DNA of 57,883 nt from a virus, in the IMG/VR virus record IMGVR_UViG_3300035661_000073, positions 1 through 57,883 of that record. One strand, 5' to 3'. This document shows positions 1 through 57,883 of the stretch, one piece after another. Each line of letters opens with the position of its first letter. The first letter of the stretch is position 1. The notes under the pieces were generated by a model that was given only the letters and a program-made list of their open reading frames with translations, had not been told where the DNA came from and did no database searches. The position numbers and the translations under genes are program-made.

Positions 1-4992
<4,992 letters not shown>

Positions 4993-4996
<4 letters not shown>

Positions 4997-7179
4997 GACG
5001 GACTCCCAGAAGGAACTCGGGTGATCGTGCGAATCACGAAGTCAGTGGCGAAGGTCGGATCATAGTTCTCGATCAGGTGCGTGTTCCCGTCCGGGCCTTG
5101 CAGGAGGGAAACCAGGGAAGCGGACGCCTTGCCTGTTCCCGTCAGCCCGTCCACCGGGGATGTTCCGATGGCGAAGCGCGGGAGAACTCCGGCGGTATCC
5201 GGGATCACGGCCAGGGAGGCATCGTAGAAGTTGAGACCATAGTCAGCACTGGCCGGGTTGGCATCCGTGGACCAGCCACCGACTCCCGGGACGAAGGCCA
5301 TGGCGTTGTTGAAGGACGCATTCGGGAAGGGGTGCTGGTAGAGCACTGCCTTGGTGGCGAGGTCGAAGGCGACGATCCGGCTGGTGCCCGCACCATCCGT
5401 GGCCACATAGTAGAGGACCCCGTTGACCACCCGCAGGGACTGGTTCGGGGCGTCCCCACCGACCAGCACCGAAAGGCTGGAGCAGAACACCGAGATGGCA
5501 CCAGCCTGGGTAACGCGCAGGATGTCCTGCCGGGTTGCCGAAGCCCACCGGGCGACGAACAGGTCCCCGCTGATTGGATCGATGGCCACATTGACGGCCG
5601 GGGTGGAGACCCCCGCACCGCCGGCATAGCCATTGATGTCGGCCACCTGGACATCCTTGCCCAGGTTGTTGAAGTCGATCCGCCATAGGTAATGCCAGTC
5701 CACGAAGAACACGGCCGAACCGTTGGTGCAGATGTCCATGACGTAGCTCAGGGGGTTGGTGTTGGGATCCCCGGCAATGTTCGAGATCACTCCCGCAGGG
5801 GTGACCTTCCAGACGATGTAGCCGTTGCTGGTGTCCCCAGTGTAGAAATTCTCGTCCAGGTCCATGGCCAGGCCGGCGAAGTTGTAGGGCGCCGTCTTCT
5901 CATCCGGGGTGTTGGCCAGGGCCAGGGTGTCGATGCGGAAGTGGAAGGCCGGGATGGACTCGATCTTCCGTGCCCATTCCTTGTTTTCGTTGGCCCATTG
6001 TTCGATCAGGTAGGTGGCCCCGCCCACCGTGGCCATCCCGAACTTGATGGAGTTGAGCCCGGACGACCGGCCGGTGCCGGCGGCATAGCCATCCACTGGG
6101 GTTGTGGCGGTGTTCCACACGGTGATCTTCTGGAAGGTGTCCTGGACCGTGCCGTCTGCGGCTTGCTGGTTCAGTCCATAGGTGGGGCTGGAACTGCGGT
6201 CGTTCTGAGCCCAGAACGACCCATCCGGCTGGAGGGCGAAGTTGAGAGCCAGGGCGTTCTGCCCCAGATCGACCGTAGCCACCAGCGTTCCGGTGGTCAG
6301 GTCGAAAGATTCCAGGGTACTCGCGCAATCCCCACCCTCGGCCGACGCGGTCAGCAGGTAGTAGAGCAGGCGGTCGGAGCCAACCTGGATCATCCCGCCA
6401 CTCTGGTAGAAGGTCGCATCCAGTAGGGTGATGTCGGTCACCAGGGGGGAAATCACCCCAGCCTGAGTCACCTTGAGGATGTCCCGATGATTGCCGCTGC
6501 GGTACCGGTAGACGAACAAGTCTCCCGTCTCAGGGTCAATGGTGATGGACTTGGCATCCGACTCACCGTTCCCACCCGAGTAGTCCCCCACGTCCGCGAC
6601 GGTGGTGAGCACCCCGGATGGATCCAGTTTCCAAACGTACTGCCAGTCGATGAAGAACAGGTTCCCGCCGGCATCAATGCAGACATCGTTGAACTTGGTG
6701 TCCCCGCCACTGATGGATTGGATCTGGGAGGTCTTGTCGGCCAGCACGTTGGCCATCCCGCCGAGCCGGTCCCGCCGCCAGAGGGTGTTGTAAACATCCC
6801 CACTGTTGTTCTCCCCCAGGTAGACATTCCCGGCGGCATCGACCGCCACGCCGGAATAGCCGCCACCAGGGGTCAGGGTGGTGATGAAGTAGCCGCCTCC
6901 CCCAAGGTAGGGGGGCGGGACATACACCCCGATCTCGCAGCGCAGCACCTTGATGGCGTCCATGGGGATGGTAACGCCCTTCATGGCCTCACCCCAGGGA
7001 CCGGTCACGTCGATGGTCGGCAGGTTCGGTTCGGTGTAGGTCAACCCCACCAGTCGCGCCGCCTGTTCCTGGGCCCACTGGACGGCCGCATCGACCTGGT
7101 CCTGGGTGAAGGCGAGGTTCGCCGGGCCCAGGGTGCCCAGGAGGGTGGCGAGGTCGTTCTTGATCTGCGCGTAGTTCAT
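4993..7179 (-). CDS. Adaptor-like domain fused to an NHL-type beta-propeller
   Basis: A 728-residue virion candidate. Residues 1-105 resemble the N-terminus of the neighbouring gene at 7176-7799: both share a WA/WG-QxA-L-GLTY block followed by a segment ending in IPxDA--V--C. Residues 110-728 look like a beta-propeller with NHL-like strands (GVAVDAAGNVYLGENNSG; VWKLDPSGVLTTVADV). The propeller contains two similar halves, as DVCIDAGGNLFFIDWQYVWKLD reappears as DICTNGSAVFFVDWHYLWRID, and each is followed by a DI-VTQAG-IS block. The start overlaps the previous stop by four bases. An adaptor duplication fused to a propeller is unusual; a surface-binding or neck-decorating role is inferred. Confidence 0.65.
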
Positions 7180-7799
7180 CGCTGCACGGATATCTGCGCC
7201 AGGGGCAGGGGTCCCAGGCCCAGTTCGGTGGTGAAGATGGCGAACATCTTGGAGGCCATCTCCAGGTTCTTGACCTTGGTGGAAATCTGGTAGAGGTAGG
7301 CCGCCGCCGCATAGCGAAGGTGCTGGTGGAACTCGGGAGGGATGCGCGGGTCCGGCTCATCGGCCGGTTCCACCATCGGGGTCGGGATCTGGATGTAGCC
7401 GACCAGGATGGCCCCGGTCGAAGGGTCGCCGTTGAGCAGGATGGTCGCCCCGTCCTGCTGGATCCAGACCGACGGTTCGCCCTGGCGCGAACGCCAGTTC
7501 GGGTTCTTCATGTCCTCGGTCTGGAACGTGGATTCCATCAGCACCTTGCCCATGCCGAGCCTCCCGCCTATACAGTTCACGACCGACACCGCATCCGCCG
7601 GGATGGGCGCCTTCTTACTGGTGACCGTGGCCGGGGCCGTGACGTAGGTGAGCCCCAGCAGTTTGGCCACCTGACCCGCGCCCCAGTTCAGGGCCGCATC
7701 GGTCCAGTCCCAGGACCCGCCTGGCCAGAAGGTCAGGTCGAAGGCCATGCCCCCGACCAGTTCCCGGGTCGCCAGGCGGAGGTCCGAGAGGGCGGTCAC
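7176..7799 (-). CDS. Head-tail adaptor-like protein
   Basis: A 207-residue protein with a GTG start that overlaps the upstream stop (GTGA). A predicted helical N-terminus (WDWTDAALNWGAGQVAKLLGL) is followed by a beta-rich centre and a helical C-terminus with the segment HQHLRYAAAAYLYQIS. The size, the position after coat and connector genes, and the C-terminal helix fit podovirus head-tail adaptors. The N-terminal domain is paralogous to residues 1-105 of the next gene. The assignment rests on context. Confidence 0.55.
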   Translation of the reverse strand: MTALSDLRLATRELVGGMAFDLTFWPGGSWDWTDAALNWGAGQVAKLLGLTYVTAPATVTSKKAPIPADAVSVVNCIGGRLGMGKVLMESTFQTEDMKNPNWRSRQGEPSVWIQQDGATILLNGDPSTGAILVGYIQIPTPMVEPADEPDPRIPPEFHQHLRYAAAAYLYQISTKVKNLEMASKMFAIFTTELGLGPLPLAQISVQR

Positions 7800-9079
7800 A
7801 GCCAGCCCCAGGCGGAAAGCAGGTCACGGTCCTTGTGCCACTTGTGGCCGATGTCGGTGCGGTAGAATGCGTCCGCCAGGGACACCGACTTCACCTTCTG
7901 GTACACGTCGTCCTTGGCTTCCTCGTAGGTCATCCCCTTGCCGACGCAGACGCAGGCATAGCCGCTGTTGCCGGCCAGCATGTAGCGGTTGTCGATCTTC
8001 TTCACATCGGCCAGGTAGATGCCGCCCAGGCTCGGATCCTTGAACTCCAGTTCCTTGTCGGCGGAATATTTCTTGAACGATTCCGGGTCCTCGTAGGGGA
8101 AGGGCGCGGTGGCGATCACCACGCATATCTGCACCCCGCTTTCGGTGTCCAAGCGGAACTTCTTGCCGCTGCCCAGGGCATCGAAGAAGTCCCCGAGCGG
8201 GCTCTTGATCCCCTCCATCTGGAGCCAGATGGTCGGCACCCCGAACCTGGGCGTGAACTCCAGGGGGTAGACCGCGTCCTTGGTGGCGATGCAGTTGATG
8301 TCCAGGTAGCCGCTGTAGCCAGACGCCCGCACCGCCGCGACCATCTTGCCCAGGGTCTCGTCGTAGAGCCGGCAATGGTCGGTCCAGAAGCCCGTGGTCC
8401 CCATCTCTCCGGTGTTGGGGCCCAGGTCGTTGTTCATCATCTTCTTGTATTCGAAGTTGACGAAGCACGGCGAGATCGCTTCCTTGCCGTTGAACCAGGC
8501 GCCCACGGCCACCTCCACCCCTTTGGCGAAGGTCTGCACCTGGATCTCGTGGATCTTGGAACCCCACTTCTTCTGGTAGTTCTCCAGCATGGCGACGATG
8601 TCGGAGCCGTCCTCGCTCTTGCCCACGTAGGTCAGGGCCTTCTCGTCCTGGGCCTTGCCGCTCGGCTTGATCACGTAGCGGCCGGGGTTCTTCTGGACAA
8701 ACGCCACGGCGTCCTTGATGCTGCGGAAATTCCAGTCGGGCAGGACGGTCATGCCGGCCTTCTTCATCTCCTCGGCGCCGAAGCCCCGGTCCATCTCCAG
8801 CCGGTCGGAGTAGGGGCATGGCCCCACCACCGCCTTGCCCATCTGGCGCAGGCCATCGGCCACCTTGCCGAAGGTGGCGTCATCGAAGATGATCAGGTCG
8901 GCCCAGGCGACGTGGGGTTCCCAGGCGTTGACCTTGGTAATCAGCCCGTCGTTGATGTCCCGGCTGTGCGGGTCCTTGATGTAGAACTTGACCGGGTTGC
9001 CTTCCCCCAGGAACCGGTGGCACAGTTCGCCGCTCACTCCAAAATGGGAGATCACCAGGATGTTGCGGCGGTGGGCCAT
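7796..9079 (-). CDS. ATP-grasp ligase resembling phosphoribosylamine-glycine ligase (PurD-like)
   Basis: A 427-residue enzyme. ATG at 9079 is preferred over an in-frame TTG at 9121 because it follows the previous stop by two bases and has a TTGGGG-like site upstream. It contains a Rossmann-like N-terminus (NILVISHFG), an ATP-grasp lysine block (GRYVIKPSGKAQDEKAL) and a catalytic-loop segment NNDLGPNTGEMGTTGFW. This last segment is the counterpart of the DGDTGPNTGGMG signature of GAR synthetase. A YLDINCI...EFTPRFGVPT metal-binding end follows. Family members join an amino acid to an amine or acid using ATP. Its place inside the head-tail connector block is odd. Peptide or base modification, or purine synthesis, are possible roles; none is shown. 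Confidence 0.75.
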   Translation of the reverse strand: MAHRRNILVISHFGVSGELCHRFLGEGNPVKFYIKDPHSRDINDGLITKVNAWEPHVAWADLIIFDDATFGKVADGLRQMGKAVVGPCPYSDRLEMDRGFGAEEMKKAGMTVLPDWNFRSIKDAVAFVQKNPGRYVIKPSGKAQDEKALTYVGKSEDGSDIVAMLENYQKKWGSKIHEIQVQTFAKGVEVAVGAWFNGKEAISPCFVNFEYKKMMNNDLGPNTGEMGTTGFWTDHCRLYDETLGKMVAAVRASGYSGYLDINCIATKDAVYPLEFTPRFGVPTIWLQMEGIKSPLGDFFDALGSGKKFRLDTESGVQICVVIATAPFPYEDPESFKKYSADKELEFKDPSLGGIYLADVKKIDNRYMLAGNSGYACVCVGKGMTYEEAKDDVYQKVKSVSLADAFYRTDIGHKWHKDRDLLSAWGWL

Positions 9080-9081
9080 GA

Positions 9082-9843
9082 TCAGTACCCCAAGGTATCG
9101 TTGCTCATGAACCGGGTCCAACGCTGCGCCCGCTTCGGGTGCGTCGATCCCCGGTGGTAGCCCATGTCACCGATCAGCGTGATGCCACGCAGGCCGGCGG
9201 CGATGGACAGGAACGCGTTCTCCGAGTCGGCCGCCGCATTGGGATCTCGGCCCGGCCCGGGGAGGCGGTAGAAGTGAGCGAGGGCGCCTTCCACCAGGGC
9301 GTCCTCGAACTCGTGGCTGAAGTGGACTCCGTCAAAGTCGCCAGTGGGTTGGTACGCGACTTTGGCCCGGATCTGGGTGTCCACCATGGGTGGTCGGTTG
9401 GGCCGGAAACGGCCGTGATCCGAGGTGAAGGCCCGCATGACGCCATCGGATGGAACCAGGTGGTGGCCTACCGATTCCAGCGCCTGCTGGTTGTAGGGCA
9501 CCAACTTGGACCATTGGCCGGTCACCGGGTCCTGGTATTCAGCCTGGAAGATGTAGAGCGACTCCCTGGCCTGGGATGAATCGGAACCCTCCCAGGTGGA
9601 GGTATCGACGGTCGTGATGGAACCGTCGTCCGCCACCAGGTCGGTGGAGATGGCGCCCGGCTGGGAATAGGGCTCCACCGCCAAAGCCCCGGCCGGCAGG
9701 GTGAAGATCACGATCTCCTGGAGCGCCAGGGTTTCGGAAGCCAGCCGTCGCGCCCCGATCTGGAATGCGAGTTGCCCGTCCCGTCCCTTCTTGTCGCTCC
9801 GCATGGATTCGATGCGGTCTCGGATCTGGTCGTACCGGATCAT
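9082..9843 (-). CDS. Connector-region protein of unknown function
   Basis: A 253-residue protein with a charged helical start (MIRYDQIRDRIESMRSDKKGRDG) and a beta-rich middle. It is followed immediately by the ATP-grasp gene with two bases between them. No motif was recognised. The position between coat and adaptor genes suggests a head completion or neck protein. Confidence 0.6.
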   Translation of the reverse strand: MIRYDQIRDRIESMRSDKKGRDGQLAFQIGARRLASETLALQEIVIFTLPAGALAVEPYSQPGAISTDLVADDGSITTVDTSTWEGSDSSQARESLYIFQAEYQDPVTGQWSKLVPYNQQALESVGHHLVPSDGVMRAFTSDHGRFRPNRPPMVDTQIRAKVAYQPTGDFDGVHFSHEFEDALVEGALAHFYRLPGPGRDPNAAADSENAFLSIAAGLRGITLIGDMGYHRGSTHPKRAQRWTRFMSNDTLGY

Positions 9844-9847
9844 GGTG

Positions 9848-10276
9848 TTACTCCCCGCTGGCGGCGGCCATCTGGACGCCTTCCTCCTTGGCTTTCAGGA
9901 TCCCCAGGATGGTGACCTTGGCCTTGGCGGACGGCTTGACGCCGAACCGCTTGGCGATGGTGGCCAGGTCATCCTCGTTGAGACCCATCAGATATTCCTG
10001 GGTGATCTCCCCGAAGGTCACGCCGGCCAGGAACGCCCGGCCCTCGGGGGTGTTCTCCTTGATCAGGCGGCCACCCTCCTGGGGGTTCTTGGCCACTCGC
10101 ATGACCATGCGGTGCCAGATCCATGGCTTGGGCCGGCCGTCCAGTCCCACCTGCTCCATCGGGTAGTCGGAGCGCCGGAGGGGCGGGTTGCCGTTGTCGA
10201 AGACGATGGCGATGGTCTGCCGGGCGTCCTCGATGTAGTCTTTCTGCATTCCTTTGTTGCCGATCATCAGGGGCAT
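9848..10276 (-). CDS. Small protein downstream of the coat gene, unknown function
   Basis: A 142-residue protein. ATG at 10276 is favoured over an in-frame GTG at 10285 because GAGGTG lies seven bases upstream. The C-terminal half contains a short helical domain (EDDLATIAKRFGVKPSAKAKVTI) that resembles SAP or rho-N-like motifs. It is the first gene after a strong terminator, so it may need read-through or its own promoter. Confidence 0.6.
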   Translation of the reverse strand: MPLMIGNKGMQKDYIEDARQTIAIVFDNGNPPLRRSDYPMEQVGLDGRPKPWIWHRMVMRVAKNPQEGGRLIKENTPEGRAFLAGVTFGEITQEYLMGLNEDDLATIAKRFGVKPSAKAKVTILGILKAKEEGVQMAAASGE

Positions 10277-10288
10277 CAGAGACACCTC

Positions 10289-10337
10289 AAAAAAGGGCGG
10301 GCCCGGGGCGTGACACTTGCCACCCCCGGGGACCGCC
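10289..10337 (-). terminator. Rho-independent terminator after the coat gene
   Basis: Read leftward, a long GC-rich hairpin (GGCGG...CCCGGGG paired with CCCCGGG...CGCC around a TGGCAAGTGTCA loop) is followed by six T residues. It lies just after the major capsid gene and before the next gene. A partial terminator here would enrich coat mRNA over downstream tail mRNA. Confidence 0.8.
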
Positions 10338-10347
10338 GGGTGGGCTG

Positions 10348-11316
10348 CTACGCGACCTTCAAGGGCATGGCGCCCATGTAGCGGGAGTCGGACAGGCCGA
10401 ACCCAAACACGTCAAGCTGGCGCATACCACGGCTGAACTTGGTCTGCATCTTGAAGCCGATCTCGGTCTCCATGAGCTGGCGGATGAAGCCGAGGCCGTT
10501 CTGGTGGCCCAGGATGCACTGGGCGATGTTGGTCTGGCCGCCGTAGGGCCCGGTCGGGATGGCGTCCGACACGATGATGTCGAAGCCGGCCACGCGGATG
10601 CCGAAGTCGCCGTCCTCGATGGCCTTCTTGTTCTGCTCGCCGTTGATCTGGTAGGTGAACTGGTCGCACATCATCAGGATCATTTCCACGTCGCTGTTGA
10701 CGATGGCGTAGCGGCCCTTGCGCGGGATGGCCATCTGGTTGTACGCCTTCCGGGCGGCCAGGAACTGGTGGATGATGTACTCGGCCGCGTTGGTCTTGCT
10801 GGTGCTGGACACAAAGGTCGGCACGGTCGGGTTGTAGGCCACGGTCCCGGGGGTCTGGCCCTCGTAGGACATGGTGCTGGCGCCGTAGATGGTGGTGATC
10901 AGGCCGGCGATGACGGTGAGGTACTCGTTCTCGGCGTGGGCGTCGGCCATCATCCGGGCCAGGTTGGACACCAGGGGAAGGTTGATCTCCTTGATGTCGA
11001 TCGGGTCGATGGTGGGGTACGCGTAGAAGGCGTTGTCCACGGTGATGGCGAAGTTGTTGCCGGTCACGGTCTCCGGGACGATGTCCATGTTGACGGTGTA
11101 GGGCGACACGGTGGGCGGGTTGAGGACGCGGAAGGTGATCTGGTCACCGAAGTTCTCCAACTTCTTCAGCGCCTCGGTGTTGGAGATCTTGCCCAGGAAC
11201 GATTCCCGGCGCATGACATCCATGGCCAGCCCTTCCACGATGTTCTCGATCAGGAGGGCCTGGGACGCGGCGGGAATGCCGGTGTTGGCGGTGGGGACGG
11301 TGCGACCGATAGCCAT
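10348..11316 (-). CDS. Major capsid protein
   Basis: A 322-residue protein beginning MAIGRTVPTANTGIPAASQALL, with an AAAGG-type ribosome site upstream. A helix-rich N-arm is followed by alternating strands and helices, including SRGMRQLDVFGFGLSDSRYMG near the C-terminus, as in HK97-fold coats of podoviruses. It sits directly after the scaffold gene and is followed by a strong terminator, which is the classic arrangement for a coat gene. The assignment is based on order, size and composition. Confidence 0.85.
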   Translation of the reverse strand: MAIGRTVPTANTGIPAASQALLIENIVEGLAMDVMRRESFLGKISNTEALKKLENFGDQITFRVLNPPTVSPYTVNMDIVPETVTGNNFAITVDNAFYAYPTIDPIDIKEINLPLVSNLARMMADAHAENEYLTVIAGLITTIYGASTMSYEGQTPGTVAYNPTVPTFVSSTSKTNAAEYIIHQFLAARKAYNQMAIPRKGRYAIVNSDVEMILMMCDQFTYQINGEQNKKAIEDGDFGIRVAGFDIIVSDAIPTGPYGGQTNIAQCILGHQNGLGFIRQLMETEIGFKMQTKFSRGMRQLDVFGFGLSDSRYMGAMPLKVA

Positions 11317-11363
11317 GATGAATTCCTTTCATCTGTGAGGAGCCGACCCCGGCGCGGACGGAC

Positions 11364-12479
11364 TTAGAAAGTCTTGCCGCTGTGCCAGGCGGAAAAATCG
11401 GTGCCTGGAAGGGTCAGTTCGAGTCGTTTCAGGTAGGTTGGGTCCCCGCCGGCCAACTTTTCCCGGACGTAGTCCGGATCCAGTTCGGCCTGGGAAAGCG
11501 GGGTGAGCCTTTCGCTCGGGGGCCGCTGCGGCTCACGGGAAGGCTCGGGGAGGGCCCCGCCGCTGCGAAGCGAGGGGGAGGTGGGCATCCGGCGCGGGGC
11601 GGCCGGGGCGGTGCCACCGTTCAGGCCCAGGTCCACGTTGGCGTCGCGGGAGAACTCCCGGAGGATTTCCAGGGCGTCCTCGGGCGTGTAGTTGCTGGTG
11701 TTCTGCAACACGTCCACGTACATCCTTCGCTTGACCGGGGGGCGGGCGCCCATCCAGTCCAGGAAGGTCGGGTCCTGCATCAGGGCGTCCACCTTGGCCT
11801 TGGGGACCACGGCGTAGATGCCTTTTTCGACTTCCTCACGGCGCGTCTTGGCGAAATACTCACCCAGCCGCTGGGTGATCCCCTGGGTCTGCTCGCGCAG
11901 GCTGGAGACCATCTTGTAGAGCGGGGCGACGATGGCCTGCATGACCTGGACGGCTTCCGTCTGGTTCTCCTTCCAGTCGGCCAGGACTTCGGCCGAGGCC
12001 GGGTCGAGGTCGTCGGGCAGGACACCCACGGTCGCTTGCAGGGCGGCCATCTGCTGGAGCTTCTGGTCGATGTCGGCCAGTTTCTGGTCCAGCGCCAGAT
12101 TCTCCGCCTTCAGCCGCGCTTCCATCTTGCCCAACTGTCGCTGGGCCTCCCGGGCATCGGCTTCGCGCTTCTCCAGCCCTTTCGCCTTCGGGTCGGTGTC
12201 GCCGGTCGCGTCGCCCTCGTCCTCTGCTGGCAGGTCGCCAGGAAGGGGTTCGGGGTTCAGGTCGTCGTCTTCGAGCCGGTCGAAGGGGTCCTTCACGGGC
12301 GCCGGCAGCTCGCCTTCGGTGCCGTCATCCACGACGGGAACCTGGGACGGGGCATCCTGGCCCTGGAACGGGTTGCCAACGGGGTTCCCCTGAGCGTCGA
12401 AGGTGATGCCTTGCGACTTGAGGAAGTCAAGGGTGGCCTTGTCGTTGGGCTGCTCCACTGGTTTGAAAACCTTGCTCAT
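11364..12479 (-). CDS. Capsid scaffolding protein
   Basis: A 371-residue, highly charged protein. The ATG at 12479 has AGGAG upstream, so the longer in-frame start is rejected. The N-terminal third is acidic (DRLEDDDLNPEPLPGDLPAEDEG split over two blocks). A long coiled coil runs from about residue 110 to 180 (KREADAREAQRQLGKMEARL). A Pro/Arg-rich linker precedes the C-terminal tail. Composition and position between portal and coat are characteristic of scaffolds that leave the procapsid during packaging. Confidence 0.8.
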   Translation of the reverse strand: MSKVFKPVEQPNDKATLDFLKSQGITFDAQGNPVGNPFQGQDAPSQVPVVDDGTEGELPAPVKDPFDRLEDDDLNPEPLPGDLPAEDEGDATGDTDPKAKGLEKREADAREAQRQLGKMEARLKAENLALDQKLADIDQKLQQMAALQATVGVLPDDLDPASAEVLADWKENQTEAVQVMQAIVAPLYKMVSSLREQTQGITQRLGEYFAKTRREEVEKGIYAVVPKAKVDALMQDPTFLDWMGARPPVKRRMYVDVLQNTSNYTPEDALEILREFSRDANVDLGLNGGTAPAAPRRMPTSPSLRSGGALPEPSREPQRPPSERLTPLSQAELDPDYVREKLAGGDPTYLKRLELTLPGTDFSAWHSGKTF

Positions 12480-12537
12480 GTGTGCTCCTGGCCCTCGGGG
12501 ACCGGCGCTATGCCGGCGACCCATGGTGGGGGCAAAT

Positions 12538-12810
12538 TCACTGCTTCATTTCCAAGATCTCCCCAGGGATGGACAGCAGCGTGTAGAGCACCTGGGCGGT
12601 GCCCTGGATGCGCTGGCCGTCCCGGGCGATGTCGCACTCGCGCAGTTCTTCCATGGTTTCCAGGTACATGTGCTCCAGCAGCCGGTGGAAGGCCGGCGCG
12701 TCCCGGAACATCACGGCCGCTTCGCCGGGGTCCAGGCCGTACTTGCTGATGAAGTCCTCCACCAGGGCTTGCCGGGTGGCTTGGGCCATGTCTTCGGGAG
12801 CCGGGGCCAT
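12538..12810 (-). CDS. Small helical protein between portal and scaffold
   Basis: A 90-residue protein, MAPAPEDMAQATRQALV..., whose ATG shares one base with the portal stop (TGATG), so translation is coupled. It is predicted to be almost entirely helical and acidic. A protein of this kind often lies between portal and scaffold in podoviruses. No specific function can be assigned. Confidence 0.7.
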   Translation of the reverse strand: MAPAPEDMAQATRQALVEDFISKYGLDPGEAAVMFRDAPAFHRLLEHMYLETMEELRECDIARDGQRIQGTAQVLYTLLSIPGEILEMKQ

Positions 12811-15050
12811 CACATGCCTCCCATGGGTGGCGGCGGGGCGCCTGGCTGGGGTTGCTGGGCCTTGGCGTCCGGGGACACCTCGCCGGGATTGGTGGCCGGG
12901 GCCGGGGCTTCCAGCACCGCCGTCTCCTGGGCATCCGCCACGCCCATGGCCTGATACTGCTGGGCCAGCATCTTGGCCCAGATGGCGAACGAGACGGCCA
13001 TCTTGTCGTCCCATTCCCCGAACCGCTTGGCCACCTTCTCGGTGACCGGGATGAGGAAGGGCGGCGGGACCCCGTTCTTGGCGATGGCCATGCCCTGTTT
13101 GAACATCTCCAGGAGGGCGTCGTCCTTGGACGACTGGGCCTTGAACTTGGCCCCCGGCGACTGGCCGGCTTCCTCCATCACTTCCTTCTTCTTGGCTTCC
13201 AGGGCCATCTTCTCGGTGTGTTGCTGGGCCGTCAGGACCGCCTTCTCCGACTCGATGCCCATGCCTTCCGAAATGATCTCCAGGAACCCGATCTCGTCCA
13301 TCCATCCGGGCAGGCCGAACTGGTGGATGTCCCTGAAGAAATCCTTGGCCTTGCGCCCGACGATCTCCCGGCGCAGGGCGCCGCGCACTCCGTGGACCTG
13401 GAGATCGGCTTCGACCTGGAACTTTTCGGGGTTCTCGTAGTACTCCAGGATCCATGCCTTGCAGTCGCGCAGGAACGGCTTCCAGAAGTAGCGGTCGAAG
13501 TTGCCGACCACGTCCTTGATAAACTCCTCCAAGCTGTCCCAAAGCTGGTTCATCATCGAATCGGTGCGAACCCCGGAGCCCATGTCCTGGCCGTTCGCCA
13601 TCTCCAGGAACCCGGTGCAAATCGGGACCATGCTCTCGAAGGTCTTGAAGGTCGCCAGGAGTTGGTCCAGGTTGCTCGGCACGGTGAAGAAGTCCACAGG
13701 CTTGTGGTTGGCGGTGTCGTCCTTGCGCCCCTTGCGCCGATAGATCCAGGTCTTGCGCCCCTGGATGGTGAGATCCTTGTTCTCCACCATGCCGGCGTCG
13801 ATGGCCACCTGGAAGCCGCTGGTGTCGGTCAGGGCGTCATCGATGCTGCGGGTGATGTTGGTCAGCATCTCGACACATTCCAGCGCCGACTCGCCGGCCC
13901 CCACCCCGAAGATCGAGCACGGGTCGCGGCGGAACGGGATGAAGTAGACCGGGATCTTGGTCGGCTGGAAGGTGCGCTTGGCCACCTTGAGCACCCGCTT
14001 GTCGCAGAACCAGATCTCCCAGATCTGGTCGGTCAGGGCCTTCTTCTCGTCGTCATCGAGCCCCTTCAGGTCATCGTTGTCCGGGAACTTCTGGCCCAGG
14101 GTCTCCAGCGCGTCTGCGGTCAGGACTCCAATCCGCATCCACACACAGTAGCCAGACATGGCTCCACCGCTGACGTTGGTGGGCTGGGGAACCAACTCCC
14201 AACGCTTGAGGTTCTGGGCCCAGTTCCCGTGCTCACCCAAATCCTCCAGCAGTCCGGCCAGTTCGGACTTGATGAAGGACGGGTCCTCTTGGAGCGCCCG
14301 GATCTGGTGCCGGGAGAAGATGTTGTGGAAGTGGACGTATTCGAGGGACTGGGGTTTCTTGGCGTTCGGGTCCGGGTAGACCCGCTTGGGGTCGTAGATT
14401 TCCCACATCGGCTTGCGGTCATCGGCGGACTCCACGGTCTCGTTGCCGTCCTGCCAGCGCAGGCGGGGCTGGGAGATGCGGATGGGGCCGTAGGCCACCG
14501 CGCAACCCAGGTTCGACATGTACTCGCACATGTCGTCCAGGTTGTTTTCGTTGTCCATGGCCTCCTGGATGTCCTCGATCTCCTCCTTGAGGGCCGCCAC
14601 CTTGGCCTTCTCCTCCTCGGAGGATTCCCCGCGCTTGTGCCGGGGGGAGGGCTGGATATCCCAGGGCCGCCCGTGGATTGGGCAGACGTGCTTGAACAGT
14701 TTGGCCTTGCCGATCTGGGTGATGCGCGGCAGGCGCCGGTAGAAGAAGGTGCTTTCGGTGTAGCCGGCCGGGGGCGGGTTCACATCCTTGCCGGCCAGGT
14801 ACTTCTCCACCTTGATCCAGGCTTTTTCCTTCTCGCGCCGGCCCCAGTCGGCCAGGTCGATCTCGGCGTTGAACTGGCCGATCAGACGCTTGACCGCGTC
14901 CACCTCGGGGGCATCCTGTTGAGGTTCCTCGCCTATCGACGGGTCTTCCGGGGGCTTGCTGTTTGGTCCGTAGAACGGCGCCGTGAATTCTCCCAACCCC
15001 GGTGCGATCACCGGCAATCGGGCGGGCGCCATCGAATTCAGACCCGGCAT
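12810..15050 (-). CDS. Portal protein
   Basis: A 746-residue protein. ATG at 15050 is chosen because GGGAGA lies five bases upstream; an in-frame start at 15089 lacks this. Its size matches P22-like and N4-like portals (about 700-760 residues). It has an acidic N-terminus, a central region (MLTNITRSIDDALTDTSGFQ, VFFTVPSNLDQLLATFKTFE-like block, MGSGVRTDSMMNQL) and a long helical C-terminal barrel (TAQQHTEKMALEAKKKEV). It follows the large terminase. The protein forms the dodecameric DNA entry and exit ring of the capsid. Confidence 0.88.
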   Translation of the reverse strand: MPGLNSMAPARLPVIAPGLGEFTAPFYGPNSKPPEDPSIGEEPQQDAPEVDAVKRLIGQFNAEIDLADWGRREKEKAWIKVEKYLAGKDVNPPPAGYTESTFFYRRLPRITQIGKAKLFKHVCPIHGRPWDIQPSPRHKRGESSEEEKAKVAALKEEIEDIQEAMDNENNLDDMCEYMSNLGCAVAYGPIRISQPRLRWQDGNETVESADDRKPMWEIYDPKRVYPDPNAKKPQSLEYVHFHNIFSRHQIRALQEDPSFIKSELAGLLEDLGEHGNWAQNLKRWELVPQPTNVSGGAMSGYCVWMRIGVLTADALETLGQKFPDNDDLKGLDDDEKKALTDQIWEIWFCDKRVLKVAKRTFQPTKIPVYFIPFRRDPCSIFGVGAGESALECVEMLTNITRSIDDALTDTSGFQVAIDAGMVENKDLTIQGRKTWIYRRKGRKDDTANHKPVDFFTVPSNLDQLLATFKTFESMVPICTGFLEMANGQDMGSGVRTDSMMNQLWDSLEEFIKDVVGNFDRYFWKPFLRDCKAWILEYYENPEKFQVEADLQVHGVRGALRREIVGRKAKDFFRDIHQFGLPGWMDEIGFLEIISEGMGIESEKAVLTAQQHTEKMALEAKKKEVMEEAGQSPGAKFKAQSSKDDALLEMFKQGMAIAKNGVPPPFLIPVTEKVAKRFGEWDDKMAVSFAIWAKMLAQQYQAMGVADAQETAVLEAPAPATNPGEVSPDAKAQQPQPGAPPPPMGGM

Positions 15051-15098
15051 CGCTTCTCCCTGGAGATGGGACGCTTGGCCCCTTGACACTTTCAGAGT

Positions 15099-15122
15099 GT
15101 GTACTTTTTAGTCATCGGTCAA
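15099..15122 (-). promoter_or_regulatory. TGACTAA-type intergenic element before the portal gene
   Basis: Read leftward: TTGACCGATGACTAAAAAGT followed by ACAC. Twenty-two of 24 positions match the element upstream of the large terminase (17755-17778). It is AT-rich in GC-rich surroundings and lies about 50 bases before the portal start. A late promoter or a regulator-binding site is the likely role. Confidence 0.5.
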
Positions 15123-15153
15123 ATTTTTCTTCTGATCAAATAGGTTTACCCAA

Positions 15154-17712
15154 CTAGTCGGAATTGCGCCCGGCCCGGTACGGCACCCAGGGGTGTTCCT
15201 CCACCGGTTCCTGCCATTCCGTTTCCTGCCAGGGCGGCACGGCGTCCAGGCGGTGGGCGTAGTCGGCCAGGCCCATGGTCAGGTAGCGCAGGCTGGTGAT
15301 CACGTCGTAGCGCCGGATCGGGGTCTCACGCATGGGCCCGTCGCCGTCCTTGTTCCACTCGTAGCCGCTGTACTGGTCGTGCAGGGTTTTCAGGTTCTGG
15401 CTGATCAGCAGGCGCTGGGTCTGGAACCGGTGCCACATGGTGTCCATCCCGGTCGGGAAGGAGTTGTTGGCCTTGATGAATTTGCGCTTCTCCTCCTCGA
15501 TCTCGTCCCAGTTCGGGCCGTGGGCCAGGTCCCAGTACTTCTCCAGGATCTTGGTGCCGTCCGCCTGGGACGCCTGGTCCGAGGCCGGATCGATCATGAA
15601 CGACATCGATGGGCCCCACTTCTGGAGGTTCCGGTAGTGGTATTCATAGTCCTTCTCCGCCTGCTCGTACGAGGCGTAGACGTAGACCACGTCGGAGAGG
15701 GGATCCCAGGCGGCGGCGGTGGCGGCGGTCGGGTGGCGCCAGCCCACGTCCAGCCCACCCAGGTAGCGCCAGTGGGGACTGATGGCGATCTTGCGCGGGT
15801 CGTAGAGCACCGAGTCCAGCGGGAACGGGAAGATCAGGCCGGAGTTGCTGGTCTCCCGGCCCTCGGAACGGGCCGCCAGCATGGCCGGGTCGGACGCCCA
15901 CAGGGCCCGGTTCCGCGCCTTCACCTCTGGGTCCAGGTGCTTGGCGTCGTCGTAGCTCAGGTAGACGCGCAGGACATGGGGGCCGCCGGCATTGTCGCGG
16001 ATCCACTTCACCAGCGGGGTGATGCCGTGCTGCGGGCACAGGGCGTAGTAGATGAAGCCATTGTTGACCGAGATGCGGGCGATCAGCTCGTCCATGATCT
16101 CCTTCGGGCACTCCTCATCCACCCACACCCGGTCGCCAGTCCAGGAGGCCAGGGCCTGTTGGTCCATGCCGTGGGTCTTGAACGAGATGACGCTGGTGGT
16201 GTCGGACGGGACGTGCTTGACCCAGACAGTGTCGATGGCGCCGGCCACCGACTTCATGGACGGTTTGCCCATGATGTACTTGTGGTGGATCAGGGCCTCG
16301 CGCCCCGGCTTGTCGGTCCACCCCGGGCGGTTCTTGTCGGGCCCGAACAGTTTGCGCTGGGGGGCGTCACGCACGTTCTCGGTCGTGTCACCGACCACCC
16401 AGGCGTTGATGCCCCGCGAGGTTTTCGGGCCCTTGTACCAGTCCGGGTAGAGCCCGGTGGCGTCCCACGCCAGTTGCACAGCGGCGGCATGGCTCTTGCC
16501 CGAGTTGTGATTGAGCACCGTCCCAATGAAGTAGTTGTGGGTCCCCTCCACTTCAAAGTCCCACACCTGCCCCTTGCGGAGCCAATCAATGCGCCTTACG
16601 CTTTGGTTTGGAGCGTAATATGCCGAACAAGCACAAAGGTCGTCAATCTCGAGACTGGCCCGTGGACCAGATTCGCCGTTGGGTGGAGGTTGAAGGGTGG
16701 AATCTGCACCAGATTTCTCGAGAGATGGGGGTGCCCCTGTCCACCATGCAGAAGGTTCTGGTCCGGAATGGGATTCTCTTGAAGGGCAAGGGACGGCCCC
16801 CCCGAGACTGGCCAGTCGATCAGATCCGGCTGTGGGTGGAAGTTGATGGCTGGACGATGGATCAGGTTGCTCGAAAACTTGGCACCCACCACCAGACGGT
16901 GTCAAAGGTTTGTGCAAAACATGGGATTCGGACCCAACGGACAGGTCCTCGAGCAGGGGAAGGGCACCCGAAATGGGAAGGCGGCCGGATCCTGGACAAG
17001 CACGGCTACGTGCTGGTCTACCGGTTGAACCATCCGATGGCACGGAAGCGTGGGAAGATGCCCCCCATCTACGTCCCTGAGCATCGACTGGTGATGTCCG
17101 AGCACCTTGGGCGGATGCTTGATCCTCTCGAGGTTGTCCATCACAAGAACGGGGAGAAGCAGGATAATCGGCTCGAGAACCTCGAGCTTTACACATCCAA
17201 TGCTCTCCACCTTGAGGACGAACTGACGGGTCGCTGCCCAAAGTGGAGCGAAGCCGGGAAACAGGCGATCCGTCTTGGAGTAAAGCGGAGGTGGGCTGCC
17301 ACCCGGAAGGGGTCAGGATCCGGTGACCCCTCGAGCAAATGATCTGGGTTCCGTCATCGAAGGTAACCCGGTAGAGGTCCTCGAGGCATTTCTTGAACGG
17401 CCGATGAGCCCTCGAGATCACCACCTCATGGCCGTCCCATGACTCCACGAAGAAGTCACCGTCGATCTCGTCAACCCGCCTCGAACACTTGGCCACCGGG
17501 TCCCAGATCTCCTGCTCACCACCTACACATTGGTTCGCTCCGAAAATTCCCTTGATATGCTTGAAGGAATTGAAAAATTCCAACTGCGGTTCGTAGATCC
17601 CGTTCGGAAAGGCCATGTCGGTCAGGAAGGCCATCTCGGCTTCCTGCTGGATGCCGGCCTCCGCCAGTCGTAATCCGGTGACCAGCCCTTCCAAGCCGTC
17701 GTGTCTTGCCAT
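15154..17712 (-). CDS. terL: Terminase large subunit, interrupted by an intein in Walker A
   Basis: The precursor has 852 residues; removing the 342-residue intein leaves 510, a normal TerL length. The N-extein (1-61) ends FGANQ and the C-extein starts SGKSHAAAV at residue 404, so the intein splits the Walker A motif GANQ/SGKS between Q and S. The Walker B motif is VWVDEECP (about residue 530). The nuclease domain begins near GGLDVGWRHP (about 650) and includes RRYDVITSLR (about 800). TerL translocates DNA into the procapsid and cuts it. Splicing is therefore needed for any ATPase activity. ATG at 17712 has AGGGGTG upstream. The precursor frame stays open through the antisense endonuclease gene. 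Confidence 0.92.
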   Translation of the reverse strand: MARHDGLEGLVTGLRLAEAGIQQEAEMAFLTDMAFPNGIYEPQLEFFNSFKHIKGIFGANQCVGGEQEIWDPVAKCSRRVDEIDGDFFVESWDGHEVVISRAHRPFKKCLEDLYRVTFDDGTQIICSRGHRILTPSGWQPTSALLQDGSPVSRLRSTLGSDPSVRPQGGEHWMCKARGSRADYPASPRSCDGQPREDQASAQGARTSPVDAQGRRWGASSHASVPSDGSTGRPARSRACPGSGRLPISGALPLLEDLSVGSESHVLHKPLTPSGGGCQVFEQPDPSSSHQLPPTAGSDRLASLGGAVPCPSRESHSGPEPSAWWTGAPPSLEKSGADSTLQPPPNGESGPRASLEIDDLCACSAYYAPNQSVRRIDWLRKGQVWDFEVEGTHNYFIGTVLNHNSGKSHAAAVQLAWDATGLYPDWYKGPKTSRGINAWVVGDTTENVRDAPQRKLFGPDKNRPGWTDKPGREALIHHKYIMGKPSMKSVAGAIDTVWVKHVPSDTTSVISFKTHGMDQQALASWTGDRVWVDEECPKEIMDELIARISVNNGFIYYALCPQHGITPLVKWIRDNAGGPHVLRVYLSYDDAKHLDPEVKARNRALWASDPAMLAARSEGRETSNSGLIFPFPLDSVLYDPRKIAISPHWRYLGGLDVGWRHPTAATAAAWDPLSDVVYVYASYEQAEKDYEYHYRNLQKWGPSMSFMIDPASDQASQADGTKILEKYWDLAHGPNWDEIEEEKRKFIKANNSFPTGMDTMWHRFQTQRLLISQNLKTLHDQYSGYEWNKDGDGPMRETPIRRYDVITSLRYLTMGLADYAHRLDAVPPWQETEWQEPVEEHPWVPYRAGRNSD
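16504..17529 (-). mobile_element. Intein in TerL with an antisense endonuclease insert
   Basis: This stretch encodes 342 residues. Block A begins with the nucleophile Cys1 (CVGGEQEIWDPVAKC). Block B is GTQIICSRGHRILTPSGW (residues 60-77), with an S-x-x-H in place of T-x-x-H. Block F is QVWDFEVEGTHNYFIG and block G is TVLNHN, followed by Ser+1. The splicing blocks sum to about 135 residues, as in mini-inteins. The roughly 205 residues between them are low-complexity and have no endonuclease motif, because that DNA instead encodes an HNH protein on the other strand. All class 1 splicing residues appear present, so splicing is likely. Confidence 0.9.
16620..17342 (+). CDS. HNH homing endonuclease encoded antisense within the TerL intein
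   Basis: A 240-residue protein starting at ATG 16620, with GGAG seven bases upstream. Residues 11-50 and 61-102 are two copies of the same helix-turn-helix unit (RDWPVDQIR-WVEV-GW then a recognition-type helix). Residues 117-196 form an HNH nuclease: EHRLVMSEHLGR, then EVVHHKNGEKQDNRLENLEL with His174, His175, Asn177 and Asn187. Both HTH units are N-terminal, whereas many phage HNH proteins carry them C-terminally. Its last codons (GSGDPSSK) are antisense to intein block B. It presumably cuts intein-less terL alleles and so mobilises the intein. Expression needs a rightward promoter in an otherwise leftward region; none is obvious. Confidence 0.85.
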   Translation: MPNKHKGRQSRDWPVDQIRRWVEVEGWNLHQISREMGVPLSTMQKVLVRNGILLKGKGRPPRDWPVDQIRLWVEVDGWTMDQVARKLGTHHQTVSKVCAKHGIRTQRTGPRAGEGHPKWEGGRILDKHGYVLVYRLNHPMARKRGKMPPIYVPEHRLVMSEHLGRMLDPLEVVHHKNGEKQDNRLENLELYTSNALHLEDELTGRCPKWSEAGKQAIRLGVKRRWAATRKGSGSGDPSSK

Positions 17713-17754
17713 GAAAACACCCCTGGGTTTGGGGGCATCCCCCGTCCCAAGGGT

Positions 17755-17778
17755 GTCTACTTTTTAGTCATCCGTCAA
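17755..17778 (-). promoter_or_regulatory. TGACTAA-type intergenic element before terL
   Basis: Read leftward: TTGACGGATGACTAAAAAGT followed by AGAC. It is nearly identical to the element before the portal gene and lies between the Hint gene and terL. A promoter or regulator site for terL is inferred. Confidence 0.5.
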
Positions 17779-17791
17779 TTTTTTGAGCCGA

Positions 17792-18223
17792 TCACCCTTC
17801 ACTTATTGCGATGTTGTCGCAAATAAAGGCGTGGTCGGGGTGGTCGATGGTGATGCCCCAGATGGGCTCCTCCATGATCTCGCCCATGTATTCCAGCAGG
17901 GCGAAGGCCGGAGCCCCCCTGGGAGTGCGGACCACCACCGGGCGCTGGTCCTGGGCCGCCCGGCGGGCCCGGATGAATTCCTGCTTGCCGTTCTCGCACA
18001 GGACACAGACCTTGTGGGCCAGGGTGCATTCCAGGATGCCGAAGTCGTGGCGGAACCGGTGGACCATGCGGATGCCGGCGTCGAAGGAGGTCAGCACATG
18101 GGCGGTGCGGAAGTCGTGATCGCGGAAGTCGTAGGCCAGCACCGGGTCGCCGGGATGCAGGTGGGGGATGGCGGTGCTTTCCCCGGACGGGTGCAGCACC
18201 TGGGCATCGCCGCGCAGACTCAT
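17792..18223 (-). CDS. Stand-alone Hint-domain (intein-like) protein
   Basis: A 143-residue protein made up wholly of a Hint-like fold. Residues 2-10 (SLRGDAQVL) match block A of inteins (CLxGDTxVL) with Ser in place of Cys1, directly after Met1. HPGDPVLAYD follows. Block B is GILECTLAHKV with the T-x-x-H motif. The C-terminal part IWGITIDHPDHAFICDN matches block F. It ends IAISEG rather than with HN plus a nucleophile, so the C-terminal cleavage residues are missing. It lies just upstream of the intein-bearing terL. It could be an intein remnant, a domesticated autoprocessing domain, or a partner of the TerL intein. Confidence 0.7.
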   Translation of the reverse strand: MSLRGDAQVLHPSGESTAIPHLHPGDPVLAYDFRDHDFRTAHVLTSFDAGIRMVHRFRHDFGILECTLAHKVCVLCENGKQEFIRARRAAQDQRPVVVRTPRGAPAFALLEYMGEIMEEPIWGITIDHPDHAFICDNIAISEG

Positions 18224-18477
18224 TCCTCGTCCTCGCTCATGGGCCGGTCGTTGTCCTTCCAGCAGGCCACCAGTTGTTCCTCGGAGTCACAGGCCATCAG
18301 GCGGTACATCCCCAGGGTTTCCATCGGGGTGGCATCGTCGGTACGTTTCTGCACCACATTCATGGTTCCTTCCTGGGTCATGGTCAGGATCAGCACCTGC
18401 CGGAACCGGTCCACGTTGGCGGCCAGGTCCATGGCATGGTTGATGATTTCCCCGCGTTGTTCGTCGGTCCACTTCAT
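18220..18477 (-). CDS. Small acidic protein, unknown
   Basis: An 85-residue helical protein (MKWTDEQRGEIINHAMDLAAN...) ending in an acidic tail (MSEDEE). Its stop overlaps the Hint gene start by four bases. GGAGCG precedes the ATG. No family was recognised. Confidence 0.65.
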   Translation of the reverse strand: MKWTDEQRGEIINHAMDLAANVDRFRQVLILTMTQEGTMNVVQKRTDDATPMETLGMYRLMACDSEEQLVACWKDNDRPMSEDEE

Positions 18478-18503
18478 GGTCGCTCCAGTGAAGGTTCAGT
18501 CTC

Positions 18504-18538
18504 GGGGAGGGCCCGGCTTGCGCCTGGTAACCCTCCCC
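18504..18538. repeat. Inverted repeat in the gap before the 85-residue gene
   Basis: Arms GGGGAGGG and CCCTCCCC pair perfectly around a 19-base loop. There is no T-run on either side, so an intrinsic terminator is unlikely; an mRNA hairpin or processing site is possible. Confidence 0.4.
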
Positions 18539-18625
18539 AAAGCCGTGGTTTCGTATCCACGGCACGATCCCCGCTTCCGGCCGGGTCATGGCCAGTCCGC
18601 GCCGGACGACGGGCAGGGGATGGGA

Positions 18626-18823
18626 TCATTGCAGCGCCTTTCGGAGCCATTCGTCTCGCTCCTCGGTGGCACGGGACTTGGAGTAGTGGCCACACCTTGG
18701 GCATTCCAACCGTTCGGCTGCGGGGTGGACGGCCGCCCATGCGTGGTGGCACCACTCACATTCGGCTTTCTCCGCGCACCACGGGCCTCGTTCGTCGTCG
18801 GGTTTGCTCGTTATGACGGTCAA
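18626..18823 (-). CDS. Zinc-ribbon protein
   Basis: A 65-residue protein with C-x2-C pairs in CEWCHHAWAA and CPRCGHYS, a rubredoxin-like zinc ribbon. The proposed TTG start at 18823 overlaps the previous stop (TTGA). GGGAGG directly abuts it, so the start is uncertain. The function is unknown. Confidence 0.5.
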   Translation of the reverse strand: MTVITSKPDDERGPWCAEKAECEWCHHAWAAVHPAAERLECPRCGHYSKSRATEERDEWLRKALQ

Positions 18824-18996
18824 CCTCCCAAGACAGCATCTGGAGTATTCATGCGGAAACTGCCGCCAGGGAAGGGGATGCGCTCCATGGGGCCGCCGCA
18901 GGCCGAGCACTCCAGGCCCTCGTCCATCTGGTGGGTCGGGCGGATCACCTCGTCCCGGTGGGTGCATTCGGTACATCGATAGGCGTAGATCGGCAT
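18820..18996 (-). CDS. FmdB-like zinc-ribbon protein
   Basis: A 58-residue protein starting MPIYAYRCTECTHRDEV, with a second pair in CSACGGPMERI and then FPGGSFRM. This is the pattern of the FmdB/CxxC_CxxC_SSSS putative regulatory zinc-ribbon family. Two C-x2-C pairs give one zinc site. It lies in the small-gene block between the terminase subunits. Its role in phages is unknown. Confidence 0.7.
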   Translation of the reverse strand: MPIYAYRCTECTHRDEVIRPTHQMDEGLECSACGGPMERIPFPGGSFRMNTPDAVLGG

Positions 18997-18998
18997 GG

Positions 18999-19283
18999 CT
19001 ACCCCACTTTCTGGAACCCCTCGAAGGTCACGGTGTTGGTGGCGGTCTCCTCGTCCCAGTGGTTCATCACCATGGGGGTGTAGAACGGTGGCTGGCAGGA
19101 GTCGTCCGCCGGGTCGAAGGCTTCGCTGAAAGCCAGATACTCCACGCCCCGGGTGGTGAAGATGAACTCAGCCCGGGTCACCAGGCACTTCTCCAGGGCC
19201 AGCAGGGCCACCTCTGGGTGCGCCCGAAGAATCTCCTCACCGATGGTGAACCGCCCGATGCGCTTCTCCTCCACGATGTTCAT
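18999..19283 (-). CDS. Hypothetical protein between the terminase genes
   Basis: A 94-residue protein (MNIVEEKRIGRFTIGEEILRA...) with GGAGG upstream of its ATG. It has mixed alpha/beta character and no recognised motif. The next gene starts two bases after its stop. Confidence 0.65.
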   Translation of the reverse strand: MNIVEEKRIGRFTIGEEILRAHPEVALLALEKCLVTRAEFIFTTRGVEYLAFSEAFDPADDSCQPPFYTPMVMNHWDEETATNTVTFEGFQKVG

Positions 19284-19292
19284 GGTTCCTCC

Positions 19293-20060
19293 CTAGAACC
19301 TCAAGTCCGAATTCCAGTCATCGCTGGGGTTGGCATCGCCCTGCATCCCCAGGGTGGGGATGTCGTCGGTGGGCATCTCCACCTCCGCATCCACCACCGC
19401 CACCCCCTGGGCCGGAAGCAGGATCTTGATGCCGGTCTTCTCCTCGATCAGTGCCTGGTGGACCGTCAGCACCGACTGGAGCCGGGACCACACCTCCGGC
19501 CCGGTCAGGTCGTCGTGGTGGGTCACATCCACGGTCTGCTTCTTGCCGTACTTCTTGGCGTACATGGACTCGGCCATGCGGATCCGCAGGTCGGCCCGGG
19601 TCTTCTGGTGGAAGGTCTGCTTCCCGGACGGGTCCGGCTCGTCCACGATCTCAAGCGCCTGTTCCGCCAGGATGATGGCCCGCATCTTCTCGGCGGTCTC
19701 CATCAGGTCGGCAAAGGTCTTGTAGTCCGAGATCCAGTTCATGACCGTGCGGGCCTTGGGCATCCCGGGCACGGCCAGCAGGGCCGGGATGGAGTAGCCG
19801 GACGCCACCATGTCCAGCATCAGTTCCATCACGTCGGCCCGGGAAAGCTGCTTGCGGTTGACGATCCAGTAGTCCTGGGTCTCGGTGCGCTGGAGGGCTT
19901 CCAGGGTGATGGCCGCCCGCAGGTCGCCCTGGCCGATGCAGGGGTTGGAGGCGAAGTAGTGGCCCATGGCGTCCATGAGGGTCAGGGGCATCCGGCCCAC
20001 CACCGGCACGGTGTCCGGCGGGGCGGTGGGGTCCGGGGTGGCTGGGGGGCGTCCGCGCAT
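19293..20060 (-). CDS. terS: Terminase small subunit
   Basis: A 255-residue protein. The ATG at 20060 shares a base with the upstream stop (TGATG). The N-terminal helix-turn-helix region contains VASGYSIPALLAVPGMPKARTVMNWI, a DNA-binding pattern of phage small terminases. A central helical block follows (AEKMRAIILAEQALEIVDEPD), then LRIRMAESMYAKKYGKK near residue 170. The same order (HTH, ring helices, KKYGKK) recurs in P22-like and related TerS proteins. It would recognise the packaging site and hand DNA to TerL. Confidence 0.8.
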   Translation of the reverse strand: MRGRPPATPDPTAPPDTVPVVGRMPLTLMDAMGHYFASNPCIGQGDLRAAITLEALQRTETQDYWIVNRKQLSRADVMELMLDMVASGYSIPALLAVPGMPKARTVMNWISDYKTFADLMETAEKMRAIILAEQALEIVDEPDPSGKQTFHQKTRADLRIRMAESMYAKKYGKKQTVDVTHHDDLTGPEVWSRLQSVLTVHQALIEEKTGIKILLPAQGVAVVDAEVEMPTDDIPTLGMQGDANPSDDWNSDLRF

Positions 20061-20401
20061 CACGACACCAGGGGCTGGTCCGGGGCGGGCGGCGGGCCGG
20101 CCTGGGCATGGGGCGGCCCCCCGAGCAGTTCCCGGATCGGGTCCAGGGCGGCCATGATGTCCACCTTGGCGACCCGGGCGCCGATAGTGGTCCGCATCAG
20201 TGGGGCCAGGCGCAGCATCAGGGTGGCCTTGATCTGCTGGTTCTCGATCAAGGTCAGGGGCAGCAGGTGGTTGATCACCTTGGCGTGGGGGTTGCCGATG
20301 GCGTCCATGTCCTTGACCCACTTGAGCGCATCGTGGATCTGGAGGTTGCCGACCGGAGGTCCCGGGGCCGGGTTCAGGGGGGCGATGTTATCGGGTGCCA
20401 T
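20060..20401 (-). CDS. Hypothetical Pro-rich protein upstream of terS
   Basis: A 113-residue protein, MAPDNIAPLNPAPGPP..., with GAGGA upstream. A helical middle (KVINHLLPLTLIENQQIKATLML) is followed by a Pro-rich tail. It is translationally coupled to terS. No family was recognised; a packaging accessory role is possible from position alone. Confidence 0.6.
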   Translation of the reverse strand: MAPDNIAPLNPAPGPPVGNLQIHDALKWVKDMDAIGNPHAKVINHLLPLTLIENQQIKATLMLRLAPLMRTTIGARVAKVDIMAALDPIRELLGGPPHAQAGPPPAPDQPLVS

Positions 20402-20573
20402 GGAGGATCCTCGGAAGGCGGTCGTGCTCGAATACGCGGACCAGTTCAATCGGCATCAGGAAGCCGTCGGCGGTGCAGGGCCGGCCAGCGCAGGGGCCCG
20501 GGTGGTAGCCGAACCGGTCCTTGCACTGGCTGTAGTCGTGCTCGTCGCACCAGACTCGAAAGGCGTTGCCCAT
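20388..20573 (-). CDS. Small Cys-containing protein
   Basis: A 61-residue protein with four cysteines in the N-terminal half (VWCDEHDYSQCKDRFGYHPGPCAGRPC), probably metal-binding or disulfide-linked. It overlaps the next start by 14 bases and begins two bases after the preceding stop. Confidence 0.55.
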   Translation of the reverse strand: MGNAFRVWCDEHDYSQCKDRFGYHPGPCAGRPCTADGFLMPIELVRVFEHDRLPRILHGTR

Positions 20574-20575
20574 GC

Positions 20576-20869
20576 TCAGTCCTCCGCTACGGTGATCCAG
20601 GCTTTGGGGATGCTGACGACGGTGGTTCCGGACGCGCCCGACTTACACTCCAGGATCCGCAGCACCCCGCGCTTGGCCAGGTCGTGCAGGTTCTTCTGGA
20701 AGGTCATCCGGGTCAGTCCGGAGATCCGGCAGAGGTCTTCGGTGCGGAACTCGATCCGTTCCGGCTTGCCCTCGGCCACCAGGGACATGGCCAACAGGCT
20801 GACCACCTCGGACGGCTTAAATTCCGACAACATGGTCGTCCACCTTCTGGTGTCGAATTGGACTTTCAC
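20576..20869 (-). CDS. Winged-helix DNA-binding protein
   Basis: A 97-residue protein with a GTG start preceded by GGGAG. Residues 40-85 (RTEDLCRISGLTRMTFQKNL followed by a wing-like hairpin) fit a winged helix. It is probably a transcription regulator of the leftward arm. Confidence 0.6.
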   Translation of the reverse strand: MKVQFDTRRWTTMLSEFKPSEVVSLLAMSLVAEGKPERIEFRTEDLCRISGLTRMTFQKNLHDLAKRGVLRILECKSGASGTTVVSIPKAWITVAED

Positions 20870-20881
20870 GGAGGCTCCCGA

Positions 20882-21118
20882 TCAGCACGGACCCACCGAG
20901 AAACCGTCGTCATCCCCGCCCACGGGCGGCAGGGAGGCGAGGTTTCGGAGATGGGACAGTTCGGAGCGCAGGATAGCATTTTCCGAGCGCAGATCGTCCC
21001 GTTCTTTTCGCAGGGAGCGCAGTTCAGCGGCCGGCACGGCCGTCAGCAAGGTGGCCTTCTCCGGGGCAAGGGGGTTCCATTCTGTGCCCGGGACATCGGA
21101 CTCCCGTCTCATCGCCAT
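20882..21118 (-). CDS. Small coiled-coil protein
   Basis: A 78-residue protein with CGGAGG upstream. Residues 30-60 form a clear coiled coil (AELRSLRKERDDLRSENAIL). It is the first gene after the ATCAG-type element at 21130-21152. The function is unknown. Confidence 0.6.
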   Translation of the reverse strand: MAMRRESDVPGTEWNPLAPEKATLLTAVPAAELRSLRKERDDLRSENAILRSELSHLRNLASLPPVGGDDDGFSVGPC

Positions 21119-21129
21119 GCCATCCTCCG

Positions 21130-21152
21130 TTCAGTCTAAAAAATATGCCGAT
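21130..21152 (-). promoter_or_regulatory. ATCAG-N13-CTGAT family element (leftward)
   Basis: Read leftward: ATCGG, 13 AT-rich bases, CTGAA. It lies 12 bases before the start of the coiled-coil gene. A sigma70-like reading is also possible (TTGCGC, 17 bases, TATTTT). It is the only leftward member of this motif family found. Confidence 0.5.
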
Positions 21153-21340
21153 TAGGGCAGACGCGCAAGCAAAGTTTCGCCCCCACCATGCTGGGCCCGG
21201 AGAACAGGCCCTGCCCCTTGGGGAACCGGGGTTGACACAACCCTTAGAGCCAGGGGGGGGCGACGGTCGCACCTCTAGGTTCTGGATTACCCGGGATGGT
21301 GTCCGGCGCACAGGCCGGGCGGGAAGGGCGATCATGGGCA

Positions 21341-21592
21341 TCATCCTTTCGGCGGGCAATGGATTCGTAGAAGGCCCAGACGGTCGGTGGCATCGTCCAG
21401 GCCGCAATGGCACTCCTGGTAGGCGGCACAGCGCCAGGAATCGTGGGCGGCAGACTCAGCGATCAGAGCCTCCAGTTCCGCGACACGGGCGCGAAGGTCA
21501 ACAACCCGACCTAGGGCTTGCTGCGAGGCATCCCGGGATTCGCTCATGACCCGCTCGACCCGCTCGATATCCTCATCATTGACGTAGGGCAT
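21341..21592 (-). CDS. Small helical protein, unknown
   Basis: An 83-residue protein with AGGAG upstream of its ATG. A coiled-coil-like segment (VVDLRARVAELEALIAES) precedes a Cys/His-containing tail (CAAYQECHCGL). The following 222 bases (21119-21340) hold no convincing gene and end with the ATCAG-type element. Confidence 0.6.
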   Translation of the reverse strand: MPYVNDEDIERVERVMSESRDASQQALGRVVDLRARVAELEALIAESAAHDSWRCAAYQECHCGLDDATDRLGLLRIHCPPKG

Positions 21593-21610
21593 GGCTTCTC
21601 CTATGAGATT

Positions 21611-21832
21611 TTATGATTTTTCTTTGATCCAGAAATAATTCCCAATGTGTTCAACAACTCCCTGGCGGGCCAGGGCCATCAAGGTGTCATAAACCAGGGT
21701 CTGATCAGTGGGCGGCAGGTCCAGCCATCGGCGCAAGCGGGTGGCGGTCACCCCGTGGATGCCGGCGTGGTCCAGCTCCACCAGCAGGGACACCGGCAGG
21801 GGCATGTTGACGCTGCGGACGATCCGGTTCAT
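21611..21832 (-). CDS. Small winged-helix-like protein
   Basis: A 73-residue protein, MNRIVRSVNMPLPV... ATG at 21832 has AGGTGG upstream, while a longer GTG start at 21907 lacks a ribosome site. The core (GVTATRLRRWLDLPPTDQTLVYDTLMAL split around the turn) fits a winged helix with a C-terminal wing. It is a probable regulator. Confidence 0.55.
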   Translation of the reverse strand: MNRIVRSVNMPLPVSLLVELDHAGIHGVTATRLRRWLDLPPTDQTLVYDTLMALARQGVVEHIGNYFWIKEKS

Positions 21833-21995
21833 CGCGGCCACCTGCTTTCGAATTTCAGGATTATGCCTCCGATGACACCCGAAAAAATACTTACGGGGAT
21901 TCGCCACGGTTTTACCGGATTGGCGGTCCTGGCCTTACCTCGCGCCTTATTGGTGTTATTTATTTTTACCGAAAATTTATTTAATTCATTATTCC

Positions 21996-22892
21996 TCATG
22001 ACAGTGCCTCCTGGATGGCGTCCTTGACCATGGTCGGGGTGATGTCGCATTGGTGGCCGGCGAAGGCGGGGCACCAGTTCCTGAACAGGGAGCAGGTGTC
22101 GTCGGCGCCGGAGCGGATGCGCTGCATGGCGTACTGGGACCAACCTGGTTGTTGCATCCGTTCGTAGCAGGGGAAGTGGGGGCAGGGCGACTCCACCGCC
22201 AGGAACCGCCCCTGTGCCCGGAACGGCACCCGGTTGCGGCCCCGGACCACGGTGTAGAGCCCGACGATGGCGATGGCGGACGCCCCGGCCAGTTGGATCG
22301 GCCCGCCGTCGCAGGACACCAGCAGGTCGGCCTGGCGGCACAGGGCCACGAACTCCAGGAAGTCGGTGCGGTCCCGGTAGTCCAGCACCCCGTCCACGCC
22401 CAGGTCCGCCACCCCCTTCTCGTGGCGGTTCGAGCCGACCTGGACGACGGTGAACCGCTGCCCCAACAGCCAGGTGGCGATCTCCCGCCAGTGTTCAATG
22501 GGCCAGGTGCGGTTCGGGTCGCCGGTGGAAGGGTGGAGCAGGGCCACCTTGTGGTCCGGGTCGAACCCGAAGTCCAGCTCGGGGACGGCCAGGTCCAGGG
22601 TCTTGTCGGCGGTCGGGACTTCGTGGCCCAGGAGCGGGTCCAGGTAGGCGTCCACCTGGTGGCGGTCCGGGATGCCGTAGACCGCGTTGCGGAGGTCGGC
22701 CACGGCGCCCTCGGTGACGAACCCGGGCTGGGTGATGACGGCGGCGACATGGGGGCAGGCGCGGGCCAGGGGGGCGTACTGCGGGTCGGTCTGGAGGGTG
22801 ACGGTGATGCCGGCCGAGCGCAGGGCTTTGGCGGCGCACAGGGCCATGGCCACGTCGCCCATGCCGTTGGTTCGGATCAGCGTAAGGTTCAT
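21996..22892 (-). CDS. GT9 / heptosyltransferase-like glycosyltransferase
   Basis: A 298-residue GT-B protein. The N-terminus MNLTLIRTNGMGDVAMA matches the glycosyltransferase family 9 start (R-x-x-x-x-GDV). The nucleotide-sugar half has HPSTGDPNRTWPIEHW (about 119) and CDGGPIQLAGASAIAIVGLY (about 194), the usual donor-site D-GG/H-LA pattern. Family members add heptose or related sugars to lipopolysaccharide. The ATG overlaps the upstream stop by four bases. As the second leftward gene it is probably early, which suggests modification of host LPS, for example to block superinfection; this is inference. Confidence 0.75.
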   Translation of the reverse strand: MNLTLIRTNGMGDVAMALCAAKALRSAGITVTLQTDPQYAPLARACPHVAAVITQPGFVTEGAVADLRNAVYGIPDRHQVDAYLDPLLGHEVPTADKTLDLAVPELDFGFDPDHKVALLHPSTGDPNRTWPIEHWREIATWLLGQRFTVVQVGSNRHEKGVADLGVDGVLDYRDRTDFLEFVALCRQADLLVSCDGGPIQLAGASAIAIVGLYTVVRGRNRVPFRAQGRFLAVESPCPHFPCYERMQQPGWSQYAMQRIRSGADDTCSLFRNWCPAFAGHQCDITPTMVKDAIQEALS

Positions 22893-23323
22893 CCCTGTGC
22901 CTCGGGGTGGAGGTCAGTGTGGGCGATCACATGCTTGACCCGGCGCGGAAGCGACTCGGTCTTATGGGCCATATGGCTCATCGGATCCGGCTCAGGGCCG
23001 CCAACCCGGGGGGCCGGCGAGTTCCACCAGGTGATCGTCCGTGGGTTCGGGTAGTTCGGGTAGACCAAGTGCGGGTTGACGTAGAGCCGGCTCCAACTCG
23101 GGCTTGCCGCCCTCCGGACCAACCCATCGTCTTCTAACCGCTTCAGAGCCTTCCAGAGCGCCGTCCGGTCGATCCCCGCCTCCTCCTGGTAGGCCGCCGC
23201 GTCAAGCACCACCTCGTTGTGGTAGTTCATCTTGTCGATGAGATACCCGAGCAGTTCCCTAGAAACCTGGCTGCTGATACCAAGCAACACCCTTAGAGTG
23301 CTTACCTTGACCTTCTTGACCAC
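22889..23323 (-). CDS. RepL-like winged-helix protein
   Basis: A protein of about 144 residues. GTG at 23323 has GGAG upstream; another GTG at 23335 is possible. The N-terminal helices LLGYLIDKMNYHNEV, a winged helix AAYQEEAGIDRTALWKALKRLEDDGLVRR, and a wing strand LYVNPHLVYPNY follow the pattern of plasmid RepL and related initiator or regulator proteins (N-x-V, T-x-x-K-x-L, NP). It is the first gene of the leftward arm, downstream of a promoter with an overlapping inverted repeat, so autoregulation is likely. It may act as replication initiator or as a repressor. Confidence 0.55.
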   Translation of the reverse strand: MVKKVKVSTLRVLLGISSQVSRELLGYLIDKMNYHNEVVLDAAAYQEEAGIDRTALWKALKRLEDDGLVRRAASPSWSRLYVNPHLVYPNYPNPRTITWWNSPAPRVGGPEPDPMSHMAHKTESLPRRVKHVIAHTDLHPEAQG

Positions 23324-23367
23324 GCCCAACTCCACTTACGTTCGGGTGTCCGCCCGATTCACCCCTA

Positions 23368-23395
23368 AATGTAGTCTTCAAAAACTACACGTCAA
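23368..23395 (-). promoter_or_regulatory. Sigma70-like leftward promoter
   Basis: Read leftward: TTGACG, 16 bases, TACATT, ending about 45 bases before the first leftward start. It overlaps an inverted repeat that could be its operator. Confidence 0.6.
23370..23389. repeat. Operator-like inverted repeat TGTAGT-N8-ACTACA
   Basis: Six-base arms are perfectly inverted around an eight-base AT-rich spacer and sit between the -35 and -10 of the leftward promoter. This is typical of a dimeric winged-helix repressor site; the RepL-like protein is the nearest candidate. Confidence 0.55.
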
Positions 23396-23538
23396 GCCTC
23401 TTTGCTAAGTTTTTCAATGAACCCCTGTTGTCTCAAAAAACCATTCGATGAATGTCGAAGAAGCCAATGGAATCATACAATTACAACTTAGCTCGAAAAC
23501 CCCCTTTATAATTCTTATAGAAGCCTTCACTGATGCTC

Positions 23539-23615
23539 GCCCTTCGGGCTGCGCTTGAATCGCTTCGCGCCTGACGGCGCTACGCAATTCAATGTTGGAT
23601 ATTCCCTTCGGGAAT
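23539..23615. ncRNA. Three consecutive hairpins, candidate structured RNA or REP-like element
   Basis: GCCC-TTC-GGGC (23539-23549) is the first hairpin. The second is larger, with TTGAAT...ATTCAA outer arms and GCGCC-TGAC-GGCGC inner arms (23555-23592). ATTCCC-TTC-GGGAAT (23601-23615) is the third. All three small loops carry TTC or TGAC, a pattern of stable RNA hairpins. Whether it acts as RNA or DNA is unknown. Confidence 0.4.
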
Positions 23616-24002
23616 GAATTTATTTAATTTTCTTCCGGAACTGAGAAAAAAATAAAAATTCAAACCGAAAATGCGCTCGACATAATTGGGTGCGTACTTA
23701 ACTTCAACCACCACCCCCACGCGATTCCCCAGGCCACCCCCCTCTGGGTTAGGGCATGTGCCCCATAGGGCCCGGTCCAGATGGGGTAGGGCAGGGCCCA
23801 TGGAGCGGCGGCACCCCATGACCTAGATGTGCCGGATCCCTTGTCGCGTACGTACCCACAGGCCATGGAATTATTTTCGGCGCTGCGAGAAAAATAAAAT
23901 CCACGCACGGAAATTGGAACGGGAGGCGGGGGGAAGGAGCGCACATTTCAACCCATCAAGTGTTCCTTGCCTTGCCACAGCACACCACCACAGTGCCGAC
24001 CA

Positions 24003-24032
24003 CACTGTATTGGTCGCCAGGCCAACACAGTG
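24003..24032. repeat. Long inverted repeat
   Basis: Arms CACTGT-A-TTGG and CCAA-C-ACAGTG pair with one mismatch around the loop TCGCCAGG. No T-run follows. It may be a regulator site or part of an origin. Confidence 0.45.
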
Positions 24033-24079
24033 ATGGAATGTTTACCCCTATAGTCCCCACGTCGGGCGATCTGGGGTAT

Positions 24080-24102
24080 TTTCTGAATTATTTTTTCAGA
24101 AA
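24080..24102. repeat. AT-rich inverted repeat upstream of the rightward promoter
   Basis: Arms TTTCTGAA and TTCAGAAA are perfectly paired around TTATTTT and lie 16 bases before the -35 of the rightward promoter. A regulator site or a DNA-unwinding element is possible. Confidence 0.5.
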
Positions 24103-24117
24103 TATTTAAATTACCCC

Positions 24118-24146
24118 TTGACCAAGGGGACAGCTTGACCGATACT
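24118..24146 (+). promoter_or_regulatory. Sigma70-like rightward promoter
   Basis: TTGACC, 17 bases, GATACT, followed by an AGGAGGGG ribosome site and the first rightward ATG at 24166. It would be an early promoter for the small-gene block. Confidence 0.6.
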
Positions 24147-24165
24147 ATTATCAGGAGGGGGAACC

Positions 24166-24354
24166 ATGACCAACGCAACTAACCACGATGAACCCATCCC
24201 GTATCGGGTTCACGGGATCCTGGAGGAATTCGAATGCCCTATGTGCGGGGCCATCGTTGAGAACGGGGAACGCGCCTATGAGTTTATGGGCGATGTGTTC
24301 TGTTCGAAAGCCTGCTGTGCCCAGGCCCTCATCGGCCGGCCCGGGGAGTTGTAG
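24166..24354 (+). CDS. Small zinc-finger protein
   Basis: A 62-residue protein with a very strong ribosome site (AGGAGGGG). It holds C-P-M-C-G and F-C-S-K-A-C-C pairs separated by ERAYEFMGDV, resembling MYM/TRASH-type treble-clef zinc fingers. It is the first gene of the rightward early arm and a candidate host-takeover protein. Confidence 0.7.
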   Translation: MTNATNHDEPIPYRVHGILEEFECPMCGAIVENGERAYEFMGDVFCSKACCAQALIGRPGEL

Positions 24355-24356
24355 CC

Positions 24357-24575
24357 ATGAGCGCACCCGTCACGATGTCGGCCCCCTGGCTGGCCCTGGC
24401 CATCGCCGCCAATCATGGCGAGGCCAACCGCGCCCGGGAGGCCCTGGCCGCCGCCCTGGCGGTCAGCCCCCGCACCGTCAACCGCTGGTCTCGTGGCGCC
24501 ACCCGGCCTGGCGGCCCTGAGATCCTGGCTATCCGCAACCTGGCCGCCCACTTGGGCGTCCCTTCACCCGTTTAA
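24357..24575 (+). CDS. Helix-turn-helix regulator
   Basis: A 72-residue protein. Residues 25-65 (AREALAAALAVSPRTVNRWS...) form a Cro/CI-like helix-turn-helix with recognition helix SPRTVNRWSRG. It starts three bases after the preceding stop. It is probably a repressor acting on the nearby divergent promoters. Confidence 0.65.
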   Translation: MSAPVTMSAPWLALAIAANHGEANRAREALAAALAVSPRTVNRWSRGATRPGGPEILAIRNLAAHLGVPSPV

Positions 24576-24585
24576 CGGAGGGCCC

Positions 24586-24813
24586 ATGCGTTACGCATAC
24601 GGAATCGTGCCCAGTGGCGATCAAACCACCATCCGGACCCCGCCAACCTGGACCACGATGGGGGAGGCCAGAAAGGTCTCCGCCCAGTTCCGGGGTAACT
24701 CTGAATGGAAGCGGGTCGCCAGATGGCGGACCGATCAGGAACAGTGCCCGATCATCGAATGGCGTCGCGACCCGAACGGCAAGGGCCGCCGCTGGTTCAG
24801 CGCCACGGTTTAG
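24586..24813 (+). CDS. Small hypothetical protein
   Basis: A 75-residue basic protein, MRYAYGIVPSGDQTTIR..., with ACGGAGGG upstream. It ends WRRDPNGKGRRWFSATV. No family was recognised. Confidence 0.6.
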   Translation: MRYAYGIVPSGDQTTIRTPPTWTTMGEARKVSAQFRGNSEWKRVARWRTDQEQCPIIEWRRDPNGKGRRWFSATV

Positions 24814-24821
24814 TGCAGGCC

Positions 24822-24850
24822 CGGGACCAGCCGCACCGCCGCCGGTCCCG
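24822..24850. repeat. Intergenic hairpin
   Basis: Seven-base arms CGGGACC and GGTCCCG surround a 15-base loop in the gap between two small genes. No T-run follows, so it may attenuate transcription or protect the mRNA. Confidence 0.4.
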
Positions 24851-24883
24851 CACAAGTGCTAGACCAACTCACCAGGAGCCATC

Positions 24884-25066
24884 ATGCGCCATTTCCCGCC
24901 CATCAACGTCCGCCTGATCACCTTGCAGGCCCATGACCGGCACCGCGCCCGCGAGCTGGCCGAGGCCACGCACCGCGCCTTTGTGGACCTGGCCAATCGC
25001 AGCTTGGCCGAGATCACCGCACCCGCGCCCAGTCTTATTTTTTGGAATGATCAGTCAAAAAAATAA
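24884..25066 (+). CDS. Small hypothetical protein
   Basis: A 60-residue, mostly helical protein (MRHFPPINVRLITLQAHDRH...) with AGGAG upstream. Its stop codon lies inside the first ATCAG-type element, so element and gene end are fused. Confidence 0.55.
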   Translation: MRHFPPINVRLITLQAHDRHRARELAEATHRAFVDLANRSLAEITAPAPSLIFWNDQSKK

Positions 25067-25072
25067 TCTGAT
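25050..25072 (+). promoter_or_regulatory. ATCAG-N13-CTGAT element, copy 1
   Basis: Both arms are perfect: ATCAG, 13 A/T-rich bases ending TAAT, then CTGAT. TAATCT can serve as a -10 with TTGGAA 16 bases upstream. It lies in the gap before the 25169 gene. Confidence 0.6.
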
Positions 25073-25086
25073 TTTCCCTTGACTCG

Positions 25087-25109
25087 ATCGGCAAATAATT
25101 TAATCTGAT
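25087..25109 (+). promoter_or_regulatory. ATCAG-N13-CTGAT element, copy 2
   Basis: ATCGG, 13 A/T-rich bases, CTGAT. It is combined with TTGACT at 25079-25084, placed 16 bases before TAATCT, so it also reads as a good sigma70 promoter. It follows copy 1 by 14 bases. Confidence 0.6.
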
Positions 25110-25168
25110 ACCAGAAACCAAAGCACAAACACAGCCACGCGGGGCAGATACCGCACGGAGAATCGCCC

Positions 25169-25390
25169 ATGAGCAAGCCTTACAACGGGCACAAAAACTG
25201 GAATCACTGGAACGTTTCCTTGTGGATCAACAATGACGAGGGTCTGTACAACCTGGCGCTGGAGTCGATCAAGCGCACCGACAACCGCGACCAGGCCGCC
25301 CGGTACTTTCTGGAGCGGGTGGAGGCCAAGACCCCGGACGGGGCGCCCTATAGCGTGGCCACCATCAAGGCCGCCATGGCGGGGATGTAG
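25169..25390 (+). CDS. Small hypothetical protein (NWNHWNVSLW motif)
   Basis: A 73-residue protein. The segment GHKNWNHWNVSLWINNDEGLY, broken over residues 7-27, then YSVATIKAAMAGM, resembles a family of tiny phage and plasmid proteins that begin with a 'KNWN-WN-SLW--ND--LY' pattern. Function is unknown. It is the first gene after two promoter-like elements. Confidence 0.6.
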   Translation: MSKPYNGHKNWNHWNVSLWINNDEGLYNLALESIKRTDNRDQAARYFLERVEAKTPDGAPYSVATIKAAMAGM

Positions 25391-25392
25391 CC

Positions 25393-25593
25393 ATGACCGC
25401 GCCCAAGATCCACGCCCACTTGGTCAAAGACCGGCAAGAGCATTTCAATACCCGCCGGGGCTGGTTCGTCAACGCTTACCGCCTGGTGGACCCGGAGACC
25501 GGGTTAGACCTGGTTCAGCCCTGGTTCAGCACTCGCAAGGACGCTATCACCTACGCGGCCCAAAACAACATCACCATCCAGGGGCAGCCATGA
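25393..25593 (+). CDS. Small hypothetical protein
   Basis: A 66-residue alpha/beta protein (MTAPKIHAHLVKDRQEHFNTR...). Three bases separate it from the previous stop, and its own stop overlaps the next start. It is part of a coupled string of tiny genes. Confidence 0.6.
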   Translation: MTAPKIHAHLVKDRQEHFNTRRGWFVNAYRLVDPETGLDLVQPWFSTRKDAITYAAQNNITIQGQP

Positions 25594-26000
25594 CCACCCG
25601 CAAGCAGGAAACCGCAGAGGTTCTGTTCAGGCTGTACCGCCTGGGATTCACCGCCACCGAGGCCCAAGCCCTGCGCGGAATCGCCATGACCCTTTCACGT
25701 TGGGATGAGGTCGAGTGTAACGGCGACATCGAGCGCGACGAGGCCACCGGCAAGCCTTTCCGGTGCTGGGACCAGTACACCCGCCAGCAGGTCACCATCC
25801 GGCGCCGGTCTCCCGTTGCCGACCGTGAGGCCGGGGCACTGCGTCGCCTGGCCCGGATTCTGGAGGCCCACCCGGACCTGGCCGCCTACCATCAGAGCGA
25901 CCCGCGCGGCGCCAGCCTGTACATCTACCCCAAAGCGAAGATGGAACCCGGGCAGGACATCGCCTGCTGGTATTCATCCATCGGAACGGCGGTGTACTAA
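25590..26000 (+). CDS. Hypothetical protein
   Basis: A 136-residue protein whose ATG overlaps the previous stop (ATGA). The first 30 residues contain a helical LGFTATEAQALRGIAMTLSRW unit. The C-terminal half resembles a small alpha/beta domain ending IACWYSSIGTAVY. A similar layout occurs in phage and plasmid proteins of unknown role. Confidence 0.6.
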   Translation: MTTRKQETAEVLFRLYRLGFTATEAQALRGIAMTLSRWDEVECNGDIERDEATGKPFRCWDQYTRQQVTIRRRSPVADREAGALRRLARILEAHPDLAAYHQSDPRGASLYIYPKAKMEPGQDIACWYSSIGTAVY

Positions 26001-26002
26001 CC

Positions 26003-26167
26003 ATGGCCGCCGAACCGACCCCCGCCCAGGTTGCCGCCGCCTGGGTCATTGGCTACCTGGCCGAGACCTACGGCGCCGGCCCTGTCACCCTCGCCGGTCC
26101 GGATCTGTCCCGCTTTGCCTTTGAGCAGGGCAGGGAGGACCGCCGCCAGGAGCAGGCCCAACCATGA
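26003..26167 (+). CDS. Tiny hypothetical protein
   Basis: A 54-residue acidic helical protein, MAAEPTPAQVAAAWVIGYL... It begins two bases after the preceding stop and its stop overlaps the next ATG by four bases. No motif is seen. Confidence 0.5.
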   Translation: MAAEPTPAQVAAAWVIGYLAETYGAGPVTLAGPDLSRFAFEQGREDRRQEQAQP

Positions 26168-26334
26168 ACACCCAGCCCGGCACCCAGACCTATTTCCCCT
26201 GGTTCGAGGGTCAGCGCCCGCTGGAAATTCCGCCCGAGAACCAACCCCCGCCCATCCCGATCAAGGGCTATTTCCCCGACGAACCGCCCACGAACCCCCA
26301 GGAGGCCCAATGGCTATCGCTTTCGAGCAGATAA
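26164..26334 (+). CDS. Tiny Pro-rich protein
   Basis: A 56-residue protein rich in Pro, Gln and aromatic residues (MNTQPGTQTYFPWFEGQRPL...). It is coupled to the upstream gene through ATGA. Its end overlaps the following gene by 25 bases in another frame. Confidence 0.45.
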   Translation: MNTQPGTQTYFPWFEGQRPLEIPPENQPPPIPIKGYFPDEPPTNPQEAQWLSLSSR

Positions 26335-26810
26335 AAGCCAATCTCTTTTGGCTCACCGTCAATGAGTCGGAATGGCACCAGCACCCCAAGGGCGGGGGCT
26401 GGGTCCAGAACACCGCCCACGTTGACGAGTCCGCGATGGTAGAAGGTGTGGTCTTCGGCGATGCCCAGGTCTTCGGCGATGCCTGGGTCTTCGGCAATGC
26501 CCGGGTCTACGGCGATGCCCAGGTCTACGGCGATGACTGGGCGTTCTCCCCGCTCCAAATACAGGGGGCGTGTCATTTTGTGACCACATGCACCCATACC
26601 CATCTCCAGATTGGATGCTATCGGCACACGTTAATTGAGTGGCAACGCCACTATCAGCGCATCTGGCGATCCGAAGGCTACACCCCTGACCAGATCGCAG
26701 AATGCGGGCTCATCATCGCCTTTGCCGCCGATTGGTTAGAAGCCAAGTTCTACAAACAAGGGGCATCGCAGCGCGATGCCAGGGGCCGATTCACCAAGAA
26801 AACCACATAA
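26310..26810 (+). CDS. Hexapeptide / beta-helix repeat protein
   Basis: A 166-residue protein with GGAGG upstream. Residues 41-77 are tandem six-residue repeats, VFGDAQ-VFGDAW-VFGNAR-VYGDAQ-VYGDDW, which form a left-handed beta-helix-like turn stack. The rest is mixed, with a basic C-terminal tail (RDARGRFTKKTT). Proteins with VxGDA repeats occur in phages and bacteria without a defined role; a surface mimicking DNA is one possibility. Confidence 0.6.
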   Translation: MAIAFEQIKANLFWLTVNESEWHQHPKGGGWVQNTAHVDESAMVEGVVFGDAQVFGDAWVFGNARVYGDAQVYGDDWAFSPLQIQGACHFVTTCTHTHLQIGCYRHTLIEWQRHYQRIWRSEGYTPDQIAECGLIIAFAADWLEAKFYKQGASQRDARGRFTKKTT

Positions 26811-26822
26811 GGGAGGACCTGA

Positions 26823-27041
26823 ATGATCATCTCGACGTATCTCTACTATGGCTTCCCCACCCGCCGGGAGGCCGGAACCATGGCCGAGGCGGAAGCCTTC
26901 GCCCAGGCATACGCCCGGGTTTCCCGGACCGTGGACAATGCTCGGGGCGCTGACTTCCAGGTGCCGCCCTACCAGGGCCGGGGCCGGAGCTATCAGGACC
27001 GGGACCACCACGCCCGCCACCGGGGCAAAAAGAGCGCCTGA
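26823..27041 (+). CDS. Small hypothetical protein
   Basis: A 72-residue protein with GGAGG upstream, ending in a basic His/Arg-rich tail (DRDHHARHRGKKSA) that could bind nucleic acid. No family was recognised. Confidence 0.55.
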   Translation: MIISTYLYYGFPTRREAGTMAEAEAFAQAYARVSRTVDNARGADFQVPPYQGRGRSYQDRDHHARHRGKKSA

Positions 27042-27047
27042 CCCCTC

Positions 27048-27090
27048 GGTTTGCTGAACGGGCCCAGCACTGGGGCCCTTTGAACAAACC
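27048..27090. repeat. Two-part intergenic hairpin
   Basis: Outer arms GGTTTG and CAAACC enclose inner arms GGGCCC and GGGCCC around AGCACTG. It fills the gap between two small genes. Without a T-run it is more likely an mRNA stability or attenuation element than a terminator. Confidence 0.45.
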
Positions 27091-27102
27091 CAAGGAGTCA
27101 TC

Positions 27103-27261
27103 ATGGAACAAATGCTCGCCTACCTCCGCGCCCGCTATCTGCTGGCGCTCTGCTGGCCCAAGGGAGTGACCTGGCCAGCGTCCCGAAGGGATGAGGTGTT
27201 GAACTCCATGCGCCCGACCGGCCCCGTCCACCCCATGTGCCCGGTGGTGTTTGATGAGTAG
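27103..27261 (+). CDS. Tiny hypothetical protein
   Basis: A 52-residue protein (MEQMLAYLRARYLLALCWPKG...) with AAGGAG upstream. Its end overlaps the next start by eight bases. The N-terminus is moderately hydrophobic. Confidence 0.5.
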   Translation: MEQMLAYLRARYLLALCWPKGVTWPASRRDEVLNSMRPTGPVHPMCPVVFDE

Positions 27262-27367
27262 ACACTGGCTCGTTTGCATCTGCGTCTTTATCGCCATTGC
27301 CGCCGGCATCGTCCAGGGGATCGTCCCGGCCATGACCGCGACCGCCGTATTTTTTGGCTGGCGATAA
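27254..27367 (+). CDS. Tiny single-span membrane protein
   Basis: A 37-residue peptide, MSRHWLVCICVFIAIAAG..., with one hydrophobic span (residues 5-26) and a short hydrophobic end. It overlaps the preceding gene by eight bases. Membrane insertion is predicted; the role is unknown. Confidence 0.5.
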   Translation: MSRHWLVCICVFIAIAAGIVQGIVPAMTATAVFFGWR

Positions 27368-27389
27368 TCAGCAAAAAATATATACTTTA
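27367..27389 (+). promoter_or_regulatory. ATCAG-N13-CTGAT family element, copy 3
   Basis: ATCAG, 13 A/T-rich bases ending TATA, then CTTTA. TATACT would be the -10. It begins at the last base of the preceding stop codon and precedes the 27408 gene. Confidence 0.5.
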
Positions 27390-27407
27390 ACCATCAACCC
27401 ATCATCC

Positions 27408-27590
27408 ATGGGGGTGCCCGTGAACGTCCGCACCAAGCCCCATCTCATTACCCGCCGGGTCCAGGAAATCAGCGAAGCCCTGGACCTCGGATGGTTCGCC
27501 AACCCTGACGAATACTGGGAAAGCTGCCGCGAACTGGCCCGCCTGCACCAGATCGAGCGCGCCCAGATCGCCCAAACGGAGCCCGTATGA
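27408..27590 (+). CDS. Small helical protein
   Basis: A 60-residue protein, MGVPVNVRTKPHLITRRVQEI... The start is uncertain: ATG at 27408 has no clear ribosome site, and GTG at 27420 is an alternative. The helical C-terminus (CRELARLHQIERAQIAQ) may mediate protein contacts. Its stop overlaps the next ATG. Confidence 0.5.
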   Translation: MGVPVNVRTKPHLITRRVQEISEALDLGWFANPDEYWESCRELARLHQIERAQIAQTEPV

Positions 27591-27910
27591 AAACCGAACT
27601 CATCAAGGCCGAACGTTGCCTGTTCGGGCACTACCGTTACCGGCTGGAAGTGTGCCGATCCTGGGGTCCGTTCCGCTGGCGTGGTGTCTACCAGGCTGAA
27701 GGGCAGTCCATGTGTTGGTACGACCAGCAGGGGCACCGGGTCTACAGCGCCGGCCTGGTGGAAGACCTGACCAGGCTTCTGGTCCGCGCCCTGGCACTGA
27801 AACAGTGCCCGCCCCAGACCCTGCCGGCGGCCCAGACCGTGCCCGATATCGTGGAGATCGGCCAGCCGAGCGTCCGCGTGACCTACGCCCCGGGGGTGCC
27901 CCGTGGGTAG
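27587..27910 (+). CDS. Hypothetical protein
   Basis: A 107-residue protein with an ATGA-coupled start. A beta-rich first half (GHYRYRLEVCRSWGPFRWRG) is followed by a helix and a strand. Its stop overlaps the next start by eight bases. No family was recognised. Confidence 0.55.
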   Translation: MKTELIKAERCLFGHYRYRLEVCRSWGPFRWRGVYQAEGQSMCWYDQQGHRVYSAGLVEDLTRLLVRALALKQCPPQTLPAAQTVPDIVEIGQPSVRVTYAPGVPRG

Positions 27911-28133
27911 GCTGGCTGAACTCGAAAGCGAGCTGCGTCAGGTGCAAGGGCGGCTGATGCGCTGGCCGATGTCGGCCCGCTACCAGTACCAAGCTCGGGA
28001 ACTCCGCCGCGCAATCGAGCGCGAACGGGAGACCTGGGTACGGGCGCTGCGTGGTGGGATCCGCCGCGCCCTGATGGAATTGGATGAGGCCACCCTGGAA
28101 ATGATCCACACACAGATTACAGGCCATGGTTAA
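27903..28133 (+). CDS. Small coiled-coil protein
   Basis: A 76-residue, mostly helical basic protein with a GTG start. Residues 4-50 form a coiled coil (LAELESELRQVQGRLMRW). It probably oligomerises; the function is unknown. Confidence 0.55.
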   Translation: MGRLAELESELRQVQGRLMRWPMSARYQYQARELRRAIERERETWVRALRGGIRRALMELDEATLEMIHTQITGHG

Positions 28134-28161
28134 GGGTATGCAGATATCCGGGAGAAGAACC

Positions 28162-28254
28162 ATGAAACCGAGCGGCGCTGCCGTTCTGCTGTGGGTCGTG
28201 GTGCCCCTGATTTTCTGGGGTGCCGTGGCTGCTGCAACGATTTTTAACAATTAA
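28162..28254 (+). CDS. Tiny membrane protein
   Basis: A 30-residue peptide, [20 protein letters not shown]..., with a single hydrophobic span and GGAGAAG upstream. It resembles other single-span phage peptides that alter the host membrane, but no function can be given. Confidence 0.45.
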
Positions 28255-28297
28255 CGAGATCCTGCCCAGGAGCACCACCCATCCCCATGGAGCCGAA

Positions 28298-28804
28298 ATG
28301 AAACGCTACACCCCCGAAGAACTCAAGACCGTGCTGGACGCCCACAAAAAGTGGCTGCGCGACGAGGACGGCGGCAGCCGGGCCGACCTGGGCGGGGCCT
28401 ACCTGGGCGGGGCCAACCTGCGCGGGGCCAAACTGCGCGGGGCCTACCTGCGCGAGGCCGACCTGCGCGGGGCCGACCTGGGCGGGGCCGACCTGCGCGG
28501 GGCCAAACTGCGCGGGGCCGACCTGCAAATCTATTCCCTGGAGGTATTCTCTGGCCTATATCCCTACGTCTGCTACTCATTTGTGACACAAGCCGGCGTC
28601 CCATGGGTCCGCATGGGCTGCCTCTGGCACAGCCTGGAGGATTGGGATCGGATTGGGATTCGGGCCAGCAATGTCAACGAGTTTCCCGACGATGGCGGCG
28701 GAAAATGCGAGCGGAGGGTCCGAGCGTACGAATTCGCCCGCGCTGCCGCTCTGGCCCAGGTGGAGAAATTCCGCACTGAGAACCCCGCCCAGGCCACGGC
28801 CTGA
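28298..28804 (+). CDS. Pentapeptide-repeat protein
   Basis: A 168-residue protein with GGAG upstream. After a helical start ([17 protein letters not shown]), residues 29-76 are ten A-(D/N/K/Y)-L-x-G pentapeptides, which form a right-handed square beta-helix. The remainder ([18 protein letters not shown]...) is a globular domain often attached to such repeats in phages, with tandem aromatic strands. Some pentapeptide proteins mimic DNA and inhibit or protect gyrase; here the role is inferred only. Confidence 0.75.
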
Positions 28805-28823
28805 TCTTGTCCAGGAGCATGGA

Positions 28824-29021
28824 GTGGTCCAGAGCTCACCCGCTTTCCCCGGCAAGGAAACCCAATTCGGATTTTCATGGGGTCCGGCTGAAGTGACTCG
28901 CCTCTGCTCCGACCCAAAGTGGGGCGTGATCTTTCAAGTCAAGACGCCAAAGGGAACACTGGAAATCCGGGTGACGCCCAAGGGTTTCATTCGGGGCGAC
29001 CATCCCAAACCCAAGAAGTGA
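28824..29021 (+). CDS. Small beta-rich protein
   Basis: A 65-residue protein with a GTG start and AGGAG upstream. Strand-rich GVIFQVKTPKGTLEIRVTPKG precedes a basic tail (DHPKPKK). The gap before it contains the recurring leader word CTTGTCCA. Confidence 0.5.
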   Translation: MVQSSPAFPGKETQFGFSWGPAEVTRLCSDPKWGVIFQVKTPKGTLEIRVTPKGFIRGDHPKPKK

Positions 29022-29045
29022 TCTTGTCCATCCTCGGAGCCATTC

Positions 29046-29246
29046 ATGAACCAGAACCCCGAAGAATCTGCCCGGAACGCCTTCAAATCGCTCCCTTACG
29101 AGGACCGCTGCCGGATCGTCTACTTCCGGAACCTGGAGCGAGTGGACGAGCTCTTGCCCCAACGGGCGCGGGCTGTGGCTGCGATCAGAGAGATTGGCGG
29201 TCAGATCAAAAACGCTCGTCGCCTGCGCACCGAGTACTTCAAGTAG
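29046..29246 (+). CDS. Small helical protein
   Basis: A 66-residue charged helical protein, MNQNPEESARNAFKSLPYED..., with CGGAG upstream. Its end is followed by a perfect 27-base palindrome. Confidence 0.55.
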   Translation: MNQNPEESARNAFKSLPYEDRCRIVYFRNLERVDELLPQRARAVAAIREIGGQIKNARRLRTEYFK

Positions 29247-29254
29247 CACATGTC

Positions 29255-29281
29255 CAGTAGTCAAGGATTCCTTGACTACTG
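29255..29281. repeat. Perfect 27-base palindrome
   Basis: Arms of 13 bases (CAGTAGTCAAGGA and its exact reverse complement) flank a single central T. It lies between two small genes, 35 bases before the next start. No T-run follows. Its size and perfection suggest a high-affinity operator, a recombination or cleavage site, or a strong mRNA stem. Confidence 0.8.
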
Positions 29282-29316
29282 AAATCCTGTCCAAACCCAT
29301 GAACATTGGAGCCCTC

Positions 29317-29880
29317 ATGAAACTCGCAACCATCCTTTCCCGTGTCGGAGCCTGCTCGGAGGCCCGCGAATGGGCCAAGGGCCAGCCCGATCTCGCCACC
29401 GCCTGGACTGCCTGCCATCACTCCGAATGGATGCTCTGGCTGTTGGGTCGGACCACGCTCGACCAGAACGACCCCCGCCTGCGCCTCATGGCCTGCGATT
29501 TCGCGGAGGCCGTGCTCCACCTGGTGCCCGAGGGCGAGGACCGCCCCAAAAAGGCCATCGAGGTAGCGCGTCGGTTTGCTGCCGGGGAGGCCACCCGCGA
29601 AGAGATGGCCGCCGCCGGGGACGCCGCCTTGGACGCCGCCAGGGACGCCGCCTTGGCCGCCGCCTGGGCCGCCAGGGCCGCCGCCTGGGCCGCCAGGGCC
29701 GCCGCCGGGGACGCCAGGGCCGCCGCCTTGGACGCCGCCTTGGACGCCGCCTTGGACGCCGCCAGGGACGCCGCCGGGGCCGCCAGGGCCGCCGCCTGGG
29801 CAGATCAGTCCGACATCATCCGTCGCTATTTCCCGGAGTGCCCGGAGATCAAACCTGAACTGCTACGAAAGGCCGCGTAG
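29317..29880 (+). CDS. Ala-rich repeat protein (Imm-5-like phage family)
   Basis: A 187-residue protein. ATG at 29317 has GGAG upstream; ATG at 29299 is an alternative. Residues 20-85 resemble a widespread phage and bacterial domain (ACHHSEWMLWLLGR...LRLMACDFAEAVL...DRPKKAIEVARRFAAGEAT) sometimes called a putative immunity protein. Residues 95-165 are extended helical AA-x-DAA/AARAAAW repeats. The DNA there is an imperfect short repeat of GCCGCC and GACGCC units, so slippage-driven length change is likely. It ends IRRYFPECPEIKPELLRKAA. Confidence 0.65.
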   Translation: MKLATILSRVGACSEAREWAKGQPDLATAWTACHHSEWMLWLLGRTTLDQNDPRLRLMACDFAEAVLHLVPEGEDRPKKAIEVARRFAAGEATREEMAAAGDAALDAARDAALAAAWAARAAAWAARAAAGDARAAALDAALDAALDAARDAAGAARAAAWADQSDIIRRYFPECPEIKPELLRKAA

Positions 29881-29941
29881 CGCATGTCCATCCTCCACCC
29901 GCGCCCGGCGGCTCTGGGCACCCCACCGAAAGGGCCACCCC

Positions 29942-30070
29942 ATGACCGATCTCATCAACGCCACCGAATCCGCCGCCGCCCGCGCAGCCAGTGCCGGGCT
30001 CTACGAGGACGCCGCCCTGCTCCTGACCGCCTCCAACGTGCTGGCCGGGTTCCCCCGAGCCGTAGCCTGA
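29942..30070 (+). CDS. Tiny hypothetical protein
   Basis: A 42-residue Ala-rich helical peptide, MTDLINATESAAARAASAG..., with AAGGG upstream. It is the last of the small-gene string. It was retained because of its start context and normal composition. Confidence 0.45.
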   Translation: MTDLINATESAAARAASAGLYEDAALLLTASNVLAGFPRAVA

Positions 30071-30459
30071 CCCCACGATGTGCACCGAGCCGGGGCGGTT
30101 ACCCCGGCGCTTTTGTCTCGCGCACACTTGTAAAATTAAATTAACATGTTGACACGGATTCGCGCCGGTTCCATGATCATTCCCGGTCCACACCAGCCAA
30201 TTCATCACGCCGCTTGCAAGTGCGAATTCCACCGGCCAGGCCGACCCGCCGAAACCGACCGCAAACCCCAGGTAACATCTTGTGGCTCGTTTTCTTGGGA
30301 TTTCACAGCTTGCGATAATGTATATTATGTATTCATGTGACTATACAACCGCACCCATGATTTTAAAGCATATTCTCCATGTGTGCAAGCCCTAGATAAT
30401 ACTGCATTCCTTCGACAACCACCACACTCAACCACAATGCATAAAAATATTAACTTCCC
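30071..30459. other. AT-rich intergenic region before the HNH-AP2 gene
   Basis: About 390 bases with markedly lower GC than the surroundings. It holds TTGACA-17-CATGAT at 30151-30179 and a TATATTATG -10-like box near 30319. A short open frame (30146-30340) has no ribosome site and odd composition, so it is not called. The region may have arrived with the endonuclease gene. Confidence 0.4.
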
Positions 30460-30948
30460 ATGGTGGACCTTATGGAAATTCTCGGAGACGGATTCTGGCC
30501 AAAAGTGAACAAGACCGCGCCTGGCGGCTGCTGGTTGTGGGTGGCTGGCAAGACCAAGTTGGGCTACGGCGCCTACAGCATCGGCGGGTTTAAAGCTGGG
30601 ATGTCCTACGCCCATCGACTGGCGTACGAATCTCTGGTCGGTCCCATCCCCACGGGGAAGGGGATCGACCACGTCTGCTACAGCCGCGCTTGCGTCAACC
30701 CCGCCCACATGCGCTTGGCGGATCGGGCCGAAAACATGCGGAACCGCAAGAAGCCGTCAAACAACACCTCCGGGTTTAAAGGGGTGTCCTGGGATGACGA
30801 GCATCAGAAGTGGCACGCCTGCATCGGCTATGAGGGACGCAAGATCAACTTGGGGTTTTTCACCTCCAAGGAAGATGCCTACGAGAAGTACTGCTGGGCC
30901 GCCAGGATCTTGCATGGCGACTTCGCCAACTTTGGCGAGGCGGTATGA
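30460..30948 (+). CDS. HNH endonuclease with AP2 DNA-binding domain
   Basis: A 162-residue protein; ATG 30472 is an alternative start. Residues 20-95 are an HNH nuclease: CWLWVAGKTKLGYGAYSIGG, AHRLAYESL, then IDHVCYSRACVNPAHMRLA with the His/Asn catalytic pattern. Residues 103-155 are an AP2-type domain (SGFKGVSWDDEHQKWHACIG then INLGFFTSKEDAYEKYCWAA). HNH-AP2 proteins are free-standing homing endonucleases. Its lower GC and AT-rich upstream gap suggest recent transfer. Confidence 0.85.
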   Translation: MVDLMEILGDGFWPKVNKTAPGGCWLWVAGKTKLGYGAYSIGGFKAGMSYAHRLAYESLVGPIPTGKGIDHVCYSRACVNPAHMRLADRAENMRNRKKPSNNTSGFKGVSWDDEHQKWHACIGYEGRKINLGFFTSKEDAYEKYCWAARILHGDFANFGEAV

Positions 30949-31259
30949 GTGGGGGAGATATCTACCCTAGCCACAACGGTCGGGTTATGCACCTGTCAGA
31001 AATGACAGGTCCCCACCTGGACCACGCCCTGGCCAAGCTGCGGGCCCAGGACGCGACCCTGTGCCGGATGCTGGCTGGGGTGGAGCCCGAAATGGCCAAG
31101 ACGTTCCGCAAGGCCATGGCCGCCTGGGCTCCGGCCTTCACCCTGGACGAGATGCTGGAGCGGACCAGGCGCTGGATCGCCCTGCTGGAGGCGGAGCAGG
31201 AGCGCAGAAAAAATATTTCCTGGGAACCCTACCTTAGATCAGAAAAAAAATTATACTGA
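30945..31259 (+). CDS. Hypothetical protein
   Basis: A 104-residue helical protein whose ATG overlaps the HNH-AP2 stop (ATGA). A long helix (DHALAKLRAQDATLCRMLAG) and a C-terminal coiled region are visible. Its stop codon falls inside an ATCAG-type element, as in the 24884 gene. Confidence 0.55.
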   Translation: MSGGDIYPSHNGRVMHLSEMTGPHLDHALAKLRAQDATLCRMLAGVEPEMAKTFRKAMAAWAPAFTLDEMLERTRRWIALLEAEQERRKNISWEPYLRSEKKLY

Positions 31260-31260
31260 T
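31238..31260 (+). promoter_or_regulatory. ATCAG-N13-CTGAT element, copy 4
   Basis: Both arms are perfect. The 13-base spacer is a run of A followed by TTATA, giving TATACT as a -10. It lies 25 bases before the first gene of the recombination block (31285), as expected for a promoter. Confidence 0.6.
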
Positions 31261-31284
31261 ATAGCCAGGTAAAGGAGCCCTAAG

Positions 31285-32202
31285 ATGAGCGTGAAGGACC
31301 GCATCAACGCGATGTTCCCGGGCGACGGGAACAAGGCTATCAGAGCAAAAATCTACCGGACACCTGGGATCATGGCAGGCGAGCCCACCGACGAGCAGAT
31401 TCGGCAGGCGGTCGGCGAGGGCGGGGAAGGGGAGTCCGACACTGAGCCCCCCCAGTCGGCGCCGGCCCTGGTCAAGGCGGTCCCCGATCAGGTGGCCGAG
31501 TTGCTGGCCAAGGTGCCGACCATCGTGGTCAAGACTGCCCAGGACTACGAGCAGGCGGCCCGGTGGTTCGCTTCGCTCAAGGCCATGGCCAAGGTGGTCG
31601 AGGACCGCCGGGGCGAACTCAAGGCGCCGCACCTGGCCGAGGGCAAGCGCATCGACGCCGAGGCCAAGGTCATGCAGGAACTCCTGGCCAAGGTGCTGGA
31701 CCCCATCGCCAAGCAGATGGCCGGGTTCAAGGCCAGGGAGGCGGAGGAACTGCGCCGGCAGGAGGAGGAGCGCCAGGCGGCCATCGCTGCCGAGCAGGCC
31801 CGGCTGGCGGCCGAGGCGGAGCGGGCCCAGGCCGCCGTGGCGGTGGTCGAGACCCAGGCCGAGGAGGACCCATTCCTGGCCGCCATCCTGGAGGACCAGA
31901 TCAGCGAGACCCGGCAGCAGGCCGGCATCGCCGCCGTGGCCCTGGCCATTGGGGTGGACGAAGCGGCCCTGCCCGAGGTGCCCAAGGCGGTGACCGCCGC
32001 CGGGGTGCGGGCGGTGAGCCGGTGGAAGTGGCGGATCACCGACGATGGCCTGGTCCCCCGGGCGATGTGCAGCCCGGATGAACGGAAGTTGAACGAATTC
32101 GTCCGCGCCTGCAAGGCCAACGGCCAGCCCATCGAGGCCCACGCCCACGCCTACGAGGGCATCGAGATATACGAAGAACTTTCCATTGAAGGGGGGAGGT
32201 AA
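31285..32202 (+). CDS. Coiled-coil protein of the recombination block
   Basis: A 305-residue protein. The core is a long coiled coil (about 60-210), including AREAEELRRQEEERQAAIAA. The C-terminus has SRWKWRITDDGLVPRAMCSPDE, then IEAHAHAYEGIEIYEE. This matches the 'ITD--LVPR-----D--K' ending of phage proteins that lie next to ERF, RecT or Sak recombinases. It is three bases upstream of the putative annealing protein. It may be a partner or exonuclease regulator of the recombinase. Confidence 0.6.
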   Translation: MSVKDRINAMFPGDGNKAIRAKIYRTPGIMAGEPTDEQIRQAVGEGGEGESDTEPPQSAPALVKAVPDQVAELLAKVPTIVVKTAQDYEQAARWFASLKAMAKVVEDRRGELKAPHLAEGKRIDAEAKVMQELLAKVLDPIAKQMAGFKAREAEELRRQEEERQAAIAAEQARLAAEAERAQAAVAVVETQAEEDPFLAAILEDQISETRQQAGIAAVALAIGVDEAALPEVPKAVTAAGVRAVSRWKWRITDDGLVPRAMCSPDERKLNEFVRACKANGQPIEAHAHAYEGIEIYEELSIEGGR

Positions 32203-32204
32203 CC

Positions 32205-33716
32205 ATGACCCACGAAGTGGCAACCCTTGACCGTGCATCGATGCGGATGCACACGGTTCCCAACTATGAGGAGGCCATCAACAGCCTCCAGGCCCGCCGT
32301 GATCTGGTGCTCCAGATGATGGAAAAGGTGCTCCAGCCGGGCGTCCACTACGGCCTGATCCCTGGCTGCGGCAACAAGCCCAGCCTGTTCCTGCCCGGCG
32401 CCGAACAGTTGTCCAGCACCTTCAACTTCTGCCCCCGCTACAAGAAGACCATCACCCGCGAGGGGCAGCACCTGATCTGCGATATGATCTGTGAACTCTA
32501 CCTGCCGGACGGGACGTTTGTGGGCGAGGGCACGGCCATGTGCTCCACCTACGAGACCAAGTACCGCTACCGGCAGGGGGTCGGTGAGCCCACGGGCCAG
32601 CCGGTCCCCAAGAAATACTGGGACCTGAAAAAGACGGACTTCAAGGCCGCCCAGGAATCCATCGGCGGGGCCGGGTTCACGGTCAAGAAGATCGACAACC
32701 AGTGGGCGATCTGCACCGTGGTCGAAAAATCCGAGAACCCCGACCTGGCCGACCAGTGGAACACCGTGGTCAAGATGGGCGCCAAGCGGGCTTTCGTCCA
32801 CGCGGTCCGCACCGCCACCGGCACCGCCGACGTGTTCACTCAGGACTTGGAGGACTTCCGCGACTCCTACGGCCAGGTCATCGACGCCGAGGTGCTGCCG
32901 CCCGCCACCACCACCGCCACCCAGGCCCCGGCTGCGCCCACCCCCAAGCCCGCCGGCAACGACGCCTGGGAAGCGGCCCTGGCTGAACTGGACGCGGCCA
33001 CCCAGGGGATGCCCCGGGACACCCGTGAATCCCTGCTGCGCCTGTGGGCCAAGGAGGACCCGGCGAAGATCGGTGACCTCCGCAAGGAGATCGCCACCCT
33101 CAAAGACTCCCTGGCTAACGGCTGGGACGCCAAGGCCGAGAACCTGTTCAAGGCCAACCTGAAGGTGCTGAAAGGGATCTTCGAGGACGGCGGGCAGGCG
33201 GACCGGTACAAGGGCGAGAACGACCACTGGCAGGCCCGCCGGAACGCCGAGGCCGCCGGCCCGGTGCTGCGCGACATGGAGGCCCGGGTGGGCAAACTCC
33301 AGGGCGCTCTGACCACCGCCCTGGCGAAGAAGTCCGCCCCCGCCGGTAAGCCGGCCCCCCAGGATGAGGAACACCGTCGCCCGGACGCCATGAAGCCGCC
33401 GATTCCGAAGGAGGTGGACGAATTCGTGGATGGCATGGCCACCCCGCTGCCCAAGCCCGGGACCCCCGAATTCAAGGCCATGGCCTCCGGTGCACTGAAC
33501 GCCGCCTGCTCCCGCCTGTTTGCCCACTACAAGGCCAAGGCGCTGGCCAAGGACGACGCCGGCCTGGCCGCCCTGGTCAAGGACAAGCGCAACCAGGTGA
33601 TGGGTAGCCTCAAGATCCCCGCCGAGGCCCACTACGACGAGAAGGTCATGGCCCTGGCCAAGGCCATCGAGAAGGAAGCGGACCACCTGAAGATTCCGTC
33701 CACCCCGGCGGCCTAG
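32205..33716 (+). CDS. Putative phage recombination / ssDNA-annealing protein
   Basis: A 503-residue protein. Residues 1-190 carry a conserved phage and plasmid pattern: VHYGLIPGCGNKPSLFLPGA, then CSTYETKYRYRQG, then WNTVVKMGAKRAFVHAVRTATGTAD. I associate this with single-strand annealing or recombination cassettes. A Pro/Ala linker leads to a helical C-terminal half (about 250-503). It is cotranscribed with the coiled-coil protein and followed by OB-fold, initiator-like and helicase-loader genes. The function is inferred from family pattern and neighbours. Confidence 0.55.
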   Translation: MTHEVATLDRASMRMHTVPNYEEAINSLQARRDLVLQMMEKVLQPGVHYGLIPGCGNKPSLFLPGAEQLSSTFNFCPRYKKTITREGQHLICDMICELYLPDGTFVGEGTAMCSTYETKYRYRQGVGEPTGQPVPKKYWDLKKTDFKAAQESIGGAGFTVKKIDNQWAICTVVEKSENPDLADQWNTVVKMGAKRAFVHAVRTATGTADVFTQDLEDFRDSYGQVIDAEVLPPATTTATQAPAAPTPKPAGNDAWEAALAELDAATQGMPRDTRESLLRLWAKEDPAKIGDLRKEIATLKDSLANGWDAKAENLFKANLKVLKGIFEDGGQADRYKGENDHWQARRNAEAAGPVLRDMEARVGKLQGALTTALAKKSAPAGKPAPQDEEHRRPDAMKPPIPKEVDEFVDGMATPLPKPGTPEFKAMASGALNAACSRLFAHYKAKALAKDDAGLAALVKDKRNQVMGSLKIPAEAHYDEKVMALAKAIEKEADHLKIPSTPAA

Positions 33717-33719
33717 TCC

Positions 33720-34037
33720 ATGATCTCCGTCTCGCACCACACCGTCGGCGGCCCGGTCACCGGAACCATCCTCCGGGGCCGGGAACCGATGCCGTGGCTG
33801 CTGTTCACCATCACCACCCACGCCCAAGTCTGGGATAGGAACGGCAAGCCGGTGACCTATCCCGTGAAGGAACGAGTCCTCGTTCAGGGCGCCGCCAATG
33901 TGCAGGCCCTGGCTGACCGTATTCGCCCGGGGGTGTCAGTGCTGGCCATCGGCCAGGGAGTCCCCGCCCATGTTGTGGCGGCGGACGCCGATGTCCGAGG
34001 GTCCGTACTTCTCGCCCAACTCATACAAACCGTCTAG
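33720..34037 (+). CDS. Small OB-fold-like protein
   Basis: A 105-residue protein, four bases after the preceding gene. Strands GPVTGTILRG, PWLLFTITTHAQVW, KERVLVQGAANV and VSVLAIGQGVPAHVV follow the order of a single-strand-binding OB fold (PriB or SSB-like). It lacks the acidic tail of the SSB at 38211. A role in replication or recombination is inferred. Confidence 0.45.
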   Translation: MISVSHHTVGGPVTGTILRGREPMPWLLFTITTHAQVWDRNGKPVTYPVKERVLVQGAANVQALADRIRPGVSVLAIGQGVPAHVVAADADVRGSVLLAQLIQTV

Positions 34038-34045
34038 GAGGAGTC

Positions 34046-34486
34046 ATGGAGTTGCAATGCCCCCACTGTGGGTTCTGGGTCCCTGTCACCGGAGCCGGTT
34101 CCAAGATGGTCGTGAAGAAGAAAGGCAGCGCCCGTCCCCTGAAAGACCCCGATGCACCGCCGCCGCCCAAGAAGGGGCTGAAGGAACTCCTGGGGGACCA
34201 CTATGACCAGTACTGGATCCTCGCGTCGCTGTGGACCAAGGACAAGAACCATCGCCCGATGGAGTCGGCCATGCGCTACATGGACCACATCCATGTCGGC
34301 GCCACCGATGCCCAGATCCTGGCCGAGGGGCACCGTCTCAAGCGCACCACCAGCGATCCGAAGTATATGCCGCAACTGGCCAAGTGGCTTGCCGGTCAGG
34401 ACTTCCTCGCCGCCCCGCCGCCCGACCTGCCCACCGGTACGGAAGGCACCCCGAACCGCTGGCAGGGGAGGGCCCATGCAGAATAG
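34046..34486 (+). CDS. Replication initiator-like / loader partner protein
   Basis: A 146-residue protein with TAGGAGGAG upstream. An N-terminal CPHCGFW half-finger is followed by a helical domain (DHYDQYWILASLWTKDKN) that ends SDPKYMPQLAKWLAGQDF. The ending matches the 'kyiP-p-tWL----w' helicase-partner domain of phage replication proteins such as DnaT and lambda O-like proteins. It overlaps the loader gene by 11 bases, supporting a joint role in helicase recruitment. Confidence 0.55.
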   Translation: MELQCPHCGFWVPVTGAGSKMVVKKKGSARPLKDPDAPPPPKKGLKELLGDHYDQYWILASLWTKDKNHRPMESAMRYMDHIHVGATDAQILAEGHRLKRTTSDPKYMPQLAKWLAGQDFLAAPPPDLPTGTEGTPNRWQGRAHAE

Positions 34487-35225
34487 GGCCCTGCCACCGC
34501 CAATCCTCAACCTGAATCTGCAACGGCAGTTGGACTTCGAGGAAATTTTCGAAGCCGACCAGGCGGAAGGGTTCGCATCCCGGATCCGCGCCGAGTTGTT
34601 CGCCATCGGAGTCCCGCCGCGCCTGCAAAAGGCCGGTCTAGATCTGGTGCCGGGGGCGGTCAAGGCCCTGAAAAGCTGGCAGGAATTCCCGATCCGGAAC
34701 CTGGGTCTGGTGGGTCCTCCGGGGTGCGGCAAGTCCATGGCTCTGGTCTACCGGATGATCCAGACGATGCGCCAGGAGATGGCCGAGGCCGGCCCCCGGA
34801 GGATCGAGGAGACCGAGAAGGGGCCGCGCCAGGTCGTGCCCAGCCTCAAGACCGAGTTCAAGTGGATCGGCTGGCCGGCCATGGCCCGCCGCATGAAATC
34901 GCTGGCCGCACAGAAGCGGTGGGATGACCCCGCCGTCACCGTGGAACCCCTGCTGACCTGGATCAAACAGTGGCCGGAGCGCCGGGTCCTGGTCATGGAC
35001 GACATCGGTGAGGAAAACCCTGGCGGCTACCCGTCCGAGCAGCTGGCCCTGCTGGTGGACGAGGCGGACGGCTATGAGGGCCGGGTGTTCTGGACTTCCA
35101 ACCATACCGTCGAGCAGTTGGGGGAGTTGTACTCCCACCGACTGGTGAGCCGGCTGACCGGGATGAGCCCGGATGCTGTGCTCCCGCCCGACCTACCCGA
35201 CCTTCGCATCAGGAGGAGCGAATGA
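34476..35225 (+). CDS. DnaC-like helicase loader (AAA+ ATPase)
   Basis: A 249-residue protein; ATG 34476 has GGGGAGGG upstream. Walker A is GPPGCGKS (80-87) and Walker B is RVLVMDDIGEE (about 171-181), followed by a sensor-like WTSNHTVEQLGE and an Arg-rich SHRLVSRLTG. The order and size match DnaC and DnaI. As no phage helicase or polymerase is recognised, it probably loads host DnaB at the phage origin. Confidence 0.8.
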   Translation: MQNRALPPPILNLNLQRQLDFEEIFEADQAEGFASRIRAELFAIGVPPRLQKAGLDLVPGAVKALKSWQEFPIRNLGLVGPPGCGKSMALVYRMIQTMRQEMAEAGPRRIEETEKGPRQVVPSLKTEFKWIGWPAMARRMKSLAAQKRWDDPAVTVEPLLTWIKQWPERRVLVMDDIGEENPGGYPSEQLALLVDEADGYEGRVFWTSNHTVEQLGELYSHRLVSRLTGMSPDAVLPPDLPDLRIRRSE

Positions 35226-35308
35226 CCACTACCGACAACATGAAGGTGCTCATGGGGATGCTGATCGTCGGCGGGTTGTTCGCCATTCTGCTGGGGCAGT
35301 TCCGGTGA
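35222..35308 (+). CDS. Tiny membrane peptide
   Basis: A 28-residue peptide, MTTTDNMKVLMGMLIVGGLF..., with one hydrophobic span. The start overlaps the loader stop (ATGA), and its stop overlaps the next GTG. It is small but well placed for translation. Confidence 0.45.
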   Translation: MTTTDNMKVLMGMLIVGGLFAILLGQFR

Positions 35309-35625
35309 ATCGCCACTCCGGCCTCATCCCACTACGGGGCGGCAACGAGGCCCGGATGGACCTGGCCTTCCCCAAGGACATCGAGGCCACCTGCTACTAC
35401 TGCGGTGACCCGATCCTGATCCGGTCCTGCGAGCGGGCCGATCCGCCCGACTACCACCTGATCACCGCCATCAACGAGATCAAGCCCATCGCCACCTGTG
35501 GCAAACATCCCTGTGTCTGGAAAGACACCGAACGCCAGGACGCGCTGTTCAACTACGTGCTGCGCGAACAGAACCTAAACAAACCGGCCGGCCTTCCGGC
35601 CCCGCATGGAGTAACCCGCTCATGA
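35305..35625 (+). CDS. Cys-rich hypothetical protein
   Basis: A 106-residue protein with a GTG start overlapping the preceding stop. Potential zinc ligands are CYYCGDPIL, C at IRSCERAD, and CGKHPC. The function is unknown; a nucleic-acid-binding zinc domain is likely. Confidence 0.55.
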   Translation: MNRHSGLIPLRGGNEARMDLAFPKDIEATCYYCGDPILIRSCERADPPDYHLITAINEIKPIATCGKHPCVWKDTERQDALFNYVLREQNLNKPAGLPAPHGVTRS

Positions 35626-36947
35626 TCGACCCCAATGACCTCTCCTCCGCCCTCCGGGGCATCCTCCTCCTGCACAAGTCGGAGAACTTGACGCGCAATG
35701 TGCTGGCCATGCTGGGCCTGGCCCAGCTGGATTTCGGCGGGCCGGTCCGCATCATCTGGGACACCGAGGAGATCACCGTCGAGGCCAAGCCCATGGCCCC
35801 GGTCTGCACCTGTCTGGCCGAGCCCAAGGACCCGAAGGTCTACCGGGTGAAGGACGACCTGCACTCCACCCGGTGTCACCTGGCCATGTGGGACCACCTG
35901 ATCCGCCACCCCTGGTTGGTGGAGATGGACAGCGACGACGACCAGGCGCTCTATTCCTTCCAGTGGCCCCGGGACATTTCCGCCTACCGCGCCACCATCC
36001 AGGCCACCTTCGGGGAGTTGGACGATGACGCTCTATGGGCCAACTTCCAGCGGTCCTGGCAGGGCATCGTGGATCGGATGCCGGAGCCGCGCCCGTCCCT
36101 GGCGGACCGGACCATGGGGACCGGGGACATCCAGGAGCAGGCGGTGGGGGTGGAAGCCCCACTGGAGCCCCAGGAAGTGAGCGCGGTGGGCATGGACTTC
36201 GGGGACCTGGACTTCGACGCCCTGCCGGCTCCGGCCGACGCGCCGACCCAGGAGGCTGACTTCGAGCCGCCCATGGTGGCGATCCTGGAGCAGCCGCACA
36301 CCCCGGCCAAGCGGGTGCTGGTGGTGGAGACAACCGCCGAGCCCGGGAGCGAACTGACCGTGGTGCATGGCGCCGGCAACCCGGCGGTGGAGGCCGCTGC
36401 CCAGGCGGTGCTGGACGCCCAGGAAACCAAACGGGGTCGGGGGCGACCGAAGGGCACCGGCAAGCACCAGAAGGCCAGGGCCATCGAATCTGACCCCGGG
36501 GCGGTGGAACCCGAGGCCGAGGGTCAGCCCATCCCCGCCTGCAAGCGGTTCGCCCTGCTGTTCCTGGAGGAGATCGACCGCCTGACCACCGAGGCCGAGG
36601 CCATCGGCACCGCCGACAAGTTCCCCATCGACCAGATCCGCGACCTGAAAACCAGCCTGGACCGGATGGCCCTGCGGGCGGCCCACCTCGAATTCCGGGG
36701 CGCCCACAACCTGGACGACCCGTCCGCCATCAACCCGCTGATCGAGGTGTCCCTGGCTAACGTCACCGCCCAGGTCAACGCGGCGGTGCGGGACCTGGGT
36801 CTGGCGCCCGAGAAGCCCAAGACCTGGGAGGACTTCCAGAAGAACGTCAAGGAGGCGGTGGAACTCTCGAAGGATGTGCTGGGGGTGATGTCCCAGATGG
36901 GCGCGGCCCCGGCGATCCAGGAGTCCGCGAAACCGGCGGCGGCATGA
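35622..36947 (+). CDS. AT-hook-containing protein of unknown function
   Basis: A 441-residue protein, ATGA-coupled at both ends. The N-terminal domain (1-170) is alpha/beta. The middle is acidic and low-complexity, and at about residues 268-280 it carries KRGRGRPKGTGK, a classic AT-hook. The C-terminal 150 residues are helical (FALLFLEEIDRLTTEAEAIG). It probably binds AT-rich DNA; the AT-rich intergenic elements would be natural targets. Confidence 0.6.
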   Translation: MIDPNDLSSALRGILLLHKSENLTRNVLAMLGLAQLDFGGPVRIIWDTEEITVEAKPMAPVCTCLAEPKDPKVYRVKDDLHSTRCHLAMWDHLIRHPWLVEMDSDDDQALYSFQWPRDISAYRATIQATFGELDDDALWANFQRSWQGIVDRMPEPRPSLADRTMGTGDIQEQAVGVEAPLEPQEVSAVGMDFGDLDFDALPAPADAPTQEADFEPPMVAILEQPHTPAKRVLVVETTAEPGSELTVVHGAGNPAVEAAAQAVLDAQETKRGRGRPKGTGKHQKARAIESDPGAVEPEAEGQPIPACKRFALLFLEEIDRLTTEAEAIGTADKFPIDQIRDLKTSLDRMALRAAHLEFRGAHNLDDPSAINPLIEVSLANVTAQVNAAVRDLGLAPEKPKTWEDFQKNVKEAVELSKDVLGVMSQMGAAPAIQESAKPAAA

Positions 36948-37363
36948 GCCTGCTGCGCGAGCCGTCATCCGAGCCGACCCGCTGGGAGCAGTTGACCCGG
37001 CGGCCCAAGGCGGTGCCCAAGGCCCGCAACATGGCCCGCGACAAAGACCGCCTTTTCGACAACAAACTGGAGGCGGACTATGCCGAGCACCTGGAGGCGG
37101 AGCGCCAGGCCGGACGGATCGCCCGCTGGTGGCCCAAGCCGTTCAAGGTGCGCCTGGCCAACCGCTGCTGGTATGAGGCGGACTTCCTGGTGCAACTCCC
37201 GGACGGTGCGCTTGAAATACATGAAACGAAAGGCTTTATGCGGGATGACGCGCTGCTGAAGTTGAAGTTCCTGGTGCAGACCTACCCCTTCAACCTGGTG
37301 GTCATCACCAAGGGGAAGGTGCGCGGCGGCTACGTCTGGAACGAGCAACCTTTCCTTCCTTAA
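36944..37363 (+). CDS. DUF1064-like PDDEXK nuclease
   Basis: A 139-residue protein. The pattern NKLEADYAEHLEAERQAGRI, then CWYEADFLVQLPDGALEIHETKG (split by the turn) follows the E...D-x(n)-E-x-K layout of DUF1064 and VRR-NUC-type PDDEXK nucleases. E84 to K92 is the likely active-site edge. Such proteins act as Holliday-junction or general phage nucleases. It sits at the end of the recombination block. Confidence 0.7.
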   Translation: MSLLREPSSEPTRWEQLTRRPKAVPKARNMARDKDRLFDNKLEADYAEHLEAERQAGRIARWWPKPFKVRLANRCWYEADFLVQLPDGALEIHETKGFMRDDALLKLKFLVQTYPFNLVVITKGKVRGGYVWNEQPFLP

Positions 37364-37382
37364 TTGGTGGCAGATGTTGATC

Positions 37383-37405
37383 ATCAGCATTAAAATTAAT
37401 CTGTT
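37383..37405 (+). promoter_or_regulatory. ATCAG-N13-CTGAT family element, copy 5
   Basis: ATCAG, 13 bases CATTAAAATTAAT, CTGTT. The -10-like box is TAATCT. It lies in the 92-base gap after the nuclease gene and 50 bases before the next start. Confidence 0.55.
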
Positions 37406-37455
37406 CCTGATCACCCCGCCGGGGGGTGTCCCGGCCTTTTGCGAGGAGACCGACA

Positions 37456-37581
37456 ATGGCCAAGAACATGATTCAGGAGGAGGGCATGAAGGGGCCCGCC
37501 GCCGGCAAGCCCGGCAGCAAGGATACGAAGGTCAAGAAGGCCGGCGCCAAGCACCCCAAGCCCAAGAAGAAGGGCAAGTAG
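37456..37581 (+). CDS. Tiny Lys-rich protein
   Basis: A 41-residue, strongly basic peptide (KVKKAGAKHPKPKKKGK at the C-terminus) with GCGAGGAG upstream. Probably nucleic-acid-binding. Confidence 0.55.
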   Translation: MAKNMIQEEGMKGPAAGKPGSKDTKVKKAGAKHPKPKKKGK

Positions 37582-37590
37582 GAGGCGGTC

Positions 37591-37728
37591 ATGGACGGCA
37601 AGTGCCCGGACTTCAACCCGAAGAACCCCAAGCCCTACATGGACCACAAGCACAGCGGATCCGGCGAAGCGCCGCCGGTCGCCACCCCCAAGCGGGAAAG
37701 CGAGTCCACCAGCAAGAAGCGGAAGTAG
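37591..37728 (+). CDS. Tiny basic protein
   Basis: A 45-residue peptide, MDGKCPDFNPKNPKPYMDHK..., with TAGGAGG upstream. It ends SKKRK, is probably disordered, and its function is unknown. Confidence 0.5.
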   Translation: MDGKCPDFNPKNPKPYMDHKHSGSGEAPPVATPKRESESTSKKRK

Positions 37729-37745
37729 GGAGCGGGTTCACTCAC

Positions 37746-37774
37746 GGGGCCGCTCTGATCAACAGGGCGGCCCC
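37746..37774. repeat. Perfect 8-bp hairpin
   Basis: GGGGCCGC and GCGGCCCC flank TCTGATCAACAGG. It occupies the gap between two small genes. It lacks a T-run, so partial termination or mRNA processing is the likely effect. Confidence 0.5.
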
Positions 37775-37795
37775 GTCTCCTGGCAGGGAGCGGTG

Positions 37796-38209
37796 ATGGA
37801 CTGGAGCGCCGATCTGGACTTCGATTGGGCGGGCGACCTGGACTTCGACGCCGCGCCCGTGGGCGACCCGCGCTACCCCGCCGACCTCCAGCACCCCGTC
37901 CTGGTCTGGGATGACCAGGAAGAAGACTTGCAGGGCGCCGCGCTGTCCTGGCTGCTCCAGTGGCGCGTCAAGAACCCGTTCACCCTGGGGACGGGCAACA
38001 CCTCCAAGTTCCGGGACCGCCCGGAATCCGAACTGCTCTGGAAGGCTCATGGCGAGAAGATGGCCGACTGGGCATGGCTGGAGAAGGGCGGCCTGAATCT
38101 GGTCGCCATGGAAAAACTCATGCTCAAGCGCCATGCCATTCGCGTGTCGCTGCGACCGCCGTACAACCCCAATGCTCCGGTGTGTGCCGGGGCTCTCAAG
38201 GAGAAGTGA
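37796..38209 (+). CDS. Acidic hypothetical protein
   Basis: A 137-residue protein with GGGAG upstream. The N-terminus is an acidic repeat (WSADLDFDWAGDLDFDAAPV). The same acidic LDFD words appear in the AT-hook protein (GDLDFDALPAP). The rest is helical. It sits directly before SSB. It might mimic DNA or bind SSB-type proteins; this is inference. Confidence 0.55.
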   Translation: MDWSADLDFDWAGDLDFDAAPVGDPRYPADLQHPVLVWDDQEEDLQGAALSWLLQWRVKNPFTLGTGNTSKFRDRPESELLWKAHGEKMADWAWLEKGGLNLVAMEKLMLKRHAIRVSLRPPYNPNAPVCAGALKEK

Positions 38210-38210
38210 C

Positions 38211-38642
38211 ATGGCAGCCCTCAATAAAGTCATCCTGATCGGCAACCTTGGGCAGGACCCCGAGATCAAGGCCACCCCGTCCGGGGACACCATGGCCCGG
38301 TTCTCCCTGGCCACCACCGAGACCTGGAAGAACCCCGAGGGGGAGAAGCAGTCCAAGACCGAGTGGCACAACTGCGTGGTGTTCGGGAAGTCGGCCGACA
38401 CCATGGCCGCCTACTGCCGGAAGGGCCAGCAACTTTGCGTGGAAGGCAAGATCGAGTACCGCAAGTACACCGATCAGGCAGGCGTGGAGAAGACGGGCAC
38501 CAACATCCGGGTCCACAACTTCGTCATGCTGGGCAAGAAAGACGACGCCGGGGAGGACGGGGGTGAACCCCGCCAGCCGGCCGCGTCCGCGCCGAAGCCG
38601 GCCCAGGCCGCGCTGGGCTACGAAGACGACATCACGTTCTGA
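38211..38642 (+). CDS. ssb: Single-stranded DNA-binding protein
   Basis: A 143-residue protein with GGAGAAG upstream. The OB-fold has NKVILIGNLGQDPEIKATPS, WHNCVVFGKSADTMAAYC and KGQQLCVEGKIEYRKYT, standard for bacterial-type SSB. A Pro/Ala linker leads to the acidic tail EDDITF, close to the DDDIPF partner-binding tip. It coats ssDNA during replication and recombination and probably recruits host replisome proteins. Confidence 0.92.
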   Translation: MAALNKVILIGNLGQDPEIKATPSGDTMARFSLATTETWKNPEGEKQSKTEWHNCVVFGKSADTMAAYCRKGQQLCVEGKIEYRKYTDQAGVEKTGTNIRVHNFVMLGKKDDAGEDGGEPRQPAASAPKPAQAALGYEDDITF

Positions 38643-38649
38643 GGACGCC

Positions 38650-38841
38650 ATGAGCCTGACCACTAAGATTGTTTCCGGCAATCCACCCACGGCGCCCCGG
38701 CCCCGCACCACCTTCGAGGAGGAGCAGAAGATGGCCGCCCTGTTCGGGATCAAGTTGCGCCCGCCGCGCAACCCGTTCGCTGCCCGCGAGCCATTGCAGA
38801 GTTGGGATCTCGCCAACGGAGGGTCGCATGGCATCGTATGA
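38650..38841 (+). CDS. Small basic protein
   Basis: A 63-residue protein, MSLTTKIVSGNPPTAPRPRT..., with GAGGA upstream. Its end overlaps the next gene by 14 bases. No motif was recognised. Confidence 0.5.
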   Translation: MSLTTKIVSGNPPTAPRPRTTFEEEQKMAALFGIKLRPPRNPFAAREPLQSWDLANGGSHGIV

Positions 38842-39013
38842 CCCCAGCCTCACCTTTGACGCCAACGCCCGGGCGCTGAACGAGAACCGCAGCCCAGGCA
38901 AGGAGTCCGACATCTCCAGGGCGTTGAAGGACGCCTACGAGGACGGCTGGCATGACGCCCGTGCGAAGCAATTGGCCGGGCTGGAGATCAGCGAATGTCC
39001 AGACAAGTGGTGA
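38828..39013 (+). CDS. Small acidic helical protein
   Basis: A 61-residue protein with GGAGGG upstream. It has a helical centre (ESDISRALKDAYEDGWHDAR). Its stop overlaps the next start region by 19 bases. Confidence 0.55.
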   Translation: MASYDPSLTFDANARALNENRSPGKESDISRALKDAYEDGWHDARAKQLAGLEISECPDKW

Positions 39014-39129
39014 GCCCCGACGCCCCAAGGGAGCGTGATTGGGAGGATGACCCGGACGACGGGCGCATCACCGAGTCCAACCTCGGAACCTGCCCCGAGC
39101 ATGAAACCGGAGATGGCGATGACGACTGA
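38995..39129 (+). CDS. Tiny acidic protein
   Basis: A 44-residue strongly acidic peptide, MSRQVVSPDAPRERDWEDDP..., with GGAG upstream. It overlaps both neighbours. Composition hints at a DNA-mimic type. Confidence 0.4.
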   Translation: MSRQVVSPDAPRERDWEDDPDDGRITESNLGTCPEHETGDGDDD

Positions 39130-39610
39130 GACCCTGTGCCCCCTGTTCCTGGCCCTGCGCCGGGTCGCCCTGATCGCCGCCGCCAAGCGGGTGTTCTGGG
39201 GCTGCAAGGACCCCATCCCGGTCATCCCGGCCTGGCCGGGCATCTACCAGCCCCCGGTCAAGGGTGTCCTCCTCACCAAGCCGGTCAGCGACCGCCCCAA
39301 GCGTCGGGCCACCCCGCGCACCAACATCAAGCGTCCCGGCGCCTACTCCAGCGCGTCATGCGACCTGGCCCCGGGGACCTTGGTGCCGGCCGTCCGGGGC
39401 GTCGGCAGGATCGTCGCCCTGATCCCCATGGGGGCCAACCCGATGGACAGCGTCCCCCCGGGCACCAAGAACCGCTACCTGCCCCACGCCCACAACCGCT
39501 ACCCGGCCCAGATCCCGCGCTACTGCCTGGCCATCACCCTGCACGACGGGATCCACTACCAATTCCCGAAGGCCAGCGTGGCGGAACGCTTGGCCAAACT
39601 GGTGTCATGA
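39119..39610 (+). CDS. Hypothetical protein
   Basis: A 163-residue protein. ATG 39119 has GGAG eight bases upstream; earlier in-frame starts lack it. It is basic and Pro-rich (RPKRRATPRTNIKRPG). No family was recognised. Its end overlaps the next start. Confidence 0.55.
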   Translation: MTTETLCPLFLALRRVALIAAAKRVFWGCKDPIPVIPAWPGIYQPPVKGVLLTKPVSDRPKRRATPRTNIKRPGAYSSASCDLAPGTLVPAVRGVGRIVALIPMGANPMDSVPPGTKNRYLPHAHNRYPAQIPRYCLAITLHDGIHYQFPKASVAERLAKLVS

Positions 39611-39849
39611 TGCACCACAACTTGAAGATAGACCCCGAATTCATGACTGCCAAGTTGGCCGGTCTCAAACCCTGGGAGATCCGGTCCGAGGAAGACCGCC
39701 GGTTCGGGCCCGGCGACACCGTGACCTTCCAGGAGTACGACCAGGAAACATCGTCCTACACTGGGCGCACCCATGGGCCCCGGGGAATCATCTACGTCCA
39801 CCGGCCCAAGTCCGCCGCGCCCGGCTACGCCATTTTCACGCACACATAG
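39607..39849 (+). CDS. DUF3850-like (ASCH/PUA) domain protein
   Basis: An 80-residue protein. HNLKIDPEFMTAKLAGLKPWEIR, then RRFGPGDTVTFQEYD, then YTGR match the DUF3850 pattern, a compact PUA or ASCH-like fold found in many phages. It probably binds RNA or modified nucleotides. Two adjacent ATG codons (39607, 39610) are possible starts. Confidence 0.7.
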   Translation: MMHHNLKIDPEFMTAKLAGLKPWEIRSEEDRRFGPGDTVTFQEYDQETSSYTGRTHGPRGIIYVHRPKSAAPGYAIFTHT

Positions 39850-39864
39850 TTTGCCCCTCCCTAA

Positions 39865-39887
39865 ATCAGCCTATAATTTAGGCTAAA
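39865..39887 (+). promoter_or_regulatory. ATCAG-N13-CTGAT family element, copy 6
   Basis: ATCAG, 13 bases, CTAAA, with TATAAT inside the spacer. It also contains AGCCTA-TAATT-TAGGCT, a perfect inverted repeat. It lies just before the lysis and membrane genes (39898), with AAAGGAGGG following. Confidence 0.6.
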
Positions 39888-39897
39888 GGAGGGACCC

Positions 39898-40317
39898 ATG
39901 CTGTTCCTGAGCGACCTGTTCTCCCACCCCGGCAGTCTCGATCACGAGCGGCGGGCCCAGATCACCCGCATCGTCGTGCGCTGGTCCTGGGCCGCCGTCG
40001 GGGTGTTCCTGATCGCCGCCTTTGTCCTGGGCTTCCTGCTGGTCCCGGACAAGGGCGCGCTCTACGACATGGTGCTCCAGTCCCGGTGGGCCTTGTTCCG
40101 GCTGGTGGTGGGCCTGGGCCTGATCGTGATCGGGACCTACGCCGCCCTGGTGATCTACAACGCCCTGGAGAACACCGAGACCGGCAAGCGCCTGATCGTC
40201 CCGGATGAGACCGACTTCTCTGGCCTGCACACCATCAAGGTCAGCAACGCCGGGACCATCCTGGGGTTCCTGTTCTTCGCCTGCGTAGGCGGGCTGCTGC
40301 TCGGTGTCTTGAGATGA
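39898..40317 (+). CDS. Multi-span membrane protein
   Basis: A 139-residue protein with AAAGGAGGG upstream. Three hydrophobic segments are visible: about 28-50 (WSWAAVGVFLIAAFVLGFLL), 67-87 and 117-138. It is the first gene of the lysis block. It could be a holin-like or accessory membrane protein; there is no diagnostic motif. Confidence 0.6.
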   Translation: MLFLSDLFSHPGSLDHERRAQITRIVVRWSWAAVGVFLIAAFVLGFLLVPDKGALYDMVLQSRWALFRLVVGLGLIVIGTYAALVIYNALENTETGKRLIVPDETDFSGLHTIKVSNAGTILGFLFFACVGGLLLGVLR

Positions 40318-40871
40318 GCGCCAAATCCTGGCCCCTGACCATCATCCTGTGGTTGGGGGTGCTGGTCATCCTGTTCGGCGCACCGGTCAAACCGGCCAAG
40401 CCTGCTCCCGGAGAGGCGGTGCCCTGGCAGTCTACCTTCCAGCGGGTGGCCGGTCCCCGGTGGATAGAACGGGCCGCCCAGGTCGGCGCCGAATCCGGGT
40501 TCAATGCGTTGGCCATCTCCCCGGTCGGGGCCAAGGGTGGCGCCCAATTCATGGATGGGGCGTGGCACGACTGGGCCCGTCCCGGGGAGTCCCCGTTCGA
40601 TCCGAACGCCTTCATCCCGGCCCAGCACCGCTACATGTCCTGGCTGGAGGCCAAGGCCGGCCAGCGCCTGGGACCGGACGGCCGGCGTGATCCGGCCCTA
40701 TCCGGCTACAACTGGGGTTGGGGCAATGTCCAGCGGGTGCTGAACCGCTCCCGCGCCATGGGTTCCCCGGACCCACGCTTCTGGGTGAGTCTGCTTCCGA
40801 ATGAGACCAAGAACTACCTGCGGCACAATGACGACTTCAGGAGGCGCATCCAGGCCGCCTTGCGGCCATGA
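40314..40871 (+). CDS. Membrane-anchored lytic transglycosylase (endolysin candidate)
   Basis: A 185-residue protein, ATGA-coupled. Residues 5-24 are a hydrophobic signal-anchor (WPLTIILWLGVLVILFGAPV). The SLT-type core has Glu60 in AQVGAESGFNALAISPVGAKG and GYNWGWGNVQRVLN, the counterpart of the AYN-G-G-V motif. It would cleave peptidoglycan glycan strands. A signal-arrest-release mechanism is inferred from the anchor. Confidence 0.75.
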   Translation: MSAKSWPLTIILWLGVLVILFGAPVKPAKPAPGEAVPWQSTFQRVAGPRWIERAAQVGAESGFNALAISPVGAKGGAQFMDGAWHDWARPGESPFDPNAFIPAQHRYMSWLEAKAGQRLGPDGRRDPALSGYNWGWGNVQRVLNRSRAMGSPDPRFWVSLLPNETKNYLRHNDDFRRRIQAALRP

Positions 40872-41038
40872 CCCCCAAGCCGGGGAGCGTCACCTGGACG
40901 ATGCTCCATTGGGAGGTGCCCCCGGTGCCGTACTCGCCCCGCTGCCCGAAGTGCGGAGCGCACCTGGGGACCAGCGAACTCTGGTGCCACTGGTGCTGGA
41001 CCTGCCTGGATGACAGCCAACTCCTAACGAGGGGATGA
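40868..41038 (+). CDS. Small zinc-ribbon protein
   Basis: A 56-residue protein with an ATGA overlap at its start. Two knuckles, RCPKCGAHLG and WCHWCWTCLD, predict a zinc ribbon. It lies between the transglycosylase and a glycosyltransferase. The function is unknown. Confidence 0.55.
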   Translation: MTPKPGSVTWTMLHWEVPPVPYSPRCPKCGAHLGTSELWCHWCWTCLDDSQLLTRG

Positions 41039-41053
41039 ACGAGCAGGAGCCCC

Positions 41054-42145
41054 ATGGCGACAATAGCCCTGAACATGATCGTCAAGGATGAGGCGGCCGT
41101 CATCCAGCGGTGCTTGGCCTCGGTGCGGCCCTGGATCGACACCTGGACCATCGTGGACACCGGTTCCAACGATGACACCCCGGCACTGATCGAACAGTCC
41201 CTGCGTGGCATCCCTGGGGAACTGTGCCACCAGCCCTGGGTGGACTTCGGACACAACCGCTCCGAGGCCATCGCCCTCGCCGGCACCCGGGCCGACTACC
41301 TGTTGTTCATCGACGCGGACGAGGAACTGGTCATGCCCCCGGGGTTCGTCTGGCCGGACCTGACCGCCGACGCATACTCGTTCAACCACCACTACGGGAA
41401 CCTGCACTACCATCGCGCCGCCTTGGCCCGGGCCCGCCTGCCGTGGCGGTTCGAGGGGGTGTTGCACGAGTATCTGGCCTGTGCCCAGCCTCACCAGATA
41501 CAGCGCCTGGAAGGCCCCACCATCCTGGTCCGGCCCGAGGGTTCGCGCAGCTCCGACCCGCACAAGTATGACAAGGACGCGGCGCTCCTAGCCGAAACCA
41601 TCAAACGCGACCCGGGCAACCACCGCCACTGGTTCTACCTGGCCCAGAGCTACCGGGACGGAGGGCGTTTGGCCGAGGCTCATGCCGCCTACCAGCGCCG
41701 CGCCGCCATGGGCGGGTGGGACGAGGAGGTGTGGTATTCCCTGTACCAGATCGCCAGGCTGAAAGAGGTGTTGGGGGCGCCGAAGCCGGAGGTGTTCCAG
41801 GCCCTGATCGCCGCCTACGAATACCGCCCCAGCCGGCCAGAAGGGGTGGGGTCCCTGGTCCGGTTTTGCCGGATGCAGGGGGACCACCACACCGCCCACG
41901 CCTACGCCCGGGTGGCCATGGACCTGCCGCCCTGCCAGGATGCGCTGTTCCTGGAACCCGATTGGCAGCGGTGGATGGTCGATGACGAGTACGGGATCAC
42001 CTGCTACTGGACCGGGCGCTACGCCGAGGCGGTGGCGTCATGCCGGCGGCTGCTGGCGAACCCCCACCTGCCCGACCGGGAGCGGGAACGGGTGGCCCGA
42101 AACCTGTCCTTTGCCGAACGAGCCCAAGTCGGAGGTGCCGCATGA
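41054..42145 (+). CDS. SunS-like GT2 glycosyltransferase with TPR-like tail
   Basis: A 363-residue protein. The GT2 domain (1-190) starts IALNMIVKDEAAVIQRCL, has DTGSNDDT (35-42), and a DxD motif in LFIDADEELVM (Asp87, Asp89). The acceptor region includes FEGVLHEYL. Residues 195-355 are TPR-like helical pairs (NHRHWFYLAQSYRDGGRLAE). This layout matches the SunS/SPBc2-type glycosyltransferases that modify peptides or surface polymers. In this phage the target could be virion protein, DNA or host envelope; the sequence does not say which. Confidence 0.75.
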   Translation: MATIALNMIVKDEAAVIQRCLASVRPWIDTWTIVDTGSNDDTPALIEQSLRGIPGELCHQPWVDFGHNRSEAIALAGTRADYLLFIDADEELVMPPGFVWPDLTADAYSFNHHYGNLHYHRAALARARLPWRFEGVLHEYLACAQPHQIQRLEGPTILVRPEGSRSSDPHKYDKDAALLAETIKRDPGNHRHWFYLAQSYRDGGRLAEAHAAYQRRAAMGGWDEEVWYSLYQIARLKEVLGAPKPEVFQALIAAYEYRPSRPEGVGSLVRFCRMQGDHHTAHAYARVAMDLPPCQDALFLEPDWQRWMVDDEYGITCYWTGRYAEAVASCRRLLANPHLPDRERERVARNLSFAERAQVGGAA

Positions 42146-42870
42146 TCGTGCCCAAGCCCATCCTGATCGCCTACGCCGCCGGAGCGGTGGCCGTGCTGCT
42201 GGCCGTGGCCCTGGTTTACCAGGCCGGCAAGTCCAGCCAGAAGGTGGCCCAGGCCCAGGCCGAGATCGTCGCCTACACCAAGGCCAACAAGGATCTGAAG
42301 GCCCAGAAGGTGGCCGCCGAGAAAGCCGCCGCCGTGGCGCTGGATCAGGCCAACGAGTGGAAGGCCAGGGCCGAGAAGGACGAGGCCGCCCTGAAGGTGG
42401 CCAAGGCCAAACTCGCCGCCCTGCCGCCGACCCATCCTCCCACCGCCCTGCCGTCCGTGCCCGCCGACCAGCAGACCCTGGCCACCGCCTTCGCCGCCGA
42501 GGGCTTCCCGCCGATCCTGGCCGGACCGAACCTCGCCTGGCCCCTGGACCTGTCCCGGCCGATGTACGCCCTAGTCAAGGACGGCAAGGAATACCCGGCC
42601 GCCATCGAGAAGATCGGCGCCCTGGAGGAGGTGGCCCAGGATCTCGCCGTCGCCAAGGAAGACCAGACCCGAAGGGCCGATGCCTTGGAATCGGCGCTGG
42701 GGAATTGCCAGACGGCAGGGCAGGCGGCCAACAGCATCATCACCAACGATGAGAAGATCATAAGCGACAAGGACAAGATCATCACCCAGGAGAAGCGTGG
42801 CAAGGTCCGATGGGGGGTTATGGGGATGATTCTGGGGTGGTTAGGCAAGGTTCTGGTGGCTGCCCTTTGA
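42142..42870 (+). CDS. Spanin-like protein (i-spanin candidate)
   Basis: A 242-residue protein with an ATGA overlap and GGAGG upstream. An N-terminal membrane span (IAYAAGAVAVLLAVALVYQA) is followed by a long coiled coil (about 30-90) and a linker. A second coiled coil (165-225) and a hydrophobic C-terminal stretch (WGVMGMILGWLGKVLVAAL) follow. It resembles Rz-type spanins but is longer and has two hydrophobic ends, so it may be a unimolecular spanin-like variant. It is the last gene before a terminator. Confidence 0.5.
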   Translation: MIVPKPILIAYAAGAVAVLLAVALVYQAGKSSQKVAQAQAEIVAYTKANKDLKAQKVAAEKAAAVALDQANEWKARAEKDEAALKVAKAKLAALPPTHPPTALPSVPADQQTLATAFAAEGFPPILAGPNLAWPLDLSRPMYALVKDGKEYPAAIEKIGALEEVAQDLAVAKEDQTRRADALESALGNCQTAGQAANSIITNDEKIISDKDKIITQEKRGKVRWGVMGMILGWLGKVLVAAL

Positions 42871-42987
42871 GCAAAAAAATTGCGCTAATCAATCTTGACT
42901 ACCTTGCTGGAATGCCGGATTATTACATCAGGATCACCGGAACGGATCTGGGCTGTCCTGGTGCTCTAGCCTGCTCCCCGCAGACGG

Positions 42988-43022
42988 CCGCCCCCCACAC
43001 ACGCGACGGAGGCGGTTTTTTT
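42988..43022 (+). terminator. Intrinsic terminator after the spanin-like gene
   Basis: Stem CCGCC/GGCGG with an 18-base loop is followed by seven T residues. It ends the main rightward transcript. Confidence 0.7.
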
Positions 43023-43031
43023 ACATCCGAT

Positions 43032-43053
43032 CTGTATAAAAATTAGTCATATC
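43032..43053 (-). promoter_or_regulatory. TGACTAA-type element in the convergence gap
   Basis: Read leftward: TATGACTAATTTTTATACAG. It matches the element before the 54263 gene almost base for base. Its leftward direction would run antisense to the spanin-like gene, so the functional strand is unclear. Confidence 0.4.
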
Positions 43054-43122
43054 TTGGAATTTTGAATTATATACGATTTGACCATTGGCAGGTCGCGGTC
43101 ATGGCTCCTTCCGCACCTGGGG

Positions 43123-43152
43123 CGCCCCTTCATCGTGGAGGGGCGTTTTTTT
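43123..43152 (+). terminator. Second intrinsic terminator in the gap
   Basis: A perfect seven-base stem (CGCCCCT/AGGGGCG) with a nine-base loop is followed by seven T residues. It lies just upstream of the holin candidate, so that gene needs its own promoter or read-through. Confidence 0.8.
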
Positions 43153-43186
43153 GTTCCGGGGGTATAATCCCTGCGCGAGGTGGGAG

Positions 43187-43399
43187 ATGAGCCGAAAACT
43201 TCTGGGGGTTGCCTTGGGGTTGGTGATCGCCCCAGTTCTGCTTTTCTACCTGTTCTCCGTGGCCATGGGGCTTGGTGATGCAACCGGCAAGGTCGCTGCC
43301 CTGATGGCCCAGCCCCGGGGGTTCCTAGCCCTGGTCGGGGCGGTCTCCATCATGGGCAGCCTGCTCTGGTTCACTTGGAGAGGAGTCGTTGGACGGTAG
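43187..43399 (+). CDS. Holin candidate (two membrane spans)
   Basis: A 70-residue protein with TGGGAG upstream and a TATAAT box 19 bases before the start. Spans are predicted at about residues 8-28 (LGVALGLVIAPVLLFYLFSV) and 44-64 ([20 protein letters not shown]), with a charged C-terminus. Its size, topology and place after the transglycosylase and spanin-like genes fit a class II holin. Its last 29 bases overlap the end of the opposing giant gene. Confidence 0.55.
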   Translation: MSRKLLGVALGLVIAPVLLFYLFSVAMGLGDATGKVAALMAQPRGFLALVGAVSIMGSLLWFTWRGVVGR

Positions 43400-46300
43400 G
43401 CAGGCCCTTGCGTACCGCCTGGGCCTCCCGGCGCCGTTCCTCGGCGGGGGTGGGGGAGTCAGTCAGGTAGTGGGCCGCATCAGCGTAGCCGCGCGGTTTC
43501 TCTTGGCCGGTGAGGATCTTGGCCTGCTTGATCGATGAGACGCTGGACAGCAGCGGGGAGGCGCTGCCCTTCATGAGCGAAGCTGCCAGCGCGTAGATGT
43601 CGGCGCTGATCCCCAGCACCGGGCTGGAGGTGGCGGCACCGCGCCAGTCGCCCACGGCCGCAGCGACCTCGCGCTTGCCCTGCATCTTGTCGGGGGTGAA
43701 GAAGTAGTGGAACATGCCCTTGGTCATGTTGGCGGCCCAGTGGGCGTTCACCAGCGGGGGATGGAACATCATCTTGAACAGGTCGTGTCCGTACTTCTTG
43801 CCGATCAGTCCGATGGCACCCAGGGCGACGACGTGGCGGATCAGGTGGGCGGTCTCGTCCGAGCCGAACACGTCCTTCTCGCCCTTCAGCCCCTGGGCCA
43901 GGATCTTGGCCTGGATCTCCAGGCCCTTGGCCGGGGTCATGGTGAACATGATGCCCGCGTTGGCGACCGGGTCTTTCAGATACTTGGCCGCGTCCGCCCC
44001 GCCCCGGTAGTTGTAGTCCAGGATGGACAGCATGGTGGCGCGGATCTGCTTGTTGGCGTCGAACCCTGCGGCCGCGCCCCGGCGCACCGAGGCCATCATG
44101 TTCAGGCCGTTCTCGAAGGCTTCCACGGCCGTCACCGGATAGCCTGCCAGGGTGCCGATCTTGCCGGCCAGCTTGGTCACGGGCCGGTCCAGGGTGCCGC
44201 GCTCGTATTCGGCCACCATCGGGTCCTCGCGCAGCATCCGGCTGATCTGCTTGGTCGCCATCAGGTTGGCGGCCAGCACCTGGGTCAGGCTCTGGTCCCG
44301 GGGCGTCCCGCCCAGCGCCTTCACCGCCTTCTGAATCAGCGGGGCGTTGGCCGCGTCCTGCGCGTAGTTCACGGCCATATCCTTCATGGCCGGGAGCAGC
44401 CAGGTGTGGTGGTAGCCCAGCAGGTTGGCGGTCTTGATGGCATGTTTCACCGCCACCCGGGGGCTGAAGGCGATGGTCTTCAGGATCTCGAATTGCTTGG
44501 CCGCCTGGAGGATGGGCGCGTAGACCGGAGGCTCCTTGGGATATTCCATGTCCCGCAGCCGTTCGTTCAGCCAGGCTCCGTACTTGGGCGCGTAGTAGTC
44601 GCCGCCCTCGGTGAGATAGGGATTCTTGCCCCACTTGTTGAGTACCGGCTGGTAGGCCAGTTTCCGGGCCACGGTCGGGATGTAGTAGGACAGGGAACCG
44701 TGGGCGGTGGGGAACAGGTTCATGTTGCCGTTGCGGTGGTGGAAGGACAGCACCTGCTTGATCTGGAGCCGACCTTCGGGGGTGCTGAACCGCTGGGTGT
44801 CCAGGGGCTTCAGCAGGTGGGTGATGTAGGGGTCTTCGAGCACCGGGATGCCGCGCTTCTTCAGTGCCTCGCGGTACTTGTCCATGCCTTCCCGGATCTG
44901 GCCGGCAACTTCCATATCCTGCTTGGTGGCGATCTTCTCCAGCCATTCGGGCGGGGCCCCATCCGCCGGCAGTTCCGCCAGCAGGGAGACCCGCACGTCC
45001 TGGTATTTCTTGGCCAATTCCTGGATTCGAGCATCGGCGTTGGTGTAGTGCCCCTTGAGTTCGTCCTGGAGCCGCTTCATCGTGCCTCGGTTCTTGGCGT
45101 CCCACTTGGCCTTGAGCTCTCGCGCCTTGACCACGGACGGATCGTTCCCAGCCATGCCCATGGCGTTCAACAGGGCTTCCTCGGTGCCGCGCTTGAGCCC
45201 CTTGGACCGGTCCCCGGCCTGGCCAGATTTGAGCGCCCGGTCGATTCCCTTGGCCTCGGACTCGTTGGCGATCCGTGTCGCGGCACGTTCCGTTGCCTGC
45301 TTCAGCGCCTTGTCCAGCGCCTCGGCCTGGCGCTCCAAGGGGTCCAGTTGCCGGGACACCCGGAAGATGTTCTGGCTCACAGGGGTCATGACCTTCTGCA
45401 CCACCTTGCTGGCGTCCTTGACGCCGCGCAGGGTCCGCACCGCCCACTGGGTGCCGGCGGCCTGCTTCATCACCCGGTCATTGGCGGCCAGGGACTGGTC
45501 GATGACGATGCCCTCGCCCGGTTCGTGGACCTGGCCCTCGATCTGGTGGGGGGAGCGGCCGTACTGCCCGACCGTGCCGGATTTCAGGTCGCCCTTGGGC
45601 TTGGGCAGGGTGGGGTCGATCATGGAATCGGCCTGCTCCGCCAGCCCGCCGGTCCCCGCGTCCAGGTGCTGGAGTTGGTTGTTCCCGTCCAGGGCCTGGG
45701 CAAGGTTCTTGAAGGCGTTGTCGCCCAGGTGTCGGAACGGGGAGATGCCCTCGGAGATGGCGTGGACCGCCCCGGTGATGGCCCGCTTGGCGGCCCTGGC
45801 CAGCAGGCCCTGGCCAGCCCGGCCCGGGGGCACGATGATGGCGCCGGTCTGGCGCCCGACCTTGCCCGCTTCCTCCACATCCTGGGCCACGGACTCGGGG
45901 GTCTGGGCCCCCTGCTGGGCCAGCGCCTGGTCCAGTTCGGCATCGGTCTTGGGCTTCTGGGCGGCGCGGTACTGCTCAGCCATGCGCTGGAGGGTGGCGT
46001 CCTCCAGGTGGGCGTAGTGCGCCCTCTGAGTGTAGAGCCATTTCCGCAGACTCTTGTCCTGGTCGCCCGGGAACAGTTCGCCGATCCGGGCCTTCTCTCG
46101 AACCCTGGTATCCTTCATGGCCTTCTGCTCCGGGCTCAGTTCCGCCTTCGGCTTGGGCTCCGCCTTGGTGCGGACGGTCCGGAGCTTGGGCGCCGGCTTC
46201 TCGGTGGCCGGTTCGGGGGCCTTGGCGTTGGCCTTGGCCGGTTCGGGCGCCGTGGCTACTTCGCCTTCGGTCCCTCCGAAGTCGGCGGATCCGTCTCCGC

Positions 46301-49300
46301 CAAAGAGGCCCGGACCTTCGCCTCCACCGCCAGGGACAGTTTCACTTTCTCGGCCAGTTCCGGCGTGAGCGGAGCGAATTTCTTTTCGTACCATTTCGAA
46401 GGCTTCGGCTCGGATGGCGTCGGCGTCCTTGGCAGACTTGGCTTGCTGGAGTCGGGCGGCGTAGTCATTGATGATATCTCCTATCCCGGTCAGGTTCTTC
46501 TGGGCCTTGAAGTAGCCGAGTGCGGAGGCTGATTCCTGCTTCAATTCCCCGGCGCCCTTGGTGTCCACCGTGGCGGCTTTGCCCACCGCCTCAGAATATC
46601 GTTTCCCGGTCAGAACCGTGCCAGCCTGTTTGTCGGCCGCCAATTTGCCCTGGATATGGCGGATCAGGTCGGTCTGCTCGGCCAGGGTGGAGGTGGTCTC
46701 CTCTTCCCCGAACAGGTTGGTCTGGCCGGTGGCCACGTCGCGGGTGCCCTTGATCCGGTCCACCATCTCCTTCCAGTAGGGGGTGGAGATGTCCTCGGCG
46801 CTGCCCTTCTTGGCGATCAGGTCGTGCAGTTCCTTGAAGGCGGTCTCGGTCTGCTTGCCCTTCAACCCAGCCTTGCCGGTCTCGATGGCCAGTCGCAGGA
46901 TCTCTGGGTCATTGGCGGCGGCGTGGAACCAGGAGTCGGGCAGGCCGGCCAGGGCCATGCCGTCCTGGACGACCTTCTTATTGGCCGGGATGCCCTTGGC
47001 CTCCAGGTCGGCGGGAGTGGTCTTGGCGTTGCGGAAGTAGACCGCCGCGTCCAGGGCGGTGCCGTTGCCTTCCGCAAGGTTCTTCACCGCGCCCTGGGTC
47101 ATCGCATCCTTGGCGTCCTTGGCATCCAGGAACTGCACCCGAAGGTTCTGGACCCCCAGGTCCAGGGCCTTGTCGTAGCGGTTATGGCCGTTGACCACGT
47201 AGACCTTGCCGTCGGCCGGATCGCGCCACACGTCCAGCACCCCGGCGGACTGCTCATTCCATGCCTTGACCCCATGCAGGGAGCCAGTGGCCCCGGTTCG
47301 AGAGTTGACCTGCTGAATCCCGGTGGTCTCGTTCTGAACCTTGTGCTGGAACCGCACTGGATCGGCGTGGAGGCTGGCGGTGGGGATGGTGAACACATCG
47401 CCAGACACCTTCAGCCCAGGGACATCCTGGAGGGATTCCGGGACCTGCCGGGCCGGGGTCGGATCGAGGTTGGCGGCGGCACGGGCGGCCTTGGCGGCGG
47501 CCATCGCCTGGTCGGCCTTCTCGGGGGAGGTGCCGGTGCCGGAATGCAGTTCCCCGGTCAGGCGCACTTCCTTGCCGTTCTCGGTGAAGGTGAACGGGGC
47601 CTTGGCCAGCGCCTTGTTGGTGGCGGCGATGGCCGCATCGATCTGCGCCTGGGTCCCGCCGGTCAGACGGAACTCGTCACCGGAAATGTGAGCGGCCAAC
47701 AGACCCGCCTTCTTGGCCTGGGCATGGAGGGTCTTGCCGATGTGGATCAGGTATTCGGTCCCGGTCTCCTGGCCGTGCTTGTTGGCCGCTTTCAGCCCGC
47801 GCACGTCGAGGCTGGCGACCGGGTCGCCCTCTTTGTATTGTCGGTCGAAGGCGAGGCCGTTGGTCATCTCGGGAATGCGCTGGTCGAGCAGGCGGTCCCG
47901 CTCCAGTTCCTGCACCCGGGCGATGGCTTCCTGGTGGGTGAGTTGGTCGGCCGGCCGCTCCGCCGCAGCAGCGGCCCGCACCTGGGCTCGGCGCTCGGCT
48001 CCGCGCCGTTCCACGTCCACCGGCTGGTCGGCCTGCCGCCGGTCCTGGCCGGACCGTTCCTGGGGGGTGTCGAAGATCAGCCCTTCGGTGAAGTCCGGCG
48101 CTTTTTCTTGGACTTGCCTGCCTTCGACAGGGCGATTGCCACCGCCTGCTTCTGCGGGCGCCCCGACGACACCAGTTCCCGGATGTTCGCTGACACCACT
48201 TCCTTCGACTTGCCCTTCTTGAGCGGCACGGGGAGCCTCCTGGGGGTTCTGCTCGGGGGTGACCTTGCGCCACTTGTCCGCCACCGCCTCCCGGGCCTGG
48301 TTGATGGCGTCGAACTGCACCTGGTTGTAGGTGTGCCGGGCGTGGATGTCCTTCAACTCATCCACGGTCTTGGGGTCGTTCCGCAGCACCGTCTGGATGT
48401 CCTTGTCGGTGACCTTCTTGCCCTTCTGGGAGTAGGCTCGGCCCTTGGCCTTCTGGAGCACCCGGTCGAAGTCGCGCTGGATCCGCTCCAGGTCCGCCTG
48501 GGCTTGGGCCTGCTTCTCGTTCAGGGGCGCCATGTCCAGGTCGAACCGCTCCTGCAACAGCTGGGGCAGGCCGGCCCGGATCTGGTCCACCGGGATGGCC
48601 GGTGCCGCCGGTTCGGGGGCCGGGGTTGGTTCGGGCTGGGGAGATGGAGCGGCGGCGGCGGGCGCCTCTGGGGTGGGCAGGGTCCGCTTCTGGATGTCGC
48701 TCCGGTTGAACTGACGCTGGCCCGGCATCTCCTTGAGCGCCGCCTGGACTTCCTTCTGGACATCCACCGGTTCGGCCTTGCCCTTGTAGGCGATGCCGGC
48801 CTTGTCGATGTGGTCCAGCGTCCCCAGATCCCGCCAGGCGCTGGTGGCGTCCTTCTTGGCCTGTTCCCGCACCTCCGGGCGCCGATCGTCCATGCGCTCG
48901 TAGGCATCCTGCACCTTGCCCAGGATAGCCTCGCGGGCGTGGTCCCTGGACACGTACTCCTTGGCCACCTGCCCGGCCCGGAAGGTGCGTTGGCCTTCCC
49001 GGACCATGCCGGCCGCGCCGAACACATGCATGGCGGCGATCTGTTTGGTGGCCTCCACCACCCCCTGCTCCCACTTCTCCTTGGTCATGTCCTTGCCCAT
49101 GACCAACTTGTCCACCAATTGATCCAGGGTGCCCCAGGCCACGCCTTCCCCGGCGGTACGGGACGCACGGGCGGCGATCATCCCGGCCAGGGTCTTGAAC
49201 GCCTTGTCCCCACCCGGGACCGCCTGGAGCGCCGCCACGGTGGCGGCAGACAGGGTGCCTGCGGCCAGATACTGCGTAGGGGTGGCGTCCTCCTTCATGG

Positions 49301-50009
49301 CGCTGTGGGCCTTGCTGATCCCGTTCTCGGCCATCAGGAAGGCCAGCCCCCAGGGGTTGCCGTACTTGACCCCGGCGGCGGCGGTCCCGCCCACTAGTTC
49401 CGCGTCCTTGGCCACCCGACTTTCCGGGTTGCCGCCAGCCTCAGTGAGGAAGGTGCGGGCCAGGTTGTCGCTACGTTTCTGGTAGGCGTCCCAATCGTCG
49501 GACCAGTCCTTGACCGACTTGTAGACCTTGTCGAAGGCCCCACCGATGGCCTTGGTCACCGGGTTGGTGGCGGGCCCGGCCGCCGCGTCCAGGCGCCCCA
49601 GCAGGTCGGCCAGGATACCGGCGCCCTGAACGGGCACATTGACCGGGGCGGCCAGGCTCCGGCGGGCCGCTTCCACCCCGAAGGCGGCATCCTTGCGGCC
49701 CTGGCTGGGGGGTTCCACGGTCGGAGTGCGCCCCTCGGCGCCGGCCAGGTTGGCCTGCATGATGGTGTCCAGGGTGGACGGCTTGGGCGGCACCAGAGCC
49801 GGGCGCGGGGCGAGGTTCAGCGGACGCAGGACATCCGGCACCGGCCGGGGCCCAGCCGGAGAGGGCACGGCCGGACGCTGTGCCCGAGACAGCAGGGGGG
49901 CATCCGCACCGCCTTCCGGGACCGCCTCGAACCCATCCGGGGGAGGAGGTGGCCCTGCGGCCTTCCGGGCGGTGGCTTCCTCGAACCCCGGCGGCGGTGC
50001 GATGGCCAT
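43371..50009 (-). CDS. Giant internal virion / polyvalent protein with GGDEF-like and ParB-like domains
   Basis: A 2,212-residue protein with AAGGAG upstream. The N-terminus is Pro-rich (1-120). A helical region (120-480) precedes a Pro/Ala linker. About 720-830 is a degenerate GGDEF domain ([21 protein letters not shown] then [12 protein letters not shown], with SGDEF for GGDEF). About 855-990 is a ParB-like domain ([20 protein letters not shown], then [14 protein letters not shown]). After further linkers, the C-terminal 900 residues are helical ([20 protein letters not shown]). It closes the leftward virion arm after two probable ejection proteins. The pattern fits phage polyvalent proteins injected with the DNA; enzymatic activity is unproven. 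Confidence 0.75.
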
Positions 50010-50011
50010 GG

Positions 50012-51601
50012 CTACTCCTTCACCCAGTTGTTGCCCTTGAGCCGGAACCAGACCAGATCCCCGGTGGCCTTGTCCCGGAACTGCTGGCGCTCACCGCCGG
50101 ACGAGGGTTCGGGACGACCGCCCTTGGGGGTTCCCGCGTCCCGAGAATTCTCTGGGCGCTGCACCTTGTCCTTCTCCCACTGGTCCAGGGCGGTCATCAC
50201 CGCCTTGCCCTGGTCCGGGTCGTTCAGGTTCAGGGCGTAGGCCAGGGCCATGTCCGGGTCCTCGTTGGCCAGTTTCTTGAACTGCGCCACCGCCTGGAGC
50301 GGGGATAGGGCACTGACGCCCTTCATCGCATCGCCCTTGGCCTGGTTGATCAGGGTGTTGACCCGCTGCTGCTTGCGCCGTTCCAGCCGGTCCACCGCCT
50401 TCTCCCCCTCGGACTTGACGTAGGCGTTGGCCCGGGTCACCTTCGCCTGGAGCGAATCCAGTTTGGCCTGGAGCGCGTCCCGCTTGGCCGGGTCGGCTTC
50501 CTTGGCCAGCGCCAGGGTGGTCTTCTGGATCTCGTCGGCCACCTGGATGTCCTTGTTGGAGTCCTCGCCCATCCGCAAACTGGCCCGCCAGTTCTCGCCC
50601 TTCTCCTTGAACCTCAGCCGCTCCCAGTCCCCTTTCTCCTTCATCATTTCGACCATGAGTTTGGTCATGTTGTCGGCGTTGTCCTTGGTCTGCTTGGTGT
50701 AATCATTGGCGTCGATCAGGCCCGCCTTGAGCATCCCGTCGGTGAGCACCTGACTCATGCCGACCCAGGTCCCGTCCGGGTTCTGGAGCCCGTCCAGGCC
50801 GGTGCGCGGGTCCTGGCCCACCTTCCAGCCGGGGCCGTAGATCGAGTTGATGGTGTTCTGGTCCTTGCGCCGCACCGCGTCCACGAACGCCTGCGCCTTG
50901 CGGTTGCGGACGGCGTTGTCCACGCTCGCCTTGTAGTCCTCCACCTCGGTCTTCCACTTCTGGAAACTCGGGTCCTTCTCCTTCATGTCCATCCAGGCGG
51001 ACAGCATCCGGTTGGCGGCCTGGGGATCGTTGGGGAAGTGCTGGCGGGCATACTGGATGATCCGGGTCTCGGCTTCCTGGGCCTCCTTGGTGTAGGCCAG
51101 TTCCTTCTCGTGCAGCCCTTTCAGGGTGTCGCTCATTTCTGGCGGAGCGACCGGGCCCTGGGGCTGGGCCTGGGGCGGGGTGGCGGTCAGGGCAGGGGCG
51201 GCGGCCGGTGCCGGGGGTTGCCACTGGGCGATCTTCTTGGCCAGCGGGGAGTCGGGGTGGACCAGCCCGGTGGTTGGCGCCCCCAGGCCCGGGACGGCAG
51301 GGGCCGCCAGGGTCGGGCCGTTGGCGGGGGCAGGGACGGGCGCGGGGCCGTTCAGGGACGCCTCATACTCGGCCAACTGCGCCGTGGCCAGATGGGCGGG
51401 GTCGGCCATTCGGTACGCCTTCTGCGCCCCGTTCAGGTCCATGCCCGCCTGGCGCTGCTGGGACTCGTCCCAGGACTGGCGGATGCGGGCCAGTTGCTCG
51501 TCCTGGATGGACTCCTGGCGGTCCTTGTCCCGCCGGGCCAGGACCCCCTCAGCGTACCCGTTCAGCGCCTGCCCGATGCCGCCTGCCGCTCGCCAGTCCA
51601 T
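50012..51601 (-). CDS. Probable internal virion (ejection) protein
   Basis: A 529-residue, mostly helical protein with TAGGAGG upstream. It has an N-terminal coiled region, a Pro/Ala-rich linker (about 85-150) and a long charged helical body with QRVNTLINQAKGDAMKG. It ends with a small beta motif (DKATGDLVWFRLKGNNWVKE) that resembles a domain at the C-terminus of podovirus ejection proteins. It is two bases from the giant protein gene. The role in DNA delivery is inferred. Confidence 0.6.
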   Translation of the reverse strand: MDWRAAGGIGQALNGYAEGVLARRDKDRQESIQDEQLARIRQSWDESQQRQAGMDLNGAQKAYRMADPAHLATAQLAEYEASLNGPAPVPAPANGPTLAAPAVPGLGAPTTGLVHPDSPLAKKIAQWQPPAPAAAPALTATPPQAQPQGPVAPPEMSDTLKGLHEKELAYTKEAQEAETRIIQYARQHFPNDPQAANRMLSAWMDMKEKDPSFQKWKTEVEDYKASVDNAVRNRKAQAFVDAVRRKDQNTINSIYGPGWKVGQDPRTGLDGLQNPDGTWVGMSQVLTDGMLKAGLIDANDYTKQTKDNADNMTKLMVEMMKEKGDWERLRFKEKGENWRASLRMGEDSNKDIQVADEIQKTTLALAKEADPAKRDALQAKLDSLQAKVTRANAYVKSEGEKAVDRLERRKQQRVNTLINQAKGDAMKGVSALSPLQAVAQFKKLANEDPDMALAYALNLNDPDQGKAVMTALDQWEKDKVQRPENSRDAGTPKGGRPEPSSGGERQQFRDKATGDLVWFRLKGNNWVKE

Positions 51602-51610
51602 GATGCCCTC

Positions 51611-52300
51611 CTACGAAATCCGCAGATCCGACATGTCCGCGCCGTAACCGGACGGGGACCAGTCCTGGCTGTAGTCCACCGAGCCGCCCGGGTTGCCGCC
51701 GCCGCTGGGCGCCTGCAAGGGTTTGCGGTAGAGCATGGCCAGGTTCGCCAGGCCACGGGCCGCCTCGCCGTAGGCGCTGGCCGAAGCGGTGGAGTCCTGG
51801 TTGGACCACTGGTTCATCTGCCCGGCCATGTCGGCATTGACGCCGGTCTGCACCCCGACCCAGCCCGGCACCCGCGAGGCCCGGTCGGTCCACTGGCCGA
51901 GCTGCGCCCGCTTGTTGATCTGGTCCTCCAGGTTCAGCCCGGCGATGCCCTGGGCCTTGGCGAACTGGCTGGTGAGCATCCGCCCCCCGGCGATGCTGTC
52001 GCCGGTCACCGGGGCCTGGGTCAGGATGTTGCGCTGGATGCCAGCGAACTCGCTGCCCAGGCGGTCCTGGGCCCGCTGGCCTTCCGGGGTCAGGCCGGTG
52101 CCCTGGAATACCCCCAACTGCCTCTGGATGAGATCCTGGGTCGGCGCTTCCTGGGCCTTCAGCTCCTCCCCGATGGCCTGGTTGCGCTGCCACATCTCGT
52201 AGGCTTGCGCCCGTTCGCGCTTGGCATCCTTGCCCCCGGAGATCCCGGAGTAGATGCTGAACGCGGTCCCAACTCCTGCGGCTACGGCTGCGGCGGACAT
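51611..52300 (-). CDS. Probable internal virion protein, small
   Basis: A 229-residue protein with AGGAGG upstream. The N-terminus MSAAAVAAGVGTAFSIYSGI is mildly hydrophobic, as in T7 gp14-like proteins. The following helical region is rich in Gln and Ala. A Ser/Gly-rich tail ends the protein. First of three consecutive ejection candidates. Confidence 0.6.
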   Translation of the reverse strand: MSAAAVAAGVGTAFSIYSGISGGKDAKRERAQAYEMWQRNQAIGEELKAQEAPTQDLIQRQLGVFQGTGLTPEGQRAQDRLGSEFAGIQRNILTQAPVTGDSIAGGRMLTSQFAKAQGIAGLNLEDQINKRAQLGQWTDRASRVPGWVGVQTGVNADMAGQMNQWSNQDSTASASAYGEAARGLANLAMLYRKPLQAPSGGGNPGGSVDYSQDWSPSGYGADMSDLRIS

Positions 52301-52767
52301 GGCAACACCTCCTGGAGAACCTTCCCGGTGATGAAGTCGAAACCGTGGGGTTCGTCCTCGAACAGTTGCTTCTCGATCTCGGTGAGGTCGGTGAGATGGG
52401 TGTGGTGGGCGGTGGCGAACAGGGTATCCTCGTGCGCCACGGCGAACGGCTTCACCCCGGCCTTGCCAGTGATCGAGGCCGGGCCTTGCAGGCGCACCAG
52501 CCCGCGCTCGGTCAGGATCGAGATGTCCCCGGACAGGCAGATCAGCAGGTCGTCCTGCCGGTGGACCCGCCCGGTCAGGCAGACATTTTTCGGAATTTTG
52601 ATTTTCCGGAAATAAATCCCGAAGGCGAATTCATGTTCCACTGGAAGTTCCACGAATTCCCCGCTGGCCAGGATCCCCTGCTCCATGGCCCGGATAGCCA
52701 CACGCACCTTGTCCGGGGTGGGTTCTGCCGCCCCGAAGCCGATGGTGCTGATTCGATGGGTGATCAT
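52282..52767 (-). CDS. Cupin-like protein in the virion block
   Basis: A 161-residue protein. Strands VEHEFAFGIYFRKIKIPKN, LTGRVHRQDDLLICLSGDIS and GVKPFAVAHEDTLFATAHHT follow a cupin barrel, with a His-x-Gln-Asp-Asp pair that could bind metal and a second His cluster. The start overlaps the preceding stop (ATGA). Similar cupin-fold proteins occur in some podovirus tail blocks without a known role. Confidence 0.6.
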   Translation of the reverse strand: MITHRISTIGFGAAEPTPDKVRVAIRAMEQGILASGEFVELPVEHEFAFGIYFRKIKIPKNVCLTGRVHRQDDLLICLSGDISILTERGLVRLQGPASITGKAGVKPFAVAHEDTLFATAHHTHLTDLTEIEKQLFEDEPHGFDFITGKVLQEVLPCPPQP

Positions 52768-53192
52768 TGCGTCTCCAGGGGGTCCCAGTCGAACTTGATC
52801 AGGCGGATCCAGGCCAGCCCGGTCATCTGCAAGCGGATCCCGAAACCGGCGGTGCCTTCCGGGAGTTTCAGCAGGGCCGCCTGCCAGGCATCCTCGGCCA
52901 GGACCACGCGCACGTCCCGGGACAGCAGGGTCTGGTCGATCCAGACATTGACGAACAGGGTTCCGCCGCCCGAGAAGTGGATGGAGTCAAACGACCGGGC
53001 CAAGGACGGGTCACCGATCTGCTCACCCTCGCCCGGGTAGATCAGGCCGGTGTCCACGAACGGCAGGAGGTCCCGACGGTCCTGGTTGAACAGGGCATAG
53101 ACGGTCTGCCGACCGGTGCCGGCCGGGGCCAACCTCGAAAAGCTGGTCCCGGCGGCAAGGTAGTCCTGGTAGGTATCAACCAGGGACGGCAT
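52764..53192 (-). CDS. Structural protein candidate
   Basis: A 142-residue beta-rich protein, MPSLVDTYQDYLAAGTSFSR..., in the virion arm. It contains strands GGGTLFVNVWIDQTLL and GFGIRLQMTGLAWIRL. No family was recognised. Confidence 0.55.
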   Translation of the reverse strand: MPSLVDTYQDYLAAGTSFSRLAPAGTGRQTVYALFNQDRRDLLPFVDTGLIYPGEGEQIGDPSLARSFDSIHFSGGGTLFVNVWIDQTLLSRDVRVVLAEDAWQAALLKLPEGTAGFGIRLQMTGLAWIRLIKFDWDPLETQ

Positions 53193-53198
53193 GGTGGG

Positions 53199-53945
53199 CT
53201 AGCCGTGGACGCTGCGGACGGCGGCGGTGACGTTCACGGTGCCGGTCACGGTGCCGTTCTGGAAGCGAAGATGGCTGAAGGCCACCTGGTTGCCCGAGGT
53301 GAGGGAGTTGTACTGGACCGCCGCACCCGTGGCACCGATGGCCAAGGCGCTGGACAGGTTGATCCAGCCCTGGCCGTCCACCGAACCCTGGACGTAGGCA
53401 TTGGCCACGCTGCCGGTGTCGGCCGCGTTGGTCTTGGCGACGATGGACTGGACGGTGCCGTCCACGGCCACCGGGAAAGAGGTGGCGGCCGACGCGGTGG
53501 CGGTGAAGTGGCGGCCCACGGTCATGGCGCAGGACGGGATGGTCAGCGGGCCGATGGCGTCGGTGGAATAGGTGCCGGTGCCGCCGGCCGAACCGGTCAA
53601 CTGGCCGGTGATGTGGACGCCTTCCGGGATGCCGGGGCCGTTCAGCAGGGTGGAATCCGGGTCCACGGTGGCGGTGCCGGTGCCGGTGCCGACCGTGATG
53701 GCGGTGAACCGAGTGCCGACGGTGGCGTTGGCCGGGGCGCCGGCCACGGACCAGTCCGTGGTGCCCAGCGACTTGATCTTGTAGGTCACCCCGGTCACCA
53801 GGGCGGTGGCCGCGACGGTGGCGCCCGGATTGCAGACGATGCCGGAACCGACGGTGACGGTAAGGACGCCGCCACCGGTCAGGAGGCCGCCCGCGTGGGA
53901 GGCGGTGATGGACTGGCCGGGGAAACGGAAAGCCTTCGCGGTCAT
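53199..53945 (-). CDS. Decoration or head-fibre-like structural protein
   Basis: A 248-residue protein rich in Gly, Thr, Ala and Val with AAAGGAG upstream. The segment TYKIKSLGTTDWSVAGAPA, then VGTRFTAITVGTGTGTATV matches a repeat common in phage surface proteins ('Y-I--LG-TDW...G-F-A...GTGTA'). The beta-rich composition suggests an exposed virion protein. Confidence 0.6.
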   Translation of the reverse strand: MTAKAFRFPGQSITASHAGGLLTGGGVLTVTVGSGIVCNPGATVAATALVTGVTYKIKSLGTTDWSVAGAPANATVGTRFTAITVGTGTGTATVDPDSTLLNGPGIPEGVHITGQLTGSAGGTGTYSTDAIGPLTIPSCAMTVGRHFTATASAATSFPVAVDGTVQSIVAKTNAADTGSVANAYVQGSVDGQGWINLSSALAIGATGAAVQYNSLTSGNQVAFSHLRFQNGTVTGTVNVTAAVRSVHG

Positions 53946-54035
53946 GATGTTCTCCTTTCAGGAGGGTGATGGGGTGGGGTGGTGGGCGGGTGGTGTTGAC
54001 CGGATGCCTCGCCAGGGATCACCCGGAGGGTTGGC

Positions 54036-54263
54036 TCACTTCTTGCTCTGACACGATTCCAGGTTGGTGATGCGCCGGTCGAAGCCTTCCATGGTCGCCT
54101 TCAAGCCGGAGAGGTCGCCGCGCAGGGCCCGGGTCTCGCAAACCTGGTCCTGCATGGCACCGGTCAGTTGCCCCCCCCCAAGGAGGACGAGCACCCCGAT
54201 CAGGGCGAGTAGAGCAGGCACCATCCAGGCTCGGACGGAATCGCGGCGTTCGGCGTTGGTCAT
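54036..54263 (-). CDS. Single-span membrane protein with coiled-coil tail
   Basis: A 75-residue protein with TAGGAG upstream. One membrane span lies at about residues 13-33 (WMVPALLALIGVLVLLGGGQ). The C-terminus is a coiled coil (SGLKATMEGFDRRITNLESC). It follows a TGACTAA-type element. It may be a holin accessory or an inner-membrane virion protein. Confidence 0.55.
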   Translation of the reverse strand: MTNAERRDSVRAWMVPALLALIGVLVLLGGGQLTGAMQDQVCETRALRGDLSGLKATMEGFDRRITNLESCQSKK

Positions 54264-54289
54264 GATGAACTCCTACACAGGACACACCC

Positions 54290-54316
54290 CTGTATAAATT
54301 TTAGTCACTTTCTGAC
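54290..54316 (-). promoter_or_regulatory. TGACTAA-type element before the 54263 gene
   Basis: Read leftward: GTCAGAAAGTGACTAAAATT then TATACAG, about 30 bases before the start. It shares 17 of 18 bases with the copy at 43032-43053. TATACA could be a -10. Confidence 0.5.
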
Positions 54317-54364
54317 GGAAGCATCCTTTTCTTGATGGGTTGGTCAGATTTGGTTCAGCCAAAT

Positions 54365-54739
54365 TTACATCCCATTCTCTGCCATCAACTCCGGCACGGT
54401 GAACGGCATCGGCCCACAGGGGTTGAAGTCCATCAAATCGCCGGACCACTCATGGGTGATCAGCGGCTTCCGCTGGTAGTAAAGTCCCCAGACGCTGGTA
54501 ATCCAGTTCTGCACAGCTACTGCCTTGGGCAGGCCACGAAGAACGCTGATGGTGAGCAGTCCAATGGCCGCGCCGGAGATACTGGCCTCCTGGTAGTCCC
54601 GCGCTGCGCACCAGAGCGCGTCCAGGTTCTGCGCTCGAATCACATCCAAGGAGGTAGTGAATTCCTCGTCCGTCAGGTCCGGATTCCGCACCGGGCCGGC
54701 TTCGGTGTTAACCCACAGAGGGCGTTCGGGTCCTACCAT
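54365..54739 (-). CDS. Hypothetical protein, possible fibre chaperone
   Basis: A 124-residue protein, [20 protein letters not shown]..., overlapping the fibre gene stop by seven bases. A helical middle ([20 protein letters not shown]) is followed by a turn-rich end. Its location directly after a fibre gene resembles fibre-assembly chaperones; no motif supports this. Confidence 0.5.
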
Positions 54740-55800
54740 ACGGGCACCTCCTGGACAGTCATCGAACCTGCGGCGATGTCCACGGTGTTGGCGGCTAGGC
54801 TGTGCTGAAAGTCCATCTGGAGTTCATCCCCTGCCGCCAATGGCGCAAATTCGTTGTATGGCGGGGTCGGGTACTGGCCGCCCACGAAATTACAAATCTC
54901 CAACAGAGCGGTGTATCCGGCGTTGATCTTCACGCTCATGAGGAAACGACCCATTGTTCCGGTGAAGCTGGTTGCAGATCCGTCGATCTGGAACCGTCCA
55001 CAGATGAAGTAATACCCAGCCCGGCGGATCTTGAATTTGGCATTGGCAGCATTGGTCATGCTGGAGTTGTCAAACCCAACCGTGGTCATGGCTGTATAGA
55101 CGTTGTGTGCGAAACTCCCGGTAAGGTCCGTCTGGGCCCCGCCTGCGAGTTTTGCGATCATCGGGATAGATTTCCCACCGATCTTGCACCAGTTGGACCC
55201 GTCGCACTTGAGTATGGCGACTTCGTTAGCCCACATGACCCTAGTGTTCTGCCCATCGATCAGTTCCGCGCCGTTCCCCTTGACCGTCACCAGTTTGGTG
55301 CTGGACCCGTCAATCCGGACGCCAACCAGTGCCCCGTTCGAGGATGCCGCAGCCGGCAGGGTGACGGTGTAGTCGGCCGAAGTTGCGGTGCATTTGTGGA
55401 AGGTCGCGGCGGCCAAGTTCGCGGTCGTGGTGACGGCCACCTCGGCGTTGACCAGGGTGGCAAGTAGGTCTGCGGCCGCGTCTGCACCAGTCGCTCCCGT
55501 AGGCCCGGTTGGTCCCGTGGGGCCTGGCACCGTGGAATCAGCCCCAGTGGGCCCTGTCGGCCCAGTTGCACCGGTTGGTCCCGTGGGTCCTGTGGCACCT
55601 GTCGGACCGGTCGCACCAGTGGCACCCGCACCACCACCGCCACCGCCCCAGTAGCCGAGGTCGCTCCAGTGATCGATCCCGTTGCCCAGTTTGACCCGGG
55701 AGGTATCCAGTTCGATCCCCAACTCCCCCTGCGCCAGGATAGGGTTCGTGGCCGTCCATGCAGCCGCCGAATCACGCCGAAGTTGAATCTGTCCAGCCAT
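54733..55800 (-). CDS. Tail fibre with Mtd-type N-terminus, collagen-like stalk and C1q-like head
   Basis: A 355-residue protein. ATG 55800 has GGAGGGG upstream; the adjacent ATG 55803 is less well spaced. Residues 1-50 match the phage fibre N-terminal module ([41 protein letters not shown]). Residues 58-110 are GAT/GPT collagen-like triplets, including [11 protein letters not shown] also found in the larger fibre. The C-terminal 130 residues ([20 protein letters not shown]) resemble a C1q/TNF-like jelly roll, a trimeric receptor-binding fold. It is probably a receptor-binding protein. Confidence 0.8.
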
Positions 55801-55994
55801 CATGCCCCTCCACCATCAATCCCAGTGGTCCCGCCATAGACCGAACTCGCGGTTCCGCCGTCGATATTTCCTCCGCCCCCTGCACCCGCCGGCAGGAATT
55901 CGGCCGGGATTGTCGCTCCCGCCTGGAACTCCGCAACCCCGGTGGGATTACCGTCCAGGTCGTAGGTAACGTAGATGGGGATGTGATCAGTCAT
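55800..55994 (-). CDS. Small Gly-rich tail protein
   Basis: A 64-residue protein. [20 protein letters not shown] is followed by [16 protein letters not shown], then a Gly-rich tail ([20 protein letters not shown]) seen at fibre and baseplate attachment points. It is coupled both to the upstream 31-residue frame (ATGA) and to the fibre gene. Confidence 0.6.
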
Positions 55995-56086
55995 GTTTTT
56001 CCCCTTGGGCACTGGCAGCGGCGGTACACCACCTGCTGTCGGGCCTCGGTCAGGGCGACCAGGAGGTGGGCGGGAGTGAGGGTCAC
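55991..56086 (-). CDS. Possible tiny coupled protein
   Basis: A 31-residue peptide with GTG start overlapping the preceding stop (GTGA); its own stop overlaps the next ATG (ATGA). It is called mainly for this coupling. It may only serve to carry ribosomes to the next gene. Confidence 0.35.
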   Translation of the reverse strand: MTLTPAHLLVALTEARQQVVYRRCQCPRGKT

Positions 56087-56238
56087 GGCCGCCGTACCGG
56101 CTGACCCTCGGGCCAACGTTGGCCGGTGGGGGGTGGAGTGGGCCCGAGCACCGTCGTAAAAAGGACCGGACCCAAGACCTTAGTAGCAATTGCCGTGGTC
56201 ACTCCCAATGCCGCTGGCTTCACCGAGTAAGTAGACAT
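56083..56238 (-). CDS. Possible small tail-module protein
   Basis: A 51-residue protein, MSTYSVKPAALGVTTAIATK..., with AAGGA upstream. The N-terminal half is Ala/Val/Thr-rich and the end is Pro-rich. It follows the 56248 gene closely and starts the coupled chain leading into the fibre gene. Confidence 0.45.
   Translation of the reverse strand: MSTYSVKPAALGVTTAIATKVLGPVLFTTVLGPTPPPTGQRWPEGQPVRRP
56110..56123. repeat. 14-base perfect palindrome
   Basis: GGCCAACGTTGGCC, inside the 51-residue frame. It could be chance in GC-rich DNA, or a restriction or regulator site. Confidence 0.3.
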
Positions 56239-56247
56239 TGCCGATCC

Positions 56248-57108
56248 TTATTCGTAGCGCATGGCGAGACAAGACCCAGTCCAACCGCTTGTGGCTGTAC
56301 TAGCCGCCCCCAGCGGCACGTACATGTGGTCAGCCCCATATATTGAAGAACGTATCGGGTTCATAACAGTGAGATCAGCGGTGTAGTAGGCCAGCAGCCC
56401 CATCCCCGGATTGACCGGACCCGTTATATCCACTGGGTACAGCGGGAGCATGCCCACGTTCGAGCCGCTGGCGAGAGACCCGAGAGCGCTTTGCGGGGCC
56501 GCTGCAAACGCATTCTGGCCAGCTCTTGCAGACCTAGAAAAAGGTATATATTGACTAAATTTGGTGTTGGTGTAGGCCTGGACTTGAATGATAATGCCGT
56601 CTGACGTATCACTACCGTTGTTGTCTTTGCTGCGCTCAAGGTTAAAGATAACGTCATACGTTGGTGATTGGATCCCGATAAACAGAGCGAAGTTCACCCT
56701 GTTTACACTGGAGGAAAAATATGAGGCTGGCAGGCTGGTCACACTATTGTTTACCGACCATGCGGTCCTTGCCATCAAAATTCCGGTTATATTGCCAGCA
56801 CCATCGGAACCCGTTCCGATGGTGACCCAAAACCCAAACGTGACATTATTTGAAGCGCCTGCCCCAAGCTCAATTTTGAAAAATACCGGGCATGCCTCCT
56901 GTAAATCATCAGCGAACCGCCAGATTTGGTAGCCCGCCGGGGTGTTCGCGCCAGCAACAGTGCTAAAGGATTCATTGGCCGTTTGCCCCGTATCCCCCGT
57001 TTGCACCAACCCGCCAGCAGCAAACGATCCAAACAACGCCGCTGCGATCGCTTGAATTCTTGCCGCCGCCCCAACATCGGAGGCCAACGAAACGGTAGAT
57101 GATGCCAT
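56248..57108 (-). CDS. Tail-associated structural protein, low GC
   Basis: A 286-residue protein with AGGAGG upstream, directly after the fibre stop (TAAATG). It is beta-rich with Ser, Thr and Asn (VTFGFWVTIGTGSDGAGN; YTNTKFSQYIPFSRSARAGQ). The AT content is clearly higher than in the surrounding virion genes, suggesting a recently acquired receptor-binding or fibre-tip gene. No family was recognised. Confidence 0.6.
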   Translation of the reverse strand: MASSTVSLASDVGAAARIQAIAAALFGSFAAGGLVQTGDTGQTANESFSTVAGANTPAGYQIWRFADDLQEACPVFFKIELGAGASNNVTFGFWVTIGTGSDGAGNITGILMARTAWSVNNSVTSLPASYFSSSVNRVNFALFIGIQSPTYDVIFNLERSKDNNGSDTSDGIIIQVQAYTNTKFSQYIPFSRSARAGQNAFAAAPQSALGSLASGSNVGMLPLYPVDITGPVNPGMGLLAYYTADLTVMNPIRSSIYGADHMYVPLGAASTATSGWTGSCLAMRYE

Positions 57109-57883
57109 TTAAACCTCCTGCGGAATATGAACCACGGTCAGGGTGATGGCCCGACCCACCGTGTCGTTGTTGGTGATGGCGACATAGGCCGTGACGGAAA
57201 CCGGGTCATCATCGTTGGCGAAGATTGGCTTGGGGTCCTGCAGGACGCGCAGAGCCCCAGTAGCAGTCACCGTGTCAGCCACTACGCCAGAGCCACTACG
57301 GGGGTAGCTGTTGACGTTGCGGGATGCGTCAGCGGTTCGTGCGGCGGCCGTCGCGCAGACCCGCACCCAGGCAGGGTAGTCCGTTTCAAGGACCTTGATG
57401 AGTGTGGTCTTGGCGAGGTCTACCTGCACATTGGCCGTGGCCCCCGGTGCAATGCTGGCGGTGGTGATGGTCGCCGTGGTGCTGGTGCCGCCGCCGCTCC
57501 CCGCCGGCCCCGCCGGTCCCTGCACCCCCGCCCCGCCGCCGCCGAGGTCCAGGCTGTCCACCCAGCCGAGCAGGTAGGCCCCGCAACTGGCGTCGTTGGC
57601 CGCGTAGTAGACGCTGTCCGACTCCAACACCAGATCGCCGGGGATCGCGGATCCGGTAACCACTGTCGCCGTTTCATACAGCAGCGGCGGCGGGTTGGTC
57701 GAGGATGTCAGGCCACCGTAGCCGTTGTTCGGAGCCAGCAGCACCACGGCCTCGTTGTTGTTGTAGGCGCGGATCATGGCCCGGATGGCCACAGCGGTGG
57801 ACGGCACCAGGTGCCCGTTCCCACGCACGGCCACGGCAACCCAGGTCGGCGTAACCGGATCCCCCTGAGCCCCGGAGGCAATC
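57109..57883 (-). CDS. Collagen-like tail fibre protein, C-terminal part (joins 1-1353)
   Basis: This is the continuation of the fibre gene starting at 1353; bases 57757-57883 duplicate 1-127. The C-terminal 216 residues follow in frame from the left-edge codon. They contain a beta-rich domain (YNNNEAVVLLAPNNGYGGLT), a short Gly/Pro stretch (GVQGPAGPAGSGGG) and a final beta domain ending TLTVVHIPQEV. The C-terminal end probably carries the trimerisation or receptor-binding head. Confidence 0.85.
   Translation of the reverse strand, partial: IASGAQGDPVTPTWVAVAVRGNGHLVPSTAVAIRAMIRAYNNNEAVVLLAPNNGYGGLTSSTNPPPLLYETATVVTGSAIPGDLVLESDSVYYAANDASCGAYLLGWVDSLDLGGGGAGVQGPAGPAGSGGGTSTTATITTASIAPGATANVQVDLAKTTLIKVLETDYPAWVRVCATAAARTADASRNVNSYPRSGSGVVADTVTATGALRVLQDPKPIFANDDDPVSVTAYVAITNNDTVGRAITLTVVHIPQEV
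57757..57883. repeat. Terminal direct repeat, right copy
   Basis: Identical to bases 1-127. Removing one copy gives a 57,756-bp circle with an intact fibre gene. Confidence 0.95.

What the first reader, a model, noticed from the sequence alone, without database searches (positions are those of the whole stretch)
16504..17529. Intein in TerL Walker A whose homing endonuclease is encoded on the opposite strand
The intein's splicing blocks (A, B, F, G) are on the minus strand and its middle has no endonuclease motif. A 240-residue HNH protein with its own ribosome site occupies that middle on the plus strand. Both frames stay open for about 720 bases, and block B (GTQIICSRGHRILTPSGW) is antisense to the last HNH codons. 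So one stretch of DNA appears to encode part of an essential packaging ATPase precursor on one strand and its mobility enzyme on the other. Known 'fractured gene' inteins have free-standing endonucleases between split intein halves. Here the terL frame is not split, which would be a different and possibly intermediate state.
Basis: partly seen in the sequence, partly recalled or inferred. Interest (0 to 1): 0.93.

Follow-up and report, generated by a model that had tools for sequence, protein, structure and literature searches.

The report
Intein with antisense homing-endonuclease gene
A self-splicing insert in a phage DNA-packaging gene carries its spreading enzyme on the opposite DNA strand, so one stretch of DNA is read both ways, and at least 125 distinct versions in phages and prophages share this design, which gene annotation tends to mistake for a broken gene.

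Summary
terL (minus strand, 17712..15154) is one open frame holding a 342-residue intein (17529..16504). A 240-residue HTH-HTH-HNH gene with a Shine-Dalgarno-like site lies on the plus strand inside it (16620..17342). It is not a one-off. HNH searches returned 162 IMG/VR and bacterial-genome loci, plus Pseudoalteromonas phage PHS3, Pectobacterium phage Ymer and its relatives. In all 125 distinct sequences the antisense intein frame, always in the same phase, has 0 stops; synonymous codon shuffling predicts 722.

In most relatives the endonuclease reads through the intein's N-terminal splicing domain. There, synonymous sites of each strand are held back (0.26) compared with about 0.5-0.6 where only one strand is constrained. 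The middle of the intein is disordered filler. The element moves: intein DNA is 92% identical between an Enterobacter and an E. coli prophage whose terL flanks are 71% identical, empty alleles exist, and mini-inteins with decayed HNH remnants exist. Hosts are TerL of two Pfam families and two helicases. Annotation pipelines call the interrupted terL truncated or a pseudogene. Splicing and cleavage are inferred, not assayed. I found no prior description in the papers I could search.

The parts
17530..17712 (-). terL N-terminal extein, ends ...GIFGANQ (first half of Walker A)
   Evidence: aligned with relatives
17260..17529 (-). intein N-terminal splicing domain, residues 1-90 (Cys1, SxxH block B, N4)
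   Evidence: AF2 pLDDT mostly 94-98; mini-intein fold in PDB, rmsd 1.6; C1 and H69 invariant in 31 inteins
16600..17259 (-). intein middle, residues 91-310: antisense filler without domain, open frame only
   Evidence: pLDDT <50 over nearly all of residues 91-305; no Pfam endonuclease; GC by codon position not coding-like on this strand
16504..16599 (-). intein C-terminal splicing domain (WDFEVEGTHNYFIGTVLNHN)
   Evidence: Pfam Intein_splicing E 8e-6, below its curated cut-off; pLDDT 93-98; H341-N342 invariant
15154..16503 (-). terL C-terminal extein, starts SGKS (Terminase_6N)
   Evidence: 57-69% identical to IMG/VR relatives
16620..17342 (+). HTH-HTH-HNH homing endonuclease gene, 240 aa, antisense inside the intein
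   Evidence: Pfam HNH_3/HTH_23; AF2 mean pLDDT 81, about 95 in HNH core; best PDB fold match I-HmuI, prob 0.99 but E 0.057
16610..16613 (+). GGAG Shine-Dalgarno-like site, 6 nt before ATG
17094..17213 (+). HNH_3 motif EHRLVM...VVHHKNG...N..NL..SNALHL
17260..17342 (.). stretch where HNH C-terminus and intein block B/N4 are coded on opposite strands
17792..18223 (-). free-standing Hint protein (143 aa) upstream of terL, relative of the mini-intein that sits in terL of related phages; Cys1 to Ser, last Asn to Glu

Best explanation
This is a mobile intein in the Walker A motif of TerL whose homing endonuclease is an independent protein translated from the opposite strand of the intein's own DNA. 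The precursor TerL is made from the minus strand; the two splicing half-domains at the ends of the insert fold together around a disordered loop that is merely the antisense reading of the endonuclease gene, and they splice out to restore GANQSGKS (inferred from fold and residues). An antisense transcript gives the HTH-HTH-HNH protein (transcript inferred; start and SD seen), which is thought to cut intein-less P-loop genes so that repair copies the whole element in (inferred from horizontal transfer and empty alleles). Selection keeps both frames open: the intein frame because TerL needs it, the HNH frame only while the element homes. In most relatives the HNH C-terminal domain also reads through the N-terminal splicing domain, so there both proteins constrain the same bases. 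The window belongs to the forms in which the HNH gene stops at block B, so its two-strand overlap with the folded splicing domain is short.
For: Open intein frame in all 162 loci returned by two HNH-based scans of viral contigs and one of genome contigs, none selected for an open antisense frame; 125 distinct HNH sequences: 0 stops vs 721.6 expected in the intein frame, 1081 vs 1029.6 in the control frame. Four-fold sites: TerL extein 0.60, HNH opposite filler 0.57, HNH opposite splicing domain 0.27, intein outside overlap 0.63 and 0.53, intein inside overlap 0.26; same direction in 27 of 27 disjoint pairs, p = 5.6e-6. Catalytic residues C1, block-B His and HN invariant in 31 inteins with 14-25% identity to the window's; HNH residues invariant in 25 endonucleases. 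Hint fold with disordered middle. SD-like AGGAG/GGAGG before 63 of 126 HNH starts vs 2 of 371 control ATGs; the 63 is the best over candidate starts. Mobility: intein 92.2% vs flanking terL 71.2% DNA identity between E. cloacae DSM 26481 and E. coli MEI003 prophages, empty allele in E. coli ET729; pairs with HNH 55-70% but exteins 20-35% identical; hosts Terminase_3, Terminase_6, SNF2 and AAA_30 helicases. Mini-inteins with HNH remnants.
Against: No biochemistry: neither splicing nor cleavage is shown for any member. For the window alone, stop avoidance is weaker under phage codon usage (P = 0.034) and no close relative carries the same intein (best HNH 44-49%, best intein 33%). Block B of the window has Ser where Thr is usual, and its Pfam intein score is below the curated cut-off. 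No convincing promoter was found for the antisense transcript.
Confidence: 0.88

Rival explanations
1. Chance overlap: in GC-rich genomes long antisense ORFs are common, so the open minus frame across the HNH gene, or the HNH ORF itself, means nothing.
For: The portal gene of the same phage has a 744-aa antisense ORF by chance; under phage codon usage the window alone gives only P = 0.034.
Against: 0 of 722 expected stops in 125 distinct sequences, GC 0.39-0.66, while the other frames carry stops at about the expected rate; the intein's catalytic blocks lie on both sides of the filler in the same frame; HNH has an intact fold and conserved catalytic residues.
Confidence: 0.02
2. The HNH protein is not a homing enzyme but a packaging cofactor of the terminase, like HK97 gp74 encoded near terminase genes, that happens to be coded antisense.
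For: It lies inside terL, and phage HNH proteins can be needed for packaging (general knowledge of HK97 gp74).
Against: Close relatives lack both intein and HNH (L008, E. coli ET729) or have lost the HNH but kept the intein; some members sit in helicase genes; the unit moves independently of its flanks.
Confidence: 0.06
3. The insert is removed at RNA level (an intron with an antisense endonuclease gene, as in some nuclear group I introns) and the intein-like frame is vestigial.
For: Antisense homing-endonuclease genes are known in nuclear group I introns (PMC9548176).
Against: No Rfam match in 15100..18500; open frame, C1...HN/S residues and Hint fold throughout; four-fold constraint matches a translated splicing domain.
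Confidence: 0.02

Closest known systems
Class 1 inteins in phage TerL Walker A (TerL1-a/b of mycobacteriophages, Kelley et al. 2016, PMC5050341)
   Same: Protein-splicing element in the P-loop of TerL, Cys1 and terminal HN, mobile, endonuclease-bearing
   Different: There the endonuclease is described as a domain of the intein itself; here it is a separate protein on the opposite strand and the middle of the intein is filler
In-frame HNH inteins (e.g. cyanophage CL131 dCTP deaminase, PMC6293099)
   Same: Hint domain plus HNH_3 endonuclease in a phage gene; self-excision shown for CL131
   Different: HNH is in frame within the intein there, antisense here
[quoted passage not shown] 2025, PMC11855218)
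   Same: HNH gene overlapping an open host frame inside a phage gene, no stops in the host frame, mobile
   Different: Same strand, no splicing domain found, no SD; here opposite strand, true intein, SD-like site present
Fractured genes with split inteins and free-standing endonucleases (known to me from Dassa et al. 2009; paper not read here)
   Same: Endonuclease gene separate from the splicing halves
   Different: Host gene is split into two ORFs with trans-splicing; here terL is one ORF
Nuclear group I introns with antisense endonuclease genes (Didymium L2066, PMC9548176)
   Same: Homing-endonuclease gene on the strand opposite to the host gene inside a self-splicing element
   Different: RNA intron in rDNA, so no host reading frame has to stay open

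Membership tests
Intein (protein-splicing Hint element) | Nucleophile at position 1 and terminal His-Asn with Cys/Ser/Thr at +1 | tested here: met
   C1, H341-N342, +1 Ser; invariant in 31 relatives
Intein (protein-splicing Hint element) | Block B TxxH | tested here: met
   His69 present and invariant; Thr replaced by Ser in the window (SRGH), Thr usual in relatives
Intein (protein-splicing Hint element) | Hint fold | tested here: met
   AF2 residues 1-90 and 311-342 match RecA and DnaB mini-inteins, rmsd about 1.6
Intein (protein-splicing Hint element) | Splices in vitro or in vivo | not testable with these tools
   needs expression
Canonical endonuclease-containing intein | Endonuclease domain in frame between splicing halves | tested here: not met
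   no endonuclease in the minus-strand middle; disordered
HNH homing endonuclease | HNH catalytic motif and DNA-binding domain | tested here: met
   HNH_3 and HTH hits; H175, N183, N187, H197 invariant
HNH homing endonuclease | Cuts intein-less allele at the insertion site | not testable with these tools
   only indirect: transfer between diverged terL and empty alleles
Fractured gene / split intein | Host gene in two separate ORFs | tested here: not met
   single 852-codon frame
ShiLan-type out-of-frame HNH insertion | HNH in another frame of the same strand, no splicing domain | tested here: not met
   opposite strand; splicing domains present
Group I/II intron | Intron RNA structure | tested here: not met
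   no Rfam match

The most novel reading that the evidence does not exclude
Antisense-HNH inteins are a distinct, ancient class in which the endonuclease and the splicing domain have co-evolved as one two-strand gene pair; the overlap may lock the endonuclease to the splicing domain and separate in time endonuclease synthesis from late terL synthesis by opposing transcription.
Probability: 0.4. Interest if true: 0.95.

Novelty: new variant of a known kind. Interest (0 to 1): 0.88.

Why it matters
Known inteins carry their endonuclease as an in-frame domain or leave it outside a split gene. Here a protein-splicing catalytic domain and its mobility enzyme share the same base pairs on opposite strands in the most constraining register: every wobble position of one strand is the second codon position of the other. 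With more than a hundred diverse natural examples plus empty sites and decayed copies, it gives a rare, replicated system for measuring selection on sense/antisense coding and for watching a homing cycle. It also has a practical side: annotation pipelines call HNH and then label terL truncated or a pseudogene (PHS3, E. coli MEI003), so these inteins and intact terminases are being missed.

Tried and rejected
Single-sequence search with the window HNH found nothing in viral contigs; A4 in genome contigs found nothing; both succeeded with better alignments. The mini-intein in TerL of close relatives (L002 and others) was considered as the ancestor of the window intein and rejected (E 0.17). Six loci first scored as lacking HNH (L206, L232, L238, L241, L255, L259) proved to have intact HNH with motif variants. 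Promoter scans were at or near background and gave no site placed to drive the window HNH. Literature: ten searches found no antisense endonuclease in an intein; Gorbalenya 1998 'Non-canonical inteins', cited by PMC11855218 next to overlapping frames, was not readable, and subscription papers and most preprints are not held, so prior description cannot be excluded. A family-wide genome survey could not be centred on the Enterobacter genome.

Full report
WHAT IS THERE. The window is a 57.9-kb IMG/VR virus record, 65% GC. terL runs on the minus strand 17712..15154 as one frame of 852 codons. It contains a 342-residue intein, 17529..16504, inserted before SGKS of the Walker A motif (GANQ/SGKS). 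On the plus strand, ATG 16620 to stop 17342 encodes a 240-residue protein with two HTH domains and an HNH_3 domain, preceded by GGAG at six bases. The minus-strand middle of the intein matches no endonuclease, and its codon-position composition (GC 0.66/0.67/0.43) is the mirror of the HNH gene (0.66/0.44/0.67), not that of phage genes (GC3 about 0.9). AlphaFold2 gives pLDDT mostly 94-98 for intein residues 1-80 and 93-98 for the C-terminal part, below 50 over nearly all of 91-305; the folded part matches RecA and DnaB mini-inteins at rmsd about 1.6. The HNH protein models as two helical HTH units and a beta-beta-alpha HNH core, with I-HmuI as best PDB neighbour, although at a weak E-value of 0.057.

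CHANCE. Shuffling HNH codons among synonyms gives 6.15 stops in the intein frame; the real gene has none (P 5e-5), and the other two antisense frames sit at their expectations. With the phage's codon usage the expectation is 2.9 (P 0.034). On the window alone the case is suggestive; the relatives decide it.

RELATIVES. A tblastn search with the HNH protein led to Pectobacterium phage Ymer and its relatives and to Pseudoalteromonas phage PHS3, in which the match lies antisense inside terL. Alignment-based searches with the HNH proteins, blind to what lies on the other strand, returned 80, 80 and 2 loci from viral contigs and bacterial genomes. Some contigs came up in both scans, so I count 125 distinct HNH sequences. 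In every one the minus frame in the same phase as in the window is open: 0 stops against 721.6 expected, versus 1081 against 1029.6 in the control frame. The enclosing proteins have Cys1, a block B His, terminal HN and +1 Ser/Thr/Cys; 31 inteins with only 14-25% identity to the window's keep C1, H69, H341 and N342, and 25 endonucleases keep the HNH residues. Host proteins are TerL of the Terminase_6 and Terminase_3 families, and two helicases. The window HNH groups with a clade of TerL elements (L106-L127; support 97); its intein is closest in sequence to L126, in an AAA_30 helicase (33%), on a long branch.

BOTH STRANDS UNDER SELECTION. In 51 of 81 measured elements the HNH stop lies exactly 14 codons inside the intein, and in nearly all the others 2-17 codons inside. 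The HNH C-terminal domain is therefore antisense to the N-terminal splicing domain. Codon phases are such that each strand's wobble base is the other strand's second codon base. Divergence at four-fold sites is 0.60 in the TerL extein, 0.57 in HNH opposite filler, but 0.27 in HNH opposite the splicing domain; in the intein it is 0.63 and 0.53 outside the overlap and 0.26 inside. The drop is seen in 27 of 27 disjoint pairs. Filler protein identity is 0.40 where HNH identity is 0.69. In a recent pair (E. cloacae vs E. coli prophage) HNH third positions changed at 42 of 223 sites opposite filler and 0 of 82 opposite the splicing domain. The window, with HNH ending at codon 63 of the intein, belongs to the forms with a short overlap (also L119, L131, L137), so dual constraint on folded domains was measured on relatives, not on the window.

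MOBILITY AND DECAY. Between E. cloacae DSM 26481 and E. coli MEI003 the intein DNA is 92.2% identical and the following terL 71.2%, with the change at the intein edges; E. coli ET729 has the empty site GFG/SGKT. Other pairs share 55-70% identical HNH in TerL proteins only 20-35% identical. A search with the intein C-block found 80 loci: 73 with HNH, four cut by contig ends, and three mini-inteins (135-152 aa) in which most of the HNH is deleted and the antisense remnant is still recognisable, with stops in its frame in two of them, while the intein frame is open. This is the gain, spread, decay cycle expected of a homing element. The steps 'spliced' and 'cuts the empty site' remain inferred.

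WHY IT WAS MISSED. PGAP lists MEI003 terL as 'incomplete, missing N-terminus' next to an 'HNH endonuclease' on the other strand, and the PHS3 record starts TerL inside the intein's C-terminal part.

WINDOW CONTEXT. Related phages carry a different HEG-less mini-intein in terL, at GANQ/SGKS or three residues later, or no intein (L008). The window has a free-standing 143-aa relative of that mini-intein just upstream of terL (17792..18223) with Cys1 to Ser and the last Asn to Glu, hence probably not splicing.

NOVELTY. Held literature has in-frame HNH inteins, an out-of-frame same-strand HNH insertion (ShiLan) and antisense endonuclease genes in group I introns, but no antisense endonuclease in an intein. 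Older or subscription papers could not be checked. I rate it a new variant of a known kind.

Noticed in passing
window 17792..18223 (-): Free-standing Hint protein bounded exactly like an intein (Met then position 1, ends at position N), 35-49% identical to terL mini-inteins of related phages; Cys1 is Ser and the terminal Asn is Glu. It overlaps the stop codon of the upstream gene (ATGA) and has coding-like GC3 (0.87). Looks like an intein turned into a separate gene.
   Followed up: partly
L002/L012, L003, L007, L009-L011 and L004-L006: Related terL genes carry a HEG-less mini-intein at GANQ/SGKS or, in L004-L006, at GANQSGK/SH three residues later: two insertion points for one intein family in one motif.
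   Followed up: partly
L188 (E. coli MEI003) 3027-5314; L025 (phage PHS3): Annotation treats terL with an antisense-HNH intein as a pseudogene or a truncated gene.
   Followed up: yes
L126, L150, L152: Antisense-HNH inteins in non-terminase P-loop genes: an AAA_30/UvrD-like helicase (L126) and a SNF2-like helicase (L150); L152 (GMGKT) looks helicase-like by eye, not by Pfam.
   Followed up: partly
L120, L127: TerL members with the intein after GK (GANRVGK/TS) rather than before SGK, i.e. another P-loop position.
   Followed up: no
one member of alignment A12 (C-exteins): Pfam Hint_2 hit in a C-extein, suggesting a second intein in one terL; member not identified.
   Followed up: no
LR756508.1 (uncultured 484-kb phage): Related HNH (300884) and related intein splicing domain (146450) at separate places in one genome.
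   Followed up: no
window 17713..17791 (-): Imperfect inverted repeat (ACACCCTTGGG...CCCAGGGGTGT) directly before the terL start codon.
   Followed up: no
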